A stretch of DNA of 64,000 nucleotides from an uncultured Faecalicatena sp. (lineage in GTDB: Bacteria; Bacillota; Clostridia; Lachnospirales; Lachnospiraceae). Of this stretch, positions 1-64,000 are shown piece by piece. The notes beneath the pieces were generated by a model. The model made no database searches, was not told the origin of the DNA, and saw only the letters and a program-made list of their open reading frames with translations. The stretch's first letter is position 1; each line of letters begins with the position of its first letter. The stretch lies in assembly GCA_948468385.1 (NCBI GenBank), contig CAOKHZ010000016.1, positions 40,028-104,027 of the forward strand, written 5' to 3'. Made by a program: the position numbers and the translations under genes.

Positions 1-1149
1 GACGAATATGACGTGCCATTGGAAAATGCTTATTTTAAAGGATTTTATGACAAGATGGTTGGTTTTATCCGCTCGTTGTTCGAGTCCGTGCTGAAAACAA
101 ATGATTATTTGCAGTTCGCCGTGATTAGCGGATGTTTACGAATTTCCAAGGAGAGCATCTTCACGGGGTTGAATCACCTAAACATCGTTTCGATATTGGA
201 TAAAAAATATAGCGAGCATTTTGGTTTTACGGAAGCGGAAGTGCGCCGGATGATGGCGTATTACGAGGTGGAAAGCCGCTTTCCGACAATGAAGAGGTGG
301 TACGACGGGTATTTGTTTGGTAATACGGAAGTGTATAATCCTTGGAGCGTGATAAAGTTCATGTATGATTTATATTCGGACATTGATGCATTTCCGCATC
401 CATATTGGATTAATACAAGTTCGAATGACATCATCAAGGAACTTATTGCCGAGGCGGACAGGGAGACAAAAGAACAGATTGAGCGGCTCTTGAACGGGGA
501 AACGTTGGACATACAGGTGCACGAGGAAGTTACCTATGCGGACATGCACGACAAAGGGGAAAATCTATGGAATTTCCTTTATTTTACGGGGTATCTGACC
601 AAGGAAAGTGAATATTTTAAAGAGCCGTTTATTTTCCTGCGGCTGAAAGTCCCAAATACGGAAGTGAAAACCATTTACCAGAGCACGATAATGGGATGGC
701 TGCGTAAAAAGATAGAGAAGCAGGATTTTCGGGATTTGTACCGAGCGATGGAGGAGGGAAACGCCGAGAAGGTGGGAGAGGTTTTGAATGAACAGCTTTT
801 CCCGACGATTAGTTTTTATGACGGCGCGGAAAATTTTTACCATGGTTTCCTTACGGGGATTCTGAGTCAGAGTGAGAATTATATTGTGAAGTCGAACCGG
901 GAGTCCGGTGATGGCCGTTCCGACATCATGGTGAAAAGCCCATCCCTACGGGGGAGGTCTTTTATCGTGGAAGTGAAAGTCTCGGAGAGTATTGACGATT
1001 TGGAAATGGACGCCGAGCGGGCGTTGCAGCAAATATATGACAAAAAATATATGGAGGAACTGCGGACGGAGGGGTATCGGAAAATTGACTGCTTCGGGGT
1101 GGCATTTTATCGAAAGGACTGCGAGGTTCGATTTGGAAAAGGAATATAA
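1..1149 (+). CDS. AAA-like ATPase / PD-(D/E)XK nuclease family protein, 5' partial
   Basis: The gene is cut by the window start; the frame is open from base 1, beginning DEYD, which matches the Walker B segment (LLDEYDTPM) of the complete paralog at 47201. The 382 visible residues are therefore the lid and nuclease parts. Visible landmarks shared with the paralog are [29 protein letters not shown] and FYHGF. Near the C terminus [14 protein letters not shown] followed by FIVEVKV supplies the D...ExK pattern of a PD-(D/E)XK nuclease. This corresponds to AAA-ATPase-like plus PDDEXK_9 proteins, which occur in many copies in Lachnospiraceae and Bacteroidetes. Their biological role is not settled. 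Family assignment is firm; function is not. Confidence 0.85.
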
Positions 1150-1163
1150 AAGGTAAAATAAAG

Positions 1164-1192
1164 AAGGGTGTCGCTTTGCCGATATCCTTTTT
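1164..1192 (+). terminator. Rho-independent terminator after the AAA/nuclease gene
   Basis: Arms AAGGGTGTCG (1164-1173) and CGATATCCTT (1180-1189) pair over 10 positions with G-U wobbles, followed by a T run. The T run is at the same time the start of the palindrome at 1189-1229. Confidence 0.6.
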
Positions 1193-1229
1193 CGTGATAT
1201 AGGAAACTTTGTTTCCTATATCACGAAAA
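1189..1229. repeat. Perfect 19-bp palindrome with GGAAAC-TTT-GTTTCC core
   Basis: Arms 1189-1207 and 1211-1229 are exactly complementary around a TTT centre. The inner core GGAAACTTTGTTTCC is the same as in a second palindrome at 26999-27041, whereas the outer arm sequences differ but remain self-complementary. Both copies start in the T-tract of a terminator and are followed by ACCCTCC. This looks like a lineage-specific hairpin element rather than chance. Confidence 0.8.
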
Positions 1230-1243
1230 CCCTCCGGGAGGAT

Positions 1244-1296
1244 GCGCACGGGCGCGAAGGGAATCTTGTCGTACATACGACCGCGCACGGGCGCGA
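1244..1296. repeat. Direct repeat of GCGCACGGGCGCGA, two copies
   Basis: GCGCACGGGCGCGA occurs at 1244-1257 and again at 1283-1296, 39 bp apart, between the palindrome at 1189 and the nested hairpin at 1297. No coding potential was recognised in the stretch 1150-1666. Confidence 0.7.
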
Positions 1297-1403
1297 GGGG
1301 CTGTCGGGAAATGGTATTTCTGAACAATATATAGATGTGACGCGTGAGCGTTTGTACTATATATCGTGCATGATTTGTCATTTCCCGACAGCCCCTTTGT
1401 TTT
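1297..1403 (+). terminator. Large nested hairpin with T-rich tail; terminator or small structured RNA
   Basis: Outer arms 1297-1313 and 1379-1395 pair perfectly over 17 bp (GGGGCTGTCGGGAAATG). Inside, ATATATAG (1327-1334) pairs with CTATATAT (1357-1364), and the tip ACGC-GTGA-GCGT (1340-1351) closes on a GNRA-type tetraloop. Internal loops are nearly symmetrical. The 3' arm is followed by TTTGTTTT, so the element could stop transcription, but it is longer and more elaborate than an ordinary terminator. Confidence 0.55.
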
Positions 1404-1544
1404 GATAGGGGAAACTCTTTATTCATGCATATTTCATCCAGTTCCCTAATAGATTGTTAATAAAATAAATGTGTTCAGGTTATTATATGGGCAATCAAGA
1501 ACCAGGTTTGAAGCGAACCGAGAAGGCAAGGTCGGCGCGGCCGT

Positions 1545-1635
1545 ATGGCGTGAAGTTTGCACGGCTTTTAGGTGGCACGCGGCCTCGTGGCGCGAAGTTC
1601 ATGCAGTTTTCGCGTGGCACGAAGTTCACGCAGGC
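1545..1635 (+). repeat. Three imperfect repeats with core GGCRYGAAGTT
   Basis: Related units containing GGCGTGAAGTTTGCACGG, GGCGCGAAGTTCATGCAG and GGCACGAAGTTCACGCAG follow one another just 5' of the lipoprotein signal peptide. They are in frame with the lipoprotein but lie upstream of the preferred start. Confidence 0.6.
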
Positions 1636-1666
1636 TGCCGGCGGGCAAAGGACGTTGTCACGCGTC

Positions 1667-2107
1667 ATGGACGGATTCGGGAAATTCTGCCATGCGGTAG
1701 GCCCCGCGCGGGCTTGCGTCATCGTCCTTTTGCTGGCAGTGACGCTTTTGTCAGGATGCGTTGACCGAATACAAAAGACGGAAAAGCTTCGGGACATTCC
1801 GTTCGAAGTGCTGGCGAAGGAGGACATCCCGCAGGAATTTGCCAATATCATAGAACAAAAGAAGGATATGCCTTTCCGGCTGACGTATACGGACGCGGGT
1901 TTCTTGTATATTGCGGAAGGGTACGGGGCGCAGTTAAAAACGGGCTACAGCGTTTCCGTGACGGAACTGTATGAGACGGAGGAGGCCATTTATCTGCATA
2001 CGAACCTGCTGGGGCCGCCCAAGGGGGAAAGGACGGAAGAAATCACGACGTTTCCTTACGTGGTGATTAAGCTGGAAGCGATTGACAAGACGGTGGTGTT
2101 TGATTGA
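1667..2107 (+). CDS. PrcB C-terminal-domain lipoprotein
   Basis: From the ATG at 1667 the product is 146 residues: a short basic N terminus, a hydrophobic stretch ending in the lipobox LLSGC (Cys at residue 31), then a compact domain with GYGAQLKTGYSVSVTEL and a C-terminal FPYVVIKL strand. This matches the PrcB C-terminal domain of secreted or lipid-anchored proteins. It is probably anchored on the outer face of the membrane. The reading frame stays open upstream to 1469 through three imperfect DNA repeats (about 1545-1635), so the true start is uncertain; 1667 is chosen because it places a normal signal peptide at the N terminus. The stop lies 11 bp before the next gene, so the two are likely cotranscribed. 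Confidence 0.65.
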   Translation: MDGFGKFCHAVGPARACVIVLLLAVTLLSGCVDRIQKTEKLRDIPFEVLAKEDIPQEFANIIEQKKDMPFRLTYTDAGFLYIAEGYGAQLKTGYSVSVTELYETEEAIYLHTNLLGPPKGERTEEITTFPYVVIKLEAIDKTVVFD

Positions 2108-2118
2108 AGGAGGTTTTT

Positions 2119-3675
2119 ATGGAACTGGTACAGAAACGTATTCATTACATGCAGGAGGGCAGGCGCACCTTCGACCAATTTTATTTAGACGAGGACGTCA
2201 ACGTCCCCGATGCCAAGGAGGATGTCGGCATAATCGTGCAGGGGCAGGCGAACGTGAAGGTGGAGGATCTTCGCCTGGTGGAAAATTATCTGCGCGTGGC
2301 GGGAAAGCTGTACTATCAGATTCTTTACATTACGGACACGGCCGATCCAAGGCCGGCGGTACTTGAAGGGACGTTGCCGTTCGAGGAGATGGTGTATGTC
2401 GAAGGTGGCCAGGATCAATTCTACATAGAGAACACGCGCACGGAATTTACGGCCACGCTGGTACATTCCCGCAAGATGAGCGTCCGCGCGATGGTGGAAA
2501 TGGAAATCGGGCGGGAGGTCTTAAGTGACGAGGAGACGACGGTGGACGTGGAGTCTTCCATACCGGTTTATAAAAAGATGCGGCAAATCGCCCTTCTCGG
2601 CTTGCACACCACGAAAAAAGACACGTACCGCATCAAGGAGGAAATCACCCTTCCGGGAACAAAGGAAAGCGTAGGGCAGATGTTGGTGACGGACGTGAAA
2701 AGCCGCCGTCTGGAAATACGCGTACAACAAGATGAGCTGATATTGCAGGGGGAAATCTTGTTGTTCTGCATGTATTTGTCCGAAGACGGAAAGACTGACT
2801 GGGTAGAGCAAAGCATTCCTTACAGCGGGCGCATTGCATGCAGTGGCGTGGAAGAGGGAATGTATTATCATGTGCAGCCGTCACTCTCCGACAGCCTGAT
2901 TGACGTTCGTCTGGACGAGGACGGGGAGATGCGCGTGTTGGGCGTGGAGGCGACGCTGGGGCTTAAGATGAACATTTATAAGGAAGAAAATATAGAGCTT
3001 TTGGAGGATATGTATTCGCTGGAGCAGGAATGCCGCTTTGAAACCAGGGGAGCGGTTTATGAGGAATTAATGATTCAGAACCATTCGAAATGCAAGATTT
3101 CCGAGCGCCTTTCGTTGCCGGAGCTTGGCGACGACGTGCTGCAAATCTGTCACAGTGACGGGATGATACAGATTGACCATACGGAAGTGGAGGAAGGCGG
3201 GGTACGTCTGGAAGGCATTTTGCATTTAAGCTTTCTTTATTTGCGGGCGAACGACACCCAGCCGTTCGGGAGTTGGCAGGGAATGGTGCCGTTTTCCTGG
3301 TTATTGGAATGCCAGGGAATCGCGGATGACGACAGATGTGACATTTCCCGCCATGTGGAGCAGTTGTCAGTGAATCTGGCCGGAAACGAGGCGGTGGAAA
3401 TCAAGGCGGTACTGGCGTTTGACACCTTGGTTCGCAGGCCGATTACGATGCAGGTCATTACCCGGGTAGAATTCGCCCCGGTATCGGAGGAAGAAGTCGC
3501 GCGCGCGCCCGGCATCGTCGGATATATCGTAAAAAGCGGCGACGAGCTTTGGACGCTTGCCAAGCGGTATCGCACGACGGAAGAAGGCATTCGGGAAATG
3601 AACGGGCTGGATTCCTCACAAATAAGGGAAGGTGAAAAATTATTGATTTTTAAAGAGAATATGAGTATACTATAA
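2119..3675 (+). CDS. SPOCS (DUF3794) and LysM domain spore protein
   Basis: This 518-residue protein starts at the ATG at 2119, behind a strong AAGGAGG (2107-2113). It contains repeated SPOCS/DUF3794 units; one reads ITLPGTKESVGQMLVTDVKSR, and the N terminus has the related YLDEDVNVPDAKEDVG. It ends in a LysM domain (YIVKSGDELWTLAKRYRT, then INGLDSSQIREGEKLLIF-like residues). SPOCS domains are found in spore-coat and spore-envelope proteins, and LysM binds peptidoglycan. The likely role is a structural protein anchored at the spore cortex or coat. It follows the lipoprotein gene closely and precedes ispE by 36 bp. Confidence 0.85.
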   Translation: MELVQKRIHYMQEGRRTFDQFYLDEDVNVPDAKEDVGIIVQGQANVKVEDLRLVENYLRVAGKLYYQILYITDTADPRPAVLEGTLPFEEMVYVEGGQDQFYIENTRTEFTATLVHSRKMSVRAMVEMEIGREVLSDEETTVDVESSIPVYKKMRQIALLGLHTTKKDTYRIKEEITLPGTKESVGQMLVTDVKSRRLEIRVQQDELILQGEILLFCMYLSEDGKTDWVEQSIPYSGRIACSGVEEGMYYHVQPSLSDSLIDVRLDEDGEMRVLGVEATLGLKMNIYKEENIELLEDMYSLEQECRFETRGAVYEELMIQNHSKCKISERLSLPELGDDVLQICHSDGMIQIDHTEVEEGGVRLEGILHLSFLYLRANDTQPFGSWQGMVPFSWLLECQGIADDDRCDISRHVEQLSVNLAGNEAVEIKAVLAFDTLVRRPITMQVITRVEFAPVSEEEVARAPGIVGYIVKSGDELWTLAKRYRTTEEGIREMNGLDSSQIREGEKLLIFKENMSIL

Positions 3676-3711
3676 GTGTCGTGTATACAAAATACAAATG
3701 GAGAAAATAGA

Positions 3712-4590
3712 ATGAGAAAACTGGTTTTAAAAGCCCTGGCGAAAATCAACCTGGGGCTTGACGTACTAGGGAGAAGGGAAAACGGATATCATGACGTGCG
3801 CATGGTCATGCAGTCTATTTATCTTTATGACGAAGTCGTGATGGAGGTTAAGTCTGCGCCGGGAATTTCGCTCCGGACGAATTTGTCGTTTTTGCCGACC
3901 GGGGAGGGAAACATTGCCTACAATGCGGCGGCGATGCTTCAGAAGGAGTTCGGCCTGACGGAGGGCGTGCGCGTCACGCTTGACAAACGTATTCCGGTGG
4001 CGGCCGGAATGGCGGGGGGAAGTTCCGACGCGGCCGCGGTGCTGTTCGGGATGAATCGCTTGTTTGAACTGGGGCTTACGCAGGAGCAATTGATGGAGCG
4101 GGGGGCGCTCCTTGGCGCGGACGTTCCATACTGCATCATGCGGGGGACGGTGCTGGCAGAGGGAATCGGTGAAAAGCTCACCCCCCTTCCGGCGATGCCC
4201 AAGTGCACGGTGCTGGTAGCCAAACCGCCGGTCAGCGTGTCCACCAGGGTGGTGTACGAGGCTTTGGACGCGGGGAAAATTGAGAAACATCCCGATATTG
4301 ACGGGTTGATTGCAGGACTTGAAAAAAAGGATTTAAGGAAAATTGCCTCTTGCATGGGGAACGTGTTGGAGGACGTGACGATTCCGATGTGCCCGGTCAT
4401 CGAGCAGATTCGCGGGGAAATGTTGGAAGCGGGCGCGCTAGGCGCGATGATGAGCGGTAGCGGTCCCACGGTGTTTGGCCTTTTCGGGGATAAGCTGGCG
4501 GCCATCAAGGCGCAGGAAAATATCAGGAAAAAGGCACTTGCCAGACAGGTTTATATTACGAACGTGCATAGTGCGAGGAGGGACAAATGA
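3712..4590 (+). CDS. ispE: 4-diphosphocytidyl-2-C-methyl-D-erythritol kinase
   Basis: The 292-residue GHMP kinase phosphorylates CDP-methylerythritol at the 2-hydroxyl, the fourth step of the MEP isoprenoid pathway, in the cytosol. Visible motifs are the N-terminal LKALAKINLGLDVLGRREDGYH-like segment with active-site Lys, the ATP-binding loop PVAAGMAGGSSDAAA, and the C-terminal MMSGSGPTVFGLF. Length fits the family. The ATG at 3712 has GGAG 8 bp upstream and is preferred over an in-frame start at the very end of the spore-protein gene. The stop overlaps the next gene by four bases (ATGA), indicating translational coupling. Confidence 0.95.
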   Translation: MRKLVLKALAKINLGLDVLGRRENGYHDVRMVMQSIYLYDEVVMEVKSAPGISLRTNLSFLPTGEGNIAYNAAAMLQKEFGLTEGVRVTLDKRIPVAAGMAGGSSDAAAVLFGMNRLFELGLTQEQLMERGALLGADVPYCIMRGTVLAEGIGEKLTPLPAMPKCTVLVAKPPVSVSTRVVYEALDAGKIEKHPDIDGLIAGLEKKDLRKIASCMGNVLEDVTIPMCPVIEQIRGEMLEAGALGAMMSGSGPTVFGLFGDKLAAIKAQENIRKKALARQVYITNVHSARRDK

Positions 4591-5261
4591 CGGATTTGAA
4601 GTTCGAGGCTTCCATGAGCGAGTACCTGCCGCTTCGCGACGTTGTGTTCAACACGCTGCGGCAGGCTATTTTGCGTGGGGACTTGAAGCCGGGGGAGCGT
4701 TTGATGGAAATTTCACTGGCGAACAAACTGGGGGTCAGCCGCACGCCGGTGCGCGAGGCCATCCACAAGCTGGAACAAGAAGGATTGGTATTGATGATAC
4801 CGCGCCGGGGGGCCGAGGTGGCGCAGATTACCGAGAAGAGCCTGCGGGACGTCCTGGAGGTGAGAGGGGCATTGGAGGAATTGGCCGTGCGGCTGGCTTG
4901 CGAGCGCATGACGGAGCGGGCGCTTGGGGAGTTGAACCAGGCGGCGGAGGCATTTGAAAAAATTCTCGGGGATTCGGACATTACGGCGGTGGCCGAGGCG
5001 GACGTGGCCTTTCACGACGTGATTTATATGGCGACGGACAACCAGCGCCTGATCGCGCTTTTGAATAATTTGCGGGAGCAGATGTACCGTTACCGTGTGG
5101 AATATTTGAAGCGCAGGGAATGTCACGCGCAACTGCTATCGGAACATCAGGAGATTATTGCGGCCATTACGAATAAGGAAGTGGAACGGGCGGTGGAGGT
5201 GACTTGCCGCCACATTGACAACCAGGTGGAAGCCGTGAGTGACACGATACGGCAGCTGTAG
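4587..5261 (+). CDS. GntR-family regulator with FCD domain
   Basis: The 224-residue product has an N-terminal winged helix (residues about 12-75, with LANKLGVSRTPVREAIHKLEQEGLV) and a C-terminal all-helical FCD ligand-binding domain (residues about 85-215). FCD metal or ligand residues are suggested by AEADVAFHDVIY and the later HQEIIAAI and CRHIDNQ. It overlaps ispE by four bases. The ligand cannot be read from sequence; FCD members usually sense organic acids or sugar acids. No matching operator was recognised nearby. Confidence 0.9.
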   Translation: MTDLKFEASMSEYLPLRDVVFNTLRQAILRGDLKPGERLMEISLANKLGVSRTPVREAIHKLEQEGLVLMIPRRGAEVAQITEKSLRDVLEVRGALEELAVRLACERMTERALGELNQAAEAFEKILGDSDITAVAEADVAFHDVIYMATDNQRLIALLNNLREQMYRYRVEYLKRRECHAQLLSEHQEIIAAITNKEVERAVEVTCRHIDNQVEAVSDTIRQL

Positions 5262-5472
5262 CGGCGCGCGCCGTAGATGCGCGGTTTGTAACAATTTACC
5301 CCACATGTCGGCTTGGGGGGGATGCCCGTGAAAGGAAAGTACGCCAAAAAATGGGATTTCATGGTGTATATTTTCCGTTGAATATGTAAATACTCCCAAC
5401 ATCAAAAAATTAAGAGGCATTGCGATGGAAGTGTTTTGCGGATGCCATGAATGATGAAGGGAGTTACATAAA

Positions 5473-6252
5473 ATGTGGAAGGACAGATGGGAGCAATATA
5501 AGGAAAAATGCGGGCAATATAAGGAACAATATGGGAAATCGCACGATGGGCATGCCGGTGCTTTCTCCCGGGCGCGGCGCGGAAAGGTACCTGGCGGTCG
5601 GCGTGACATCCGGCTTGGGGCGCGTCTGGCAATTCTGGCAGCCGCGTTTTTGATGGCGGGATTTGTCTGCGGGATGACGTTTTATCAGCGGCAGCAGATG
5701 ATGCAGGAACAAGCACAGCAGCATTTGGCACAAGAGGTGTTGCGTTTTCATGTGTTGGCGAACAGCGACGACGAGGCGGATCAGCGGTTGAAAATCGAGG
5801 TGCGCGACGCGGTGCTTGCATACATCGAGGAGGCGATGCCAAGTGAGAAGTCCGGCGAGAGCGATATGGACGTGGAGCAGACGAAGGATTGGATGCGAAA
5901 ACACGTGGACGACATTGAAAAAATCGGGGCGGACGTGGTCTGCGCGGCCGGGTATGACTATCCGGTGAACGCCGCCGTCACGACTTGTTGGTTTCCTGAC
6001 AAGACGTATGGGGACGTGACGTTTCCGGCAGGAAATTATGAGGCGCTGCGGGTTGAAATCGGGGCGGCGAAAGGACACAACTGGTGGTGCGTGCTGTATC
6101 CGGGATTGTGCTTTTTGGATTCGGCCAACGCGGTGGTACCCGACGAAGGAAAGGAAGAACTGCGAAACGTCCTTACCGAGGAAGAATACGAGCGAGTCAC
6201 GGTCGATACGAAATTTGAAATCAAGTGGTTTTTCCTGGATTTTTTGAATTAG
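5473..6252 (+). CDS. spoIIR: Stage II sporulation protein R
   Basis: SpoIIR is made in the forespore and signals to SpoIIGA so that pro-sigma-E is processed in the mother cell. The 259-residue product has a membrane segment at residues about 50-68 (LAILAAAFLMAGFVCGMTF), then the conserved secreted part with VLRFHVLANSDDEADQRLKIEVRDAV, NWWCVLYPGLCF and the C-terminal KFEIKWFFLDFL. The N terminus is longer than usual and contains a 21-bp tandem duplication (5494-5535). A GAAGGGAG sequence lies about 11 bp before the ATG. The 211 bp upstream shows no convincing sigma-G/F promoter that I can assign. Confidence 0.92.
   Translation: MWKDRWEQYKEKCGQYKEQYGKSHDGHAGAFSRARRGKVPGGRRDIRLGARLAILAAAFLMAGFVCGMTFYQRQQMMQEQAQQHLAQEVLRFHVLANSDDEADQRLKIEVRDAVLAYIEEAMPSEKSGESDMDVEQTKDWMRKHVDDIEKIGADVVCAAGYDYPVNAAVTTCWFPDKTYGDVTFPAGNYEALRVEIGAAKGHNWWCVLYPGLCFLDSANAVVPDEGKEELRNVLTEEEYERVTVDTKFEIKWFFLDFLN
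5494..5535 (+). repeat. 21-bp tandem duplication in the 5' end of spoIIR
   Basis: Two 21-bp units (5494-5514 and 5515-5535), each beginning CAATATAAGGAA, encode QYKEKCG and QYKEQYG. The length is a multiple of three, so the frame is kept. Confidence 0.75.
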
Positions 6253-6269
6253 GGTTACGGTTCATGGTC

Positions 6270-6333
6270 GGATGAAACTTGACAAGTCGTTTCGCAAGCC
6301 TGCTTGCGTGAAGCCGCTTTTCAAGTTTCATCC
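6270..6333. repeat. Interrupted inverted repeat between spoIIR and the CDF gene
   Basis: Outer arms GGATGAAACTTGA (6270-6282) and TCAAGTTTCATCC (6321-6333) are perfectly complementary, and an inner CGCAAGC/GCTTGCG hairpin sits at the centre (6293-6307). There is no T-tract, so a standard terminator is unlikely; a cruciform, an RNA processing stem or a binding site are alternatives. Confidence 0.7.
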
Positions 6334-6413
6334 AATCGTAATCAAGAAGAGAAGCGGCCGCGTTTTTCCGGGACGTCTGGAATACGGCAGAAGGAGCTTG
6401 AAGGAGAGGGGAC

Positions 6414-7592
6414 ATGACGGAGTTTTTGGTCAGACATTTCGTGAAGGATTATGAGGATGTCGAGCGGGTGTCGGTGCGCACGGCGTATGGCGTGCTGTCG
6501 AGCGTCGTCGGCATTTTCTGCAACGTGGCGTTGTTTTTGGTAAAATTGGCGGCAGGGATGGGGTTACATAGTGTTTCCGTGTTGGCGGACGCGTTTAATA
6601 ATTTATCGGATGCCGGTTCGTCCATCATTAGCTTCGTGGGGGTGAAGATGGCGGAGAAACCGGCCGACGAGGATCACCCTTTCGGCCATGGGCGAATTGA
6701 ATATATTGCGGCGTTAATCGTCTCGTTCCTGGTGTTGGAGGTGGGATTTTCCTTTTTGAAGGATTCCGTTGGCAAAATACGCGAGCCGGAGGCCTTGTAT
6801 TTTCAATCGGGCCTGGTGTTGGTATTGTTGTTGTCCATCGGCGTGAAGCTGTGGCTGGGGCTTTTCAACCGCAAGCTGGGTGAAAAGATTGATTCCAAGG
6901 TTTTAAAGGCGGTGTTTACGGATTCTATGGGCGACGTGATGACGACGGCGGCGACCATCGTTTCCATGGTATTTTTCCGCTTCACGGGCATCAATATCGA
7001 CGGCGTCATCGGCGCGGGCGTGGCGCTGGTAGTCATGTGGGCGGGGGTTGGCATTGCCAAGGACACGTTGGCCCCGTTAATCGGGGAGGCCATTGACCCG
7101 GAGGTGTACCATAAGATTAAGGACTTTGTCGAGCAATATGACGGTGTCATTGGCACGCACGACCTGATCGTGCACAATTATGGCCCGAACCGCAGCATGG
7201 CATCCATTCATGCGGAGGTTCCAAGTCATGTGGACATCGAGCGGTCGCATGAAATAATTGACCGCGTGGAACGCGACGCGGTGGAGAAGTTGGGGGTGTT
7301 CCTCGTGGTGCACATGGATCCGATTGACACGGATAACAAGGAGGCGCGGGGAGTTTATGAAAAGGCAAAGGAAATATTGCGTGAAATAGACGTGCAGTGT
7401 TCGCTCCATGACTTCCGCATGGTCAATGGGGAAAAGCAGGCAAATTTGATATTTGACCTGGTCGTGCCGTTTTCCTATGGGGAGGAACGGCAGCAGGAAA
7501 TCAAGGCGGCCTTGTGTGAAAAGATGCATAATTTGGACAAACGTTACCAGTGCGTGATTACGGTGGAACATGCATACGTGGCGGAGGGATAA
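6414..7592 (+). CDS. Cation diffusion facilitator family transporter
   Basis: This 392-residue membrane protein exports divalent metals (zinc, cobalt, iron or manganese) using the proton gradient. Six hydrophobic segments lie in roughly residues 20-220. Motifs include SVSVLADAFNNLSDAGSS and DHPFGHGRIEY (metal-site Asp/His), with a second Asp pair in AVFTDSMGDVMTT. The C-terminal cytoplasmic metal-sensing domain (about 225-300) contains GTHDLIVHNYGPNRSMASIHAEV; a further C-terminal extension to 392 makes it longer than the typical 300-residue members, as in other Clostridia. It has GGAGAGGGG before the ATG and is followed 16 bp later by a regulator gene. Confidence 0.92.
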   Translation: MTEFLVRHFVKDYEDVERVSVRTAYGVLSSVVGIFCNVALFLVKLAAGMGLHSVSVLADAFNNLSDAGSSIISFVGVKMAEKPADEDHPFGHGRIEYIAALIVSFLVLEVGFSFLKDSVGKIREPEALYFQSGLVLVLLLSIGVKLWLGLFNRKLGEKIDSKVLKAVFTDSMGDVMTTAATIVSMVFFRFTGINIDGVIGAGVALVVMWAGVGIAKDTLAPLIGEAIDPEVYHKIKDFVEQYDGVIGTHDLIVHNYGPNRSMASIHAEVPSHVDIERSHEIIDRVERDAVEKLGVFLVVHMDPIDTDNKEARGVYEKAKEILREIDVQCSLHDFRMVNGEKQANLIFDLVVPFSYGEERQQEIKAALCEKMHNLDKRYQCVITVEHAYVAEG

Positions 7593-7608
7593 GCGGGAGG
7601 TGTTTTCG

Positions 7609-8313
7609 ATGTATCAGTTGGATAAATTGGAAAAGAAACTTCTGGGGTCACAAGTAGAAGAGGAGTTAATGAACTATATTTTGAAATGTCCCGTGAAGAT
7701 CGGGGAAAAGATACCGAATGAGTTTGAACTGGGCGAGAGGTTCGGCGTTGGACGTAGCACGATTCGGGAGGCGGTAAAGGGGCTTGTTTCCAAAGGGGTC
7801 TTGGAGGTGCGCCGGGGGTCGGGCACGTACGTGGTCAGTACCATTTCCGTGGAGGACGACCCGCTGGGCTTGTCCAAGCTGGAGGACAAATTCAAATTAG
7901 CGATGGAGCTTTTAGAGGTGCGTTTAATGTTGGAGCCGGAAATCGCACAGATGGCGGCGAAATACGTGACCAAGGAGGATAAAAAACATCTGAAGGCTTT
8001 GTGCGACGAGGTGGAGACGCTTTTGACGCATGGCGAGGACTATATTAGGAAGGACGTGGAATTTCATACATATATCGCCCGCTGTAGTAAGAACCGTGTT
8101 GTGGAAATGCTGATTCCGGTCATCGACACGGCGGTGCTGACGTTTGCCAGCCTGACACGGCGGGCACTTTCCAAGGAGACGATAGAGACGCACCGGGCGA
8201 TAACGGATGCCATCTTGTCTGGCGACGAGATGGGGGCGAAGTGCGCGATGATGATGCATTTGACATATAATCGTCAGGAATTGATGCGTTTGCAAGAGCG
8301 AAATGAGGAATAA
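7609..8313 (+). CDS. FadR-type GntR regulator, probable controller of the 8482-15935 operon
   Basis: The 234-residue protein has an N-terminal winged helix (NEFELGERFGVGRSTIREAVKGLVSKGVLEVRRGSGTYV-like, about residues 22-72) and a helical FCD domain. GGGAGG at 7595-7600 supports the ATG at 7609. The gene ends in a terminator (8324-8359), directly followed by a promoter flanked by two copies of ACATCAGATGT. Family members bind such odd-length palindromes, so local control of the ABC importer operon is a reasonable inference. The effector is probably the transported sugar or a sugar acid. Confidence 0.88.
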   Translation: MYQLDKLEKKLLGSQVEEELMNYILKCPVKIGEKIPNEFELGERFGVGRSTIREAVKGLVSKGVLEVRRGSGTYVVSTISVEDDPLGLSKLEDKFKLAMELLEVRLMLEPEIAQMAAKYVTKEDKKHLKALCDEVETLLTHGEDYIRKDVEFHTYIARCSKNRVVEMLIPVIDTAVLTFASLTRRALSKETIETHRAITDAILSGDEMGAKCAMMMHLTYNRQELMRLQERNEE

Positions 8314-8323
8314 TGACTAAATT

Positions 8324-8359
8324 GAACCGCTTATTTCCACAAAGAGCGGTTCTTTTTTT
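8324..8359 (+). terminator. Rho-independent terminator after the FadR-type regulator
   Basis: GAACCGCT (8324-8331) pairs with AGCGGTTC (8345-8352), followed by seven T. A competing stem is possible: TTTCCACAAA (8334-8343), in the loop, is complementary to TTTGTGGAAA (8357-8366), which includes the T-tract. Confidence 0.8.
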
Positions 8360-8386
8360 GTGGAAAATAGAGAAAACAAAACTAAG

Positions 8387-8450
8387 ACATCAGATGTATT
8401 GACAAAAAACCAACAAAAATATAAAATATAATCACGGAAACATCAGATGT
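8387..8450 (+). promoter_or_regulatory. Operon promoter flanked by two ACATCAGATGT operators
   Basis: A -35 TTGACA (8399-8404) and a -10 TAAAAT are spaced 17 bp. ACATCAGATGT occurs at 8387-8397, abutting the -35 box, and at 8440-8450, downstream of the -10. The centres are 53 bp apart, close to five helical turns. This arrangement suggests cooperative or looping repression by the FadR-type regulator encoded immediately upstream. Confidence 0.75.
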
Positions 8451-8481
8451 CTTATGTTTTAAAAAACAGAAGGAGGGAAAA

Positions 8482-9981
8482 ATGGGTGAGAAATGTCTGT
8501 TAAAGGCAGAAAACGTATCAAAATCGTTCGGCCCTACCCGGGCGGTGTCAAATTTCTCAATGGAAGTTGCCTATGGTGAGGTTCGAGGGCTTATTGGGGA
8601 GAACGGGTCGGGAAAAAGCACGTTTTCGTCCTTGCTCGCGGGGGTGCTCAAAAAAGATGGTGGAACGTTTGAAGTGGATGGGAAGCCATATGACGTGTCG
8701 TCTTCCGTGGAGGCGGCTGAGAAGGGGGTCGCCTTGATCATGCAGGAGATTGCCACCGTGGAGTCCATTACCGTGGCGGCAAATATTTACATGAACAAGG
8801 AGAGACGTTTTGCGAACAAGGGATTAATACGGTACAAGAGGATGCATGACGCGGCAGGGAAGGTGTTGGCATCTTTGGGACTTGAGAAGATTTCGCCGGA
8901 AACCATGGTGCGCCAGTTGAATTTAGAGGAGCGGAAAATGGTTGAGATTGCAAAGGCCATGGTGGATAACCCCAAGATCCTTATCGTGGACGAGACTTCC
9001 AATGCCCTGACAAAGACGGGGCGCGACCATCTTTACCATGTCATCAGACAAGTCAAGGAGTCAGGGGGCTCCGTTTTGTTCATTACGCATGACATGGACG
9101 AGATGGTTCAGGTTTGTGACAGCGTGACAATCATGAGGGACGGATGTCTGGTGGCGACGCTTTTTAAGGAAGAGATGGAGCCGGACAAAATAAAGTCCCT
9201 GATGGTGGGACGAGATCTCTCCGAAAATTTTTACCGTGCCGATACCGCGCCTGATTATGGGGAAAACGTGGTGCTCAAGGTGGAGGACGTGGACGGGCTG
9301 GATACCATTCATGTATCTTTCGAGTTGCACGAAGGAGAGATTCTTGGCATAGGAGGACTTTCCGACTGCGGCATGCATGAGTTGGGGCGGGCACTGTTTG
9401 GTCTGGACGGCCAGAACAAGGGAACGGTCACCGTCTTGCCGGAGGGAAAGGAAATACATACTCCATTAGATGCCATTCGAAGCAGGATTGGTTATCTTTC
9501 CAAAAACAGGGATACGGAGGCCTTGCTTCTCAATACTTCCATCCGAGACAATATTTGCTTGCCGGTGCTTTCGAAGCTTTCCAAGGGCGGCTTTATACGG
9601 ACTGGCGAGGAACGGGAGTTTGCCGCGAAGTGGGTGGAAAACCTGCGCATCAAGTGCAGGGACACGGAGCAATATTTGCGTGCCCTAAGCGGCGGCAATA
9701 AGCAAAAGGTGGTGCTTGCCAAGTGGATGGGAAATGATTCGCGTATCATGATTATGGATTGCCCGACCCGTGGAATTGACATCGGAGTAAAGGAGTCCAT
9801 TTACCGAATGATGGAGCAAATGAAGCGGGAGAAAAAGGCGGTTATCATGATTAGTGAGGAATTGCCGGAGCTGATAGGGATGAGCGATCGTATCATGATT
9901 ATGAGGGGGAACCTTGTTACGAAGGTGATAGATAGAAATCCTGACATTACGGAGCAGCAGTTGATTGAATACATGATTTGA
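8482..9981 (+). CDS. Sugar ABC importer ATP-binding protein (RbsA/MglA type)
   Basis: The 499-residue protein contains two ABC domains, as in carbohydrate importers of the CUT2 class. The first has Walker A GENGSGKST (Lys45) and Walker B/D-loop ILIVDETSNAL. The second (from about residue 250) has a degenerate Walker A (GIGGLSDCGMHELGRA) but a normal signature LSGGNKQKVVLAKW. That asymmetry is typical for RbsA. It is the first gene of a six-gene operon, with GGAGG before the ATG, and energises the two permeases at 9998 and 12221. The substrate is not readable from sequence. Confidence 0.93.
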   Translation: MGEKCLLKAENVSKSFGPTRAVSNFSMEVAYGEVRGLIGENGSGKSTFSSLLAGVLKKDGGTFEVDGKPYDVSSSVEAAEKGVALIMQEIATVESITVAANIYMNKERRFANKGLIRYKRMHDAAGKVLASLGLEKISPETMVRQLNLEERKMVEIAKAMVDNPKILIVDETSNALTKTGRDHLYHVIRQVKESGGSVLFITHDMDEMVQVCDSVTIMRDGCLVATLFKEEMEPDKIKSLMVGRDLSENFYRADTAPDYGENVVLKVEDVDGLDTIHVSFELHEGEILGIGGLSDCGMHELGRALFGLDGQNKGTVTVLPEGKEIHTPLDAIRSRIGYLSKNRDTEALLLNTSIRDNICLPVLSKLSKGGFIRTGEEREFAAKWVENLRIKCRDTEQYLRALSGGNKQKVVLAKWMGNDSRIMIMDCPTRGIDIGVKESIYRMMEQMKREKKAVIMISEELPELIGMSDRIMIMRGNLVTKVIDRNPDITEQQLIEYMI

Positions 9982-9997
9982 GAAGGAGGGATGAAAG

Positions 9998-10954
9998 TTG
10001 GACGGGACGGTATTGAGACGAGTAAATTCGGGCCAAAGGTTTGGAAAGTTGGTGGCTGAGAACATGGCATTGGTCGCGCTTTTGGTAATATTGCTCGTGT
10101 TTCAAATCTTGACGAGCGGGCGCATGTTGACGGCACAGAACTTGAATTCCATTTTCTTCCAAGGCTTCCAGCTGATGCTTGGGTGTATGGCGGTGACGTT
10201 TCTTTTTGCCCTGGGGGGACTGGATTTGACCATGGGTAACACGATTGGCTTTGCCGCCTTGCTTGGCGCGCGGGTGGCCGGGATTTCTATCTGGCTTTGC
10301 CTTTTGGTTTGCCTTTTGGTGTCGGTGTCGGTCAGTTTGTTAAACGGATTCTTATATACGAAGGCGAAACTTCCGCTTTTTATCGCCGGACTTAGCATAT
10401 CTTTCGTACTGGGAGGCTTTTTACAGCCGCTGAGCAATAATGGCACGATTGCCATTCCTTATCGGTACGTGAGTTGGAATAATTCGGCGGTAAAGATCGT
10501 GGTGTTGATGGTGGTTTTCCTGATATATGGATATCTTTTCGTCTACACGAAAATAGGACGGCAAATGAAGGCAATCGGAGCCGGGGAAGAGGCGGCCGTC
10601 CAATCAGGTGTGAACACGGGTCGGATGAAGCGCCTGGCGTTTGTCTTAAGCGGAATCGTATCCGGTGTGTTGGCATTCATGACGTTGCTTCGGGACTTGG
10701 GAGCTGACAGTGACACGGGCAGCATGTTTGAATTTAACGTCATGGTGGCTTTGGTGTTGGGCGGCATGCCCATGTCGGGCGGTTCCAAGGCAAGGTTTCG
10801 TTTCGCCATTTATGGCGCGCTGACTTTGTCGGCAATTACGAACGGCCTGACGCTCTGGGGCGCGAACGGAAACATTCAAAATATTGTCAAGGCGGGAATC
10901 TTTATCATGGTGTTGGCAATAGGTGCCGTTTTTGAGCGTGGAAAGGATGGATAA
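9998..10954 (+). CDS. Sugar ABC importer permease (CUT2, RbsC-like), first copy
   Basis: This 318-residue integral membrane protein has about eight to ten hydrophobic segments and the family region GGLDLTMGNTIGFAALLGARVAG (short form of the BPD_transp_2 signature). GEEAAVQSGVNTGRMKRLAF is the cytoplasmic coupling segment. The start is TTG at 9998, seven bases after AAGGAGGG (9983-9990); the ATG at 9991 is in another frame. It pairs with the second permease at 12221 to form a heterodimeric pore, an arrangement suggested by the operon holding two unequal permeases. Confidence 0.9.
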   Translation: MDGTVLRRVNSGQRFGKLVAENMALVALLVILLVFQILTSGRMLTAQNLNSIFFQGFQLMLGCMAVTFLFALGGLDLTMGNTIGFAALLGARVAGISIWLCLLVCLLVSVSVSLLNGFLYTKAKLPLFIAGLSISFVLGGFLQPLSNNGTIAIPYRYVSWNNSAVKIVVLMVVFLIYGYLFVYTKIGRQMKAIGAGEEAAVQSGVNTGRMKRLAFVLSGIVSGVLAFMTLLRDLGADSDTGSMFEFNVMVALVLGGMPMSGGSKARFRFAIYGALTLSAITNGLTLWGANGNIQNIVKAGIFIMVLAIGAVFERGKDG

Positions 10955-11040
10955 GCCATTTTTGTAAAGGTATCAGGAGAAACCATTGTACCAATTTAGT
11001 AGAAAATAGTAGAAGAATTTTATACGAGGAGGTTCTTGTT

Positions 11041-12195
11041 ATGAAAAAATTAATCGCGTTATTGTTAATGGCAATGATGGTGTTAAGCCTTGTGGCTTGT
11101 AGCGGCTTCGAGGAGCAAAAAGGTGAGGATGGTTCTAATGACGGGAAGATGACGGGAAATGAGTCTTCCGTCAAGGTGAAAATCGGCATGTTCGGGACGG
11201 CCACGACGGACGTGGCGGTCAAACCCAGGTATGACAATGCGATTGCCTTTATAGAGGCGGCTGGCGGGGAGGTTGTCAATGCGGAAGTGGAGAACAATGA
11301 TTATGTGAGCGCGTTGGAAACGCTGATTAACGCGGGATGTAACGGAGTCATTTTTGAATCGGTTGATGAGGCGAGCCTGGCCGTGTTTATCACGAAATGC
11401 GAGGCGGCGCAAGTGTACTTTGTTTGTTCGGATACGAACATCGCGGAGGAAGGCGACATTGGGGAACTGATGAAAAGTAGCAAGTATTATCTGGGGTGTC
11501 TGGGAAAATCCGAGGTGCAAAATGGTTACGATTGTGCCTCCATGTTAGGGGAGGCGGGCGCGTCTAAGGTAGGACTTCTTGGTCTTCCGATTACGTTCAC
11601 CATGGGAGCCGACCGGGACGAGGGATTTAAAAAGGCTTATGGTGACTATGACATGACGCTCCTTAGTGAAGTTCGGGATTATAATAAGTTCATGAATGCC
11701 GCGGGTGGCGCGGACGTGACCCAGTCATTTTTGTCGGCGTATCCAGAGATGGACGGCATCATTGTAGGCGGTTGTACCCAGTACTGCCTGCCAGGGGTCG
11801 TGCAGGCGGTGAAGAATTCCGGGCGTGACATCAAGGTGGCGGGAATTGACTATGATGAAAACATCTTGCAGCACATGGAAGACGGCACGGTGGTTGGATT
11901 CACCGGCGGGAACTGGAATGATGACGTGTTGGCGGCGTGTCTGATTATCAACGCGATTCAAGGAAACCGTTTGTGTGAGGAGAGGGTCAATTTGACCACG
12001 GGATATTTCGTCGTGGATGATTTGGAGAAGTGTCAGATGTTCATGGACGTGTGGAACAACGGTAATTGCATGATTTATACGGAAGAACAGATGAAGGACA
12101 TGATTGTTTCCAACAATCCGGACTTTACGTTGGAGAAATTGTTGGAGATTAACGATTCCTATAGTTTGGAATATATCTTGGAAAATAGGAAATGA
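11041..12195 (+). CDS. Sugar ABC importer substrate-binding lipoprotein
   Basis: The 384-residue protein begins with a lipoprotein signal peptide (MKKLIALLLMAMMVLSLVAC, Cys20), then an acidic linker and a periplasmic-binding-protein type 1 fold of the sugar class (KIGMFGTATTDVAV near residue 44, later VAGIDYDENILQHMEDGTVVG split over the hinge). It delivers the substrate to the permeases. An 86-bp gap separates it from the first permease, with GAGG before its ATG. Confidence 0.92.
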   Translation: MKKLIALLLMAMMVLSLVACSGFEEQKGEDGSNDGKMTGNESSVKVKIGMFGTATTDVAVKPRYDNAIAFIEAAGGEVVNAEVENNDYVSALETLINAGCNGVIFESVDEASLAVFITKCEAAQVYFVCSDTNIAEEGDIGELMKSSKYYLGCLGKSEVQNGYDCASMLGEAGASKVGLLGLPITFTMGADRDEGFKKAYGDYDMTLLSEVRDYNKFMNAAGGADVTQSFLSAYPEMDGIIVGGCTQYCLPGVVQAVKNSGRDIKVAGIDYDENILQHMEDGTVVGFTGGNWNDDVLAACLIINAIQGNRLCEERVNLTTGYFVVDDLEKCQMFMDVWNNGNCMIYTEEQMKDMIVSNNPDFTLEKLLEINDSYSLEYILENRK

Positions 12196-12220
12196 TGGCA
12201 AGGCGGGGAGGAATTTTGAC

Positions 12221-13204
12221 ATGGATATCAAAAAAATGATGGAAAAATTAATTGCATTCGTTCCTCCGATGGCAGTGTACCTGGTTTTTGCAGTGTTGCG
12301 TCCAGAGACGTTTTTGAGTGGTGGAACGTTGCTGATGATTTTCATGCAAAGTATTCAAAGCGCGATTATCGCATGGGGCATCAGCTTCAACATGACGGCG
12401 GGCGTGGTGGACTTTTCGGTGGGGGCGGAAATCGCCCTCGCCGGCGTGGCCGGCGTGTATTTGTCCCGGCTCATGGGCGTGTGGGGAATTGTGTTGGGTG
12501 CATTGGCCTGCACGATGGTCGTTGGCTTGTTTAAGGCCATCGTGATGGACGCGGTAAAAGTGAACTCCATGGTAATCAGTATCGCCTTTACGTACATTAT
12601 CGCATCTCTCAGCGCATTGGCGGCCAGCAAGACGACGTTGGTCGTGAGTGCGAAAGACACCGTGTTAGGGGAACTGCCGTTTTTGGTCGCCATTTTTATT
12701 GTCATGGGTGGCCTTATGTATCTTTTGAATAAATATAGTACGTTTGGCGCGAAGGTACGGGCAATCGGGGGAAACGAAACCATTGCGATAAGTTCCGGCA
12801 TTCGCCCAAACCGAATTCGTTTCATGACGGTCATGATTGCCTCGTTCTACATGGCGGTGGCGGCCATCATACAAGTCAGCCGGGGGGCGGGCGCGGCGGC
12901 CACGCAGGGGCTTTCCAGCATGTCGTCGGTGTTCACTTCCATGATGGCATATTTTCTGGCCATGGTGTTGGCAGGGTTTGTAGACAGTACCATCGGTGTT
13001 ATCAGTGGAGCACTCTGCTTTACGGTATTGGAGGTTGGATTGATTTCCGTGAACATGCCGGCGAACTATAAAAATTGTTTCGTGGGCGTGGGATTGATCG
13101 TGTTGCTGACGGCGTTTGGCATCCGTACGGCGAGGCAAAAGGAAAAGATTTTGCGGCAGCAAAGCGAGGAGCGGCATTTGAAAGCCGAGGCGGCAAAGGC
13201 TTAA
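12221..13204 (+). CDS. Sugar ABC importer permease (CUT2, RbsC-like), second copy
   Basis: The 327-residue membrane protein has the family segment GVVDFSVGAEIALAGVAGVY and the coupling region GGNETIAISSGIRPNRIRF. GGGGAGG (12205-12211) supports the ATG at 12221. It is related to, but clearly different from, the permease at 9998; together they probably make a heterodimer. The C-terminal tail is basic and charged (TARQKEKILRQQSEERH). Confidence 0.9.
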   Translation: MDIKKMMEKLIAFVPPMAVYLVFAVLRPETFLSGGTLLMIFMQSIQSAIIAWGISFNMTAGVVDFSVGAEIALAGVAGVYLSRLMGVWGIVLGALACTMVVGLFKAIVMDAVKVNSMVISIAFTYIIASLSALAASKTTLVVSAKDTVLGELPFLVAIFIVMGGLMYLLNKYSTFGAKVRAIGGNETIAISSGIRPNRIRFMTVMIASFYMAVAAIIQVSRGAGAAATQGLSSMSSVFTSMMAYFLAMVLAGFVDSTIGVISGALCFTVLEVGLISVNMPANYKNCFVGVGLIVLLTAFGIRTARQKEKILRQQSEERHLKAEAAKA

Positions 13205-13244
13205 ATGGAAGAAATGTTTGACAAAAATCAAGGGAGGATTTTTT

Positions 13245-14171
13245 ATGCCATATTTTACAAATTCACAAGGGTTGGACATCTACTATGAGGAAAAAGGAAA
13301 AAAGAACGAGAAGACCATATTATTTTTGAACGGGAGTGGCGCGAATTGTTCGATGAACAGACAAATTGCGGGGCTGTTAAAGGATGATTATCATTGCGTG
13401 CTGATGGATTACCGAGGTTATGGAAAGTCGCAGCCGAGCAGGTTTAATTCCATGGCGTGGTGCGCGTTCGACGTAAAGGAGTTGATTGAGCATCTGGAAC
13501 TTGACAAGGTCACGTTATTTGGACACTCCATGGGAGTTTCCGTGGCGTTGGGGTATTGCAAGGCTTATGGCATGCAATATTTGGATAGGATGATCCTTAC
13601 GGATCAGTCGCCTTATGTGACTTCCGACGGGGATTGGACGCATGGCAGGCTTCAGGGACGGCAAGACAAGGATATGTTTTTGAAATTTGTACAGAGGATT
13701 TTTGACAATCCGGACATGTTCTTCATGGAGGAGATACCGCGGATGCTTCCAGGTTATTACCCGGAGTGTGAATATCCGAAGGAAATGCTGGAGCAAGGCG
13801 CACTTGATTTTTCTTGGATTCCGCAGAGTGAGGAAAAAGGAGCCGGACTTGGATCTATGTTTGATTTTCGGGAAGTGGTTGCCCGGGGGATGAGAGGAGA
13901 TTGCGACCCGCTGGCTTACGTCGCCACCTGGTTTGATTCGGGGTATCAGGATTATCGTCCGGTTTTGCCAAACATTACGGTGCCGGTGTTATATCTAGCA
14001 CCGTATCCAGGTACGGAATATGACTATGAGTCCAATTTGTATTATAAGGAACATTTAGGCGGCCCGGTGGATTTCGTGGAATTACGCCCCGGAACGCACA
14101 TGGCGATTTATGAGCATTTGGAGGAAACAATCCGGCATATTCGGGAATTTATGGAACGGGAGTATGAATAA
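13245..14171 (+). CDS. Alpha/beta hydrolase
   Basis: The 308-residue protein shows the alpha/beta hydrolase order: oxyanion region LFLNGSGANCSMN, DYRGYGKS, the nucleophile elbow FGHSMGVS (Ser about residue 98), and a late His in RPGTHMAIYEH. No signal peptide is seen, so it acts in the cytosol. GGGAGG lies before the ATG. Sitting between an importer and a sugar-acid-type dehydratase, it may hydrolyse a lactone or an ester form of the imported compound; this is inference from context. Confidence 0.85.
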   Translation: MPYFTNSQGLDIYYEEKGKKNEKTILFLNGSGANCSMNRQIAGLLKDDYHCVLMDYRGYGKSQPSRFNSMAWCAFDVKELIEHLELDKVTLFGHSMGVSVALGYCKAYGMQYLDRMILTDQSPYVTSDGDWTHGRLQGRQDKDMFLKFVQRIFDNPDMFFMEEIPRMLPGYYPECEYPKEMLEQGALDFSWIPQSEEKGAGLGSMFDFREVVARGMRGDCDPLAYVATWFDSGYQDYRPVLPNITVPVLYLAPYPGTEYDYESNLYYKEHLGGPVDFVELRPGTHMAIYEHLEETIRHIREFMEREYE

Positions 14172-14192
14172 ACGTTACGGAGGGGCGACAAG

Positions 14193-15935
14193 ATGGAGTT
14201 GGTCAGTCAGAGAATGCGAAAACTGGCACCGGAATTAGACCCGCTTCGTTTGGGGGCGGGGTGGAAGCCGGAGGATTTGGGAAAACCGCAGGTGATTATC
14301 GAGAGTACGTTCGGGGACAGTCATCCGGGCAGCAGGCATTTGAACCTTTTGGTGGAAGAGGTAAGGAAGGGAATTGGCGAGGCGGGCGGTTTTGGCGCGA
14401 GGTATTTTTGTACGGACATTTGCGATGGGGAAAGTCAGGGAACCGACGGTATGAACTATAGTCTGGTGAGCCGGGAAATGATTGCCAATATGATTGAAAT
14501 CCATGCGAAGGCGACGCCGTTTGACGCGGGGGTTTATCTGGCAAGTTGTGACAAGGGGCTGCCCGCAAATTTGATTGGCTTGGCCAGGGTGAATATTCCG
14601 GCGGTCGTGGTACCGGGCGGGACGATGGGAGCCGGGCCGAACATGTTGACGTTGGAGCAGCTCGGAACATATAGTGCGAGATATCAACGCGGAGAAATTA
14701 ATGAGGAAGAACTAAATTGGGCGAAAGGTAATGCCTGTCCTGGTTGTGGCGCATGCTCGTTTTTGGGAACGGCTTCTACGATGCAAATTATGGCGGAAGC
14801 TTTGGGACTGGCTTTGCCAGGGAGTGCGCTGATGCCGGCCGAGGAAGCGGAAATTTTAGAATACGCAAGACGGGCGGGTGCGTTGGCGGTGAAACTTGCC
14901 CAGATGCCCCGCATGAGGCCAAGTGACATTGTGACCAGGGAAAGTTTTGAAAACGCAATACTGGTGCACGCGGCCATATCAGGAAGTACCAATTGTCTAT
15001 TGCATTTGCCGGCCATCGCACATGAACTTGGAATTGAAATCACGGGAGACACGTTCGACCGCCTGCATCGTAATGCGCACTATCTTCTTGATATACGTCC
15101 GTCAGGTCGTTGGCCGGCAGAGTGCTATTATTACGCGGGAGGAACGCCGGCAATTATGGAGGAAATAAAAGCGTTTTTACATTTGGAGGCCATGACCGTG
15201 ACCGGGAAGTGTCTTGGGGAAAATCTGGAAATGTTGAGGAAAGATGGTTTCTATGAGCGATGCGGGGAACGGCTGGCGGCATTTAATGAACGCCAGGGAG
15301 TGTCCTTGGTAAAAGAAGACATTATCCGACCTTATGACAAAGCGTTGGGAACAAAAGGGAGTATTGCCGTCTTGCGTGGAAACTTGGCACCGGAAGGAGC
15401 CGTTATCAAGCATACGGCGTGTCCGGGAGAAATGTTCAAGGTGGTTTTACGAGCCAGACCGTTTGACAGTGAAGAAGAGTGCCTGGACGCGATTTTAAAA
15501 CACAAAATACACAAGGGAGAGGCGGCGTTTATACGCTATGAGGGGCCGAAGGGAAGCGGAATGCCAGAGATGTTTTACACTTCGGAAGCCATCAGCAGTG
15601 ATAAGGAATTGGGAAGGAGCATCGCGTTGATTACGGATGGCAGATTTTCCGGCGCTTCCGCAGGACCTGTCATAGGACATTGCAGTCCGGAGGCGGCAGA
15701 TGGAGGACCGATTGCGTTGGTAGAGGAAGGCGATTTGATAGAAATCGACGTGGAAGCGCGTAGACTGAACATCGTTGGAATAAACGGAGAGAGAAAAACA
15801 TTGGCACAGATTGACGATGTCTTGAAGGCTCGCCGCAAAAACTGGAAACAGAGGAAACCGAAATGTCAGGGTGGTGTATTGCGTGTGTTTTCTGAACATG
15901 CGGTTAGTCCGATGAAGGGCGCGTATCTGGAATAA
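14193..15935 (+). CDS. IlvD/Edd family dehydratase, probable sugar-acid dehydratase
   Basis: This 580-residue protein belongs to the iron-sulfur dihydroxy-acid/sugar-acid dehydratases. Conserved parts are DGMNYSLVSREMIAN, ASCDKGLPAN (Cys119), GTASTM and TDGRFSGAS. The usual first cluster Cys in the PCNxHL segment is absent: the corresponding stretch reads HPGSRHL, with Gly46. A CPGCGAC motif (Cys182, 185, 188) instead supplies two extra cysteines next to the canonical one. It is the last gene of the importer operon, so the substrate is more likely an aldonic acid than a branched-chain precursor. No other ilv genes are nearby. Confidence 0.85.
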   Translation: MELVSQRMRKLAPELDPLRLGAGWKPEDLGKPQVIIESTFGDSHPGSRHLNLLVEEVRKGIGEAGGFGARYFCTDICDGESQGTDGMNYSLVSREMIANMIEIHAKATPFDAGVYLASCDKGLPANLIGLARVNIPAVVVPGGTMGAGPNMLTLEQLGTYSARYQRGEINEEELNWAKGNACPGCGACSFLGTASTMQIMAEALGLALPGSALMPAEEAEILEYARRAGALAVKLAQMPRMRPSDIVTRESFENAILVHAAISGSTNCLLHLPAIAHELGIEITGDTFDRLHRNAHYLLDIRPSGRWPAECYYYAGGTPAIMEEIKAFLHLEAMTVTGKCLGENLEMLRKDGFYERCGERLAAFNERQGVSLVKEDIIRPYDKALGTKGSIAVLRGNLAPEGAVIKHTACPGEMFKVVLRARPFDSEEECLDAILKHKIHKGEAAFIRYEGPKGSGMPEMFYTSEAISSDKELGRSIALITDGRFSGASAGPVIGHCSPEAADGGPIALVEEGDLIEIDVEARRLNIVGINGERKTLAQIDDVLKARRKNWKQRKPKCQGGVLRVFSEHAVSPMKGAYLE

Positions 15936-15965
15936 GGGGCTAATGAATCGAAAACGTAACACAAG

Positions 15966-16005
15966 ATTCCCCGCAAGTCTTTGCATGATGAGGCTTGAGG
16001 GGAAT
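15966..16005 (+). terminator. Weak hairpin terminator after the dehydratase
   Basis: Arms 15966-15980 and 15991-16005 pair over about 13 of 15 positions (ATTCCCC...GGGGAAT). Only a short T run follows. It would end the importer operon. Confidence 0.5.
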
Positions 16006-16037
16006 TTCGCGTGTCATGAAAGATGACAAATGGTTTG

Positions 16038-16589
16038 TTAGCGTTGCCTCAGTAAACCCTTCATCTGCCGCACGCCTTTTTCCTGCGAGGTAATGATGGA
16101 GTTAAGAATCGGCACGAGTTCCGGGCAAATGGGGAAACATAAGGCGTTTTTTGACATTTGGATGGTACCCTCGTGGTGCGGTATCATCTCACGTATAAAG
16201 TTTCCATTAATATCGTTTCCCCGGCGGGCCGTGTTCATCCGGGAGAACATGTTTTGCGCGATTCGGTCAAGTCTTTTCTGATAAAAGCACAGTTCATGCG
16301 GGGAATTGACGCATCCGCTGCATCTGCTTAATGCGGCTTTCATGTCATGGATACTTTCCGTCTGCTCGGTTATGATGTTTTGTGCGATGTCCTGCAATGG
16401 AATCAGGGTGGTGTATCGCAAAAGGTTTTGCGACATTTCAATCGCCGCCATGTGGTGGGGAATCATCTGCGTGATAAAGTTGTGCGACACGCTGTCAATC
16501 AGCGGCGCGCCGGTCATGTCTTTCACCATGGTATCCAATATCTCATAGAAGCGGCATAGATAGGCTTGCGTGTTGTTGCTAAGCTGCAT
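16038..16589 (-). CDS. DUF305 protein with two ferritin-like HH repeats
   Basis: The 183-residue minus-strand product has two DUF305 units, each with the signature MIPHHxxxIxMS: MIPHHMAAIEMSQ near residue 47 and MIPHHEGTIQMSK near residue 137. DUF305 is a four-helix, ferritin-like fold often linked to metal (copper or iron) handling. No signal peptide is visible, so it is probably cytoplasmic here. AAAGGAG lies before the ATG. The gene stands alone and converges on the importer operon. Confidence 0.88.
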   Translation of the reverse strand: MQLSNNTQAYLCRFYEILDTMVKDMTGAPLIDSVSHNFITQMIPHHMAAIEMSQNLLRYTTLIPLQDIAQNIITEQTESIHDMKAALSRCSGCVNSPHELCFYQKRLDRIAQNMFSRMNTARRGNDINGNFIREMIPHHEGTIQMSKNALCFPICPELVPILNSIITSQEKGVRQMKGLLRQR

Positions 16590-16772
16590 GTTGTTCTACT
16601 CCTTTCGGCCGGTGCAAGATTATTCCCGTGGGTAATGGCCAGACGGGCATGCCCCCAGGGCACTTTCTCTCGCCGCAAGTGGCAATTCAGCTTGTGCTTG
16701 CTTGCACGAAATGCCGTGTTGCTTCTATATAGGATATGATGCCAGGTGGAAAAAGGTTATACATTTCATCAT

Positions 16773-17509
16773 TTATATGAAGTGTATAGCACCGGCTTTA
16801 CTTTGGATTGCCGCCAAAATAGTTTCCAAAGGCAAGTCGAGTAAGAGCGCGACTTGTTCGGAGTCATTGAGCTTTGAGTATAATTTTTGAATAATTGCAA
16901 GTTGGTCTTGTGCAGTGACTTCCTCCCGGACTTCCGTTTCGACTTCTTCCCAAATTTTCGTTTTGACTTCTTCCCGGACTTCCGTTTCGATTTCTTCCCG
17001 GCTCTCAGATTCTTCTTGATTAATCCGAGTATATCATCAAAAATCAAGGACTTCTAGTCATTTATATCTTCCTTGGAGCGACTTTTCTCAAGTTGTTTGC
17101 GTGATCGTAGAATCATGAAAGGAATCAGGATGATCATGTTTTGTTCATCCAATTCTTGTGGAGAACGTTCCATCAGCTTATAAACCGGGACGTGGTAATC
17201 AAACGTTCCTTGGGTGCCAAAGTCAAGCGTTATGATCTCTTCATCCGGCAAATTCCTTCCGCTATAAAGATATACGATTTTGGGTTCTGGAAAACGCAAA
17301 ACATTCTTGTAATTACGGGTAATCAGGGCATGCTTATAGCTATAATCAAACACGCGAAATTCAATTGCCTCGTCTTTATATGCTTGTGCTTCGATGTGAT
17401 AAGTATATTGGTCGTTAATGGTGAGGATGGTGTCGGCGAGCGTGCGTTTCAAATTGTTATCGTGGTGCTCCGTCCAGTTGTAGGATCCTTGACAAGTTTT
17501 GTGTGTCAA
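16773..17509 (-). pseudogene. Decayed PD-(D/E)XK nuclease-family transposase (Rpn-like)
   Basis: From 17509 the minus strand encodes ADTILTINDQYTYHIEAQ, then EFRVFDYSYKHAL and a tail with DFGTQGTFDYHVPVYKL and ILIPFMILRSRKQL, typical of Lachnospiraceae PD-(D/E)XK transposase-like proteins (ExQ nuclease motif). Three lesions are visible. The N-terminal part usual for the family is missing. A TAG at 17054-17056 interrupts the frame, although the same frame continues with ILGLIKKNL. A frameshift then moves the homologous reading to another frame, with EEIETEVREEV repeats, ending at 16773-16775. The gene is likely dead. Confidence 0.7.
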
Positions 17510-17514
17510 AAAGG

Positions 17515-17543
17515 TTGAGAAAATATCGAAAATCGTTTATACT
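17515..17543 (+). promoter_or_regulatory. Sigma-A type promoter of the acyl-ACP thioesterase gene
   Basis: TTGAGA (17515-17520) and TATACT (17538-17543) are separated by exactly 17 bp, 21 bp before the ATG. Confidence 0.75.
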
Positions 17544-17564
17544 CTATGGAGGGAGGAAGACATC

Positions 17565-18281
17565 ATGAAGTATACGATTGACGCGAGAGTGCGATATAGT
17601 GAAATTGACCACCGGGGGACGTTGACGCTTCCTGGCATAATTAATTACTTTCAGGATTGCAGCACGTTCCAGTCGGAGGATATCGGATATGGGGTAATGC
17701 GTTTGAAGGAGCGGAAGAAAGCGTGGGTTCTTTCCTATTGGCAGATTATCGTTGACCGTTACCCGAAGATGGGAGAGCGGATTTGCGTGGGCACGTTTGC
17801 CACGTCGTTCAAGCGCATTATTGGTGAGAGGAATTTTTTCTTAGACGACGAGGCGGGCAACCATCTGGCGCGGGCGGCATCCGTATGGGTATACATGGAC
17901 GTAGAGCGAGGACGTCCCACAAGGCCTGGTGATGACGAGATGAATGCGTACGGGCGGGAGGAGCCGCTTGACATGCCTTATGAAGACCGGAAAATCGCGT
18001 TGCCGACCGAGTGCAGACCATGCGAGCCTTTTGCGGTGAAGCGTTGCCACATAGATACGAACGAGCATGTTAATAATTGCCAGTATGTACAGATGGCGAT
18101 GGAAGAGATTCCGACGGAAAGCATCATAAGGCAGGTACGCGTGGAATACAAAAAGTCCGCGGTGCTGGGGGATATCGTTCATCCGTTTATCGCGGAAGAG
18201 GACGAGCGGACGGTGGTGGAACTGCGTGACGGCGAGGGAAACGTTTACGCCGTCGTGGAGTTTCAGATGGCAAGCGAATGA
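17565..18281 (+). CDS. Acyl-ACP thioesterase
   Basis: The 238-residue protein has the double hot-dog layout of acyl-ACP thioesterases: an N-terminal half with RVRYSEIDHRGTLTLPGIINYFQDCS and WVLSYWQIIVDRYP, and a C-terminal half with the catalytic region HIDTNEHVNNCQYVQMAM (Asp, Asn, His). It releases fatty acids from acyl carrier protein in the cytosol. GGAGGGAGG before the ATG at 17565 supports this start. The next gene follows after 19 bp. Confidence 0.92.
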   Translation: MKYTIDARVRYSEIDHRGTLTLPGIINYFQDCSTFQSEDIGYGVMRLKERKKAWVLSYWQIIVDRYPKMGERICVGTFATSFKRIIGERNFFLDDEAGNHLARAASVWVYMDVERGRPTRPGDDEMNAYGREEPLDMPYEDRKIALPTECRPCEPFAVKRCHIDTNEHVNNCQYVQMAMEEIPTESIIRQVRVEYKKSAVLGDIVHPFIAEEDERTVVELRDGEGNVYAVVEFQMASE

Positions 18282-18300
18282 GAATAGGAGTAAAAGAATC

Positions 18301-19749
18301 ATGAAGTACGACGTTATTATTATCGGAGCCGGGCCGGGCGGCATTTTTTCGGCGTATGAACTGGTAAAACAAAATGAAAATCTGAAGGTTGCCGTTTTCG
18401 AGGCGGGCAATCCGTTGGAGAAGAGGAAGTGCCCCATCGATGGCAAAAAGGTAAAAGCGTGTATCAGCTGTCCTACTTGTGCCATCATGAGCGGCTTCGG
18501 TGGCGCGGGCGCGTTTTCCGACGGAAAGTATAATATTACCAATGCGTTTGGCGGCACGCTTTACGAGCACATTGGGCGAGATCAGGCAATTGAGCTTATG
18601 AATTACGTGGATGAGATTAACGTCTCCCATGGCGGTGAGGGCACGAAGATGTACTCGACGGCGGGGACGGGCTTGAAGAAAATCTGTATGCAAAATAAAT
18701 TAAACCTTTTGGATGCCAGCGTCCGCCATCTTGGGACGGACATTAACTACGTGGTATTGGAGAATCTTTATGCAGAGTTGAAGGACAAGGTGGATTTTAA
18801 GTTCCGCTGTGAGGTGGAACGGCTGGAAATCCTTGAGGGTTGTGCGGCCAAACAAGTGAGTGAAGGCGTTGACGGGACGGAGGGCGTGGATGTCCGGACG
18901 GCGAAGTCCGGTTGCGGCTACCGCGTACATTATGCCGGCGGCAGTGACGAATGTGACAGGTGCATCGTCTCCGTGGGACGCAGCGGCAGCAAGTGGATGC
19001 AGCAGGTCTGTGAGGATTTAAAAATACCGACGAGTTCCAACCGCGTGGATTTGGGCGTGCGCGTGGAACTTCCGGCCGAAATATTTTCCCATTTGACAGA
19101 TGAGCTATATGAGAGTAAGATTGTGTATCGTACAGAAAAATTTGAGGACAACGTGCGGACTTTCTGTATGAACCCGTATGGCATCGTTGTAAATGAAAAT
19201 ACCAAGGGAATCGTCACCGTCAACGGCCACAGCTACGAGGATCCCAAGAAGCAGACGAAAAACACCAATTTCGCCCTATTGGTGGCCAAGCATTTTTCCG
19301 AGCCGTTCAAGGACAGCAACGGATATGGCGAAAGCATCGCCAGGCTGTCGAACATGCTGGGCGGAGGGGTCATCGTGCAGCGGTTCGGCGATTTGATTCG
19401 CGGGCGTCGCAGCAATGAGAAGCGCATCGAGGAAGGCCTGGTGAGGCCGACGCTTGCGGCCACGCCCGGGGACTTGAGCCTCGTGCTTCCCAAGCGGATT
19501 TTGGACGGCATCATCGAGATGATTTACGCCCTCGACAAGATTGCGCCGGGAACGGCGAACGACGACACGCTGCTTTACGGCGTGGAAGTAAAGTTTTATA
19601 ATATGGAAGTGGATATTGACGAGAACCTTGAGACGATTTACAATGGGCTGTACGTCATCGGGGATGGAAGCGGCGTGACGCACTCCTTGTCACATGCGTC
19701 CGCGAGCGGCGTGTACGTGGCTAGGCGTATTGCGTCAGTAATAGCGTAG
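18301..19749 (+). CDS. FAD-dependent dehydrogenase (COG2509-like)
   Basis: The 482-residue protein begins with a Rossmann FAD-binding motif (IIIGAGPGGIFSAYELVK). An early cysteine-rich piece, KCPIDGKKVKACISCPTC (about residues 42-59), precedes GFGGAGAFSDGKYN. A late GDGSGVTHSLSHASASGVYVAR binds FAD at the C terminus. These features match the uncharacterised FAD-dependent dehydrogenases of COG2509. The electron partners are unknown. The ATG at 18301 follows AGGAG (18285-18289) at a somewhat long spacing. It is probably cotranscribed with the thioesterase. Confidence 0.88.
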   Translation: MKYDVIIIGAGPGGIFSAYELVKQNENLKVAVFEAGNPLEKRKCPIDGKKVKACISCPTCAIMSGFGGAGAFSDGKYNITNAFGGTLYEHIGRDQAIELMNYVDEINVSHGGEGTKMYSTAGTGLKKICMQNKLNLLDASVRHLGTDINYVVLENLYAELKDKVDFKFRCEVERLEILEGCAAKQVSEGVDGTEGVDVRTAKSGCGYRVHYAGGSDECDRCIVSVGRSGSKWMQQVCEDLKIPTSSNRVDLGVRVELPAEIFSHLTDELYESKIVYRTEKFEDNVRTFCMNPYGIVVNENTKGIVTVNGHSYEDPKKQTKNTNFALLVAKHFSEPFKDSNGYGESIARLSNMLGGGVIVQRFGDLIRGRRSNEKRIEEGLVRPTLAATPGDLSLVLPKRILDGIIEMIYALDKIAPGTANDDTLLYGVEVKFYNMEVDIDENLETIYNGLYVIGDGSGVTHSLSHASASGVYVARRIASVIA

Positions 19750-19810
19750 CAAAATGAATTTTTAGGAAGTGAAGCAAAAAGCCGTAAAGGCACGAAAGGA
19801 CAAAGAGAAC

Positions 19811-20635
19811 GTGAAATTAGGAAAAAAACAAGTATTGACGGTAGTGAAAAAGGTGAATTTTGGGGTATACCTGGGAAATGACGAGGAGCGTGTGTTGTTG
19901 CCGGGAAAGCAGGTGCCGGAGGGGACGGAAATCGGCGATTCGGTGGAGGTCTTTTTGTACAAGGATTCTTCTGACCGCCTGATTGCCACGACGAGGGAAC
20001 CGAAGCTCATGCTGGGTGAGATGGCGGTGCTTACCGTGGCGGACACGAACAAATATGGGGCGTTTTTGGAATGGGGATTGGAAAAGGATTTGTTTTTGCC
20101 GTTCAAACAGCAGACGGTAAGGGTTAAAAAGGGCGACAAGTGCCTGGTATCTTTGTATATCGACAAGAGCGAGCGCCTTTGTGCGACGACGCAGGTTTAT
20201 AGGATGTTAAAAACGAATTCGCCATATCAGAAGGGTGACCGGGTGACTGGGTTCGTTTATGACATCAGCGAAGGCTGGGGCGTGTACGTGGCGGTGGACA
20301 ACCAGTATTCTGCACGGATTCCGAAGAAAGAGTATTTCGGCCATCTGGAAATCGGAACCACGATAGAGGCCCGGGTGGCGGAAGTCAAGGAGGACGGAAA
20401 GCTGGAGCTTAGTATCCGTGAAAGGATACCGGAGCAGATGGACAAGGACGCGGAAAAAATCCGCGAGTCATTAAAGGAACAAGGAGGGAAGCTACCCTTT
20501 ACGGACAAGTCGGATCCGGAGCGCATCAAGTCGGAACTTGGCATGAGCAAGGCGGCATTTAAGCGCGCGGTCGGAAAATTGCTCAAGCAAGGCGAAATCG
20601 AGATTGGCGAGGAGCACATATGCTTGAAGAATTAA
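19811..20635 (+). CDS. cvfB: CvfB-like S1 RNA-binding protein
   Basis: The 274-residue product begins at GTG 19811 (MKLGKKQVLTVVKKVNFGVYLG), the usual CvfB N terminus, with AAAGGA upstream. It contains three S1-type OB folds (about residues 1-65, 68-130 and 140-205; VTGFVYDISEGWGVYVAV marks the third) and a C-terminal winged helix (KSELGMSKAAFKRAVGKLLKQGEI). CvfB proteins bind RNA and influence virulence or stress gene expression in Firmicutes. The frame is open to 19769, but the upstream residues are atypical for the family. Confidence 0.88.
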   Translation: MKLGKKQVLTVVKKVNFGVYLGNDEERVLLPGKQVPEGTEIGDSVEVFLYKDSSDRLIATTREPKLMLGEMAVLTVADTNKYGAFLEWGLEKDLFLPFKQQTVRVKKGDKCLVSLYIDKSERLCATTQVYRMLKTNSPYQKGDRVTGFVYDISEGWGVYVAVDNQYSARIPKKEYFGHLEIGTTIEARVAEVKEDGKLELSIRERIPEQMDKDAEKIRESLKEQGGKLPFTDKSDPERIKSELGMSKAAFKRAVGKLLKQGEIEIGEEHICLKN

Positions 20636-20662
20636 CGTACATTGGATAAGGAGGCTTGATAC

Positions 20663-20893
20663 ATGAGGGTGCATGGCATTACTGACGTGGAGGCGTTTTT
20701 CTCCGTGGTTGATCGGTGCAAAGGGAAGGTGGAATTGGTAACGCCGGACGGGGATCGGTTGAATTTGCGCTCCAAGCTCTGCCAGTACGTTTCCGTGGCG
20801 AGGCTCTTTTCCGGCGATGAAACCCCGGAAATGGAGATTGTCACCGACGAGGCGGAGGACGAAAGGGAACTGAGGAAATATTTGGTATCATAG
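20663..20893 (+). CDS. Small HPr-fold-like protein without phospho-His
   Basis: The 76-residue protein (MRVHGITDVEAFFSVVDRC...) shows an HPr-like alternation of strands and helices, with LNLRSKLCQYVSVARLF where HPr carries its Ser46 helix. The HPr active-site sequence GIHARPA is absent, so it cannot be a normal phosphocarrier. Such small proteins sit next to dnaE or pfkA in related Clostridia; the fold comparison is by eye only. AAGGAGG supports the ATG. Possible roles include a regulatory HPr paralog similar in principle to Crh. Confidence 0.6.
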   Translation: MRVHGITDVEAFFSVVDRCKGKVELVTPDGDRLNLRSKLCQYVSVARLFSGDETPEMEIVTDEAEDERELRKYLVS

Positions 20894-20941
20894 TTACTAT
20901 TCGTGATTTGATGTAGGAATCATCGGAAGACGGGGTGGCAC

Positions 20942-23900
20942 ATGAGTTTCGCACACTTGCACGTCCATACGGAGTATAGTCTGTTGGACGGCTCAAATAA
21001 AATAAAAGAATATGTGGCGCGTGTCAAGGAACTGGGAATGAACAGCGCGGCAATCACCGACCATGGCGTGATGTACGGCGTGATTGATTTTTACCGTGCG
21101 GCGAAAAAGGAAGGAATCAACCCCATTCTTGGTTGCGAGGTGTACGTCGCGCCGGGGTCGCGCTTTGACCGCGAGGTGACCGGCGGCGACGACCGGTATT
21201 ACCATTTGGTCTTGCTGGCGGAGAACAATACGGGATATGCCAACTTGATGAAGATCGTCTCCCGGGGGTTTACGGAAGGGTACTATTACAAACCACGCGT
21301 GGATAAGGAAATATTGCGCGAGTACCACGAGGGAATCATTGCCCTGAGTGCTTGTCTGGCGGGAGAGGTGCCGAGATACCTGACCAAAGGGATGTATTCG
21401 GAGGCGAAGGAGAAGGCGTTAGAGTATCAGGATATTTTCGGCAAGGGAAATTATTTTTTGGAACTGCAGGATCATGGGATTGCGGAACAGGCCGCGGTGA
21501 ACCAGCGCCTGGTGCAAATGTCGCAGGAGCTGGGAATCGACTTGGTGGCGACAAATGACGTGCATTATACTTATGCGGAGGATGAGAAGCCGCATGACAT
21601 CCTCTTGTGCATCCAGACCGGAAAGAAGCTAAGTGACGAAAACCGGATGCGTTACGAAGGCGGGCAGTATTACGTGAAGTCGCCGGAGCAGATGGCGGAG
21701 CTGTTTCCCTATGCGTTGCAGGCACTGGAAAATACGCAGAAAATCGCCGACCGTTGTCACGTGGAGATTGAGTTTGGCGTGACCAAGTTGCCCAAGTTCG
21801 ACGTGCCGGACGGTCAGACATCGTGGGAATACTTGAACAAGCTGTGTTATGAAGGGCTGGAGCGGCATTATGAAAATCCGTCCGAGGAATTGCGGGCGCG
21901 GTTGAAATACGAGCTGGACACGATTCAGAGCATGGGGTACGTGGATTATTTCCTCATCGTGTGGGACTTTATCAAATATGCCAAGGATCATGGAATCGCC
22001 GTGGGACCGGGGCGTGGCTCGGCGGCCGGCAGCATCGTGTCGTATTGCCTGGAAATTACCAACATTGACCCGATCCGTTACCAGCTGCTGTTTGAGCGGT
22101 TCTTGAACCCGGAGCGCGTGACCATGCCCGATATCGACGTGGACTTTTGTTTTGAGCGCAGGCCGGAGGTCATTGATTATGTGACGGAGAAATATGGCAA
22201 GGACCGTGTGGTGCAAATTGTCACGTTCGGTACGCTGGCGGCACGGGGCGTGATTCGCGACGTGGGACGGGTGATGGATTTACCATACGCGTTCGTCGAT
22301 TCCATTGCCAAGATGGTGCCGCAGGAGCTAAACATCACGCTGGACAAGGCATTGAAAATGAATCCCGAGCTGCGGAAAAGCTATGAGTCGGACGAGCAGG
22401 TGAAGTACCTGATTGACATGTCGAAGCGTCTGGAAGGGCTTCCGAGACATTCCTCGATGCATGCCGCCGGCGTGGTCATCAGCCAGAAGGAAGTGGACGA
22501 GTACGTACCGTTGTCCCGCGCGTCGGACGGGACAATCGTGACCCAGTTCACGATGACGACGTTGGAAGAACTCGGGCTTTTGAAGATGGACTTTCTGGGG
22601 CTGCGAACGCTGACCGTGATTCAGAACGCGGTGCGGCTTGCGCATTTAAAAAATCCAACGCTTGACATGGAGCGGATTGACTACGATGACAAGGTGGTGT
22701 TCGATTATATCGGAACTGGAAAGACGGACGGCATTTTCCAGCTGGAAAGTGCCGGGATGAAGGGGTTCATGAAGGAGTTAAAGCCCCACAGCCTGGAGGA
22801 CATCATTGCCGGAATCTCGTTATACCGTCCCGGGCCAATGGACTTTATTCCGCAGTATATCAGGGGGAAAAATGACGCGAAGTCCATCACCTATGACTGT
22901 CCCCAGTTGGAGCCGATTCTGGCCCCGACCTATGGTTGTATCGTTTATCAGGAGCAGGTCATGCAAATCGTGCGTGACCTGGCAGGATATTCGCTGGGGC
23001 GAAGCGATCTTTTGCGCCGTGCCATGTCTAAGAAGAAGGGCGACGTCATGCAGAAAGAGCGGCAGACGTTCGTCCACGGCGACGAGGAGACGGGCGTTTT
23101 AGGTTGTATTAAAAATGGCATCAGCGAACAAGTGGCGAATAAAATATATGATGAGATGATAGATTTTGCCAAGTACGCGTTTAACAAATCCCATGCGGCG
23201 GCTTACGCGGTGGTCGCCTACCAGACGGCGTACTTGAAATATTATTATCCGGTGGAATTTATGGCGGCCTTGATGACGTCCGTCATTGAAAACCCGTCCA
23301 AGGTGTCGGAGTATATTTACGCCTGCCGCCAGATGGACATTGAGATCCTGCCTCCGGACATTAACCGGGGTTATGCGGACTTTTCGGTAGATGATGGGAA
23401 AATACGATACGGGCTGGCGGCCATCAAGAGTATCGGCAAGCCGATCATCCATGCCATCGTGGCGGAGAGGAAGGAATTTGGTGAATTTAAAAATCTGGAA
23501 GACTTCATTCATCGGATGTCTGTCAAGGAAACCCTGAACAAGCGTGTCATTGAAAATCTGATCAAGGCGGGGGCGCTGGATTGTCTGGGCGGTACCAGGA
23601 AACAATTCATGACCATTTATATCCAGGTCATGGAGCAGGTAAATCAGGAAAAGAAATATGCGATGAGCGGCCAGATGACGTTGTTTGACTTTGTTGACGA
23701 GGAACAAAAAGCGGATTTCCAAATCAAGCTGCCAAACGTCGGGGAGTATGCGCGGGAGAACATGCTGGCGTTTGAGAAGGAGGTGCTTGGCATTTACATC
23801 AGCGGGCATCCGTTGCAGGCGTACGAGGAGCATTGGAAGAAAATGATTTCCGCCACGACGGCGGACTTCCAGCCGGACGAGGAAAGCGGGCGGTCGAAGG

Positions 23901-24415
23901 TGCACGACGGCGCGAAAGAGATTGTCGGCGGGATGATTAGCGACCGTACCGTGAAGGTGACGAAGACGAACCAGGTGATGGCGTTCCTCACGATCGAGGA
24001 CTTGCTGGGAACCGTGGAAGTCGTCGTCTTTCCCCGGGATTACGAAAAGTATAAGGGGCTTTTGGAACTTGACCAGAAAATATATGTCAAGGGCCGGGTG
24101 TCCGAGGAAGACGAGAAGGCCAGCAAATTAATTTGTGAACAAGTCATTCCGTTTGAGCAGATTCGGCGGGAATTGTGGATACAATTTCCAGACAAGGGCA
24201 ATTATAAGGAAAACGAGCAGATTGTCAGTGGGTACCTGGCGGATTCCGAGGGGGATGACGAGGTCGTGATTTTTTGTCAGGCCGAGCGGGCGGTGAAGAG
24301 ACTCCCGAAAAACCGCAATATCAGGATTAATCAGCAGGTATTGAGCAGATTGATGAATCATTATGGGGAAAAAAGGGTAAAAGTTGTAGAAAAGACTATT
24401 GAAAACCACTTTTAA
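20942..24415 (+). CDS. dnaE: DNA polymerase III alpha subunit (DnaE)
   Basis: This 1157-residue protein is the replicative-type family C polymerase without built-in exonuclease. The N-terminal PHP domain starts SFAHLHVHTEYSLLDGS. The polymerase active site holds Asp397 and Asp399 in MPDIDVDF, preceded by GPGRGSAAGSIVSY. Fingers and tandem HhH regions follow (FNKSHAAAYAVVAYQTAYLK, LIKAGALD). The C-terminal OB fold covers about residues 990-1060 (VMAFLTIEDLLGTVEVVVFP). In Firmicutes with PolC, DnaE extends primers on the lagging strand. GGGGTGGCAC precedes the ATG. Confidence 0.97.
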   Translation: MSFAHLHVHTEYSLLDGSNKIKEYVARVKELGMNSAAITDHGVMYGVIDFYRAAKKEGINPILGCEVYVAPGSRFDREVTGGDDRYYHLVLLAENNTGYANLMKIVSRGFTEGYYYKPRVDKEILREYHEGIIALSACLAGEVPRYLTKGMYSEAKEKALEYQDIFGKGNYFLELQDHGIAEQAAVNQRLVQMSQELGIDLVATNDVHYTYAEDEKPHDILLCIQTGKKLSDENRMRYEGGQYYVKSPEQMAELFPYALQALENTQKIADRCHVEIEFGVTKLPKFDVPDGQTSWEYLNKLCYEGLERHYENPSEELRARLKYELDTIQSMGYVDYFLIVWDFIKYAKDHGIAVGPGRGSAAGSIVSYCLEITNIDPIRYQLLFERFLNPERVTMPDIDVDFCFERRPEVIDYVTEKYGKDRVVQIVTFGTLAARGVIRDVGRVMDLPYAFVDSIAKMVPQELNITLDKALKMNPELRKSYESDEQVKYLIDMSKRLEGLPRHSSMHAAGVVISQKEVDEYVPLSRASDGTIVTQFTMTTLEELGLLKMDFLGLRTLTVIQNAVRLAHLKNPTLDMERIDYDDKVVFDYIGTGKTDGIFQLESAGMKGFMKELKPHSLEDIIAGISLYRPGPMDFIPQYIRGKNDAKSITYDCPQLEPILAPTYGCIVYQEQVMQIVRDLAGYSLGRSDLLRRAMSKKKGDVMQKERQTFVHGDEETGVLGCIKNGISEQVANKIYDEMIDFAKYAFNKSHAAAYAVVAYQTAYLKYYYPVEFMAALMTSVIENPSKVSEYIYACRQMDIEILPPDINRGYADFSVDDGKIRYGLAAIKSIGKPIIHAIVAERKEFGEFKNLEDFIHRMSVKETLNKRVIENLIKAGALDCLGGTRKQFMTIYIQVMEQVNQEKKYAMSGQMTLFDFVDEEQKADFQIKLPNVGEYARENMLAFEKEVLGIYISGHPLQAYEEHWKKMISATTADFQPDEESGRSKVHDGAKEIVGGMISDRTVKVTKTNQVMAFLTIEDLLGTVEVVVFPRDYEKYKGLLELDQKIYVKGRVSEEDEKASKLICEQVIPFEQIRRELWIQFPDKGNYKENEQIVSGYLADSEGDDEVVIFCQAERAVKRLPKNRNIRINQQVLSRLMNHYGEKRVKVVEKTIENHF

Positions 24416-24477
24416 ATAGTATAAAATAAAGCGGAAAAAATAGTGTGTTAAAGATTTGACGGGGACTCTATTAGAGT
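24399..24477 (+). promoter_or_regulatory. Candidate pfkA promoter and ACTCTA-T-TAGAGT palindrome
   Basis: TTGAAA (24399-24404) and TAAAAT (24422-24427) are 17 bp apart at the end of dnaE. A perfect 13-bp palindrome, ACTCTATTAGAGT (24465-24477), lies in the leader 25 bp before the pfkA start and could bind a regulator. Confidence 0.5.
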
Positions 24478-24501
24478 GATGCTGAAAGGTGGATGAGAAA
24501 A

Positions 24502-25512
24502 ATGACAGAGGCAAAGAGAAAAGAACTGATGGACGAGATGGAAGACCAGATTCGCACGATAGGGGTGTTGACGAGTGGCGGTGACGCGCCGGGCATGAAC
24601 GCGGCCATCCGCGCGGTGGTTCGTACCGGACTTTCCAAGGGATTCAAGGTGCGCGGCATTCGCAAGGGGTATCATGGCCTTTTGAAGGAGGAAATCATTG
24701 ACTTATCAGCTCGCGACGTGTCTGACACGATTCAGCGCGGCGGTACGATTTTGCAGACCGCCCGTTGCCAGAGCATGCGTACGGAGGAAGGGCAGCAGAA
24801 AGCGGCAGCCATCTGCAAGAAGTACGGCATTGACGCGCTGGTCGTCATTGGTGGCGACGGTTCTTTTGCGGGCGCGCAGAAGCTGGCCAACCTTGGCGTG
24901 AAAGTTATCGGCTTACCGGGAACGATTGACTTGGATATCGCCTGCACGGAATACACGATTGGATTTGATACCGCCGTCAACACGGCGATGGAGGCCATCG
25001 ACAAGGTGCGCGACACGTCCACGTCCCACGAGCGGTGCAGCATCATCGAGGTTATGGGTCGTGACGCGGGATATCTTGCCTTATGGTGTGGAATTGCCAA
25101 CGGTGCGGAGCGGATTCTGATGCCGGAGGAACACGATTATGACGAGGCGGCCTTGGTAGAGGACATCATGGAATGTAAAAGACGCGGCAAGAAGAATTAC
25201 ATCATCATCAATGCCGAGGGAATTGGCGACACGATGAACATGGCGAAGAGACTGGAGGAAGCCACGGGCATTGAGACGCGTGCCACGATTATCGGACACA
25301 TGCAGCGCGGTGGAAGCCCGACTTGCAAAGATCGCGTGTATGCGTCAACGATGGGGGCGATGGCGGTAGAACTGCTGGCGAATGGAAAGTACAACCGCGT
25401 CGTGGGATATTCAAAGGGAGAGTTTGTTGATTATGACATCAATGAAGCGCTGTCCATGAAGAAACATATTTCCAACTTCCAGTATGACATATCGAAAATG
25501 CTTGCCATCTAG
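24502..25512 (+). CDS. pfkA: ATP-dependent 6-phosphofructokinase
   Basis: The 336-residue enzyme phosphorylates fructose-6-phosphate in glycolysis. GVLTSGGDAPGMNAAIR binds ATP; IGGDGSFAGA has Gly at the position that favours ATP over pyrophosphate, and PGTID (not PKTID) agrees. The catalytic segment reads GTIDLDI (Asp143, Leu144, Asp145), whereas the common form is GTIDNDI. MGRDAGYLAL and the fructose-phosphate loop HMQRGGSPT are normal. ATG 24502 has AAAGGTGG at a good distance; an earlier ATG at 24493 would overlap this ribosome-binding site. Confidence 0.95.
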   Translation: MTEAKRKELMDEMEDQIRTIGVLTSGGDAPGMNAAIRAVVRTGLSKGFKVRGIRKGYHGLLKEEIIDLSARDVSDTIQRGGTILQTARCQSMRTEEGQQKAAAICKKYGIDALVVIGGDGSFAGAQKLANLGVKVIGLPGTIDLDIACTEYTIGFDTAVNTAMEAIDKVRDTSTSHERCSIIEVMGRDAGYLALWCGIANGAERILMPEEHDYDEAALVEDIMECKRRGKKNYIIINAEGIGDTMNMAKRLEEATGIETRATIIGHMQRGGSPTCKDRVYASTMGAMAVELLANGKYNRVVGYSKGEFVDYDINEALSMKKHISNFQYDISKMLAI

Positions 25513-25542
25513 GATTGCGGGAGCGCGAAGCGCGTAGCAATC
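25513..25542 (+). terminator. GC-rich hairpin between pfkA and murI
   Basis: GGATTGC...AGCGCG pairs with GCGCGT...GCAATCC on a two-base loop. No T-tract follows, so it may only attenuate or stabilise the transcript. Confidence 0.45.
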
Positions 25543-25600
25543 CGCGGTATCATCATGGAAGGGCATTAGGCTCAAAAGGGAAAAGAAGAAGGAGACAGTC

Positions 25601-26425
25601 GTGAAGAAAGCGTCTTTGAAGACGGCGCCAATCGGAGTGTTTGACTCCGGCGTCGGCGGGCTTACGGTCGTGCGGGAAATCATTCGCCATCTCCCTGATG
25701 AGAACATCGTCTATTTCGGGGATACGGCGCGCGTCCCGTATGGCAGCAAGTCAAAAAATACGATTATCCGATTTTCGGAACAAATCATCCGATTTTTGCG
25801 GACGAAACAAGTAAAGGCAATTGTTATCGCTTGCAATACGGCGAGCGCGTTGGCCTTGGACGCGGTGCGACATGAGTTTGACGTGCCCATCATGGGCGTG
25901 GTGATTCCCGGCGCGCGGGCGGCCGTCGAGGCGACGCGTCGAAAGAAAGTGGGCGTGGCAGGGACGGATGCCACGGTGCGAAGCGGTGTTTATACGCAGG
26001 TTATCCAGAGCATGGATCCAGAAATCGAGGTGACGGAGAAAGCGTGTCCCTTGTTTGTTCCGTTGGTGGAAGAAGGCTTCAAGGAGCACGTCGTGACGAA
26101 GGAGATTATCAAGTACTATCTGGAGTCGATGAAGGACGGTGACATTGACACGATGATACTTGGCTGTACGCATTATCCGTTGATTCGCTCCAAGATTCGA
26201 GCGTACATGGGTGAGGAAATCAAGATTGTCAACCCGGCCTACGAGACGGCGATGGATTTGAAAAATCTTTTGGAAAAGCGGGGGCTTGATAATGACCGGA
26301 GCGGGATGCACAGTCATTATGAGTTTTATGTCAGCGACGCGGCGGAGAAGTTTCGTGGATTCGCCAACACGGTGATGCCGTTCGATGTGCCCGAGACGAA
26401 CGTGGTGAATATAGAGGAGTATTAG
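25601..26425 (+). CDS. murI: Glutamate racemase
   Basis: The 274-residue enzyme makes D-glutamate for peptidoglycan. FDSGVGGLTVVREI near the N terminus binds substrate, and the two catalytic cysteines are Cys78 in IACNTASA and Cys189 in LGCTHYPL. Length is normal. The start is GTG at 25601 with AAGGAGA seven bases upstream. The DUF1934 gene follows after 11 bp and is probably in the same transcript. Confidence 0.96.
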   Translation: MKKASLKTAPIGVFDSGVGGLTVVREIIRHLPDENIVYFGDTARVPYGSKSKNTIIRFSEQIIRFLRTKQVKAIVIACNTASALALDAVRHEFDVPIMGVVIPGARAAVEATRRKKVGVAGTDATVRSGVYTQVIQSMDPEIEVTEKACPLFVPLVEEGFKEHVVTKEIIKYYLESMKDGDIDTMILGCTHYPLIRSKIRAYMGEEIKIVNPAYETAMDLKNLLEKRGLDNDRSGMHSHYEFYVSDAAEKFRGFANTVMPFDVPETNVVNIEEY

Positions 26426-26436
26426 GGGAGAATATT

Positions 26437-26895
26437 ATGACGAAGGATGTACTTGTAAGCATTTCCGGTTTGCAATCAGAAATATCGGGGGATGAATCCG
26501 AGGAAAACGCACCCTTGGAAGTCGTGACCCCGGCCAGTTACTTTTTGAAGAACGGGAAGCATTATGTGTTATTTGACGAGTTTGTGGAGGGGACTCCCGG
26601 CGTGACCAAGAACAAGATTAAGATCAGCGGGAATGACTGCGTGGAAATTATCAAGACCGGCATTACCAACGCGCACATGGTGTTTGAGCGGAAGAAGAAA
26701 AACGTAACCTATTACCAGACCCCATTCGGACAGATACTGGTAGGGTTAAATACCAGGGACATGGACGTGAAGGTCACGGATCGAAATATAGACGTGAGGG
26801 TGGATTATGAGATGGACGTCAATTATGAACCCTTGGCTGACTGCACGGTGAAAGTCAATATTATTCCAAGGGACAGCGAGGGGTTTGCACTTTAA
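26437..26895 (+). CDS. DUF1934 beta-barrel protein (YwiB-like)
   Basis: The 152-residue protein matches DUF1934, a small calycin-like beta barrel: VLVSISGLQS at the N terminus, FLKNGKHYVLFDEF, TKNKIKISGNDCVEIIKTG, and TPFGQILVGLNT. No signal peptide is seen. The function is unknown; YwiB-type proteins are often near argS or cell-wall genes. It is the last gene before the terminator at 26964. Confidence 0.85.
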   Translation: MTKDVLVSISGLQSEISGDESEENAPLEVVTPASYFLKNGKHYVLFDEFVEGTPGVTKNKIKISGNDCVEIIKTGITNAHMVFERKKKNVTYYQTPFGQILVGLNTRDMDVKVTDRNIDVRVDYEMDVNYEPLADCTVKVNIIPRDSEGFAL

Positions 26896-26963
26896 AGCCC
26901 CATGAGTGGAAACGTTCAAAATGTATGGGAAGATATATAGAAAGATATATAGAAAAGTCGGGA

Positions 26964-27004
26964 AACCGCCGTATGGACAAGAGAAGTCCATATGGCGGTT
27001 TTTT
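26964..27004 (+). terminator. Rho-independent terminator after DUF1934
   Basis: Arms 26964-26978 and 26986-27000 (ACCGCC...GGCGGT) form a stem of about 15 bp with one wobble, followed by TTTT. The T-tract forms the start of the palindrome at 26999. Confidence 0.88.
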
Positions 27005-27041
27005 CTGTTAGAGGAAACTTTGTTTCCTCTAACAGAAAAAA
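26999..27041. repeat. Perfect 20-bp palindrome with GGAAAC-TTT-GTTTCC core
   Basis: Arms 26999-27018 and 27022-27041 are exact complements around TTT. The core and the following ACCCTCC are as in the element at 1189; outer arms differ (CTGTTAGA here, CGTGATATA there). The rest of the 27042-27354 gap holds a promoter and no recognisable gene. Confidence 0.85.
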
Positions 27042-27157
27042 CCCTCCTGGGGATATGTACCCACATGCCTTATATGGCACTCCAGTCTTGTCTCTTACGG
27101 AGTTAAGGCTGCTTATGTGAATAATGACCAATAAAATGACAAAATTTAAATTGTGTG

Positions 27158-27186
27158 TTGACATATTGGCCAATGAGTGGTATATT
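27158..27186 (+). promoter_or_regulatory. Promoter of the 27355 catabolic cluster with ATTGGCCAAT in the spacer
   Basis: TTGACA (27158-27163) and TATATT (27181-27186) are 17 bp apart. The spacer holds the 10-bp palindrome ATTGGCCAAT (27165-27174), a position where a bound repressor would block RNA polymerase. A related GACCAAT lies upstream near 27126. Confidence 0.65.
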
Positions 27187-27354
27187 TAAATCATTAAATG
27201 CTATGCTTGATATACAAGATAAATGTGATTAGTTTGGTATAGGTGATTTGGCGCGATATTGATGCGAAGCCGATTGCAGTGAAGGCGGCCGTGAATTGAT
27301 AGGCCATAATTACAAGATTACAATTGAGGAATATACGGATTGGGGGGATTGGCC

Positions 27355-28845
27355 ATGGAATACGGGGTGGTTTCCATCGTGCCCGCACTGGTGGTGATTA
27401 TCATCGCACTTGCCACCAGGCGTACCTTTGAGGCGTTGGTCGTAGGAACGTTTTCTGCATATGTCATTATCGCCGGGCCGGGGTTTCTGACCGCTTGGCT
27501 GGACGTGCTGTTCGAGGTGCTGACGGATTACGACGTGCAGTGGGTCATCATGGTTTGCGGCTTGTTTGGCAGTCTGATAGCACTTTTGTCTGCCTGCCAT
27601 GGGACGTTCGCCTTTACGGAGAAGATAGCGGGGGTGTGTAGGTCGGCCAGAAGCTCACTCGTCATCACTTGGGTCATGGGGATTTTGATTTTTATTGACG
27701 ATTACCTCAACATTATCACGTTGGGGACGTGCATGTGTCCGGTGACGGATCGCCATGGGGAGCCAAGGGAGGCGACGGCCTACATTATCGACTCCACTGG
27801 AGCACCCGTGTGCGTGTTGCTCCCCATTTCTACATGGGCCATTTTTTACACTTCCATTTTTTGGTCCCAGCCGGAAACGGCGGCATTGGGATATGCCGAT
27901 GGCCTTTCCATGTACGTCCATCTGATACCGTATGCTTTCTATCCGCTTTTCACGTTGCTCGTGGTGCTTTTGTTCTGCTTGAAGCTGTTGCCGAGGCTTG
28001 GCAGGATGAAAAAGGCCTATGACCGCATTGAGCGGGGCGGGTCGGCGAAGACGGTGACAAGCGGGATGGAGAAAAATGCGGAAGGCGTGCCGACGAAGAC
28101 GGTGGCAGGCGGGACGGAGAAAGGGACGGAGAAAAATGCTGCAGGCGCGGGGGAGAAAAATGCTGCTGGCGAATATGACCGTGCGGACAAGATAATCAAG
28201 GAAGAGGACATGGGGACACCTGGAAGAAAAGGAACGGTTTGGGATTTCCTGGTGCCGATTCTTTTGGTAATCGTGCTCACGATCGTATGCGGTGAAATGA
28301 TGGTCGGGTTGATTGCGGCAATAGTGGTCTGCCTGGTCATGTACCTGCCTAGAAAGCTGCTTTCGCTTGAACGGTTTTGCGACGTGTTCATGAAAGGGTT
28401 TTGCAACATGATTCCGACGCTGGCCGTGGTGGTGGCTGCTTTTATCATGCAGCATGCGGCGGATGACATCGGGCTTCCCGCCTTTGTGATTTCCGTGGTG
28501 GAGCCGTTTATGAGCGCGGCACTGTTTCCGGCCATTGTATTTTTGGTGGTGGCGGCCTTGACTTTCGTGACCGGCAGCAATTGGGGGATTCCGGCGGTAT
28601 GCGTGCCCATCGTCATTCCGCTGGCGGCATCGCTTGACGCGAACATGCTTTTGACGTTGGCGGCCGTCTTATCGGCGGGGACGTTCGGTTCCCACGCGTG
28701 CTTTTACTCCGATGCCACGCTGTTGACTTCCGTATCTTGTGGAATTGACAACATGGATCACGCGCTCAGTCAGTTTCCTTATGCGATGATAGGGGCGGCA
28801 CTATCTTTCGCGGCATTTTTGGCATGCGGAATCGCGGGGATTTAA
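27355..28845 (+). CDS. NhaC-family Na+/H+ antiporter-like transporter, first in cluster
   Basis: The 496-residue membrane protein has roughly ten to twelve hydrophobic segments. Landmarks are the N-terminal VSIVPALVVIIIALATRR, FIDDYLNIITLGTCM and, in the second half, FVTGSNWGIPAVCVPI and GTFGSHACFYSDATL. NhaC-family proteins exchange sodium with protons or organic acids. A hydrophilic loop (about residues 225-285) is expanded by repeats rich in GTEKNAAG; the paralog at 37235 has a shorter loop. ATG 27355 is seven bases after GGGGGG. Beside sugar-catabolic genes it may carry the substrate or exchange an acid product. Confidence 0.85.
   Translation: MEYGVVSIVPALVVIIIALATRRTFEALVVGTFSAYVIIAGPGFLTAWLDVLFEVLTDYDVQWVIMVCGLFGSLIALLSACHGTFAFTEKIAGVCRSARSSLVITWVMGILIFIDDYLNIITLGTCMCPVTDRHGEPREATAYIIDSTGAPVCVLLPISTWAIFYTSIFWSQPETAALGYADGLSMYVHLIPYAFYPLFTLLVVLLFCLKLLPRLGRMKKAYDRIERGGSAKTVTSGMEKNAEGVPTKTVAGGTEKGTEKNAAGAGEKNAAGEYDRADKIIKEEDMGTPGRKGTVWDFLVPILLVIVLTIVCGEMMVGLIAAIVVCLVMYLPRKLLSLERFCDVFMKGFCNMIPTLAVVVAAFIMQHAADDIGLPAFVISVVEPFMSAALFPAIVFLVVAALTFVTGSNWGIPAVCVPIVIPLAASLDANMLLTLAAVLSAGTFGSHACFYSDATLLTSVSCGIDNMDHALSQFPYAMIGAALSFAAFLACGIAGI
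28044..28172 (+). repeat. In-frame repeats in the cytoplasmic loop of the NhaC-like transporter
   Basis: Two related units starting GAAGACGGTG, then three copies of GGAGAAAAATGC separated by GGCG-rich spacers, encode KTV(T/A)(S/G)G(M/T)EK and EKNAAG repeats. The low-complexity insert is absent from the paralog at 37235. Confidence 0.7.
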
Positions 28846-28951
28846 AGCGTGAGATTTAAAGCGAGATTAAAAAAAGGTTTTCTTATTCACTGGTCGGTCA
28901 CTGCGCGAATTGACTGGAAGAATGGACGTAAGTCAGGAAAGGGAGGTAATC

Positions 28952-30508
28952 ATGGGACAATTTTTTATGGGTATCGATATCGGTACGAATGAATCAAAGG
29001 GCGTTTTGATTGATGGAGAGTGCGCCATCGTGGCCAAGGCGGTCACGGAGCATGAGACGGAAAATCCGAAGCCGGGATTTTACGAGCATGATGCGGAAAA
29101 AATCTGGTGGGGGGATTTTTGCAAGCTTTCAAAGGAATTGCTTGCAAAGTCCGGCGTGGCACCAAAGGATGTCGCGGCGGTGGGCTGTAGCGCGCTGAGT
29201 GCGGACGTGGTGCCGGTGAACAAAAACTGTGCTCCCCTTCGCAAGGCCATCCTATATGGGATTGACGCGAGGGCGACCCGCGAAATCGAAGAAATTACCG
29301 AGTATTACGGCCCGGAGCGGATGCGGGAGATTTTCGGGGAACGGGAACTGTGTTCTTCCGATTGCATGCCGAAAATATTGTGGATTAAAAACAATGAGCC
29401 GGAGGTTTTTGAGAAGACGTATAAATTTTTGACGGCGTCCTCGTATTTGACGGCAAAGCTTACCGGAGTATACGTGATTGACCGCTATTTGGCGATTTCG
29501 TCCTTTGCTCCATGTTATCGGGACGACTTGTCCATTGATGAAAAGCTGACGAACGAAATTTATTGCCGGGCGGATCAGTTGGCGGAGGGGCGCGAAACGG
29601 CCGAGGTCGTGGGGCGCGTCACAGCGGAAGCGGCCGCGCAGACAGGGCTTTTGAAAGGGACGCCGGTCGTGACCGGAACGGACGATTCGGGCGCGGAGGC
29701 CATCAGCACCGGGGTACTCAAGCCGGGTGACTTGATGATTCAGCTAGGTTCCACTTGTTACATCATGTATTGTAGCGACCGGATGGTAAATGACGAACGT
29801 ATTTGGTCGGAGGATTTTCTGATTCCTGGGACGTTCTGCGTAGACGGTGGAACGAACACGGCGGGCGCGCTGACAAAGTGGATTCGTAACGAAGTGTTTA
29901 TGGATTTATTGGCCCTTCAGGAGGGCGGGGGAGAGAACGCCTTTTCCGCGATGGCGGATTTGGCTGCCGACGTGCCGCCGGGTTCGGAGGGACTGATCGT
30001 GCTTCCTTATTTTGCGGGGGAGAGAACCCCCATCAATGACCCGAAGGCGCGCGGCATCTACTTTGGACTGCTGCAGAGCCACACGAGAAAGCACTTGTAC
30101 CGGGCGGCCCTTGAGGGCGTGGCGTATTCCATTGCCCAACATGTGGAAATATTAAAGGAACATGGATTGCCGATACATAATTTTCTGTGTGTGGGCGGCG
30201 GGGCGCAAAACAAGGCATGGCTGCAAATTATTGCCGACGTGTGCGGACATACGGTGAAAACGGCGGAAATTACTATCGGGTCGTCCTATGGGGATGCCAT
30301 GATTGCGGCCATCGGCGCGGGACGCTTTTCCGATTATGGGGAATTGTCGGGCTATATTAAAGGCGGTTCGGAATTTGTCCCGAACGAGGAGAACCATAAG
30401 CTGTATCAGGGCTATTTATCGATGTATGAGAGACTATATGAAGCGACGAAGCCGTTGATGCACGAGTTGACGGACTTGCAGGGAAATGTACAAAAGTTGG
30501 AAGAATAA
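28952..30508 (+). CDS. FGGY-family carbohydrate kinase
   Basis: The 518-residue protein has the actin-like ATPase fold of xylulokinase-type kinases: GIDIGTNESKGVLID at the N terminus, CSALSADVVPV, TGTDDSGAEAISTGVL, and LGSTCYIMY. The late FLCVGGGAQNKAWLQIIADV binds ATP. GGGAGG supports ATG 28952. It phosphorylates a free sugar or polyol at the start of the pathway. The exact sugar cannot be told from motifs alone. Confidence 0.9.
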   Translation: MGQFFMGIDIGTNESKGVLIDGECAIVAKAVTEHETENPKPGFYEHDAEKIWWGDFCKLSKELLAKSGVAPKDVAAVGCSALSADVVPVNKNCAPLRKAILYGIDARATREIEEITEYYGPERMREIFGERELCSSDCMPKILWIKNNEPEVFEKTYKFLTASSYLTAKLTGVYVIDRYLAISSFAPCYRDDLSIDEKLTNEIYCRADQLAEGRETAEVVGRVTAEAAAQTGLLKGTPVVTGTDDSGAEAISTGVLKPGDLMIQLGSTCYIMYCSDRMVNDERIWSEDFLIPGTFCVDGGTNTAGALTKWIRNEVFMDLLALQEGGGENAFSAMADLAADVPPGSEGLIVLPYFAGERTPINDPKARGIYFGLLQSHTRKHLYRAALEGVAYSIAQHVEILKEHGLPIHNFLCVGGGAQNKAWLQIIADVCGHTVKTAEITIGSSYGDAMIAAIGAGRFSDYGELSGYIKGGSEFVPNEENHKLYQGYLSMYERLYEATKPLMHELTDLQGNVQKLEE

Positions 30509-30606
30509 AATGCGGTAGGGCAGGCCGCGGTCGGAGAAAAAGTGCCGTAATTTGCGGCCGGTTAGGCCGTAAGTTGCAACGAAAAAGTCAAAGTGGGTAA
30601 GACGGG

Positions 30607-31377
30607 ATGAGCAAGGGAATTGTATTTTTTGACATAGACGGAACATTGTGCAGGTACGCGCAGAGGGTTGACGAGGCGGTAAAGCAAAGTTTTCGCCGTT
30701 TCCATGAGAATGGGAACGTGGCGTTTTTGTGCACGGGGCGTTCCCCCATCGACATCCAGCCGGACATATGGGAGTTGGGATTTGATGGAATGATAGGCCT
30801 CATGGGAGCCTACATCGTCGTAAAAAATCAAGTGGTGCAAAACGTGACGATTCCACGAGAGCTGGTAAAAGAATCGGTGGACACGCTGCTTTCGGGCAAG
30901 GCGCAGGCCTATTTTTTGGGAAGGAAAATTTATGCACGTACCAAGTACGCGCAGGATTTTAACATTGGGGTGCCCGTTGTCCACGAGTATCATGACTTGT
31001 GCGCCGAAGGGGAGCCACCAGAACTTTCGTCCTTTGACTTGGATTTTGACAAGGTAGAAGATATAGAGCCATTCCTTGAGGTGCTTGGCAAGCATTCCGA
31101 GTTTTTACAGTATGACGGGCACACCGGGCAGACCAGGGTGCTGGGGGTGAATAAGTCCAGTGCCATCGAGAAGGTTTTGTCGTTACCAGAGTATCGTTCC
31201 TTAAAAAGCTATGCCATTGGCGATAGTCAGAATGACATGGAAATGCTGCGGTTTGTCGATGTCGGCATTGCCATGGGGGACGCGCCAAAAGAGGTGGTGT
31301 CTTGTGCCAGGTGGAGGACGGCGGTCGTGGAGGAAAACGGCGTTGGAAAGGCGTTGGAACGGTTTGGGTTGATATAA
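30607..31377 (+). CDS. HAD-superfamily phosphatase (Cof type)
   Basis: The 256-residue protein carries HAD motif I (FFDIDGTLCRY, nucleophile Asp), a Cof-type cap, and motif IV in AIGDSQNDMEMLRFVDVGIAMGDAP. It should dephosphorylate a sugar phosphate in the cytosol. The ribosome-binding site is weak (GACGGG). In a catabolic cluster it may remove dead-end phosphates or act on a pathway intermediate. The 98 bp upstream contains two copies of GCCGTAA(T/G)TTGC. Confidence 0.88.
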   Translation: MSKGIVFFDIDGTLCRYAQRVDEAVKQSFRRFHENGNVAFLCTGRSPIDIQPDIWELGFDGMIGLMGAYIVVKNQVVQNVTIPRELVKESVDTLLSGKAQAYFLGRKIYARTKYAQDFNIGVPVVHEYHDLCAEGEPPELSSFDLDFDKVEDIEPFLEVLGKHSEFLQYDGHTGQTRVLGVNKSSAIEKVLSLPEYRSLKSYAIGDSQNDMEMLRFVDVGIAMGDAPKEVVSCARWRTAVVEENGVGKALERFGLI

Positions 31378-31411
31378 GGAGGTTGCTCATAGTAGTAAGG
31401 AGGTAAAATGT

Positions 31412-32224
31412 ATGACTTGGACAAAGGATATGTTTGGGGTGGAGAAGCCGATAATCGCGTTACTTCACTGCAATCCGTTTCCCGGGGATCCTCGTTTCGA
31501 GGACGGGGTGGATTCCATGGAAAAGGCGGTCGTTGACGCGCGAAACGACCTTCACGCGTTACAAGAGGGAGGCGTCGACGGCGTGCTCTTCTCCAATGAA
31601 TTTAGTTTTCCGTATCAGGCAAAGGCGGAACCGGTACAAGCCTGCGGCATGAGCCGGATTATCGGGGAACTTAAAGGGGAAATCAAGGTGCCTTTCGGCA
31701 TTGACCTGGAGGCGGATCCGATGCTTGCCATGGATTTGGCGGCGGCGGTAGACGCGTGCTTTATACGGGGTACCTTTACCGGCACCTACGTGGGCGTGGG
31801 AGGGATTACGTGTCCCGATACCGGGGCCATCCTTCGGCGGAAGAAGGCGCTGGGACTAAAAAACGTCAAGTTGTTATATTTTCTGAATAATGAATCGGAC
31901 TCTTATATGACGCCTGTTGATTATCCGGACTTGGCGGGGGAAATTATTTTTAACTGTGAACCGGATGCCTTGTGCGTGACCGGGGCGCACGCCGGGGTCG
32001 AGGCCAGGAACACGATGATTGAAAAAACCAGGGAGAAGGTTCACCATCTTGGTGTTCCCGTGTTCGCGGCAACGGGATGTAATGCGACAAATATCAGGGA
32101 AAAATTGGCCATATCGGACGGCGCGCTGGTAGGGACGTGCCTGAAGGAAGGCGGAAAGTTTAAAAACCATGTCGATTTGGCGAGGGTAAAGGAGTTTATG
32201 AGCCAGGCGCGGGCGGGCGCATAG
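31412..32224 (+). CDS. BtpA/SgcQ family protein
   Basis: The 270-residue protein matches the BtpA family (TIM-barrel fold): PIIALLHCNPFPGDPRF, GVDGVLFSNEFSFPY, PFGIDLEADPMLAMDLAAAV and CNATNIREKLAISDGALVGTCLK. Members include E. coli SgcQ, from a sugar-utilisation operon, and cyanobacterial BtpA. No reaction is firmly established. AAGGAGG (31398-31404) selects ATG 31412. Its presence next to a NagB-like protein resembles the sgc type of locus but without a PTS. Confidence 0.87.
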   Translation: MTWTKDMFGVEKPIIALLHCNPFPGDPRFEDGVDSMEKAVVDARNDLHALQEGGVDGVLFSNEFSFPYQAKAEPVQACGMSRIIGELKGEIKVPFGIDLEADPMLAMDLAAAVDACFIRGTFTGTYVGVGGITCPDTGAILRRKKALGLKNVKLLYFLNNESDSYMTPVDYPDLAGEIIFNCEPDALCVTGAHAGVEARNTMIEKTREKVHHLGVPVFAATGCNATNIREKLAISDGALVGTCLKEGGKFKNHVDLARVKEFMSQARAGA

Positions 32225-32378
32225 TATCCGTGGTATTGCCTGCGGGGACGTGCGCGTCGTCACACGCTTCCGTCAGTAAAATGGTTGCGCCGGTTGGCAT
32301 TTGCTTATGACTTAGACTGAATGGATGAAATGGTATCCGTGAGGTTGAAGTATAGATTAAGGACTAGGAGGGAACAAA

Positions 32379-33254
32379 ATGAACAGAGAAGAGATGTGCA
32401 AGTGGTGTGGTATCCCGGCCAAGGAACTGGAAAATCACCCGGATTCCAAAGTCAAGGTCAAGATTGTGGAAGACAAGGCGGAGGTTTCCGTGATTACGGG
32501 GAACATGATGGCCGACGAGGTAATTGCCAACAATACGGCGGGCAAGCCGACGAAGTGGATTCTGCCGGCCGGCCCGATGGGGCAGTACAAGTATTTCGCC
32601 GAGCGCGTCAACAAGGAGCGCATCAGCTTGAAAAACGTGTACGTGTTCCACATGGATGATTTTCTGGATTGGGAGGGGCGGCCATATCCGGAGGTGAACA
32701 ATTATTTTAGCCTGAAGGCCAACATGCTGGCGGATTTTTATGGACTGATTGACGAGGAATTGAACGTTCCTGAAGAAAACCGTTTCTTCCCCAGCATCTA
32801 CGACATTGATGCCATCGACAAAAAGATTGAGGAGATGGGCGGAGTGGACACGGTGTACGGCGGACTCGGCTACAAAGGGCTTGTCGCGTTTTGCGAGGCT
32901 CCGAATTCCCCGTATTACGATATTACGGTGGAAGAATACGCGGCTTCCAAGACGAGGATCGTACATTTGAACGAGGACACCCTTATTTCCTTGAGCGAGC
33001 GGGATATCGGCGGATTCGTGCAAATCGTGCCGCCCATGGCCATCACCATAGGCTTTAAGTCCATGTTGAGTGCGAAAAAGGCCGTGTTCATGGTGACGAC
33101 GGGTTCCTGGAAGCAGACGGCCGTCCGGGTGTTGATGTTTTCGGAGCCGACGGTGGAATATCCGGCGACCATTTTTCCGAAGTATATTCCCGAGGTAGTG
33201 GTTCTTACGGATACGGACACCGCGCAGCCGCCGCTGGTTGACGGGATATACTAA
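32379..33254 (+). CDS. NagB-like (glucosamine-6-phosphate deaminase fold) protein with altered active site
   Basis: The 291-residue protein has the NagB fold: ILPAGPMGQYKYFAE binds phosphate, and VFHMDDFLDW (Asp93, Asp94) matches the NagB MDEYVG motif. The second catalytic motif, normally GxDGHIAFNEP, reads GYKGLVAFCEAP: Lys166 replaces the Asp, and Leu168 replaces the ring-opening His; Glu173 is kept. It is therefore unlikely to be an ordinary glucosamine-6-phosphate deaminase. It may be an isomerase or deaminase for another phosphorylated sugar. GGAGGG precedes the ATG. Confidence 0.82.
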   Translation: MNREEMCKWCGIPAKELENHPDSKVKVKIVEDKAEVSVITGNMMADEVIANNTAGKPTKWILPAGPMGQYKYFAERVNKERISLKNVYVFHMDDFLDWEGRPYPEVNNYFSLKANMLADFYGLIDEELNVPEENRFFPSIYDIDAIDKKIEEMGGVDTVYGGLGYKGLVAFCEAPNSPYYDITVEEYAASKTRIVHLNEDTLISLSERDIGGFVQIVPPMAITIGFKSMLSAKKAVFMVTTGSWKQTAVRVLMFSEPTVEYPATIFPKYIPEVVVLTDTDTAQPPLVDGIY

Positions 33255-33312
33255 AGGAATCTTTGCCTAACTAGACACGTAAAAACCTCGTCAAGGTGTG
33301 AGGGGTACATTC

Positions 33313-33346
33313 GCACGTAAACGTCCAAAAGACGGACGTTGAGTGC
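33313..33346 (+). promoter_or_regulatory. Stem-loop in the leader of the first PfkB kinase gene
   Basis: AACGTCC (33320-33326) pairs with GGACGTT (33334-33340), extended by GCAC (33313-33316) with GTGC (33343-33346). It stands just before the ribosome-binding site and has no T-tract, so it may affect translation or mRNA processing within the operon. Confidence 0.5.
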
Positions 33347-33370
33347 TCACAGTAAAGAAGGGAATGGTGA

Positions 33371-34330
33371 ATGATGAGCAAAATACCGGAAATCGTAGTT
33401 GTGAACGGACATGGCCTGGGTGAATATTGCGACGTGAAGCGGATTCCCCTGCCGGGAGAAACCTGCGTGGCATACAACCGCAGGGCGGCGATTGACGCCG
33501 GAAAGGGTACGAACGTGGCCTGCGCGATTGGCCGCCTGGGGGGCGACGTGGGATTCGTGGCAAAATGCGGCGTGGACCAGTGCGGTGAGTTGGGTTTTAA
33601 GTGGCTCGGCGAATCTAACGTGGACACGACGTATTATTGGCTGGATCCGTCGATTGAATCCTGCCTTGGCCTTTGTATCATCGCGGAAAACGGGGAAAAC
33701 CTGCTTTTAGACTTTGACGACGACATGCATGCCATCCAGCCTGACGAGGTGGATCGGGTGGTACGAAAATTAAACGGCGCCAAATATTTGGTAAGTGGTT
33801 TCGCACAGTCTGTAGAGTCGGGGCTTATGGCCTGCAAGACGGGGAAAGAGATGGGGATGTATACCTTGTTAAATCCCAGTCCCTTGCGGGAAAATTTAGA
33901 GCTTCCCGAGATGCCTTACGTGGACGTGCTCTGTGTAAATGAGGGCGAGTCCTACGAAATGCTTTCCCTTGACCCGGAGAGCAACCTGGACATCATCGAA
34001 CTGGGGAAGAAGCTGCTCGAGCGTTACAAATGCGGAGCCGTCGTGATGACGCTCGGTTCCAAGGGTTCGGCGGGAATCACGAAGAATGATGCATGGACGT
34101 GCCCGTCCGTCAAGGTGGACATGGTGGATGAGACGGGAGCCGGGGACGGATTTTTGGGAGCCGTCACGTACTGCTTAAGCAGGGGGAAGACCTTGCAGGA
34201 GGCCATGGAGTGGGCCAACGTTTATGCGGCATACACGGTGACGAAGTCGGGGTCTCTTGAGTTTTACCCGTGGCAGAAGGAAATCCCTGAAATCTTTAAA
34301 AACCTGGGGAAAGAAGAGCTGGTATTTTAA
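33371..34330 (+). CDS. PfkB-family carbohydrate kinase, first copy
   Basis: The 319-residue ribokinase-type enzyme has PfkB motif 1 in AAIDAGKGTNVACAIGRLGGDVGFVAKCG and motif 2 in VDETGAGDGFLGAVTYCL, with the catalytic Asp in GAGD. It transfers phosphate from ATP to a sugar or sugar phosphate. The paralog at 35309 shares the same N-terminal design (VNGHGLGEYCDVKRIPLPGE here, LNGNGIGQYCDVVRIPRKGE there). AAGGG lies nine bases before the ATG. The two copies probably arose by duplication and may act on sequential intermediates or form a heteromer. Confidence 0.92.
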   Translation: MMSKIPEIVVVNGHGLGEYCDVKRIPLPGETCVAYNRRAAIDAGKGTNVACAIGRLGGDVGFVAKCGVDQCGELGFKWLGESNVDTTYYWLDPSIESCLGLCIIAENGENLLLDFDDDMHAIQPDEVDRVVRKLNGAKYLVSGFAQSVESGLMACKTGKEMGMYTLLNPSPLRENLELPEMPYVDVLCVNEGESYEMLSLDPESNLDIIELGKKLLERYKCGAVVMTLGSKGSAGITKNDAWTCPSVKVDMVDETGAGDGFLGAVTYCLSRGKTLQEAMEWANVYAAYTVTKSGSLEFYPWQKEIPEIFKNLGKEELVF

Positions 34331-34378
34331 AGAATCGGCGTTTTAAAGTTGGTATTTTGAAATAAGGAGAGATTAGAA

Positions 34379-35290
34379 ATGGCTAAATATTTTAACGGAA
34401 TTATTTCCGAACCGATGATTTCTTATCATGAGAATGGGAGCATTGACTTTGACACTACCGCCAAGATTTTTTCCAATTTGGCGCAGAGGGGGGCTTCCGG
34501 ATTATTTGTAAATGGTTTTGGCGACGAGACATATTCGCTGTCCTTGGAGGAGCGTCTGGATGTCGTGAAATGTGCACAAGAGGCGGTAAAAGGCACGGAC
34601 TGCATGGTGGTCGCGGTCGTATTCGGCACTTGTCTTCGGGACGCGATGTGGCTTGTTCGCGAGTACGCGAAGTTGGACGCGAAGGCGATGTGCATTTCCC
34701 TGCCGCCGTTTTACCAGATGACCGAGGAGGCGGCCTACCAGTATCTGGCAGATCAGCTGCGGGAGACGGATATTCCCACGATCGTGTTTAACTGCAGGGA
34801 AATGAATGAGTTCATCTCGCCCGAGCTTTTGGGGCGTGTGGCGCACGAATTTCCGAACTGCTTGGGCTACAAGGATGCCAAGCGCGACATTATCCACTTG
34901 AACTGGTGTCTTGACGAGTTGGATGACATCAAGGACAGATTTAGCATCATATCCGGTTCCGATGCCACCTTGTACACGCACATGGCGATGGGAGCTTCTG
35001 CCTCCGTCAGCTTTATGAGCGTTCCGTTTCTGGATCAGATGAAAGACATCTATGATTATTTCATTGCCGGTGAATACGAGAAGGCATGGCAGGCACAGCG
35101 AATCGTGTTAAAGCTTCGCACCTTCATGCAGCGGTTCCCGGACTCCGCCGCCTACATTTACGCCATGAAATATACGGCGAAAATAAACGTGAGGGGAACC
35201 AGGCATCCGAAAGACATGCTGTATATTCCGGAGGAAGAACTGCGTAAATTTGACAAGATGGTAGAAGAGTTCGGTATCTTGGATCGTTAG
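34379..35290 (+). CDS. DapA/NanA-family aldolase or lyase lacking the catalytic Tyr
   Basis: The 303-residue TIM barrel belongs to the dihydrodipicolinate synthase/N-acetylneuraminate lyase superfamily. Schiff-base Lys165 lies in CLGYKDAKRD. The motif that normally reads YNxP reads VFNCRE, so Phe137 replaces the proton-relay Tyr. The usual GTTGE loop is NGFGDET. Both changes argue against dapA and nanA functions. Flanked by two PfkB kinases, it probably cleaves or condenses a keto-acid sugar by unusual chemistry. GGAGAG precedes the ATG. Confidence 0.85.
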   Translation: MAKYFNGIISEPMISYHENGSIDFDTTAKIFSNLAQRGASGLFVNGFGDETYSLSLEERLDVVKCAQEAVKGTDCMVVAVVFGTCLRDAMWLVREYAKLDAKAMCISLPPFYQMTEEAAYQYLADQLRETDIPTIVFNCREMNEFISPELLGRVAHEFPNCLGYKDAKRDIIHLNWCLDELDDIKDRFSIISGSDATLYTHMAMGASASVSFMSVPFLDQMKDIYDYFIAGEYEKAWQAQRIVLKLRTFMQRFPDSAAYIYAMKYTAKINVRGTRHPKDMLYIPEEELRKFDKMVEEFGILDR

Positions 35291-35308
35291 AAAGGATGTG
35301 AGAAACAC

Positions 35309-36250
35309 ATGGGACATATTCCAAAAGTAGTTTGTTTAAATGGCAACGGCATCGGCCAGTATTGTGACGTGGTTCGTATCCCGCGCAAGGGCGAGACCGC
35401 CATCCCAAGAAATCTGCGCTACGTGCAGGATTCCGGCAAGGGCGTGAACAATGCCATCGTCATTGGCCGTCTGGGCGGGGACGTGGCCTATATCGGCAAA
35501 GTGGGAAAGGACGACGGGGGCGCGCTGAACGAAAGCTGGCTTTGCGCCTCGGGCGTGAACACGGAGCATTTTTGGCAGCAGGAGGGCGTCAGCACCAGTC
35601 TCGGGCTCATCCTTCTGGCGGAGAACGGGGAAAACATGATTATTAATTTTGACTCCCCGGGGAGCGACATTACGCTGGAGGAGGCCATGCCGCACCTGAA
35701 GGCTTGTGCGGGAGCCGAATACTTCCTGACCGGTTTCGAGATTCCGGTTGACGTGGCGCTGACTTGCGCGAAGGAAGCGCATGACCTGGGCATGAAGGTG
35801 TTCTTAAATCCCAGCCCGATAGAGGGCGCGGGAGATTTGCCGGAAATTCCTTATGTCGATACGATGTGCGTGAACGAGGCGGAGACGAGGATTCTCCTTG
35901 AGATGGAGGAGGTCACGGACTGGGAGGACGCAGCAAGCAGGTTGTGTGAACGTTACAAGGTGAAGAACGTCATTATCACGCTAGGCGGCGACGGCGCGTT
36001 GGCACATGGCGAGCGGGGAGATGGCAGGGTGCAAGGAATTCCCGTAAAGTTGGTGGACGAGTCCGGTGCGGGGGACGCATTCATGGCGGTGGTCGTGCAG
36101 AACTTGATCTGGGGCAAGGAAATTCAGGAAGCCTTGGATTATGCCAACAAATATTGCGCGTTCCTCGTGCAGAAGAGCGGGACGGAAGGCTCGATTAGCA
36201 AATACTTGTGGCCGGAGGAAATGCGGGAAGTATTGGAAAAATATAGATAG
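35309..36250 (+). CDS. PfkB-family carbohydrate kinase, second copy
   Basis: The 313-residue ribokinase-type protein is a paralog of the kinase at 33371. Motif 1 is in DSGKGVNNAIVIGRLGGDVAYIGKVG and motif 2 is in VDESGAGDAFMAVVVQNL. It begins 18 bp after the aldolase gene, behind AAAGGATGTGAG. Having two kinases around one aldolase suggests two phosphorylated species in the pathway. Confidence 0.92.
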   Translation: MGHIPKVVCLNGNGIGQYCDVVRIPRKGETAIPRNLRYVQDSGKGVNNAIVIGRLGGDVAYIGKVGKDDGGALNESWLCASGVNTEHFWQQEGVSTSLGLILLAENGENMIINFDSPGSDITLEEAMPHLKACAGAEYFLTGFEIPVDVALTCAKEAHDLGMKVFLNPSPIEGAGDLPEIPYVDTMCVNEAETRILLEMEEVTDWEDAASRLCERYKVKNVIITLGGDGALAHGERGDGRVQGIPVKLVDESGAGDAFMAVVVQNLIWGKEIQEALDYANKYCAFLVQKSGTEGSISKYLWPEEMREVLEKYR

Positions 36251-36265
36251 GAGAGGATAAGAATC

Positions 36266-37096
36266 ATGAAAATTTCATTTTTTACGGCAAGCATGCATCG
36301 CTACCCGATTGAGAAATGTTTTGAAGTAGCCTCGGAGTTTGGATATGACGGAATTGAAATCTGGGGCGGAAGGCCGCACGCGCTGGCGTCGGACATGCGT
36401 CCGGAGGACGTTCAGAAAATCAACGACCTCTCAAAGAAGTATAATCTGCCAATCGTCTCCTTTGAGCCGGACATGGCGAACCTGCTCTGGCGTGACCAGC
36501 GATGGATTGACGAAAGCATGGAATATTTCAAGCAATGCATCGACCTTTGCAAGGCCATCCATTGTCCGTACATGGTGATGGCCGCGCTGCAGGCAAGTTA
36601 TGGATACTCCACGGACGAGGACTGGGCGCAGTTTATCAAATGCATGAAGGAACTGGCCGCATACTCGGAATCCATCGACGGCGTGACGATGATTTTGGAG
36701 ACGGTGACGCCTTGGGAGGGCAACATCCTGATTCGTTCCGACGACGTGGTGCGCGCGATGAAGGAAATCAATTCCCCGAAAGTAAAGGCGATGCTGGATT
36801 TGGCCGCGCCGCTTACCGTGGGAGAACCCGCTTCCGAGTATTTTGAGAAGTTGGGCAAGGATTTGGTGCACATCCACTTGGTGGACTGCAAGAAGGATAT
36901 CGAGGATCACCTGATTTTAGGCGACGGGGAACTTCCGGTGGACGAGACATTGTCGATGATTGACCACTATGGTTATGACGGTTACTGCTCCGTGGAATTG
37001 TTTGACGAATATAGGACGGATCCGATTCTACACAACTTAAAGGCCATCCGCGCCGTCAGGGAAGCCCTGGCGCGCGTGGGACTAGAACAAGGATGA
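36266..37096 (+). CDS. Sugar phosphate isomerase/epimerase (AP-endonuclease-2 TIM barrel)
   Basis: The 276-residue protein has the xylose-isomerase-like TIM barrel: FEVASEFGYDGIEIWGGRPHA at the N terminus, then metal-ligand candidates Glu in ILETVTPWEGN, Asp in MLDLAAP, His in VHIHLVDCK and Glu in YCSVELFDEY. It should need a divalent metal and interconvert an aldose and ketose or epimerise a keto-sugar. It follows the second PfkB gene by 15 bp with GGAGAGG upstream. Confidence 0.9.
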   Translation: MKISFFTASMHRYPIEKCFEVASEFGYDGIEIWGGRPHALASDMRPEDVQKINDLSKKYNLPIVSFEPDMANLLWRDQRWIDESMEYFKQCIDLCKAIHCPYMVMAALQASYGYSTDEDWAQFIKCMKELAAYSESIDGVTMILETVTPWEGNILIRSDDVVRAMKEINSPKVKAMLDLAAPLTVGEPASEYFEKLGKDLVHIHLVDCKKDIEDHLILGDGELPVDETLSMIDHYGYDGYCSVELFDEYRTDPILHNLKAIRAVREALARVGLEQG

Positions 37097-37120
37097 GAAA
37101 AGACGTTGCTATTCACGGCA

Positions 37121-37147
37121 TGCGGCCGCGATAGAAACGGCCGCTTT
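37121..37147 (+). terminator. GC-rich hairpin before the second NhaC gene
   Basis: GCGGCCG and CGGCCGC pair across a short loop (GCGATAGAAA region), followed by TTTATC. It is a partial terminator at best and could lower expression of the transporter that follows. Confidence 0.45.
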
Positions 37148-37234
37148 ATCGGACGGAGACCGCGCGCCGGGCGCACGGCTTTGTGAATGGTAACGAAAGG
37201 ACATTTTGATTAGAGAAAGGGGGCTTATTTTAAA

Positions 37235-38743
37235 ATGACGACAAAAAAAGAATGGACACCCGCAAGGATTAAAATGTATGCGGGTTACGCGGTGGTATTT
37301 CTTCTATTTATTATCGTGGCGGTGGCCGCTCCGCAGTTGGAAGAAGGGGAAGGCTATGGAATATGGACGTTGGTTCCGCCACTGGCGATCTTTGCGTTTA
37401 TCCTTCTGACGAAGAAGATTTTGGAAGGATTCTTCTGGTCGGCACTGCTTACCATGTTTATCAAATATCATTGGGGCATTCTGGCCGGTTTCGTGGACGA
37501 CATGTTTACCAACGTGACGGATTGGGACAACTGGTGGGTAATTTACTTGTTTTTGCTGGCCGGCGCGATTACGTACTTGTTTAAATACAGCGGTTCGGGA
37601 ACCTACTTCGCCCGCTGGATAGCTGCCAGGATTAAGAACGAGAAGGTGGCGATGTTTGTCACGTCGTTCATCTTGTGGCCGCTGTGCATTGATGATTACA
37701 TGAGCGCGCTGGTGACGGGATCCGTGTTTTCGCCGCTTTTGGACAAGTACAAGGTTCCCAGGGAGATGACGGCCTACATCATCCGTTCGACGGCCGCGCC
37801 GATTGCCACGCTGCTCCCGATCGGAGCCTGGGCGATCTACGTGGGAGCCGTGTTGGACATGTGGAAGCTTGACATCGTGTCGGACACGACGGGGTTCGCG
37901 TATTATTTTAGCAAGGTTCTTCCTTTTATGTTCTTCCCGGTCATCGCCATGGTGGTGAGTTGGCTCGTGATTTTGGGCGTGATTCCGAAGTTCGGGAAAA
38001 TGAAGAGGGCCTTCCAGCGTGTTGCGGACGGCGGTTCCGTGGGACCGGCCAAGGAGCCGAAGTATGATGATGAAGGAAATGTAATTGAGGAAGAAGTGGA
38101 AGAGGTGCCCGAGCCAAAGAAGAAGGTCAACTTGTCGCACTTCATCGTTCCCATCGTGGCCATCATCTTTTTTGGATGGGTTTTCGAGTGGGACATGGCA
38201 TATGGAATCACCTGGGGGCTTCTGCTGACGTTCGTGTATTACTGCATCACCGGCGTGTTCAACACGGATGATGCCCACGACGTGGTTTGTGACGGCTTTG
38301 CCTCGATGAGCGAGATGTGCATCATGATGGGATTGGGGTTGATTTTGTGCAACGGCCTGGATTCCATCGGGTTCGTGGATTTCGTTGTAGGTTCCGTGAG
38401 CGGTTTCGTGACGGCCGCCGCGTTGCCGATTATTATCTTCGTGGTATTCTCGGCGACGGAAATGCTAGTGACGTTCAATTATACGTTGTATTTGATTGCC
38501 ATGCCAATCGTCGTGGCATTGGCGGAGTCGAGCGGCGCGAACGTGCCCCTGACCATTGCCGCACTCGTTTCCACCGGCGTGTTTGGCTACCTGCTCGCGT
38601 TCTCGTCCGACGGCGGCATGCTGACCTGCGCGTCATGCGGAAATATCGACATTTATGAGCAGAATACGACGCAGTATCCTTACATGATGATTGCCTGGGC
38701 GCTGTCGGCCGTGTGTTATCTAGTTGCCGGATTTATATTCTGA
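37235..38743 (+). CDS. NhaC-family Na+/H+ antiporter-like transporter, second in cluster
   Basis: The 502-residue paralog of the 27355 product keeps the same core (FVTSFILWPLCIDDYMSALVTG, RSTAAPIATLLPIGAWAIY, FGYLLAFSSDGGMLTCAS) and has about eleven hydrophobic segments. Its central hydrophilic loop is short and acidic (EEEVEEVPEPKKK), without the repeats of the first paralog. The gene ends the main catabolic transcript and has AAAGGGGG before the ATG. Exchange of sodium for an organic product or uptake of the pathway substrate are both possible. Confidence 0.87.
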   Translation: MTTKKEWTPARIKMYAGYAVVFLLFIIVAVAAPQLEEGEGYGIWTLVPPLAIFAFILLTKKILEGFFWSALLTMFIKYHWGILAGFVDDMFTNVTDWDNWWVIYLFLLAGAITYLFKYSGSGTYFARWIAARIKNEKVAMFVTSFILWPLCIDDYMSALVTGSVFSPLLDKYKVPREMTAYIIRSTAAPIATLLPIGAWAIYVGAVLDMWKLDIVSDTTGFAYYFSKVLPFMFFPVIAMVVSWLVILGVIPKFGKMKRAFQRVADGGSVGPAKEPKYDDEGNVIEEEVEEVPEPKKKVNLSHFIVPIVAIIFFGWVFEWDMAYGITWGLLLTFVYYCITGVFNTDDAHDVVCDGFASMSEMCIMMGLGLILCNGLDSIGFVDFVVGSVSGFVTAAALPIIIFVVFSATEMLVTFNYTLYLIAMPIVVALAESSGANVPLTIAALVSTGVFGYLLAFSSDGGMLTCASCGNIDIYEQNTTQYPYMMIAWALSAVCYLVAGFIF

Positions 38744-38747
38744 CAAA

Positions 38748-38780
38748 ACCGCATCGGGAAAATTCTCGGTGCGGTTTTTG
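38748..38780 (+). terminator. Rho-independent terminator after the second NhaC gene
   Basis: AACCGCATCGGGAA pairs with TTCTCGGTGCGGTT (with wobbles), then TTT. Confidence 0.85.
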
Positions 38781-38796
38781 GAAAAGACTTGGAAAA

Positions 38797-38847
38797 AATA
38801 TGTATTAGATATAAATATGTATTAGATATAAATATGTAATAGAATAA
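38797..38847 (+). repeat. Three 17-bp AT-rich tandem repeats before the DUF4432 gene
   Basis: AATATGTATTAGATATA occurs at 38797-38813 and 38814-38830, and a third unit at 38831-38847 differs at two positions. Each unit offers TATAAA-like -10 sequences. They end 19 bp before the ATG at 38867. Confidence 0.85.
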
Positions 38848-38866
38848 AAGAGAGGTGAATTAATTA

Positions 38867-39964
38867 ATGAAGGTAAAATTTAATTTGACAAAGGAAATGT
38901 TTCATCCCGTGAAGAGGACGATTTTGGAGGCGGGGGAATTCAAGGCGGAGGCCTTTTGCTATGCGAGCGGCGTGTGCGCGCTGGAAGTTTCTAATACAAG
39001 GTGTTCTTATATTCTTCTTCCGTTTAACGGGCAGGAAATCTGGCGTTACCGCGTGGACGGGGAAGAGATGACGATGAAGTCCATGTTCGAGGAGCCGGAA
39101 GACACGCAGGATTTTGAATCCAGCTACGGCGCGTTTCTCATTCACTGCGGGTTGACCGCCATGGGGAACCCGTCGGACAATGACCCGCACCCATTGCACG
39201 GGGAGCTACCATTGGCACATTATAACAAGGCGTGGATTGAAGTCGGTGAGGACGAGGAGGGGGCGTATGTCAAGACGGGCGGCTCTTATCTTTACCGGAA
39301 CGCCTTGGAGACTTCCTATGTTTACGCGCCGTCCATCCGCCTGAATGCCGGTTCGGCCACGCTGCAGGCGCGGGATACGATTGAGAACCGCAGGAGCCAG
39401 CCGTTCCATTTCATGTACATGTCCCACATAAACTGGAGGCCGTTCGAAGGTTCCCGATTCGTGTACGGTGCCCCGGCGGATAAGGAACACATGGAGGTGT
39501 TTCGTGAGGATTGGGGGGACTGCTTAAGCGAGGAAGCGGCCAGGCGGCTTGACGATTACACGCTGGAACTGATGGAAGATCCTACAAGGGCGGACGTGAT
39601 TGACTGGAAAACCCAGGTTTATGATCCGGAGTTGTGCGTGTGTATCCGCTATGTGCCGGACGAGGCGGGATGGGCTCATTCCTTGCAGGTGCGACCGGAC
39701 GGGAAGGCCTGCTACGTGTCGTTTGACACCACTTACCTTCCGACCGGCGTGCGTTGGATGTCCCACACCGGGGAGGAGGAGGCCTGCGGCTTTTGCCTGC
39801 CCAACACGGGAAACCATAAGGGGCGTGAGTATGCCATCGCCAATAATCTGCGCAAGGTACTGGCTCCGCATGAGAAAATCTGCCTGAAATATAATGTTTC
39901 CGTGCTCGATGAAAAGAGGGCAAAAGAAAAAATGTTAGAAATTGAAAAATTGCAGGATAAGTGA
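38867..39964 (+). CDS. DUF4432 aldose-1-epimerase-like protein
   Basis: The 365-residue protein resembles DUF4432 members of the galactose-mutarotase superfamily: YGAFLIHCGLTAMGNPSDNDPHPLHGELP near residue 100 with a conserved His, then HFMYMSHINWRPFEGSRFVYGAP, and a late FCLPNTGNHKGREYA. It should interconvert anomers of a sugar or bind one. AGAGAGGTG precedes the ATG. It stands just after the catabolic cluster and before two regulators, so a role in the same pathway is likely. Confidence 0.82.
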   Translation: MKVKFNLTKEMFHPVKRTILEAGEFKAEAFCYASGVCALEVSNTRCSYILLPFNGQEIWRYRVDGEEMTMKSMFEEPEDTQDFESSYGAFLIHCGLTAMGNPSDNDPHPLHGELPLAHYNKAWIEVGEDEEGAYVKTGGSYLYRNALETSYVYAPSIRLNAGSATLQARDTIENRRSQPFHFMYMSHINWRPFEGSRFVYGAPADKEHMEVFREDWGDCLSEEAARRLDDYTLELMEDPTRADVIDWKTQVYDPELCVCIRYVPDEAGWAHSLQVRPDGKACYVSFDTTYLPTGVRWMSHTGEEEACGFCLPNTGNHKGREYAIANNLRKVLAPHEKICLKYNVSVLDEKRAKEKMLEIEKLQDK

Positions 39965-40051
39965 TATACTTACTAAATAAGTAGGCATTGTAGGGGACGG
40001 GAGTGATTTTGTCCCCAGAAAAACGGTGGTGGCGTGTACAAGGGGGAAACT

Positions 40052-40759
40052 ATGGGAAAGTATATGTTGTACCAACAACTGGCGGACTCTTTGCGAGACA
40101 AGATATATGAGGGGACGTATACCTTCGGGGATAAGATTCCTTCCGAGCGGGCGCTTGCCGCGACATTTGGAATCAGCCATTTGACGGTGCGCAAGGCCCT
40201 GGCCATTCTGGAGGAGGAAGGGCTTTTGGATCGACGCCAGGGGAACGGGACGTTTGTCCGGGCGCAGAAGCATCCCGTGGACATGCGCCACACGGACGGT
40301 TTTTCCGGTATGCTGCGGCAACGGGGGGGCGCGGTGACGAGAAAGGTGCTCTACAGCGGAATCCGGCAGGCGGGGTTCAAATATAGTAAGATTTTTGACA
40401 TCGAGCGGGAAGAGGAAGTGTTCGAGTGCATCTGCTTATTTCAGGATGCGGACGAGGCGCGGGCCTTGGAGTATAACGCGGTTCCTTGCAAATACATACC
40501 GAACGCGTCGGATTATGATTATAGCATTTATTCCCTGCGGGACATTTACAGACGAAATGACGTGGAAATCGTGGAGGAACGGCAGAGGTTGGAAATCGCC
40601 CAGATTTACAATCCGCAGGCGGAACTTTTGGGCATGGAGGAAGGGGCTGACATGTTATTGTTAAGCGCTACTTCTTGTGACGCACAAGGGAAAGTGGTTG
40701 AATGGACGAAGATCTATGACAATGCCGAACGGATGGTGTTTTACGCGTCCACGGTTTAG
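40052..40759 (+). CDS. GntR/UTRA (HutC-type) regulator, first copy
   Basis: The 235-residue protein has an N-terminal winged helix (KIPSERALAATFGISHLTVRKALAILEEEGLLDRRQGNGTFV-like) and a C-terminal UTRA domain that in HutC-type regulators binds sugar phosphates or related effectors. AGGGGG selects ATG 40052. An ACTTACT...TAAGTAG inverted sequence lies in the leader (39969-39985) and could be an operator. Together with the next gene it probably controls the 27-40 kb catabolic cluster. Confidence 0.88.
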   Translation: MGKYMLYQQLADSLRDKIYEGTYTFGDKIPSERALAATFGISHLTVRKALAILEEEGLLDRRQGNGTFVRAQKHPVDMRHTDGFSGMLRQRGGAVTRKVLYSGIRQAGFKYSKIFDIEREEEVFECICLFQDADEARALEYNAVPCKYIPNASDYDYSIYSLRDIYRRNDVEIVEERQRLEIAQIYNPQAELLGMEEGADMLLLSATSCDAQGKVVEWTKIYDNAERMVFYASTV

Positions 40760-40794
40760 GCCGGGAGAAAGGGAAGGAAAAGGCGTGGAAGATT

Positions 40795-41529
40795 ATGAGC
40801 AAATACACACAATTGGTCAGTGACAAGCTGCGCGAGGACATTGAGGAGTATATCGATACACACCATTTGAAGGAAGGGGACAAGCTGCCTTCGGAGCGTT
40901 TTCTGGCCGAACTTTTTAAGGCGAACCGAATCACGTTGCGCAAGGCACTGCAGCAGATGGCGGGCGAAGGGGTGATTTATTCTATTCCCGGGCAGGGGAC
41001 GTTTCTTTCCCAGCCCAAATTTTGTGAGAACGTTGCCGGGTTTATCTCGTTTTCCTCGGCATGGGGCGAGGACGGGCGCAGGGTGGGCAGCAAGCTGCTG
41101 AAATTTGCCATGGTAGATTCCAACCTGAAAACGTCCCAGCTTTTTGGCGTTCCGCTTGGCTCCAAGGTTTATGAACTTCGTCGGCTGCGTCTTTTGGATG
41201 ACGTTCCTATTTCTATTGAGACGTCTTATCTTCTCGAAGAGACTTGTCCGGGATTGATTCGGTTTGACTTTGGGCATAACCGTTCCTTGTACCAGACGTT
41301 GTTTGAGGAATATGGGATTCGGATTCACCAACAGCAGCAAAACATCCGGGCATCTAAGATGACGGAGGAGGAGACGGAGATTTTTTGCATGGAGCCCGGC
41401 AGTAGCGTGTTTTACATTAGCGCGGTGGGAATCGCGGAGGACGGGCGTTCCATAGAGCGTTCCATTTGCGTTACCCGGGCGGATCGATATGCCTTTGGCT
41501 ATCGAGTGTCGTTGCCGTCCGTGCACTAA
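40795..41529 (+). CDS. GntR/UTRA (HutC-type) regulator, second copy
   Basis: The 244-residue protein shares the design of its neighbour: winged helix (KLPSERFLAELFKANRITLRKALQQMAGEGVIYSIPGQGTF-like) then a UTRA domain (VYELRRLRLLDDVPISIETSYL, IRASKMTEEETEIF). It starts 35 bp after the first regulator. Two different UTRA regulators in a row suggests that two effectors, or an activator and a repressor, govern the nearby cluster. It ends in the terminator at 41535. Confidence 0.88.
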   Translation: MSKYTQLVSDKLREDIEEYIDTHHLKEGDKLPSERFLAELFKANRITLRKALQQMAGEGVIYSIPGQGTFLSQPKFCENVAGFISFSSAWGEDGRRVGSKLLKFAMVDSNLKTSQLFGVPLGSKVYELRRLRLLDDVPISIETSYLLEETCPGLIRFDFGHNRSLYQTLFEEYGIRIHQQQQNIRASKMTEEETEIFCMEPGSSVFYISAVGIAEDGRSIERSICVTRADRYAFGYRVSLPSVH

Positions 41530-41534
41530 GGAAA

Positions 41535-41575
41535 AGGCGCCGTCGGGAAATGGCTTGTCCCGCTGGCGCCTTTTA
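41535..41575. terminator. Bidirectional terminator between convergent genes
   Basis: AAAGGCGCCGTCGGGA pairs with TCCCGCTGGCGCCTTT. T runs on both strands make it usable for the GntR gene and for the minus-strand membrane protein. Confidence 0.85.
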
Positions 41576-41591
41576 TATTCTGGAATTTATT

Positions 41592-42377
41592 TCACTTCTT
41601 TTTCTTTTTTGCCTTTTTTTGTTGCCCTTTGCTACCCTTGCTTTTACCGTTGGTACCGCTGCCCTTGCCGTTGGAATTGCCGGACTTTTTGCTATTGGCA
41701 TTGCCTGCGCCGTTGACGCTGCCCTTGTCGGTTTTTGATTCGCCGCCCGCCGCGCTGCCCTGGTTGCTTTTTACTTCGGCATTCGCCGCGTTGTCCTGAT
41801 CAGTCTTGTTGGTTTTTACCTTTTTGTCTTCGTTGGCGATGTTCGTTTTTCCAATCTTGTTCGTCTTGGAATCCTTGTCGGCCTTGTTCTCCTTGGCGCT
41901 CTTGCCGTCTTTTCCATCTTTGGCATCTGTTTCTTCGCCCCTGATGCGGTCCTTGATGCGTTCCATGAGCTTTTTCTTTTTCGGTACTTCGAGCGGTCCG
42001 CGCAAGCCTTTCACGCTGGTAATGTAAATTCCGCTGACGACGGCCTTGACTTCCTTCTTGACGGGAATCAGGTCGTAAATCTGCGCGTCACACATCATCG
42101 TCATGATGCGTGGCCCGACTTTGGCTTTTACGACCGGAACCTTCGTCCACCGTAAGTACTTTGGCGTGTTTTCCAACACCATGGCCGGAAATCCGGCATT
42201 TTTAATTCGTAGCTTTTTTTTGTCAATAATAAGCATGTTCAATGTTTGGGCAACGGCGTCCAGCTGTTCTTTCTGTTCGGCTTGTTTTTTCTCGGCCCGT
42301 TTGCCCAGAAAATACAAGACGACTAGCGCGACAACCAAAATGACCAGTATGATCAATAGCACCATCCATAATTTCAT
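41592..42377 (-). CDS. Membrane-anchored protein with long Lys/Asn/Gly-rich tail
   Basis: The 261-residue minus-strand protein starts with one membrane helix (LWMVLLIILVILVVALVVLYFL), then a conserved-looking domain of about 100 residues (TLNMLIIDKKKLRIKNAGFP, VVKAKVGPRIMTMMCDAQIYDLIPVKKEVKAVVSGIY). The last 110 residues are low-complexity and rich in K, D, N, G and S, ending in a lysine run. The order suggests a cytoplasmic domain tethered to the membrane, with a flexible, basic tail that could bind nucleic acid or cell-wall polymer. I do not recognise a named family. AAAGGAGGGG precedes the start. Confidence 0.75.
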   Translation of the reverse strand: MKLWMVLLIILVILVVALVVLYFLGKRAEKKQAEQKEQLDAVAQTLNMLIIDKKKLRIKNAGFPAMVLENTPKYLRWTKVPVVKAKVGPRIMTMMCDAQIYDLIPVKKEVKAVVSGIYITSVKGLRGPLEVPKKKKLMERIKDRIRGEETDAKDGKDGKSAKENKADKDSKTNKIGKTNIANEDKKVKTNKTDQDNAANAEVKSNQGSAAGGESKTDKGSVNGAGNANSKKSGNSNGKGSGTNGKSKGSKGQQKKAKKKKK

Positions 42378-42443
42378 GTCAACCCCTCCTTTTCGGTTCG
42401 TTACATTTCTGCTACCATTACCATGTGGTCGCGAACGTCCATG

Positions 42444-42478
42444 AATGATAACCTATTTTCCTAGTTTATCATTCTTTT
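42444..42478 (+). terminator. AT-rich hairpin with T-rich end upstream of the trigger-factor-like gene
   Basis: AATGATAA (42444-42451) pairs with TTATCATT (42466-42473), followed by CTTTT. Its role is unclear, as no plus-strand gene ends here; it could be read from the upstream regulators. Confidence 0.35.
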
Positions 42479-42623
42479 AGATGAAGTGCAACAGAAAAAG
42501 CTTTTTTTTAGTGGCGAAATGTGGTATTGTAAAAAGGTATGAAAATAATCAGAGTGCAGGTGGAATGGCTAGGCGATGGCATGTCTTGTGCTTTGAGCGG
42601 GATGAAAGGAACGGATTATAAAA

Positions 42624-43703
42624 ATGAAGAAAAGATGGATGACGGGACTTGTATGTGCGGTGTTGGCGGCGTCGCTGGTCGGTTGCGGCGGCAAGTTGTC
42701 CAACGAGTATATTACGATTGAAAAATATGAAGGACTGGAAGTCGAAAGGGTAGAACCCGCGGTGGTGACGGATGACATGGTCGAGGCCTATGTCAGCAGG
42801 GCGTTAAGCTATTACCAGGATCGGGTGGAAGTGACGGCTCGGGCGGCGCAGGAGGGCGACACGGTAAATATGGACTATTCCGGCAGTTTTGACGGGGAGG
42901 TGTTTCCCGGCGGGACGGATACGGGTTCCGAGCTGGTGCTCGGTTCCGGACGGTTTATCGGGGCGACGGAAGAGTACGCGGGATTCGAGGAGCAGATTGT
43001 CGGGCATAGGGCTGGTGAGGAGTTCGACATCACGGTGCAGTTTCCGGATCCGTATAAGAGCAACCCAGATTATGCCGGCAAGGTGGCGGTGTTCCATGTC
43101 AAGCTGAACGGCGTTTACCAGATGATCGTGCCGGAGCTTACGGATGACTGGGTCAAGGAAAATGGCAACGGCGCGCAGACTGTGGAAGAATATAAGGAAG
43201 AAATCCGCGCGGGCCTTACGGAGGATAACGAGTACCAGGCGCACCAGGACACGGTTAATGCGGTGTTCAACGCGCTTTTGCCAAACATTAACGCGAAGTC
43301 CTATCCGGAAGGGGCGGTCGAGGAACAGGCAGAGGTGGTGGAAAACCAGTATAGGGTTTACGCGCAGGCCTACGGGATGGATTTTGCCACGTTCATAGAA
43401 AATTATGAGGGCATTTCGGAAGATGAGTTTGCCAAGCAGGCACGGACGTCGGCGGAGAATTATGTCAAAGTTCAGCTTGCTTGTGAACTGATTGCCGAAA
43501 AGCACGGATTGGAAAGCGGCGGGGACGAGTATGAGAAGGACGTGGAGGAGCTTGCCAAGACCGTTGGCTATGACGACGTGGAATTGTTCAAACAAACGTA
43601 TGGCGAGGAAATGATCAAGCGTACGATTTTGCAGGAGAAAGTGGCGGCATACTTGTTGGAAAACAGCGTGGAGCCGGGAACGGACGAGGAGGACAAGAAA
43701 TGA
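42624..43703 (+). CDS. Trigger-factor-like peptidyl-prolyl isomerase lipoprotein
   Basis: The 359-residue protein has a lipoprotein signal ending LVGCGG (Cys21). It then resembles the middle and C-terminal parts of trigger factor: FKBP-like region (GDTVNMDYSGSFDGEVFPGGTDTGSELVLGSGRFI, about residues 78-165) and a helical chaperone arm (to about 345). The ribosome-binding domain of true trigger factor is absent. It is therefore an extracellular, membrane-anchored foldase rather than Tig. It overlaps the next gene by four bases. Confidence 0.88.
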   Translation: MKKRWMTGLVCAVLAASLVGCGGKLSNEYITIEKYEGLEVERVEPAVVTDDMVEAYVSRALSYYQDRVEVTARAAQEGDTVNMDYSGSFDGEVFPGGTDTGSELVLGSGRFIGATEEYAGFEEQIVGHRAGEEFDITVQFPDPYKSNPDYAGKVAVFHVKLNGVYQMIVPELTDDWVKENGNGAQTVEEYKEEIRAGLTEDNEYQAHQDTVNAVFNALLPNINAKSYPEGAVEEQAEVVENQYRVYAQAYGMDFATFIENYEGISEDEFAKQARTSAENYVKVQLACELIAEKHGLESGGDEYEKDVEELAKTVGYDDVELFKQTYGEEMIKRTILQEKVAAYLLENSVEPGTDEEDKK

Positions 43704-44569
43704 AGCTGGAAAATGAATCATTGCTTGTGGAAATTGCGGAATTGGGCGCGGAAGTGACCCGCATTTATGACAAGGAGACGGACACGGAAATTCTTTGGGA
43801 GGGAAACCCGACATATTGGAAGCGGCATTCCCCCATACTTTTCCCGAACGTGGGAAAGACGTACCAGAACACGGTTCGGATTGGCGGAAGGCAGTATCCG
43901 ACATCCCAGCATGGGTTTGCGCGTGACAGCGTGTTCGCTTGCCGCGACGCGGACGAGGGAAGCGCGTCGTTCGTGTTGCGTGCATCCGAGGAAAGTAAAA
44001 AGGTGTATCCGTATGAATTTGAACTCACCGTTACGTACCGCCTCTGCAAGAAGGAACTGGAAGTGGAGTGGCAGGTGAGAAGCTTGAGCGGGGAGCGGAT
44101 ATATTTTACCATTGGCGGGCATCCGGCGTTTCGATTTGCCAAGGAGGGGGAGACGAAGGCCGATTATTGCCTGCGATTTCCCGACAAGGAACGGCTTGAT
44201 TATATCTTGCTCGACCCGGCCAGCGGGACGGGGGTTACTGACGTGGCTTACCAGCTTCCGCTTGAAGGGGGGACGTGCCCGCTTGCCGAGGAAATGTTTG
44301 CCCGGGACGCGTTGGTGTTCGACGGCGGCCAGATTGGGGAGGCGTGGCTTTGCCACAAGGACAAAAGTCCTTATGTCGGGATGCGATGCCCAGGATTTGA
44401 AAATTTCGGCATCTGGTCGGTGAAGGACGCGCCGTTCGTCTGTCTGGAGCCTTGGGCGGGACGCTGCGACGACAAGGGATTTGTTGGCGACGTTTCGCAA
44501 AAGCCAGGTATAAACAGCGTGGAAGGCACGGAAGCATTTTCACGTAAATATACAATCGTGGTGGCGTGA
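43700..44569 (+). CDS. Aldose 1-epimerase family protein
   Basis: The 289-residue protein shows the mutarotase pattern of the YeaD/LacX-type group: WEGNPTYWKRHSPILFPNVGK, YPTSQHGFARDSVF with a catalytic His, TIGGHPAFRF with a second His, and WSVKDAPFVCLEPWAGRCD with the catalytic Glu. It interconverts sugar anomers in the cytosol. The ATGA overlap with the foldase gene indicates translational coupling, although no functional link is obvious. Confidence 0.9.
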   Translation: MKLENESLLVEIAELGAEVTRIYDKETDTEILWEGNPTYWKRHSPILFPNVGKTYQNTVRIGGRQYPTSQHGFARDSVFACRDADEGSASFVLRASEESKKVYPYEFELTVTYRLCKKELEVEWQVRSLSGERIYFTIGGHPAFRFAKEGETKADYCLRFPDKERLDYILLDPASGTGVTDVAYQLPLEGGTCPLAEEMFARDALVFDGGQIGEAWLCHKDKSPYVGMRCPGFENFGIWSVKDAPFVCLEPWAGRCDDKGFVGDVSQKPGINSVEGTEAFSRKYTIVVA

Positions 44570-44663
44570 CGATGGCACATGGCTCGGATTACGCCGGGCC
44601 GGAGGCGCGAAAAGAGTCTGAATGACGCGGGGGAAATATGCCCTGCCGCGGGAAGGTGCATGT

Positions 44664-45254
44664 ATGGCAAAGAAAAAGGCGAGAAATACGAGGGGGAAAA
44701 TTGTCAGCGCGGCGTGGGAGCTGTTTTATGAGCAGGGGTACGAGGACACCACGGTGGAAGAAATCATAGAGCTTTCCCAGACCTCGAAAGGTTCCTTTTA
44801 TCACTATTTCGAAGGGAAGGACGCGTTGCTTGGCACGCTGAGCATGTTGTTTGACGAGAAGTACGAGGCTCTTATGGAGGAGCTTGACCCACGGATGTCG
44901 GCCATGGAAAAGTTGCTTTATTTGAACGAGGAATTGTTTGGCATGGTGGAAAACAGCATTTCCATGGAGCTTTTGGCAAGGCTTTTATCCACCCAGCTGG
45001 TGACTAGCGGGGAAAAGCACTTGCTCAACCATAATCGTACATATTATAAATTGTTGCGAAAAATTATCGCGCAGGGGCAGAAGGAGGGACAGCTCTCCAC
45101 GAAATCAAGCGTCAGCGAGATGGTGAAGTTGTATGCCCTCTGCGAGAGGGCGCTGCTTTATGACTGGTGCCTATGCGGCGGCGAGTATTCCCTGCGGGAA
45201 TATAGCAAGCGGGTGATGCCGGGATTCCTGCACGGTTTCCGGGTAGAGGAATGA
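44664..45254 (+). CDS. TetR/AcrR-family regulator
   Basis: The 196-residue protein has the TetR helix-turn-helix (KIVSAAWELFYEQGYEDTTVEEIIELSQTSKGSFYHYFEGKDALLGTL over residues about 10-57) and a helical ligand domain. GGAAGGTG fits ATG 44664; an upstream ATG at 44622 lacks a site. The neighbour that it controls is not clear; the PutP-type symporter at 45515 is a candidate because it lies next in the same direction. Confidence 0.9.
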   Translation: MAKKKARNTRGKIVSAAWELFYEQGYEDTTVEEIIELSQTSKGSFYHYFEGKDALLGTLSMLFDEKYEALMEELDPRMSAMEKLLYLNEELFGMVENSISMELLARLLSTQLVTSGEKHLLNHNRTYYKLLRKIIAQGQKEGQLSTKSSVSEMVKLYALCERALLYDWCLCGGEYSLREYSKRVMPGFLHGFRVEE

Positions 45255-45328
45255 TGGATCGTTACTTTTCACGAGGTGTGGAACCGAGGGATTAAAAAAA
45301 TAATATTTTTTGTACGGGATAAATTATA

Positions 45329-45376
45329 GAAAAGCGTCTGGTAATAAGTGCTGAATTACCAACGCTTTTCTTTTTG
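45329..45376 (+). terminator. Rho-independent terminator after the TetR gene
   Basis: AGAAAAGCGT...GGTAAT pairs with ATTACC-AACGCTTTTCT with one bulge; TTTTT follows. Confidence 0.85.
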
Positions 45377-45421
45377 CTTTAGGGAAGAGAGTACGGTATT
45401 TGTTCTATAATTCGTTCTGTA

Positions 45422-45450
45422 TTGCGGTCTGTAGTTTCGTATGATATAAT
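45422..45450 (+). promoter_or_regulatory. Promoter of the PutP-type symporter gene
   Basis: TTGCGG (45422-45427) and TATAAT (45445-45450) are 17 bp apart. The leader then contains AGTGCTTATAGTAAAG-AAAGG, closely related to the leader of the 33371 kinase. Confidence 0.72.
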
Positions 45451-45514
45451 GCTCATGTTTTGTTTTTGCAGGCAGGGACGAAGTGCTTATAGTAAAGAAA
45501 GGAATGAGAAAGTT

Positions 45515-47044
45515 ATGTTATCACAAGTGGGTATCATCATCGCGATTGTCGCATATCTCGCACTGATGATATATATCGGTTATTATTTTAACAAGAAGGG
45601 CGGCAGTGGTTCTGCCAGTGAGTTTTACCTTGGCGGCAGGAAATTAGGGCCGCTGGTAGCGGCGATGAGCGCGGAGGCTTCCGATATGAGCAGTTGGCTT
45701 CTGATGGGTTTGCCGGGCGTGGCGTACTTAAGCGGGATTGCCGACGCGGGCTGGACGGCGATTGGCTTGGGGGTGGGAACTTATTTTAATTGGCTAATCG
45801 TGGCGAAGCGTCTGCGGCGTTATTCCATCAAGTGTAACGCGATTACGATTCCGGACTTTTTTTCCAAACGTTACCGCGACGAGAAAAATATTTTGATGTG
45901 CATCGCGGCGGTCGTGATTTTGATTTTCTTCATCCCCTACACCGCGTCTGGTTTCAAGGCGATCGGGACGCTGTTTAACAGCTTGTTCGGGGTGGATTAC
46001 CATGTGGCCATGGTCATTGGTGCAATCGTCATCATCGGTTATACGGTTCTGGGCGGCTTTTTGGCAGTGTCCACGACGGACCTGGTGCAGAGCATCGTCA
46101 TGACCATCGCATTGGTAATCATCGTATTTTTCGGGGCGCACATGGCAGGCGGCTGGGGTGCCGTGATGGACAACGCGAAATCGTTAAGCGGTTATCTGTC
46201 CATGACCGCCATGCATGACATGGCGAGCGGGAATTCCACTCCGTATGGATTCATCACCATTCTTTCCACGCTGGCGTGGGGACTTGGGTATTTCGGCATG
46301 CCGCACATTTTACTGCGCTTTATGGCGATGGAGGACGAGGCAAAGATTAAGACCTCCCGCCGTATCGCCAGCGTTTGGGTGGTGATTTCCATGTTCGTGG
46401 CAATCGTGATTGGAATCATCGGGTACGGCGCGTCCGTGGCGGGGGCGATTCCGACGTTCGATAGCAGTTCGGACGCGGAGACGGTCGTGATTTGGTTTGC
46501 CAGACTTTTGTCCCAGAATGGATTTTTGGCGGCGTTGGTGGCTGGAATCGTGTTGGCCGGCATCCTGGCGTGCACGATGTCCACGGCGGATTCCCAACTT
46601 TTGACGGCCGCTTCCGGTGTTTCTCAGAACTTGCTGCAAGACGTGTTCAAGGTGAAAATGGACACGAAGAAATCCATGCGGGCGGCGAGACTGACGGTGC
46701 TGGCCATCGCCTTGGTGGCCGTCGTGCTGGCATGGAATCCGAACAGCTCCGTATTTACCATCGTGTCGTTTGCCTGGGCGGGATTTGGCGCGGCTTTTGG
46801 ACCGGTGATGTTGTTCTCGCTTTTTTGGAAACGCGCCAACCTGGCGGGCGCGTTGGCCGGCATGGTGTCAGGCGGCGTGATGGTGTTCGTCTGGAAGTAC
46901 CTGGTACGGCCGTTGGGAGGCGCATGGGACATTTATGAATTGTTGCCGGCCTTCATCGTGGCTGGCGTGGCGATCGTGGTCGTGTCACTTATTACGGCTC
47001 CGCCGACGAAGGAAGTGTGCGAGGAGTTTGACTCGATAAGGTAA
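45515..47044 (+). CDS. putP: Sodium/proline symporter (PutP type)
   Basis: The 509-residue sodium:solute symporter has thirteen or so hydrophobic segments and the family signatures EFYLGGRKLGPLVAAMSAEASDMSSWLLMGLPG (sodium and substrate site), NAITIPDFFSKRYRD and ACTMSTADSQLLTAASGVSQNLLQDV. These fit PutP and related proline symporters well. AAAGGA lies 11 bases before ATG 45515. It imports proline or a similar amino acid using sodium. Confidence 0.88.
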   Translation: MLSQVGIIIAIVAYLALMIYIGYYFNKKGGSGSASEFYLGGRKLGPLVAAMSAEASDMSSWLLMGLPGVAYLSGIADAGWTAIGLGVGTYFNWLIVAKRLRRYSIKCNAITIPDFFSKRYRDEKNILMCIAAVVILIFFIPYTASGFKAIGTLFNSLFGVDYHVAMVIGAIVIIGYTVLGGFLAVSTTDLVQSIVMTIALVIIVFFGAHMAGGWGAVMDNAKSLSGYLSMTAMHDMASGNSTPYGFITILSTLAWGLGYFGMPHILLRFMAMEDEAKIKTSRRIASVWVVISMFVAIVIGIIGYGASVAGAIPTFDSSSDAETVVIWFARLLSQNGFLAALVAGIVLAGILACTMSTADSQLLTAASGVSQNLLQDVFKVKMDTKKSMRAARLTVLAIALVAVVLAWNPNSSVFTIVSFAWAGFGAAFGPVMLFSLFWKRANLAGALAGMVSGGVMVFVWKYLVRPLGGAWDIYELLPAFIVAGVAIVVVSLITAPPTKEVCEEFDSIR

Positions 47045-47051
47045 AAAAATA

Positions 47052-47117
47052 CAAGAATGCGTTTGGGTGAAGGCAGATAAAATCTGTCGTGAGTATAACT
47101 CAGACGCATTTTTTGCT
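47052..47117 (+). terminator. Rho-independent terminator after the symporter
   Basis: AATGCGTTTGGGT pairs with ACTCAGACGCATT with wobbles and TTTTTT follows, leading into GCTTTATCGGAAAC, a half-copy of the GGAAAC motif seen elsewhere. Confidence 0.78.
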
Positions 47118-47200
47118 TTATCGGAAACGTTGTTCTACTAGTTGACTTTGATTACGGAAATGGGATATACTGTAAGCAGATTCGGGGAGGTGAGTATATC

Positions 47201-48895
47201 GTGGCAAGAAAAACGGGCATTGGACATCAAAATTTTGAAAAAATTAGAGTGCGTGACATTTTTTATGTGGATAAGACGGACTTCATCCGAGAATGGTGGG
47301 AAGCGGAGGATGAAGTGACGATGGTTACTCGTCCGCGGCGTTTTGGAAAGACCTTGAATATGAGCATGTTGGAAGCCTTTTTTTCCGTGGAGTACGCGGG
47401 CAGAGCCGAATTGTTTGAAGGGCTTTCCATATGGAAAAATGAGAAATATAGGGCATTGCAGGGAACATATCCGGTAATTGCCCTTTCGTTTGCCGATATT
47501 AAGGATCAAGAGTATGAGACGGCGCGTGAAAAGATTTGTCAAATATTATCAAATCTTTATTCAAAAAATGAGTTTTTATTGGAATCAGGATGCCTGAACG
47601 AAAAAGAAAAAAAATTTTTTGAAAATGTGACGGCGGAAATGAATGACGCGACCGCAACCATGGCGATTCATCAGTTATCCTTATATTTATCGAGGTATTA
47701 TGAGAAAAATGTAATTATCTTATTGGATGAGTATGATACTCCGATGCAGGAGGCATATGTGAATGGATATTGGGAGCGGTTGCTTTCTTTTATGCGGAGC
47801 ATGTTCAATTCAGCGTTTAAAACGAATCCATATCTGGAGCGGGCACTGATGACGGGAATTACAAGGGTTAGCAAGGAATCCATTTTTTCGGATTTGAATA
47901 ATCCGGAGGTGGTGACTGCCACCTCGAACAAGTATGAGGAGGTCTTTGGATTTACAGAACGAGAAGTATTTGCCGCATTGGAGGAGTTTGGATTATCCAA
48001 TAAAAAGCAAGAGGTAAGGGCCTGGTATGACGGTTTTACATTTGGAAAGCGAAAGGACATTTATAATCCTTGGTCAATTATCAACTATTTAGATAAGAAA
48101 GAGCTTGGTATTTACTGGGCAAATACAAGTTCGAACAGTTTGATCGGGAAGCTGATTAAAGAAGGAAAACCGGAGGTAAAGCGAACATTTGAAACGTTGA
48201 TGCAGGGCGGTACGATAGAAGTCGAGATTGACGAGCAAATTGTGTATAGCCAGTTGACCGTAAAGGAAACTGCGATTTGGAGTTTGATGCTTGCTGGCGG
48301 CTATTTGAAGGTGGTTGAAACAAAATTTATAGAAAAAACAGGGCGTGCCTGCTATGAATTGTCGTTGACAAACAAAGAAGTGCAGGTTATGTTCGAGGAC
48401 ATGGTTCGTGACTGGTTTCATGAAAGTGATTATTACAATGAGTTTATCAGGGCTTTGTTGTTAGGAGATTTGAAAGCGATGAATGTTTACATGAACAAGG
48501 TTTCCTCTGAAGTGTTTAGCTATTTTGACACGGGGAAGAAGCCGTCGGAAGCAGAACCTGAACGCTTCTATCACGGCTTCGTATTGGGATTAATTGCGGA
48601 ATTGTCGGATAAATATACGATTACATCGAATCGTGAGAGCGGGTTCGGCCGGTATGACGTGATGCTGGAGCCAAGGAAGGAAGGGGATGATGGGATCATC
48701 CTGGAGTTTAAGGTTCAGGATGCGGATGACGAGCAGGAGAAGGAATTGGCCGGAACCGTGGAAGCCGCCTTAAAGCAGATTGAAGAAAAAGCCTATGAAA
48801 CCGCGCTGATGGCCAAAGGAGTGCCGAAAGAGAGAATACGAAAGTATGGGTTTGCGTTTTGCGGAAAAAAGGTGTTGATCGGGTCAAGGAAATAG
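47201..48895 (+). CDS. AAA-like ATPase / PD-(D/E)XK nuclease family protein
   Basis: The 564-residue protein is complete. The N-terminal AAA-like domain has Walker A RPRRFGKTLN (Lys/Thr) and Walker B VIILLDEYDTPM. Middle helices contain RVSKESIFSDLNN and WYDGFTFG. The C-terminal nuclease has SNRESGFGRYDVML and GIILEFKV (Asp and ExK). It matches AAA-ATPase_like plus PDDEXK_9. It is a paralog of the gene cut by the window start. GC content is lower than in the neighbours, in keeping with horizontal gain. GTG 47201 has GGGGAGGTG upstream. The function is unproven; defence or selfish roles have been considered for such genes. Confidence 0.9.
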   Translation: MARKTGIGHQNFEKIRVRDIFYVDKTDFIREWWEAEDEVTMVTRPRRFGKTLNMSMLEAFFSVEYAGRAELFEGLSIWKNEKYRALQGTYPVIALSFADIKDQEYETAREKICQILSNLYSKNEFLLESGCLNEKEKKFFENVTAEMNDATATMAIHQLSLYLSRYYEKNVIILLDEYDTPMQEAYVNGYWERLLSFMRSMFNSAFKTNPYLERALMTGITRVSKESIFSDLNNPEVVTATSNKYEEVFGFTEREVFAALEEFGLSNKKQEVRAWYDGFTFGKRKDIYNPWSIINYLDKKELGIYWANTSSNSLIGKLIKEGKPEVKRTFETLMQGGTIEVEIDEQIVYSQLTVKETAIWSLMLAGGYLKVVETKFIEKTGRACYELSLTNKEVQVMFEDMVRDWFHESDYYNEFIRALLLGDLKAMNVYMNKVSSEVFSYFDTGKKPSEAEPERFYHGFVLGLIAELSDKYTITSNRESGFGRYDVMLEPRKEGDDGIILEFKVQDADDEQEKELAGTVEAALKQIEEKAYETALMAKGVPKERIRKYGFAFCGKKVLIGSRK

Positions 48896-48899
48896 AACA

Positions 48900-48932
48900 A
48901 AAAAATTAAAAGAAAAAAATTAAAAGAAAAGA
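48900..48932 (+). repeat. A-rich tandem repeat AAAAAAATTAAAAG
   Basis: The unit AAAAAAATTAAAAG is present twice in a row directly after the AAA/nuclease stop codon. Confidence 0.7.
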
Positions 48933-48976
48933 GAATGCTGCCCCTGGATAATCGGGAGGAGCGTTCTCTTTTTTCC
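48932..48976. terminator. Terminator after the AAA/nuclease gene
   Basis: GAGAATGCTGCCCC pairs with GGGAGGAGCGTTCTC with minor mismatch and TTTTTT follows. A-richness on the 5' side allows use from the opposite strand. Confidence 0.82.
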
Positions 48977-49039
48977 TAAGCGGTATTTGCACATTGCATG
49001 ATGGACGATATGGATAAGGCATAGACGGGGCTGGCGGGA

Positions 49040-49678
49040 TTATAAAAGTCTGGCCTCGTCCAGATAAGTGTATAGGGTTCCTTTGCTGATATTTAATGTG
49101 TCGCACACTTTTTTTCCGGCCTTCGTGATGAGAAAGACGCCCTTTTCGTCCAGATATTTTAAATACTGCAGCTTTTCCTGCTTGTTCATCCGCTCCGGTG
49201 CCTTTCCCACATGAAGCTGTGCCCGGCTCATGATATGTTCCAGAATCTGTCCGATGTCGTTGGACAAAATTTCCGTGTCTTCTTCAGAATCGATGAACTG
49301 GTTGTGGTCGTGCAAATATTTTTCAAATTTTAAAGTATCGGTGATATCCGTGTTAATACAGATGGAGCCGATGGCTTTCCCGTCGTCGTCTCGAATGTAA
49401 AGCGAAGAGGTTCGAAGTATTTTTCCCTCGGGAAGTTGGGTTACATAATTATAGCGGTCCCCGTTGACCGCGACCCCCTTCAGGACTTCAAGGCCGAGAT
49501 TGCTGCCGCAGCCCCCGACCTTTCGGCCGGTAATCTCGCCGTTTCGAATGTCGACAATCGTATGTTCATATTCCTTTGTCAAGTCATGCAGTACGATTTC
49601 GGCAGAATTTCCCATGTGGGATGCCAGCATGTCCAATATCTGTGTAAATAATTCTTTTTCTTCTGAAATATGATTCAT
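49040..49678 (-). CDS. YheO/DauR-type PAS and HTH regulator
   Basis: The 212-residue minus-strand protein has an N-terminal YheO-like PAS domain (AEIVLHDLTKEYEHTIVDIRNGEITGR, SSLYIRDDDGKAIGSICINTDIT) and a C-terminal HTH (YLDEKGVFLITKAGKKVCDTLNISKGTLYTYLDE). DauR-type regulators control amino-acid catabolic operons in other bacteria. It is divergent from the PLP enzyme gene at 49915; the shared gap contains TTTGTCTAA and TTAGACAAA, an inverted pair likely to be the operator. Confidence 0.9.
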   Translation of the reverse strand: MNHISEEKELFTQILDMLASHMGNSAEIVLHDLTKEYEHTIVDIRNGEITGRKVGGCGSNLGLEVLKGVAVNGDRYNYVTQLPEGKILRTSSLYIRDDDGKAIGSICINTDITDTLKFEKYLHDHNQFIDSEEDTEILSNDIGQILEHIMSRAQLHVGKAPERMNKQEKLQYLKYLDEKGVFLITKAGKKVCDTLNISKGTLYTYLDEARLL

Positions 49679-49772
49679 AATTTACCCCCGGTAGTTGAAA
49701 ATATAAAAAGGCGTTGTACGTCCTGCCATCTATGAGTAGTATAACAAAAATGGAACTATATTTCCAATAAAA

Positions 49773-49828
49773 TTTGTCTAAAAAGGAAAAATACTTTTTT
49801 TATAAAAAATAAAAACAAATTAGACAAA
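49773..49828. promoter_or_regulatory. Inverted TTTGTCTAA / TTAGACAAA pair in the divergent intergenic region
   Basis: TTTGTCTAA (49773-49781) and its complement TTAGACAAA (49820-49828) are 47 bp apart centre to centre, between the promoters of the regulator and of the PLP-enzyme operon. A shorter TGGAA...TTCCA sits at 49751-49766. Confidence 0.55.
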
Positions 49829-49833
49829 AAGTA

Positions 49834-49862
49834 TTGCAAAAGAAAAAAGAGCGTGATATGAT
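49834..49862 (+). promoter_or_regulatory. Promoter of the threonine-synthase-like operon
   Basis: TTGCAA (49834-49839) and TATGAT (49857-49862) are 17 bp apart; the candidate operator half-site at 49820 lies just upstream of the -35 box. Confidence 0.72.
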
Positions 49863-49914
49863 AAGAATACGATAAATGGCCGTTTATAAAATGAAAAAGA
49901 AAAGGAGGGATTTT

Positions 49915-51225
49915 GTGAGAAAACGATATTTGACGTGCGTGGACTGCCATGAGAAGCATTTTGACGTGGATTTAGCGTCTCTTGCGAAAGCGTCGGCAGT
50001 GCGTCCGTTATTGTACGAATGCCCGTGCTGTGGCGGAATCCTGCAGGTCGGGTATGAAGAAGATGAAAATCCAGGCACGGATCTGGACAAAAAGTCCGGG
50101 AAGGGTGCGGTATCCGCCGTGTTTTCTGATTTTTGTGACACGGATTTAACCGGCATGTGGAGGTACAAGGCATTTCTCCCAGTTGAAGATAAGAAGAATA
50201 TTGTCACGCTGGGAGAGGGCATGACGGCTCTGGTTCGTGCAGAAAGGATATACCGGGATTTGGGAATTGAAAATTTATATGTAAAGAATGAATTCTCCAA
50301 TCCGACCGCCTCGTTTAAGGACAGGCCGACATCCGTTGGCATTTCGGTTGCAAAGGAATGCGGGGCTGATACCGTGGCAGTGGCCTCGACGGGGAATGCC
50401 GGAGTCGCCGTCGCGGCATATGCGGCAAAGGCGGGGATGAAAAGCATCGTCTGCGCGCCAAAGAATACGGCAAAAGGGAAAATTGCGCAGCTATTGGCCT
50501 ATGGCGCAAACATTTTCTACGTGGACGGGAACTATAGTGATTGCTTTGGGATGGTGAAAGAGGCCTGCGCCGAGTACGGGTATGTGAACTTGACGTCGAC
50601 CTATGTTAATCCATATACCGTGGAGGCGGACAAGACGGTCGCCTACGAGCTTTACGAGCAGTTGGGCGGGAGAGTGCCGGAATGGATTGTCGTGCCGATT
50701 GGAACGGGGCCTTTGCTGAGTGGCGTGTGGAGGGGTTATCAGGAATTAAAGGCACTCGGCTTTATTGACAAGTTGCCGCGCATGGTGGGCGTGCAGGCGG
50801 CAAATTGTTCCCCGATTGCCAAAGCGTTTTATAATCATCAGGAGGTACGTTCGGAGACGGAGACGGAATATACCATCGCGGGCGGAATCGCCGACCAACT
50901 GGTGGGATATGAAAAGGACGGGGAATTTACAATCCGGCAAATCCGCGAATCCGGCGGCGACTGTATTATGCTGACGGAGGAAGAACTGTTTAAGTGCTGG
51001 CATGAACTGTGCTTTAAGGAAGGCGTGTTTTCTGAACCGGCAGGAGCGGCGGCGGTCGGGGCGGTGAGAAAGCTGTGCGCAAATCCGGCGTTTCATAAAG
51101 ACGACGTAATCGTCTCCCTTGTGACGGCGCATGGGTTGAAGTATCCCGATCTGCCAAACCGGTTGGAAAACAAGGCCGTGGTGGTAACGGGCGCGAAGGA
51201 ATTGAGGGTCGAAGCGGGGGAGTGA
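49915..51225 (+). CDS. Threonine-synthase-like PLP enzyme
   Basis: The 436-residue protein is a fold-type II PLP enzyme annotated by similarity as threonine synthase. An N-terminal zinc-ribbon-like piece holds CVDCHEKH and CPCCGG. The PLP Lys lies in NPTASFKDRPTSVG, with the glycine-rich loop GTGPLLSGVWRGY. GTG 49915 follows AAAGGAGGG. No homoserine pathway genes are near, while a DauR-type regulator, an antiporter and RidA are. A beta-elimination or dehydratase role on an amino acid is therefore at least as likely as threonine synthesis. Confidence 0.82.
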   Translation: MRKRYLTCVDCHEKHFDVDLASLAKASAVRPLLYECPCCGGILQVGYEEDENPGTDLDKKSGKGAVSAVFSDFCDTDLTGMWRYKAFLPVEDKKNIVTLGEGMTALVRAERIYRDLGIENLYVKNEFSNPTASFKDRPTSVGISVAKECGADTVAVASTGNAGVAVAAYAAKAGMKSIVCAPKNTAKGKIAQLLAYGANIFYVDGNYSDCFGMVKEACAEYGYVNLTSTYVNPYTVEADKTVAYELYEQLGGRVPEWIVVPIGTGPLLSGVWRGYQELKALGFIDKLPRMVGVQAANCSPIAKAFYNHQEVRSETETEYTIAGGIADQLVGYEKDGEFTIRQIRESGGDCIMLTEEELFKCWHELCFKEGVFSEPAGAAAVGAVRKLCANPAFHKDDVIVSLVTAHGLKYPDLPNRLENKAVVVTGAKELRVEAGE

Positions 51226-51293
51226 CAAGTTTGGAGAATGGAAAGTAACGTGCTGCAAGGTACGAAGGAATGGAGAATCTAAAAAAGGAGGAC

Positions 51294-51323
51294 ATGGCCG
51301 TCCGCGATGGCGCGTGGTGGTAA
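51294..51323 (+). CDS. Candidate 9-codon leader peptide MAVRDGAWW
   Basis: AAAAAAGGAGG (51281-51291) is the best ribosome-binding site in the region and points at ATG 51294, which opens only nine codons (ending in two Trp) before TAA 51321-51323. The transporter start at 51331 lies seven bases after that stop, so reinitiation is plausible. Confidence 0.35.
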   Translation: MAVRDGAWW

Positions 51324-51330
51324 GGCGTGA

Positions 51331-52758
51331 ATGGTTGCGGTCGTTTGCCATAAAAAAACAATGAGCGAAAAGAAAAAAATAGAATTTTATGGTGGTTCGG
51401 CGGTTGGCTTGGTTCCGTTTCTCATTTTTCTGGCGGGGACGGTGTATATCTGTGTCAAAGGGGCTCCCACGGAGACGGGAATGGCGTTGTTTGCGCTGAT
51501 GGGACTGCTTGCGGGCGCGTTTTTTGCAAAAAACAAGTGGGACTACAGTGAGGAAATTTTTGTCGGGATGGCGGATCCCGTCGCCGTCGTTCCGGTGCTC
51601 TGCTGGCTGATTGCCGGATTTTTCGGGGCGATTTTAAAGTCGGCCGGCCTGGTCAACGGACTTGTCTGGCTGGCGTCGAAAGCGAACATTTCAGGGGCGT
51701 TGTTCTGCGTGGCCGCATTCATTATTTGTGCAATTTACGCCTGCGCCACGGGGACGAGCATGGGGACGATCATTCCCTGCATGTCCGTGATTTACCCGGC
51801 AGGAGTCATCGTGGGGGCAAATCCCGTCGTGCTGGCCGGGGCAATCGTGTCGGGAGGCTGTTTTGGCGACAACCTGGCTCCGATTTCCGACACGACGATT
51901 ACCTCCGCCAAGATTAATAACGTCGCGATCGGGGATGTGGTGCGCTCTCGGTTTAAATACGCGATTACGACGGCGGCAGTAGCCTGCGTACTTTTCCTGA
52001 TATTTGGCGGCGGCGATATCGTGGATGGCGCCCGGAGCGCGGAAATCATGGCGGAATATGCGGATCCGAAGGCATTGCCAATGCTGATTCCGGCGATTTT
52101 GGTGATTTTGCTGGCGGTAAGGGGGCACCACCTCGTGGAATCCATCGCCTGGGGCAGCGCGCTGGCAATCGTGGAGGCCTTGGCGCTTGGCCTTTTGAAG
52201 GTGAGCGATTTGGTTTATATTGAAAATGGCGCTCCGACCGGCGTACTCGTAAATGGCGTCAGCGGCATGTTCGGTCTGTGTATTCTGGCCGTATTGCTGG
52301 CTCCGATGGCACATTTGCTGGAATGTTGTGGCGTGCTCTCATTCATTCGGGAAAAATTAATCGGAAAGCTGATTACGACAAGGAAGAAAGCCGAAGTGTC
52401 CGTCCTGATTATCATGGCGATTTTCGACACGCTGATTAATTTCAGCACGGTGGCAATGTTGGCGGCGGGACCGTCCCTGATTAAGGAAATCGGTAAAAAG
52501 TTCAACATCAGCGGCGTTCGTTTGGCCAACCTGATGGATTGCAGCGCGTGTACGGCCTCCTATTTACTGCCGTACATGGTGCCGCTGGTGGCGGTCATGA
52601 CGGTTTCGGGCGAGGTCGCGGAGGCATTTCCCGGGGTCGTGCCGCAGGTGACGGCAAATCAGGCGATGTTTACGGCGTTTTATCCCATCGTGATGATATT
52701 CACGGTGCTGCTCATGGCGCTGACCGGATGGGGACGAAAAGGTGAAAAAGACATTTAG
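51331..52758 (+). CDS. NhaC-family Na+/H+ antiporter-like transporter, third copy
   Basis: The 475-residue membrane protein has about eleven hydrophobic segments. Landmarks are CATGTSMGTIIPCMSVIYPAG, GGCFGDNLAPISDTTITSAK and FDTLINFSTVAMLAAGP, typical for the NhaC family. The nearest ribosome-binding site belongs to a short upstream reading frame; ATG 51331 has only TAAGG, and ATG 51361 is an alternative start. Its place between a PLP enzyme and RidA suggests it moves the amino acid or the product acid. Confidence 0.85.
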   Translation: MVAVVCHKKTMSEKKKIEFYGGSAVGLVPFLIFLAGTVYICVKGAPTETGMALFALMGLLAGAFFAKNKWDYSEEIFVGMADPVAVVPVLCWLIAGFFGAILKSAGLVNGLVWLASKANISGALFCVAAFIICAIYACATGTSMGTIIPCMSVIYPAGVIVGANPVVLAGAIVSGGCFGDNLAPISDTTITSAKINNVAIGDVVRSRFKYAITTAAVACVLFLIFGGGDIVDGARSAEIMAEYADPKALPMLIPAILVILLAVRGHHLVESIAWGSALAIVEALALGLLKVSDLVYIENGAPTGVLVNGVSGMFGLCILAVLLAPMAHLLECCGVLSFIREKLIGKLITTRKKAEVSVLIIMAIFDTLINFSTVAMLAAGPSLIKEIGKKFNISGVRLANLMDCSACTASYLLPYMVPLVAVMTVSGEVAEAFPGVVPQVTANQAMFTAFYPIVMIFTVLLMALTGWGRKGEKDI

Positions 52759-52794
52759 GGTGAGAAAGATGTTTGGAAAAGATAGGAGATGAGA

Positions 52795-53193
52795 ATGAAC
52801 ATGGCAAATAAGAAAAAGAAGGTTCCGGCCGGCGCGACGCAGCACGTCACCGCGGGACCGTATTCTCCGGTGTTGGAGGTGGATTGCAGCAAGCTCGTGG
52901 TAATTTCCGGGCAGACATGCATCGCGCCGGATGGCGGCATACCGACGATGAAGTTTGAAGGGCAAGCAAGGCTGACGCTGGAAAATTGCCGGAAACAACT
53001 ACAAACGGCAGGGTGCGACTTTGAAGAAGTGTTCAAGGTGAACGTTTACATGACGGATCTAGGGCAATGGGAGAAATTTAACGAGATTTATCAGGAAATG
53101 ATTCCAGAGCCGCGACCGGTTCGGACGGCGGTGCAGGCCGTCTTGCTGGAAGGGATTCTGGTCGAAGTAGAGATGTGGGCGGTGAAGGCGTAG
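52795..53193 (+). CDS. ridA: RidA family enamine/imine deaminase
   Basis: The 132-residue protein belongs to the RidA/YjgF group, which hydrolyses reactive enamines and imines made by PLP enzymes. Visible parts are AGPYSPVLEVDCSKLVVISGQT, FEGQARLTLENCRKQLQTAG, FKVNVYMTDLGQW and a C-terminal EPRPVRTAVQAVLLEGILVEVEMWAV, where the key Arg sits before TAV. AGGAG (52784-52788) fits the ATG at 52795; 52789 and 52801 are alternatives. It closes the PLP-enzyme operon. Confidence 0.93.
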   Translation: MNMANKKKKVPAGATQHVTAGPYSPVLEVDCSKLVVISGQTCIAPDGGIPTMKFEGQARLTLENCRKQLQTAGCDFEEVFKVNVYMTDLGQWEKFNEIYQEMIPEPRPVRTAVQAVLLEGILVEVEMWAVKA

Positions 53194-53201
53194 GACGTGC
53201 G

Positions 53202-53240
53202 AAAAGCGGCAAATCCAAGCGGGGATTTGCCGCTTTTTAC
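53202..53240 (+). terminator. Rho-independent terminator after ridA
   Basis: AAAAGCGGCAAATCC pairs with GGATTTGCCGCTTTTT over 14-15 bp. Confidence 0.92.
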
Positions 53241-53343
53241 CGTGAGACAAGCCGGGTTGAAAAAAGAACCGGTCATGAGAAACGGTGAATAACGCGGGCC
53301 ATTCCTGCATAGATTGTAAAAACAAACTATGTAGGGGTTTTAC

Positions 53344-53595
53344 ATGAAAGATTATATCGAAGAGAGAGCCGTGGAAATCGCACAATATATTATAGAAAAC
53401 AATGCGACTGTGCGCCAGACGGCCAAGCAGTACGGAATCAGCAAAAGCACGGTACATAAGGACGTAACGGAACGTCTCCTTCAAATTAATCCCTCCCTTG
53501 CGTCGGCGGCCCGCAGGGTTCTGGATACGAACAAGTCGGAGCGGCATATCCGGGGCGGGCTTGCCACGAAGGAAAAATATTTGCACCAGCATTAA
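53344..53595 (+). CDS. spoIIID: Stage III sporulation regulator SpoIIID
   Basis: The 83-residue DNA-binding protein matches SpoIIID closely: MKDYIEERAVEIAQYIIENNATVRQ, the helix-turn-helix TAKQYGISKSTVHKDVTERL, and the basic C-terminal HIRGGLATKEKYLH. It works in the mother cell with sigma-E to switch gene expression. It is monocistronic, with AGGGG before the ATG. The 303 bp downstream (53596-53898) holds only the promoter of the next gene. Confidence 0.97.
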   Translation: MKDYIEERAVEIAQYIIENNATVRQTAKQYGISKSTVHKDVTERLLQINPSLASAARRVLDTNKSERHIRGGLATKEKYLHQH

Positions 53596-53795
53596 AGTTA
53601 AGCGGCGGTCGTGTGGCGGGCGGGGCAAAAAAACATGTCTGCGCCCTTGCCGCATCGGCGGCGCGGGAGTATCGAAAGTGAAACCTCTTGTTAGAAATAG
53701 TCTTGTTCATTTCAAAAAAGCTAAAAGGTTGCTTCCCAGTGGCAACTGTCTAAACGGCTACAAGAAAAATCTTTTTCCCAACAGTAGTGTTTTAC

Positions 53796-53824
53796 TTGAA
53801 ACAAGTCCATGTTTAGAGTATGAT
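53796..53824 (+). promoter_or_regulatory. Promoter of the sensor kinase / response regulator pair
   Basis: TTGAAA (53796-53801) and TATGAT (53819-53824) are 17 bp apart, 75 bp before the kinase start. Confidence 0.72.
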
Positions 53825-53898
53825 GTCATTAAGAATTCGAGCGGATGTGCGTAGTTCCATCTGTTAGAAGGCGTACACGAGGCCAAGGGAGGGGACGA

Positions 53899-55602
53899 AT
53901 GAAGAAGAGAAAGAATTTGCGGGACCGGATGCTTCAGGGATATCTGAACGCGGCGTTGATTCCGGTGTTCCTATTTGCGTTGATATCCCAAATCATTCTT
54001 CAGGGCAGGATTGTGGAGCGGATGGGGGAACGTCTGGAGACGGGACGGCATAGTGCAAGCCAGTGTTTTGCGTTGCTGCTTGGCAAATATGACATGCTCG
54101 TGCAGGATTTTTGCACGGACGTGGATGTCTTGGAAACGGTGCGAGGGCTCAATCGGGGAGAGGTTGTTTCGAGTGAGGCTCTTGATGACTTACACCATGA
54201 GTTGGGAAGAATTTGTAATCGGGGCGAGGAGGTCGAAGGCATCACTTTACAATTGGAAAATGGACAAGTTTATTTTTATGATTACCAGAAGAAATCGTTT
54301 TGGCAAAGCGACTGGGCAGATGACTTTGAAATTCCACGAGTGGAAGAGGGGAAAATTTACCGTGGCTTGTCCATACCGACGTCTAATGGAGAAGAGCCTT
54401 TTCATTTGTTTCAAGTCGTATGCGGCGTGTACGATTATCGGGAAGGGGGAAGTTATCTGGGAAGCGTCGCCCTTAGCTTGAACGAGGAGTATGTCTGCGG
54501 GGCGCTGCAAGCGGACGAGGGCATGTCGGTGTACTTGCTGGATGCGGATACCATCGTTTGCGCGACGGACAAGACCCTCGTGGGCACTTCGTTCGAGGAG
54601 GCGAAAAAAGGCCAAAACAGCCGTTATGCGTCCATTCTGGATGAAAAAAGCGGGATGACGCTCTGCGTGGAGCTTTCGAAAAACACATATCGAGACATTT
54701 CCGTCACGCAAGGGGTTGCGCTGTTATTTGTCGCCATTCTGACGGTGTGCATGATCATGGTCATCAGTTTCAAGGTCACCGAGCCGTCCATACAGTCGAT
54801 AAAGGAGCTTGAGCGGGCAATCGGTCTCGTGGAAAATGGTGATTTTTCCGCACGGGTGAAGATTCCGGAACAAGCAGTGACGGAAATCGAGCGGATTGGG
54901 CATGGGTTTAACGAAATGCTGGTTAACATCGAGCGATTGCTGGCGGAGAACAAGCGTAGTTCCATGGAACAGCGCAACGCGGAGCTGTCGGCATTGGAAG
55001 CGCAAATAGACCCCCATTTTTTGTATAATACGTTGGACACGATTAATTGGAAAGCCATTGAAAACGAACAGTACGAGATTAGCGAAATGATTGTGGCGTT
55101 GGCAGACATTTTGCGCTATATCGTAAAGAACGCGGGCGGGGTGACGACATTGAGCCGGGAACTATCGTGGTTGGAGCGGTACATGATGTTGCAGAGCCTG
55201 AAATTGGGAAAGGCACCGAATCTGGAAATCGTCGTCTCGGAGGAAGTAATTGGCTGTGAGATTCACAAGCTCCTTTTGCAGCCGTTCGTTGAAAACGCGG
55301 TCAAATATGGTTTTGCGGAAAAGAAGGATGAGTGTGCGTTGGTGATTACGGCAAAAATCGCGGGAAACCAGCTCCACGTCATGGTCGAGGACAATGGCTG
55401 CGGCATTTCGCCGGAAACGCTGGAACGGCTCAATGACGAGTCGCGGGAATATGAGGGACATGTTGGAGTTTCGAACGTGAGGAAACGTTTGAAATTGTAC
55501 TATGGGGAAGAGGCCATGGTATATTTCGAGAGCTCGTTGGGAGAATACACGCGGGTGCACTTGTTTATACCGGTTGAAGAGGGTATGGTATGCGAATCGT
55601 GA
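53899..55602 (+). CDS. Sensor histidine kinase (YesM/LytS type)
   Basis: The 567-residue kinase has a membrane helix near the N terminus (about residues 14-32), a sensor part of about 230 residues outside, a second helix (about 274-294), a HAMP linker and a His_kinase domain. The phospho-accepting His373 lies in EAQIDPHFLYNTLDTINW, and the ATPase region has VEDNGCGI. AAGGGAGGGG fits ATG 53899. The stop overlaps the response-regulator start by 13 bp, so the two make a coupled pair. The signal is unknown; YesM-like systems often respond to sugars or polysaccharides. Confidence 0.92.
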   Translation: MKKRKNLRDRMLQGYLNAALIPVFLFALISQIILQGRIVERMGERLETGRHSASQCFALLLGKYDMLVQDFCTDVDVLETVRGLNRGEVVSSEALDDLHHELGRICNRGEEVEGITLQLENGQVYFYDYQKKSFWQSDWADDFEIPRVEEGKIYRGLSIPTSNGEEPFHLFQVVCGVYDYREGGSYLGSVALSLNEEYVCGALQADEGMSVYLLDADTIVCATDKTLVGTSFEEAKKGQNSRYASILDEKSGMTLCVELSKNTYRDISVTQGVALLFVAILTVCMIMVISFKVTEPSIQSIKELERAIGLVENGDFSARVKIPEQAVTEIERIGHGFNEMLVNIERLLAENKRSSMEQRNAELSALEAQIDPHFLYNTLDTINWKAIENEQYEISEMIVALADILRYIVKNAGGVTTLSRELSWLERYMMLQSLKLGKAPNLEIVVSEEVIGCEIHKLLLQPFVENAVKYGFAEKKDECALVITAKIAGNQLHVMVEDNGCGISPETLERLNDESREYEGHVGVSNVRKRLKLYYGEEAMVYFESSLGEYTRVHLFIPVEEGMVCES

Positions 55603-57221
55603 TAGTGGAGGACGAGGCCCTGATTCGGGAGGGGCTTTCGAAAACCGTGGGAAAAATCAATCCCGAATACGAAGTGGTGGGAACCGCGGCAGATGGGGAG
55701 GCGGGGTATGACCTGATTCGAAGGAGCGTTCCCGACCTTGTCATCATGGACATCCGCATGCCCAAAATGGATGGTCTGGACATGATGGAAAAGTTGCGGG
55801 GGGAGCAGGTCAAATGCAAGGTGATCGTGTTGTCGGCCTATTCGGATTTTAATTATGCACAGCAGGCGATTCGATTGGGAATCGTAGGTTACCTGCTGAA
55901 GCCAATCAATTTGACGGAGTTGAAAAATGCCTTGGAGCAAGTCGAGGAAACATGCCGAAACGAGGCACAAAAGGAAAGAATCTTTTCGCGGGATAGCATC
56001 TTTTGGGGAATCATGAATGGAAAGTTGGGGACTGGCACCGAATTTGACGACATCGTGTGGGAAAAATATGGATTCACGGTAAATGATGCCGCAAGCATGT
56101 TCATTCTCTGGCTTGGAAAGGAGTACGAGAGCCGCAAGCGGCAGGCGTGCCAGTTGTTGGAGGACGTGTCGGCGCACACCATGCAGTTCGAGTCCTACGT
56201 GATGGAACTGGACGATAAAAATGTCATATTGATGATCATTTACCATCGACAGGCACCGGCTTCGGACGGCTCGCTGAGGGAGCAATACCGGACGGCATCG
56301 GTTTCGGATGGTTCGCCGCGGGAGCAATGCCGGAAAGCGTCGGCTTCGGACGGTTCGCCGTGGGAATATTTCCATAGGTCGGTCGTTCCGATGCTGGCAG
56401 ATCGGTTGGGTGGCTCGATTTTGGGAATTTGGAAAGACATGGAGAAAATGCTGGACATCCGCGAGACCATCTCGGAGTTGGAAAAAGACCTGCAATGGGG
56501 GTTGGTGTTCGACGAAAGAACGATGATTTGCAGGATGAAAATTGAAAGTATCAACGTCCTGCCGCTCAGGTATCCGTTGGGGATCGAGGACGATGCCGGA
56601 CTGGCGGTACGTTGCAAGGACGTCAACAAGTTGATTGAGTGCTACAAACGTTTGTACATATATTGTATGGATTCGCCGCATGAGCCGGATGAACTGAAAA
56701 AATGCCTGATTCGTTTTAATTGGGCGGTGATTCAGGCGGGAGGACAGATGTTTTCGGAATCCATTCCCGAGTTTCAGCATATTTTGCACAATATTTCGGT
56801 TGCGGTGACGTGGGCGGAAATCAAAGAAAGCATGGAAATATTATTTTCGGTCGTGAAAAGGGGGTTGGCAGACGCGGACGAACAAGCGGCGGACGGGGAG
56901 GTCAGCGAAATGGTGAGAAAGGCGCAAAAATTAATTGAGAAATATTACGACCAAGGCGTGACGCTGGAAGAAATCGCGGGCAAATTGTTCGTGTCGGGAG
57001 AGTATCTGAGCGCGCAGTTTCGGAAGGAAACCGGCGTGACGTTTACCGGCACCGTGCGCAGATACCGTATCGCGAAGGTAAAAAAGCTTTTGCTGGAAAC
57101 GCAGTTGAAATTAAGCCAGATTGCCGACCTGGCGGGATATTCCGACCCCAAATACATGAGTCGGGTGTTCAAGGAGGAGACGGGGATGCTGCCGAGCGAA
57201 TATCGCAAATCAGTTCATTAA
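55590..57221 (+). CDS. AraC-type response regulator (YesN type)
   Basis: The 543-residue protein has an N-terminal receiver domain (phospho-Asp54 in LVIMDIRMPKMDG, LLKPINLTEL), a long variable middle, and a C-terminal AraC pair of helix-turn-helix motifs (TLEEIAGKLFVSGEYLSAQFRKETG-like and LSQIADLAGYSDPKYMSRVFKEETG). Three 42-bp repeats at 56254-56379 insert about 42 residues into the middle region. Together with the kinase it should control a transport or surface-polysaccharide gene set outside the window. Confidence 0.92.
   Translation: MRIVIVEDEALIREGLSKTVGKINPEYEVVGTAADGEAGYDLIRRSVPDLVIMDIRMPKMDGLDMMEKLRGEQVKCKVIVLSAYSDFNYAQQAIRLGIVGYLLKPINLTELKNALEQVEETCRNEAQKERIFSRDSIFWGIMNGKLGTGTEFDDIVWEKYGFTVNDAASMFILWLGKEYESRKRQACQLLEDVSAHTMQFESYVMELDDKNVILMIIYHRQAPASDGSLREQYRTASVSDGSPREQCRKASASDGSPWEYFHRSVVPMLADRLGGSILGIWKDMEKMLDIRETISELEKDLQWGLVFDERTMICRMKIESINVLPLRYPLGIEDDAGLAVRCKDVNKLIECYKRLYIYCMDSPHEPDELKKCLIRFNWAVIQAGGQMFSESIPEFQHILHNISVAVTWAEIKESMEILFSVVKRGLADADEQAADGEVSEMVRKAQKLIEKYYDQGVTLEEIAGKLFVSGEYLSAQFRKETGVTFTGTVRRYRIAKVKKLLLETQLKLSQIADLAGYSDPKYMSRVFKEETGMLPSEYRKSVH
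56254..56379 (+). repeat. Three in-frame 42-bp repeats in the response-regulator gene
   Basis: Units 56254-56295, 56296-56337 and 56338-56379 encode APASDGSLREQYRT-like 14-residue repeats (APASDGSLREQYRT, ASVSDGSPREQCRK, ASASDGSPWEYFHR). The first two are most alike; the third is decayed at its 3' end. Confidence 0.88.
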
Positions 57222-57380
57222 AAAACTCCACCTATTTGAAAAATTTCACCCTTTCATTTGGACGAAGACGTGGTAGACTATCAATAACACAGAAGAAGAG
57301 GCCAAGCGGCAGAAGAAATTGTGAATAATCCACTGAAAATGGGGAATAATTGGAGAAATAGAAATTAGAGGTGTTTTAAG

Positions 57381-57611
57381 ATGACGGCATTTAAGATTAC
57401 ATTTCAAACCCCGGAAGAGATACTTGATTTTGTGAGCAAGGTAGAGAAGTACGATTACGCGATGGATATGAAGAGTGGCCGATTTACTGTGGATGCCAAG
57501 TCGATACTGGGCATCATGAACCTTGGGCTTAACAGCGTCATTGATTTAGAAATTCATGGTGACGACTGTAGGCAATTGGAGCAAGAAATTTCCCGGTACA
57601 TTGCTGCATAG
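57381..57611 (+). CDS. HPr-like protein without the phospho-histidine
   Basis: The 76-residue protein has the HPr fold pattern: TFQTPEEILDFVSKVEKYDYAMDM, then GRFTVDAKSILGIMNLGL, where DAKSILGIM matches the HPr Ser46 site, and a final helix. The active-site His of HPr (GIHARPA) is absent. It cannot relay phosphate in the PTS, but Ser in the KSILGIM segment could be a regulatory phosphorylation site, as in Crh. AGAGGTG precedes the ATG. Confidence 0.8.
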   Translation: MTAFKITFQTPEEILDFVSKVEKYDYAMDMKSGRFTVDAKSILGIMNLGLNSVIDLEIHGDDCRQLEQEISRYIAA

Positions 57612-57790
57612 AAACAGCATAACCCTCCCCCCTCATAATATGAATAGAGGAATCATCCTGCTGTTACCGGTGGCAGGATGGCTCCTCCAAGAAAGCAGGA
57701 ATACTCTTGGATGGATATATTCCTTAATGAAAAATACCGGGTCTTGTTTCCAATGACTCCCCACACGTAAGTGCGGGGGGTTTTTGTGTT
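57612..57790 (+). ncRNA. Candidate structured RNA ending in a strong terminator
   Basis: Between the HPr-like gene and the guaA promoter three stems follow each other. Arms 57647-57661 and 57673-57687 pair over 15 positions with one mismatch. AGGAATA...TATTCCT pairs at about 57697-57726. A terminator CCCCACAC-GTAA-GTGCGGGG with TTTTT lies at 57756-57785. CCTC near 57632 could compete for GAGG at 57647. No known riboswitch core was recognised. It may simply be a structured 3' end of the HPr-like transcript. Confidence 0.4.
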
Positions 57791-57813
57791 ATAGGAAACT
57801 CTTTGGTCAGGGG

Positions 57814-57842
57814 TTGTAAAAATGAAACGTTTACATTATAAT
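57814..57842 (+). promoter_or_regulatory. guaA promoter
   Basis: TTGTAA (57814-57819) and TATAAT (57837-57842) are exactly 17 bp apart, leaving a leader of about 105 bases before the TTG start of guaA. Confidence 0.78.
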
Positions 57843-57859
57843 GAAAAAGAATTTTTTAA

Positions 57860-57940
57860 ACGATGTGGTTGCATTTGGTAGACACAAGGATACGTAGATG
57901 CCGGGGGCATGGCTTGTGATGGTATGTCAAGAGTATCGGA
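57860..57940 (+). other. tRNA-Leu-like, structured segment in the guaA leader
   Basis: TTTGGTAGACAC resembles the D-arm of tRNA-Leu (TTGGTAGACRC). CACAAG pairs with CTTGTG around an ATGCC-GGG-GGCAT hairpin, and GGTAT-GTCAAGA-GTATC resembles a T-arm with a seven-base loop. The acceptor stem does not pair, so it is not a working tRNA; it may be a relic or a coincidence. Confidence 0.3.
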
Positions 57941-57952
57941 TAGGAGGAAGCG

Positions 57953-59500
57953 TTGAAAAACGAATTGGTAATTGTTCTTGACTTTGGCGGTCAGTATAAT
58001 CAACTGGTCGCAAGGCGGGTGAGGGAATGTAATGTATATTGTGAAATATATTCTTACAAGACGGACATCGAAAAGATTAAGGCGATGAATCCAAAAGGAA
58101 TTATTTTGACCGGAGGGCCGAACAGTTGTTATGAGGCGGGCGCGCCAACTTATACGAAGGAACTGTTTGAACTGGGAATTCCAGTGCTGGGCTTGTGTTA
58201 TGGCGCACAGCTTATGATGTTCGTGTTGGGCGGAGAGGTCAAGTCGGCACCCGTGCGGGAATATGGAAAAACGGAAGTGCTGATTGATAAGGCGGAGTCC
58301 AAGCTCTTTGCCGGAGTGCCCGCTTCAACGATTTGCTGGATGAGCCATTTTGATTATATCTCTCGAATCGCGCCGGGGTTCGAGATAAGTGCACACACGA
58401 AGGATTGCCCGGTGGCAACCGCGGAAAACGAGGAAAAAGCATTGTATGCGATACAATTTCATCCGGAAGTGTTACATACGCAGGATGGCACGAAAATAAT
58501 CAATAATTTCGTGAAAACTGTTTGTGGATGCACGGGTGACTGGAAGATGGACGCGTTCGTGGAAGAGACGATACAAGCCATCCGTGAAAAAGTCGGAGAC
58601 GGAAAAGTACTTTGCGCGTTGTCCGGCGGGGTGGATTCTTCCGTGGCGGCAGTGTTGATTGCCAAAGCCATCGGTTCCCAGCTGACCTGCGTGTTTGTAG
58701 ACCATGGCTTGCTGCGTAAGGACGAGGGCGATGAAGTGGAGGCGGTCTTCGGAGCCAACGGTTCTTATAACCTGAATTTTATCCGGGTGAACGCGCAGGA
58801 ACGTTTTTATGCTAAACTCGCCGGGGTGGAAGAGCCAGAGGCAAAAAGGAAAATTATCGGCGAAGAGTTCATTCGTGTTTTTGAGGAAGAAGCGAAAAAA
58901 ATCGGCGCGGTGGACTTCCTCGTACAAGGAACCATTTATCCCGACGTCGTGGAAAGCGGTTTGGGTGGCGAATCCGCAGTGATTAAATCCCACCACAACG
59001 TGGGCGGCCTGCCGGATTACGTCAATTTCAAGGAAATTATCGAGCCGTTACGCGACTTGTTCAAAGATGAAGTTCGAAAGGCCGGCTTAGAGCTTGGCAT
59101 CCCGGAGCACCTTGTATTTCGCCAGCCCTTCCCGGGACCGGGACTGGGCATCCGTATCGTCGGCGAGGTGACGGCGGAAAAGGTTCGGATGATTCAGGAC
59201 GCGGATGCGATTTACCGCGAGGAAATCGCGACGGCCGGATTGGACAAGGAAATCAACCAATACTTTGCGGCATTGACCAACATGCGCAGCGTCGGCGTGA
59301 TGGGGGACGAGAGAACCTATGACTACGCCGTGGTTTTGCGGGGGGTGAATACGATAGACTTCATGACGGCCGAGGCGGCACAGATACCGTATGAGGTGCT
59401 GGGCAAGGTGATGAGCAGGATTATAAATGAAGTGAAAGGGGTAAATCGGGTGTTCTATGATCTGACGAGTAAGCCGCCGGGGACGATAGAGTTCGAATAG
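57953..59500 (+). CDS. guaA: GMP synthase (glutamine-hydrolysing)
   Basis: The 515-residue enzyme converts XMP to GMP. The N-terminal glutaminase has [18 protein letters not shown] and the nucleophile Cys82 in [13 protein letters not shown] completes the triad. The ATP-pyrophosphatase domain has [11 protein letters not shown], and the C-terminal dimer domain ends [11 protein letters not shown]. It starts with TTG at 57953 after AGGAGG. The 3' end of guaA is a known integration target for mobile elements, and foreign DNA begins right after it. Confidence 0.97.
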
Positions 59501-59509
59501 TAACCAGAA

Positions 59510-59545
59510 AGCCGGGAAGCCGCATGAACAGCGGACTTTCCGGCT
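59510..59545 (+). terminator. Hairpin after guaA
   Basis: AGCCGGGAAGCCGC (59510-59523) pairs with GCGGACTTTCCGGCT (59531-59545) with one bulge. The T-tract is poor (CTCTTGATG). Confidence 0.6.
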
Positions 59546-59559
59546 CTTGATGTGGGGCG

Positions 59560-59578
59560 TGATACCTTTTTGATACCT
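59560..59578. repeat. TGATACCT direct repeat at the guaA/island junction
   Basis: TGATACCT occurs at 59560-59567 and 59571-59578, 11 bp apart, i.e. one helical turn. Short phased repeats next to an insertion junction are what integrase arm-type sites look like; this remains inference. Confidence 0.45.
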
Positions 59579-59598
59579 AAATGAAAATTTATGTTTAA

Positions 59599-61431
59599 TT
59601 ATTGTATTTTGGCTTGTAATATATTTGTTAAAATTTCTTTGAGGACAATAATTTCCATACTTTTAATTTGCGAACTGCTTGGTATCAATTGGTAACTTTT
59701 GTATAAAGTATTTTTAAACTGTTCGTCGTAGGAAGCAAAGTAATCGTTTGGGTTGACAGTCAATTTAGTGTCGAAATCTTCGATATCATTAACAATGTCA
59801 TTAGTTTTTAAGTTTATATCGTAGCAAATGAAACGGTCAATATATCTAAAAGGATGGTTGATTTTTTTGTTTAATGTTCCTTTTAACTCAATATATTTTG
59901 GTGTACCATTGATGTCCACAACAAAATCAATCCCTTTTGAAGTATTGTAATCCAAAAGATTAAAAGTAAATAATTTTGGATATAATGTCATGATTTGGAT
60001 TAACAGAATCATGGTTTCTGATTCTGAATAACCTGTTTTTAACTTTGTGGGTTCTAATAGGGTGCGTCCACAAGGTAATATAATTGTTTTTCGTTGTTGC
60101 GAAAGTTTGTTCCTTATTTGCAAATCGGTATGGTCATTTTCTATAGATTTGATTTGCTTTTCTAATTGTTCCATTTCGGAACGTTCATTCATCAAGGATT
60201 TGATGCTGTTATCATTTAGTATTGCATTAAGTTGAGATTTTATTATCTCGATTTTTTCTATTTCTGAATTTTGTATGGAACCTCTATTAGCGGTTAATTG
60301 GAAATCATCACAATCTATGAAAGCCTGCATATATGTATAGGAACCGCTACCTTTACCACCCTCTATCCAATCATCTACTTTTTCTACGGGTACACCGCCT
60401 TTACATACCCATAGTCCATAACGTTCACTATCAGTATGCGTTAATTCATTACGAGTACGTCCGCGTTTGCTTAATAGTATATCGTATTTTCGTTTTGTCT
60501 CATATCCTTCAAGATGAATGATGAGTCTAAATGATGTGTTATTGCTACAAACTACAGTGTCATTGTAAATGGTGCGTGAATAATAGTCATAATAAGCCTT
60601 ATTACTTTTAATTGTTTTTGCATAAGATTTCATAGCTGTATCAGAATGTCTGTTAGGAGGAAAGTAGTGTCCTAATGTAATTACTTCGTAGTTAATTTTA
60701 TTGACTGACTCAAAAATTGGAATGGGATCAATCATATCAAGGGAACAGTAACTTCTACAAAAATCATCTTGCTTCAAACCAGCTAAATAGAGTTTGATAT
60801 TTTTAGATTGTAAGTTTTTATCAAAAAGAGGACGCAAACTACCAATTACAGTATACCATTTAATATAATCACGTAAATATGCATGATTTAATTTGAATTT
60901 AGTGTGCTGAGTATTGAAATGGCGCGGAGCGATTATTCTAACCATAAACCCTTGTTCCCAATCTGCAGGTAATGAAATACCTAATGTTGTTGCATCGAAT
61001 ATATCAGAATAAGAATATATATTTTTTCTTTCCAGTTGTTCAAGTGGTGAATCTAACTCTACAGCCCATTCCTCTGAATGGTTTTTTGTGCAAATATGTA
61101 TTTTGCTTGCATTAAAGAAAATTTTTGAACCATGTCCTTTATAACCAAGTTTTCCCTCGAGGGGCATGTTATCTTCGTTTATTTTTGTTGATTTTGCTAG
61201 GCCAAAGAAGTTGTCAATATTTTCTTTTTTTAGAGGCTCGCCATTGTTCCATATGTCAATAATAAGCTCGGTGCCGCTCATACGCTTTTTTTCATAAACA
61301 TGACAAAATATTTTTGTGGCATTTTCGTCAAATGCGTTTTGGAATGCTTCTCTAAATATTTCTAAGGGTTCTCCAAAATCAGTAATAATTTGATATAATT
61401 CATATCCTATATTTACTTGTGCATCATTCAT
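59599..61431 (-). CDS. GHKL (MORC/Hsp90-like) ATPase fused to a PD-(D/E)XK-type nuclease
   Basis: The 610-residue minus-strand protein starts with a Bergerat ATPase fold: REAFQNAFDENA (Glu28, Asn32), IDIWNNGEPL (Asp59, Gly64) and GKLGYKGHGSK (residues 93-103). A transducer-like middle follows. Residues about 411-448 look like a coiled coil (MEQLEKQIKSIENDHTDLQ). At the C terminus IDFVVDINGTPKYIELKGT supplies Asp502, Glu515 and Lys517, the D-x12-ExK nuclease pattern. Such an ATPase-nuclease fusion recalls MORC-like proteins of restriction and defence loci. It is AT-rich, follows an XRE regulator gene by 66 bp, and has AAAGGAG before the ATG. Confidence 0.82.
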   Translation of the reverse strand: MNDAQVNIGYELYQIITDFGEPLEIFREAFQNAFDENATKIFCHVYEKKRMSGTELIIDIWNNGEPLKKENIDNFFGLAKSTKINEDNMPLEGKLGYKGHGSKIFFNASKIHICTKNHSEEWAVELDSPLEQLERKNIYSYSDIFDATTLGISLPADWEQGFMVRIIAPRHFNTQHTKFKLNHAYLRDYIKWYTVIGSLRPLFDKNLQSKNIKLYLAGLKQDDFCRSYCSLDMIDPIPIFESVNKINYEVITLGHYFPPNRHSDTAMKSYAKTIKSNKAYYDYYSRTIYNDTVVCSNNTSFRLIIHLEGYETKRKYDILLSKRGRTRNELTHTDSERYGLWVCKGGVPVEKVDDWIEGGKGSGSYTYMQAFIDCDDFQLTANRGSIQNSEIEKIEIIKSQLNAILNDNSIKSLMNERSEMEQLEKQIKSIENDHTDLQIRNKLSQQRKTIILPCGRTLLEPTKLKTGYSESETMILLIQIMTLYPKLFTFNLLDYNTSKGIDFVVDINGTPKYIELKGTLNKKINHPFRYIDRFICYDINLKTNDIVNDIEDFDTKLTVNPNDYFASYDEQFKNTLYKSYQLIPSSSQIKSMEIIVLKEILTNILQAKIQ

Positions 61432-61497
61432 AAGAGTTCTCCTTTGCTAATTATTATAGGCTGTGTGCTATTTTTGAACTTTTATTTGATTCGTTTT

Positions 61498-62055
61498 TCA
61501 TCGAATACTATTATCTTCCTTATCATTTCCCTCTTCATCAACCTTACTACTTGTATCCGGCCAGTTGATTTTCCATTCGAAATACTCGTTTTCTGAAATT
61601 TCTTTGTTCTTCAACTGTTGTTTTCGAAGGCACCATTCGCGCATAAATTCATTGACTAATCCGTAATCAATCCACATACCCACCGGTGCTTGAAGAGACC
61701 AGTCGTCATTGTCGTAGTAATATGCCGACATGTCATAAGAAGTGTTGTACTTGCCGGGGGTGCGAACAAGTTGGAACAAATGAAACATATTGCGGTTGTC
61801 TTCTTCGAGCCAGAAGAATGTAAGCATAATATCTTCGGCACAACCGGGAGTACTGCCGACAAAATGTAAGTAATTGACATTCAATATTTTGGCCATTTCC
61901 ATTAAGGTATCACGTTTAGGAACGCGATAGCCAGACTCGTACTGTGCTACGCGAACATCCGCATTGCGTTCTTCGTATCCCAATTTTAGCCCGAGTTCGC
62001 GTTGGGTCATACCTCGGAATATGCGTATCTTTTTTATTCGTTCTCCTAATACCAT
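61498..62055 (-). CDS. XRE-family regulator of the island
   Basis: The 185-residue protein has an N-terminal HTH (RIKKIRIFRGMTQRELGLKLGYEERNADVRVAQYESGYRVPKRDTL-like) and a C-terminal domain of about 110 residues, with no recognised family, ending in a charged tail. It lies directly upstream of the ATPase-nuclease gene on the same strand and divergent from the excisionase/integrase genes. It may repress both directions, using the TGTTAAG...CTTAACA pair at 62257-62287. AAAGGACG precedes the ATG. Confidence 0.88.
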   Translation of the reverse strand: MVLGERIKKIRIFRGMTQRELGLKLGYEERNADVRVAQYESGYRVPKRDTLMEMAKILNVNYLHFVGSTPGCAEDIMLTFFWLEEDNRNMFHLFQLVRTPGKYNTSYDMSAYYYDNDDWSLQAPVGMWIDYGLVNEFMREWCLRKQQLKNKEISENEYFEWKINWPDTSSKVDEEGNDKEDNSIR

Positions 62056-62240
62056 GTTGATTTCGTCCTTTCAAAAGTTTTCATGCTATTATCTGTTACT
62101 ATTTGCACCCGTAAGGCACGCAGAATTTGTGAACGATAACAATTATCTCATATATTCTATCACAATCTGAATAATACGGCAACAAAAACTTATCATAAAT
62201 GCTAAATTTAATGAAAAAGATAAATTTAACAAAAAAGTTA

Positions 62241-62287
62241 TTGACAATAACAGAAATGTTAAGTATAATGTGAATGGAAACTTAACA
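62241..62287 (+). promoter_or_regulatory. Consensus promoter and operator for excisionase/integrase
   Basis: TTGACA (62241-62246) and TATAAT (62264-62269) are perfect consensus boxes 17 bp apart. An inverted pair TGTTAAG (62257-62263) and CTTAACA (62281-62287) brackets the -10 box. TAAATTTAA is also repeated just upstream (62204-62212 and 62220-62228). Confidence 0.8.
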
Positions 62288-62317
62288 AATAGGCTAAATA
62301 AGAAGGGAGGGAATTGA

Positions 62318-62509
62318 ATGAAGAATGAGTTATTTGTAACTGCCGGGGAGGTGGCGCAGGAATTGGGTGTTTCCAAACCTTTTGCTTACAAATTGGTACG
62401 GCAGATGAATGAGGAACTTGAGGAAAGAGGGTTCATCACGATTGCCGGACGTGTGAGCAGAAAATACTACGAAGAAAAATTTTATGGTATGTCGCAAGCG
62501 GCGAGTTAA
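62318..62509 (+). CDS. Excisionase-like small HTH protein
   Basis: The 63-residue protein (FVTAGEVAQELGVSKPFAYKLVRQMNEELEERGFITIAGRVSRKYYEEKFYG) resembles MerR-type/HTH_17 helix-turn-helix proteins that act as excisionases of integrative elements. It lies 12 bp before the integrase gene, behind AAGGGAGGG. It probably directs the integrase toward excision. Confidence 0.85.
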   Translation: MKNELFVTAGEVAQELGVSKPFAYKLVRQMNEELEERGFITIAGRVSRKYYEEKFYGMSQAAS

Positions 62510-62521
62510 AGGAGGGATGTC

Positions 62522-63607
62522 ATGGCGGCATATAAAGATGAAAAGCGTGGAACATGGTATGTATCGTTCCACTATTATGACTGGACAGGAAAGAATTGCC
62601 GAAAGGTCAAGAGAGGTTTTAAGACTAAGCGAGAAGCTACAGAGTGGGAGCATCACTTTCTGATGAAAGAAGCGGATGATTTGGATATGACATTCAAAGA
62701 GTTTGTGCAAGCCTATACAAGAGATATGAAGCCAAAACTAAAACATAATACTTGGCTGACAAAGGAGCACATTATACGTACGAAATTATTACCATACTTT
62801 GGAAACAAAAAAATGCGTGATATCCGTGCCAAAGATGTTATCCAGTGGCAAAATATGCAGATTTCTTATCATAATGAAAAGGGAAAGCCCTATGCACCAA
62901 CTTATTTGAAAACTTTGCAGTCCGAGTTGAGCGCGTTATTCAACCATGCGGTACGATTCTATGAATTAAAAAGCAATCCCGTTGTGAAAGCCGGCCCGCT
63001 TGGAAAGGGGAAAGCGGAGGAAATGCTTTTTTGGACGAAAGAGGAATATCTAAAATTCATTGAAGAGGTTAAAGACAAGCCATGTTCTTATCTGGCATTT
63101 CAGATTTTATATTGGTGTGGTTTACGTGTTGGCGAGCTTTTAGCACTTACGTCGCGGGATATTGATTTTGATAATAAAGTCATTCGAATAACGAAATCAT
63201 ATCAGCGATTAGAGGGAAAGGATGTGATAACAGACCCAAAGACACCGAAAAGTAAACGGAATGTCAGTATGCCGGATTTCTTGTGCGAGGAATTAAAAGA
63301 GTACCTTGGAAAATTGTATGGGATTCTTCCAACTGACCGCATTTTCCACCAAACAAAAAAGTTTTTGCATCATGAGATGACGAGAGGGGCGGAAAAGGCA
63401 GGAGTGAAGCGTATCAGGATTCACGATTTACGGCACTCACATGTTTCACTGCTCATTAGTATGGGATTTTCGGCAGTGTCAATCGGGAATAGAGTAGGGC
63501 ATGAAAGTGTCGATATTACTTATCGTTATGCTCACATGTTTCCGACAGAACAAATGCAAATGGCAGAGTCATTAAATGCAGAATTTAGGGAGGGGGTGAG
63601 ACAATGA
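62522..63607 (+). CDS. int: Tyrosine recombinase (integrase)
   Basis: The 361-residue integrase has an arm-type DNA-binding N terminus (GTWYVSFHYYDWTGKNCRKVKRGFKTKREA-like), a core-binding SAM-like domain (about residues 57-150) and the catalytic domain. Catalytic residues are Arg202 (GLRVGEL), His301 and Arg304 (HDLRHSH), His327 (VGHES) and Tyr336 (TYRYAHMF). It should integrate and excise the element whose left edge is likely at guaA. The stop overlaps the next gene by four bases. Confidence 0.96.
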   Translation: MAAYKDEKRGTWYVSFHYYDWTGKNCRKVKRGFKTKREATEWEHHFLMKEADDLDMTFKEFVQAYTRDMKPKLKHNTWLTKEHIIRTKLLPYFGNKKMRDIRAKDVIQWQNMQISYHNEKGKPYAPTYLKTLQSELSALFNHAVRFYELKSNPVVKAGPLGKGKAEEMLFWTKEEYLKFIEEVKDKPCSYLAFQILYWCGLRVGELLALTSRDIDFDNKVIRITKSYQRLEGKDVITDPKTPKSKRNVSMPDFLCEELKEYLGKLYGILPTDRIFHQTKKFLHHEMTRGAEKAGVKRIRIHDLRHSHVSLLISMGFSAVSIGNRVGHESVDITYRYAHMFPTEQMQMAESLNAEFREGVRQ

Positions 63608-63981
63608 GCGGTGTGCACAAATATCCGACAATTAGTTTTCGTATTTCTCCAAGAGAGCGGAAAGAAATTGAAGCGAAAATTTTCGTGAGTGGTATGAAAA
63701 AGAAAGACTATTTTGTACGTTCTTGTATTTATAACCATGTATGTGTAGTGGGAAAAAAAGAAAACGTATATCAGATTGTGGAGAAATTGCAGGAAATGCA
63801 AAATCGAATAGGAGAGTTGGCAGGACAAGTAAAGGTCGAAAAGCCGGAGATTACTGCCGAAGAAATCAGGGAATTACAAGAGTCCTACGAGGATATGTTA
63901 AAAGCGATTCTTTGGATGTTAGATGGCGCAAAGTATCTGTGGCAGGGAAAAGAAAAAAGCCCCGACAGCGGCAACTGTTAG
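63604..63981 (+). CDS. MobC-like relaxosome accessory protein
   Basis: The 125-residue protein starts with a ribbon-helix-helix-like region (ISFRISPRERKEIEAKIFVSGMKKKDYFVRSCIYNH) as in MobC proteins that help a relaxase open oriT. The second half is a coiled coil (IVEKLQEMQNRIGELAGQV). It overlaps the integrase gene by four bases. A relaxase gene would be expected just beyond the window end. Confidence 0.75.
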   Translation: MSGVHKYPTISFRISPRERKEIEAKIFVSGMKKKDYFVRSCIYNHVCVVGKKENVYQIVEKLQEMQNRIGELAGQVKVEKPEITAEEIRELQESYEDMLKAILWMLDGAKYLWQGKEKSPDSGNC

Positions 63982-63988
63982 GGCTGTG
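63960..63988 (+). terminator. Hairpin at the window end
   Basis: AGCCCCGACAG pairs with CTGTTAGGGCT around a short loop, overlapping the end of the MobC-like gene. No T-tract is visible before the window ends. Confidence 0.4.
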
Positions 63989-64000
63989 ATAACTGGAAAA

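Follow-up and report, generated by a model that had tools for sequence, protein, structure and literature searches.

What is the protein encoded directly behind the 3′ end of guaA in the genome of an uncultured Faecalicatena sp., and what might it do for the mobile element on which it seems to travel? In the window (the whole stretch of 64,000 nucleotides that was analysed), its gene occupies positions 59599..61431 on the minus strand as an intact 610-aa open reading frame with an ATG start and no internal stop, with AAAGGAG located a few bases 5′ of this start. A preliminary description had interpreted it as a GHKL ATPase and nuclease-type residues joined in one mobile-element protein, acting in defence or element protection and possibly paired with an XRE-type regulator; the fused anatomy and the defence reading are retained here, while the XRE pairing is abandoned. 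We consider it probable that this GHKL ATPase-nuclease acts in defence as a single gene and is carried as cargo by a mobilizable element that integrates at guaA.

A pattern search of genome contigs yielded 113 relatives among 483 candidate stretches, of which 80 were kept, and comparisons were based on a 66-row alignment (A2) and a wider alignment of 86 proteins. The ATPase domain was the sole domain that Pfam recognised in the window protein: HATPase_c_3 matched residues 28–129 (E 5.5e-5; 23.6 bits, slightly below the curated cut-off of 25), HATPase_c matched more weakly, and the NCBIfam sacsin-type ATP-binding domain scored far under its model cut-off. None of the PADLOC models matched the protein at E ≤ 1, and a single-sequence search against solved PDB chains gave no match. 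HATPase_c_3 was present at E ≤ 0.1 in 65 of the 66 A2 members (best E 2.6e-17), and the 66-member profile reached the ATPase domains of MORC2, MutL and MORC3 (E 3e-5 to 6e-5). The Bergerat signature pointed out earlier (i.e., Glu28, Asn32, Gly64 and the GYKGHGSK loop) is present as described, with E28, N32 and G64 in all 82 copies that have letters there (86 aligned), and R27, E28, N32, D35, G64, G99 and G101 are invariant in A2.

The full-length structure model (pLDDT 92.9, pTM 0.83) had 360 PDB matches at E ≤ 0.001, the best 50 of which were Hsp90-type, MORC and SMCHD1 ATPase structures. The matches listed had E-values from 1.9e-14 to 5.5e-11, 11–14% identity, and TM-scores of 0.24–0.42 by model and 0.29–0.54 by target, and the MORC3 ATPase modules aligned over 441–466 columns (gaps included). 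The best 50 of 589 viral-structure matches (Hsp90, topoisomerase and RIIA-type) likewise corresponded to the ATPase module. On the basis of this model, the N-terminal part of the protein would be a GHKL-S5 engine, consisting of a GHKL (Bergerat) domain (residues 1–180, boundary approximate; 60892..61431, minus strand) followed on the same strand by an S5-like middle domain up to around residue 375, the S5 identity being suggested by the matched MORC3 structures, with the MORC and Hsp90 modules matching the full model. A long helix (residues 408–445) lies between the ATPase part and the C-terminal domain in the structure model.

The C-terminal nuclease-like domain (residues 446–610; 59602..60096, minus strand) gave a pLDDT of 96.5 when modelled alone. 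D502, E515 and K517, from which a nuclease had originally been proposed, turned out to be real and conserved, occurring in 66 of 66 A2 members and in all 78 readable non-haloarchaeal copies (a count that takes in near-duplicates and partial copies, fragment L091 having no letters at the four positions). A fourth residue, E470, accompanies them in exactly the same copies (66/66 and 78/78), and the stretch with all four is encoded at 59881..60024 on the minus strand; together with H526, they make up the invariant C-terminal residues of A2. Because retrieval of the relatives relied on two patterns in the N-terminal part, the search itself did not select for this C-terminal conservation. The modelled domain runs through a helix (470–483), strands at 491–496, 501–507, 510–520 and 533–539, and further strands; E470 opens the helix, D502 comes at the beginning of the second strand, and E515 and K517 fall within the third. 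A PD-(D/E)XK core would show this succession of helix (Glu), strand, strand (Asp) and strand (ExK), but the helix that normally follows the third strand is shrunk to three residues (528–530) in the model. A fold search had been suggested as a check: the full model matched MORC and Hsp90 modules, and Foldseek of the C-terminal model against the PDB returned nothing at E ≤ 0.001, the best match being a HIN domain (E 0.13, probability 0.15), followed at E 0.57 by one chain of the LmuAB complex and at E 1.4 by FokI. Taken together, the modelled domain likely adopts a PD-(D/E)XK fold, for which the order of elements fits and the fold search gave no significant match.

A haloarchaeal branch of the family departs from this pattern. 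All seven haloarchaeal copies (five of which are from Halorubrum, so that they are not independent) lack E470, D502, E515 and K517, with Asp at position 470 in four of them, and all seven keep E28, N32, D62, G64 and G66. Such a joint loss is expected if the four residues form one active site. In each of the seven loci (L019, L020, L096–L100), a TGT-type gene (blastp grouping) is located directly upstream of the GHKL relative, preceded in six by a DUF6884-type gene; Pfam confirmed PF01702 in L019 and L020, and PF21818 in L020. With the nuclease residues gone and a base-exchange gene of the TGT type upstream, the same clamp might here be part of a base-modification system, and the branch would amount to a natural separation of clamp from nuclease. 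A broader proposal, which we put forward tentatively as a possibility, is that these proteins make up an unnamed family of GHKL-gated nucleases, distinct from Shedu and found across many phyla, with the ATPase clamp conserved as the sensor and an exchangeable effector (a base-modification system taking its place in haloarchaea).

Eight relatives (L021–L028) form a close group with 52–59% identity to the window protein, the other 72 having 22–30%. The contigs of this close group are labelled Lachnospiraceae, Bacillota, Ignavibacteriae, Bacteroidota, Sumerlaeota and one unclassified bacterium, although they are mostly metagenome-assembled and such labels may err. Ten of 299 genomes of the window's family matched; seven of the matches cover residues 21–125 only, and the remaining three are true members, namely the window's genome and two others at 56% identity. 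Among 398 genomes of its phylum, six matched, i.e., the window's genome, G112, G325, G303 and two with residues 21–123 only. Matches over approximately residues 21–125 only (7/10 and 2/6 genomes) were left out of the family counts before counting. Four of these partial matches (L005, L006, L011 and L012) were translated and read as MutL, with a MutS-like frame beside each (by reading, without profile scan); the MutL reading rests on these four, L013–L017 having been excluded without translation. In G303, the C-terminal (L003, 375 aa) and N-terminal (L008, 220 aa) parts of a relative are separate open frames, 1.8 Mb apart. Relatives were also present in three plasmid records; none was found in the phage records searched, and viral contigs yielded zero by single-sequence search and two by alignment search.

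A survey of gene neighbourhoods, which had been called for earlier, revealed mixed settings across the wide family. Among 96 neighbours scanned (of 215 listed by a simple ORF caller), no Pfam family recurred above NAD_synthase (four cases; GMP_synt_C in three), and no listed PADLOC family was found in more than two. Given this lack of a recurrent partner among the scanned neighbours, the GHKL protein seems to act alone, and the window's cargo slot indeed contains the GHKL gene alone. The same result argues against an accessory role in restriction-modification or mismatch handling, in which the protein would work with a C5 methylase and a Vsr-type nuclease encoded elsewhere, like MutL with MutH/Vsr. 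This role is suggested by the close relative L026, immediately upstream of which stand genes for a C5 methylase (6.5e-87), a restriction-enzyme-like protein (2.9e-14) and Vsr (3.7e-32), and by the similar, restriction-type neighbourhoods that the available part of Iyer et al. 2008 reports for MORCs and paraMORCs (PMC2292703). However, the methylase/Vsr context was found in only one of the eight close loci (L021–L028, some with short flanks), and the slot in the window showed no recognisable methylase, so that we regard such a role as unlikely. Upstream of two other close relatives, different genes were observed: directly upstream in L024, a different GHKL-type protein (4275–6338; 687 aa, weak HATPase_c at E 0.018), and in L023, a frame with weak TIR-effector and nucleoside deoxyribosyltransferase matches (2418–3269).

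Behind the 3′ end of guaA (identified in the window by reading of the ORF and in sister loci by homology to GMP synthase-type proteins), the GHKL gene (minus strand) is followed by an XRE-type regulator with an HTH_3 domain (61498..62055, minus strand), an excisionase-like protein (62318..62509, plus strand; NCBIfam ICEBs1 Xis model, 46.7 bits, below the cut-off of 100), a tyrosine integrase (62522..63607, plus strand; Phage_integrase, 2.8e-22) and a NikA-like mobilization protein (63604..63981, plus strand; PF21983, 8.1e-9). The integrase and the NikA-like protein exceed the respective Pfam cut-offs, and the Xis-like protein falls below its own; the mobile-element setting put forward earlier is upheld, and the carrier of the GHKL gene is most likely a guaA-integrating mobilizable element. 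Tn5801 is an element integrated at the guaA 3′ end with 11-bp repeats, according to the part of the source available (PMC4844618), and positional likeness to its site points to a possible 11-bp att core at 59489..59499 (plus strand). The left junction at guaA is clear, and the shared left end of the element, TGATACCTTTTTGATACCT (59560..59578, plus strand), which probably holds integrase arm sites, is identical in six elements compared; across 12 aligned guaA junctions, it is inexact in L125, L169, L170 and L175. A search for the right end of the window's element did not find it: the final 27 bases of guaA have a single occurrence in the genome (≤3 mismatches), and the contig stops where the window does. 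For sister elements, possible right-hand att copies were noted at L191 16349 and L193 9261 (at distances from the end of guaA of approximately 19 kb and 14 kb, respectively), the ~19 kb span of L191 containing a second integrase and perhaps tandem elements. Upstream of the Xis-like gene, a perfect sigma-70-type site (12/12, spacer 17) is located at 62241–62269 on the plus strand of the window. Promoter-like sites numbered 19 (13.4 expected) and terminator-like sites two (1.4 expected).

Eight sister elements (L122–L125 and L164–L167) were defined by ≥76% identity in XRE or ≥84% identity in the integrase. Seven of them have integrase and NikA-like genes (L125 having only a 61-aa integrase remnant), seven have XRE (in L124 by XRE search only; none was called in L165), and six have guaA in the examined stretch (all except L165 and L167). 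Five of the six guaA-associated sister elements have the window's left end, which L125 has lost. In these five, 76–89 of the first 100 bases from the guaA stop match the window, vs. 10–14 of the next 40, the visible break in likeness being the end of TGATACCTTTTTGATACCT, at base 81 from the guaA stop (window 59578). On the right side, likeness between elements stops within approximately 10 bases of the XRE stop codon. These two breaks delimit a cargo slot at 59579..61497. The proposal that XRE and GHKL form a two-gene system was rejected, as XRE is 76–80% identical in sister elements with other cargo and the likeness between elements ends near its stop codon; its conservation across cargo swaps marks XRE as an element backbone gene rather than a cargo partner.

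The slots of the six guaA-associated sister elements hold a 689-aa protein with a weak mad8 match (5.4e-4; L122), an AAA-type protein of 427 aa (HEC-01A 3.7e-40, AriA 2.1e-28) with a 273-aa protein (L123), a reverse transcriptase (RT_UG31, 1.6e-89; L124), a SIR2 protein (ThsA 1e-26, Dsr2 7.1e-23; L125), a 487-aa protein with a weak PDC-M28C match (1e-6; L164) and a 476-aa protein with no Pfam or PADLOC family match (L166). PADLOC matches were thus strong in three, weak in two and absent in one of the six, a tally to be read without a control for the PADLOC rate of arbitrary mobile cargo; the ATPase type of the L123 protein, moreover, is a common one, which accounts for its matches to 130 PADLOC families. 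Of the sister elements without guaA in the stretch, L165 encodes a NACHT-type protein and gave a weak match to RTasHEPN, and L167 encodes a PDC-M43B-type protein among other genes. Among more distant elements, L175 has AbiU/AIPR (6.9e-111), L172 PDC-S06 (4.9e-110; without guaA in the stretch) and L168 proteins without clear family matches, and no cargo gene was seen in L127, L169, L170, L171, L173 and L174. L126 and L128–L133 (XRE 47–54%, without guaA in the stretch) were left out of the counts; two of these, L132 and L133, have large genes that read like BREX parts (without profile scan) near a distant XRE relative (47–48%). Pairwise comparison of ten cargo proteins gave no match at E 0.01, and the GC content of ten cargo genes is 27–32%, next to 40–42% for XRE and integrase and 51% for guaA. 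The GHKL gene therefore sits at a site of cargo exchange in which defence-type genes are frequent. If the defence reading is right, the guaA-proximal slot in elements of this family, with its unrelated cargo, some of it without clear family, would be a place to look for new defence genes. Weak or no family matches make L122 4187–6256, L164 8345–9808 and L166 5072–6502 candidates for unnamed defence genes.

That the GHKL gene adjoins XRE, xis and int could alternatively point to element housekeeping, i.e., excision control, exclusion of related elements or element maintenance. Three of its close relatives have neighbours of this kind (names by reading): genes of excisionase and integrase type for L022 and L027, and one of excisionase type for L021. 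Nevertheless, the GHKL protein had no match among the ORFs in 10–15 kb of each sister element, so that its gene is missing from the examined stretches of all eight, and its relatives also occur in other settings, which makes housekeeping quite unlikely.

One feature of the ATPase, which the preliminary description did not contain, concerns motif II (residues 62–66, NNGEP; 61234..61248, minus strand), where N62 and P66 replace a near-invariant D and G. Position 62 is D in 79 of 82 copies, with Asn in the window copy and otherwise in L023 and L024 only, and position 66 is G in 81 of 82, Pro being unique to the window copy. The motif II Asp of GHKL proteins touches adenine, and Asn might still do so; N62 and P66 lower our confidence in ATP use by the window copy without removing it. 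That the window copy is in decay or has become independent of nucleotide, its ATPase having lost normal function, as N62 (common to L023 and L024 only) and P66 (unique among 82) might imply, is unlikely, given its full-length open frame, its retention of the other checked motif residues and the nuclease residues, and the occurrence of N62 in two other full-length copies.

Defence is the best reading by slot context. Counted in its favour were the residue conservation, the joint loss of the four residues in haloarchaea, the GHKL-S5 matches (MORC3, MORC2, Hsp90), the slot cargo, the low cargo GC, the lack of a recurrent neighbour, the L026 context and the phage protection known for VcSduA; counted against it were the lack of a PADLOC match, the slot cargo with no (L166) or weak (L122, L164) matches, the mixed neighbourhoods, the altered motif II and the fold search. 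We infer ATP binding by the window copy, DNA clamping, nuclease activity, a target and a defence phenotype as follows. Judging from its anatomy, ATP binding would cause the GHKL-S5 part to dimerise and to close around DNA, and in this closed state the clamp would allow the C-terminal E-D-ExK site to cut. Phage or other incoming DNA would most likely be the target, possibly recognised via a DNA feature such as free ends, topology or missing marks.

How does this protein compare with known systems? Like MutL, it ties a GHKL-S5 ATPase to DNA cutting, but the matches are confined to the ATPase core and the C-terminal domain is another. With MORC ATPases, which together with Hsp90 are its best solved matches, it has the GHKL-S5 module in common. 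MORC tails, however, are CW domains or coiled coils, instead of which the window protein has a nuclease-like tail. MORC membership was rejected, as the MORC motif of S5, GhXhhpXXRhl, was found in none of the 66 A2 members (residues 190–420; 0.2% in shuffled sequences).

A closer likeness is to paraMORC3, which the available text of Iyer et al. 2008 describes as GHKL plus S5 plus a C-terminal E-D-ExK domain, sometimes standalone (PMC2292703). As far as that description goes, the window protein has the same layout, is likewise laterally mobile and also lacks the MORC motif, the comparison being one with the described layout. The window family has the GHKL motifs (HATPase_c_3 in 65/66, D62 in 79/82), an S5-type domain and the E-D-ExK residues (66/66), with the restriction endonuclease fold unmatched at E ≤ 0.001.

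Among proteins with a tested function, the closest in design is VcSduA, a type I-D Shedu protein that, in the parts of Adams et al. 2025 available (PMC12137116), combines an N-terminal GHKL domain and a C-terminal PD-(D/E)xK-type nuclease in one gene. Its catalytic Glu is residue 27 (residue 28 in the window protein), its phage protection is lost with E27A or K557A, and it is carried on a genomic island, as the window gene is on a mobile element. According to the same text, proteins of this layout were earlier annotated as paraMORC3 and are now linked to DUF4263. VcSduA, compared here by description only, has DUF4263 (PF14082), whereas the window family lacks it by Pfam: PF14082 was found at E ≤ 0.1 in none of the 66 A2 members. 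An hhalign comparison with 12 Shedu domains gave probabilities of 0.3–0.5%, a weak negative without a positive control of distant nuclease pairs, in part of which the sole aligned stretch consisted of 12 columns round ExK. Shedu membership by its defining domain was rejected on these grounds, the profile part being the weak one. In 299 phylum genomes, PF14082 occurred at five places in four genomes, in open frames of 149–451 aa, i.e., too short for a GHKL fusion, and ten plasmid Shedu genes measured 228–512 aa.

The preliminary description had recognised no named system. This no longer holds for the layout, which paraMORC3 (2008) and VcSduA (2025) possess according to the available parts of both papers, and still holds in that the family lacks the Shedu domain. 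No activity report for the window family was found in the literature searched, in which few subscription journals were reached. The general design is thus known already, and the window family may be an unnamed branch of it. By analogy, there is a fair probability that the window protein works like VcSduA and, if so, GHKL-gated nucleases would be a broader class than Shedu I-D.
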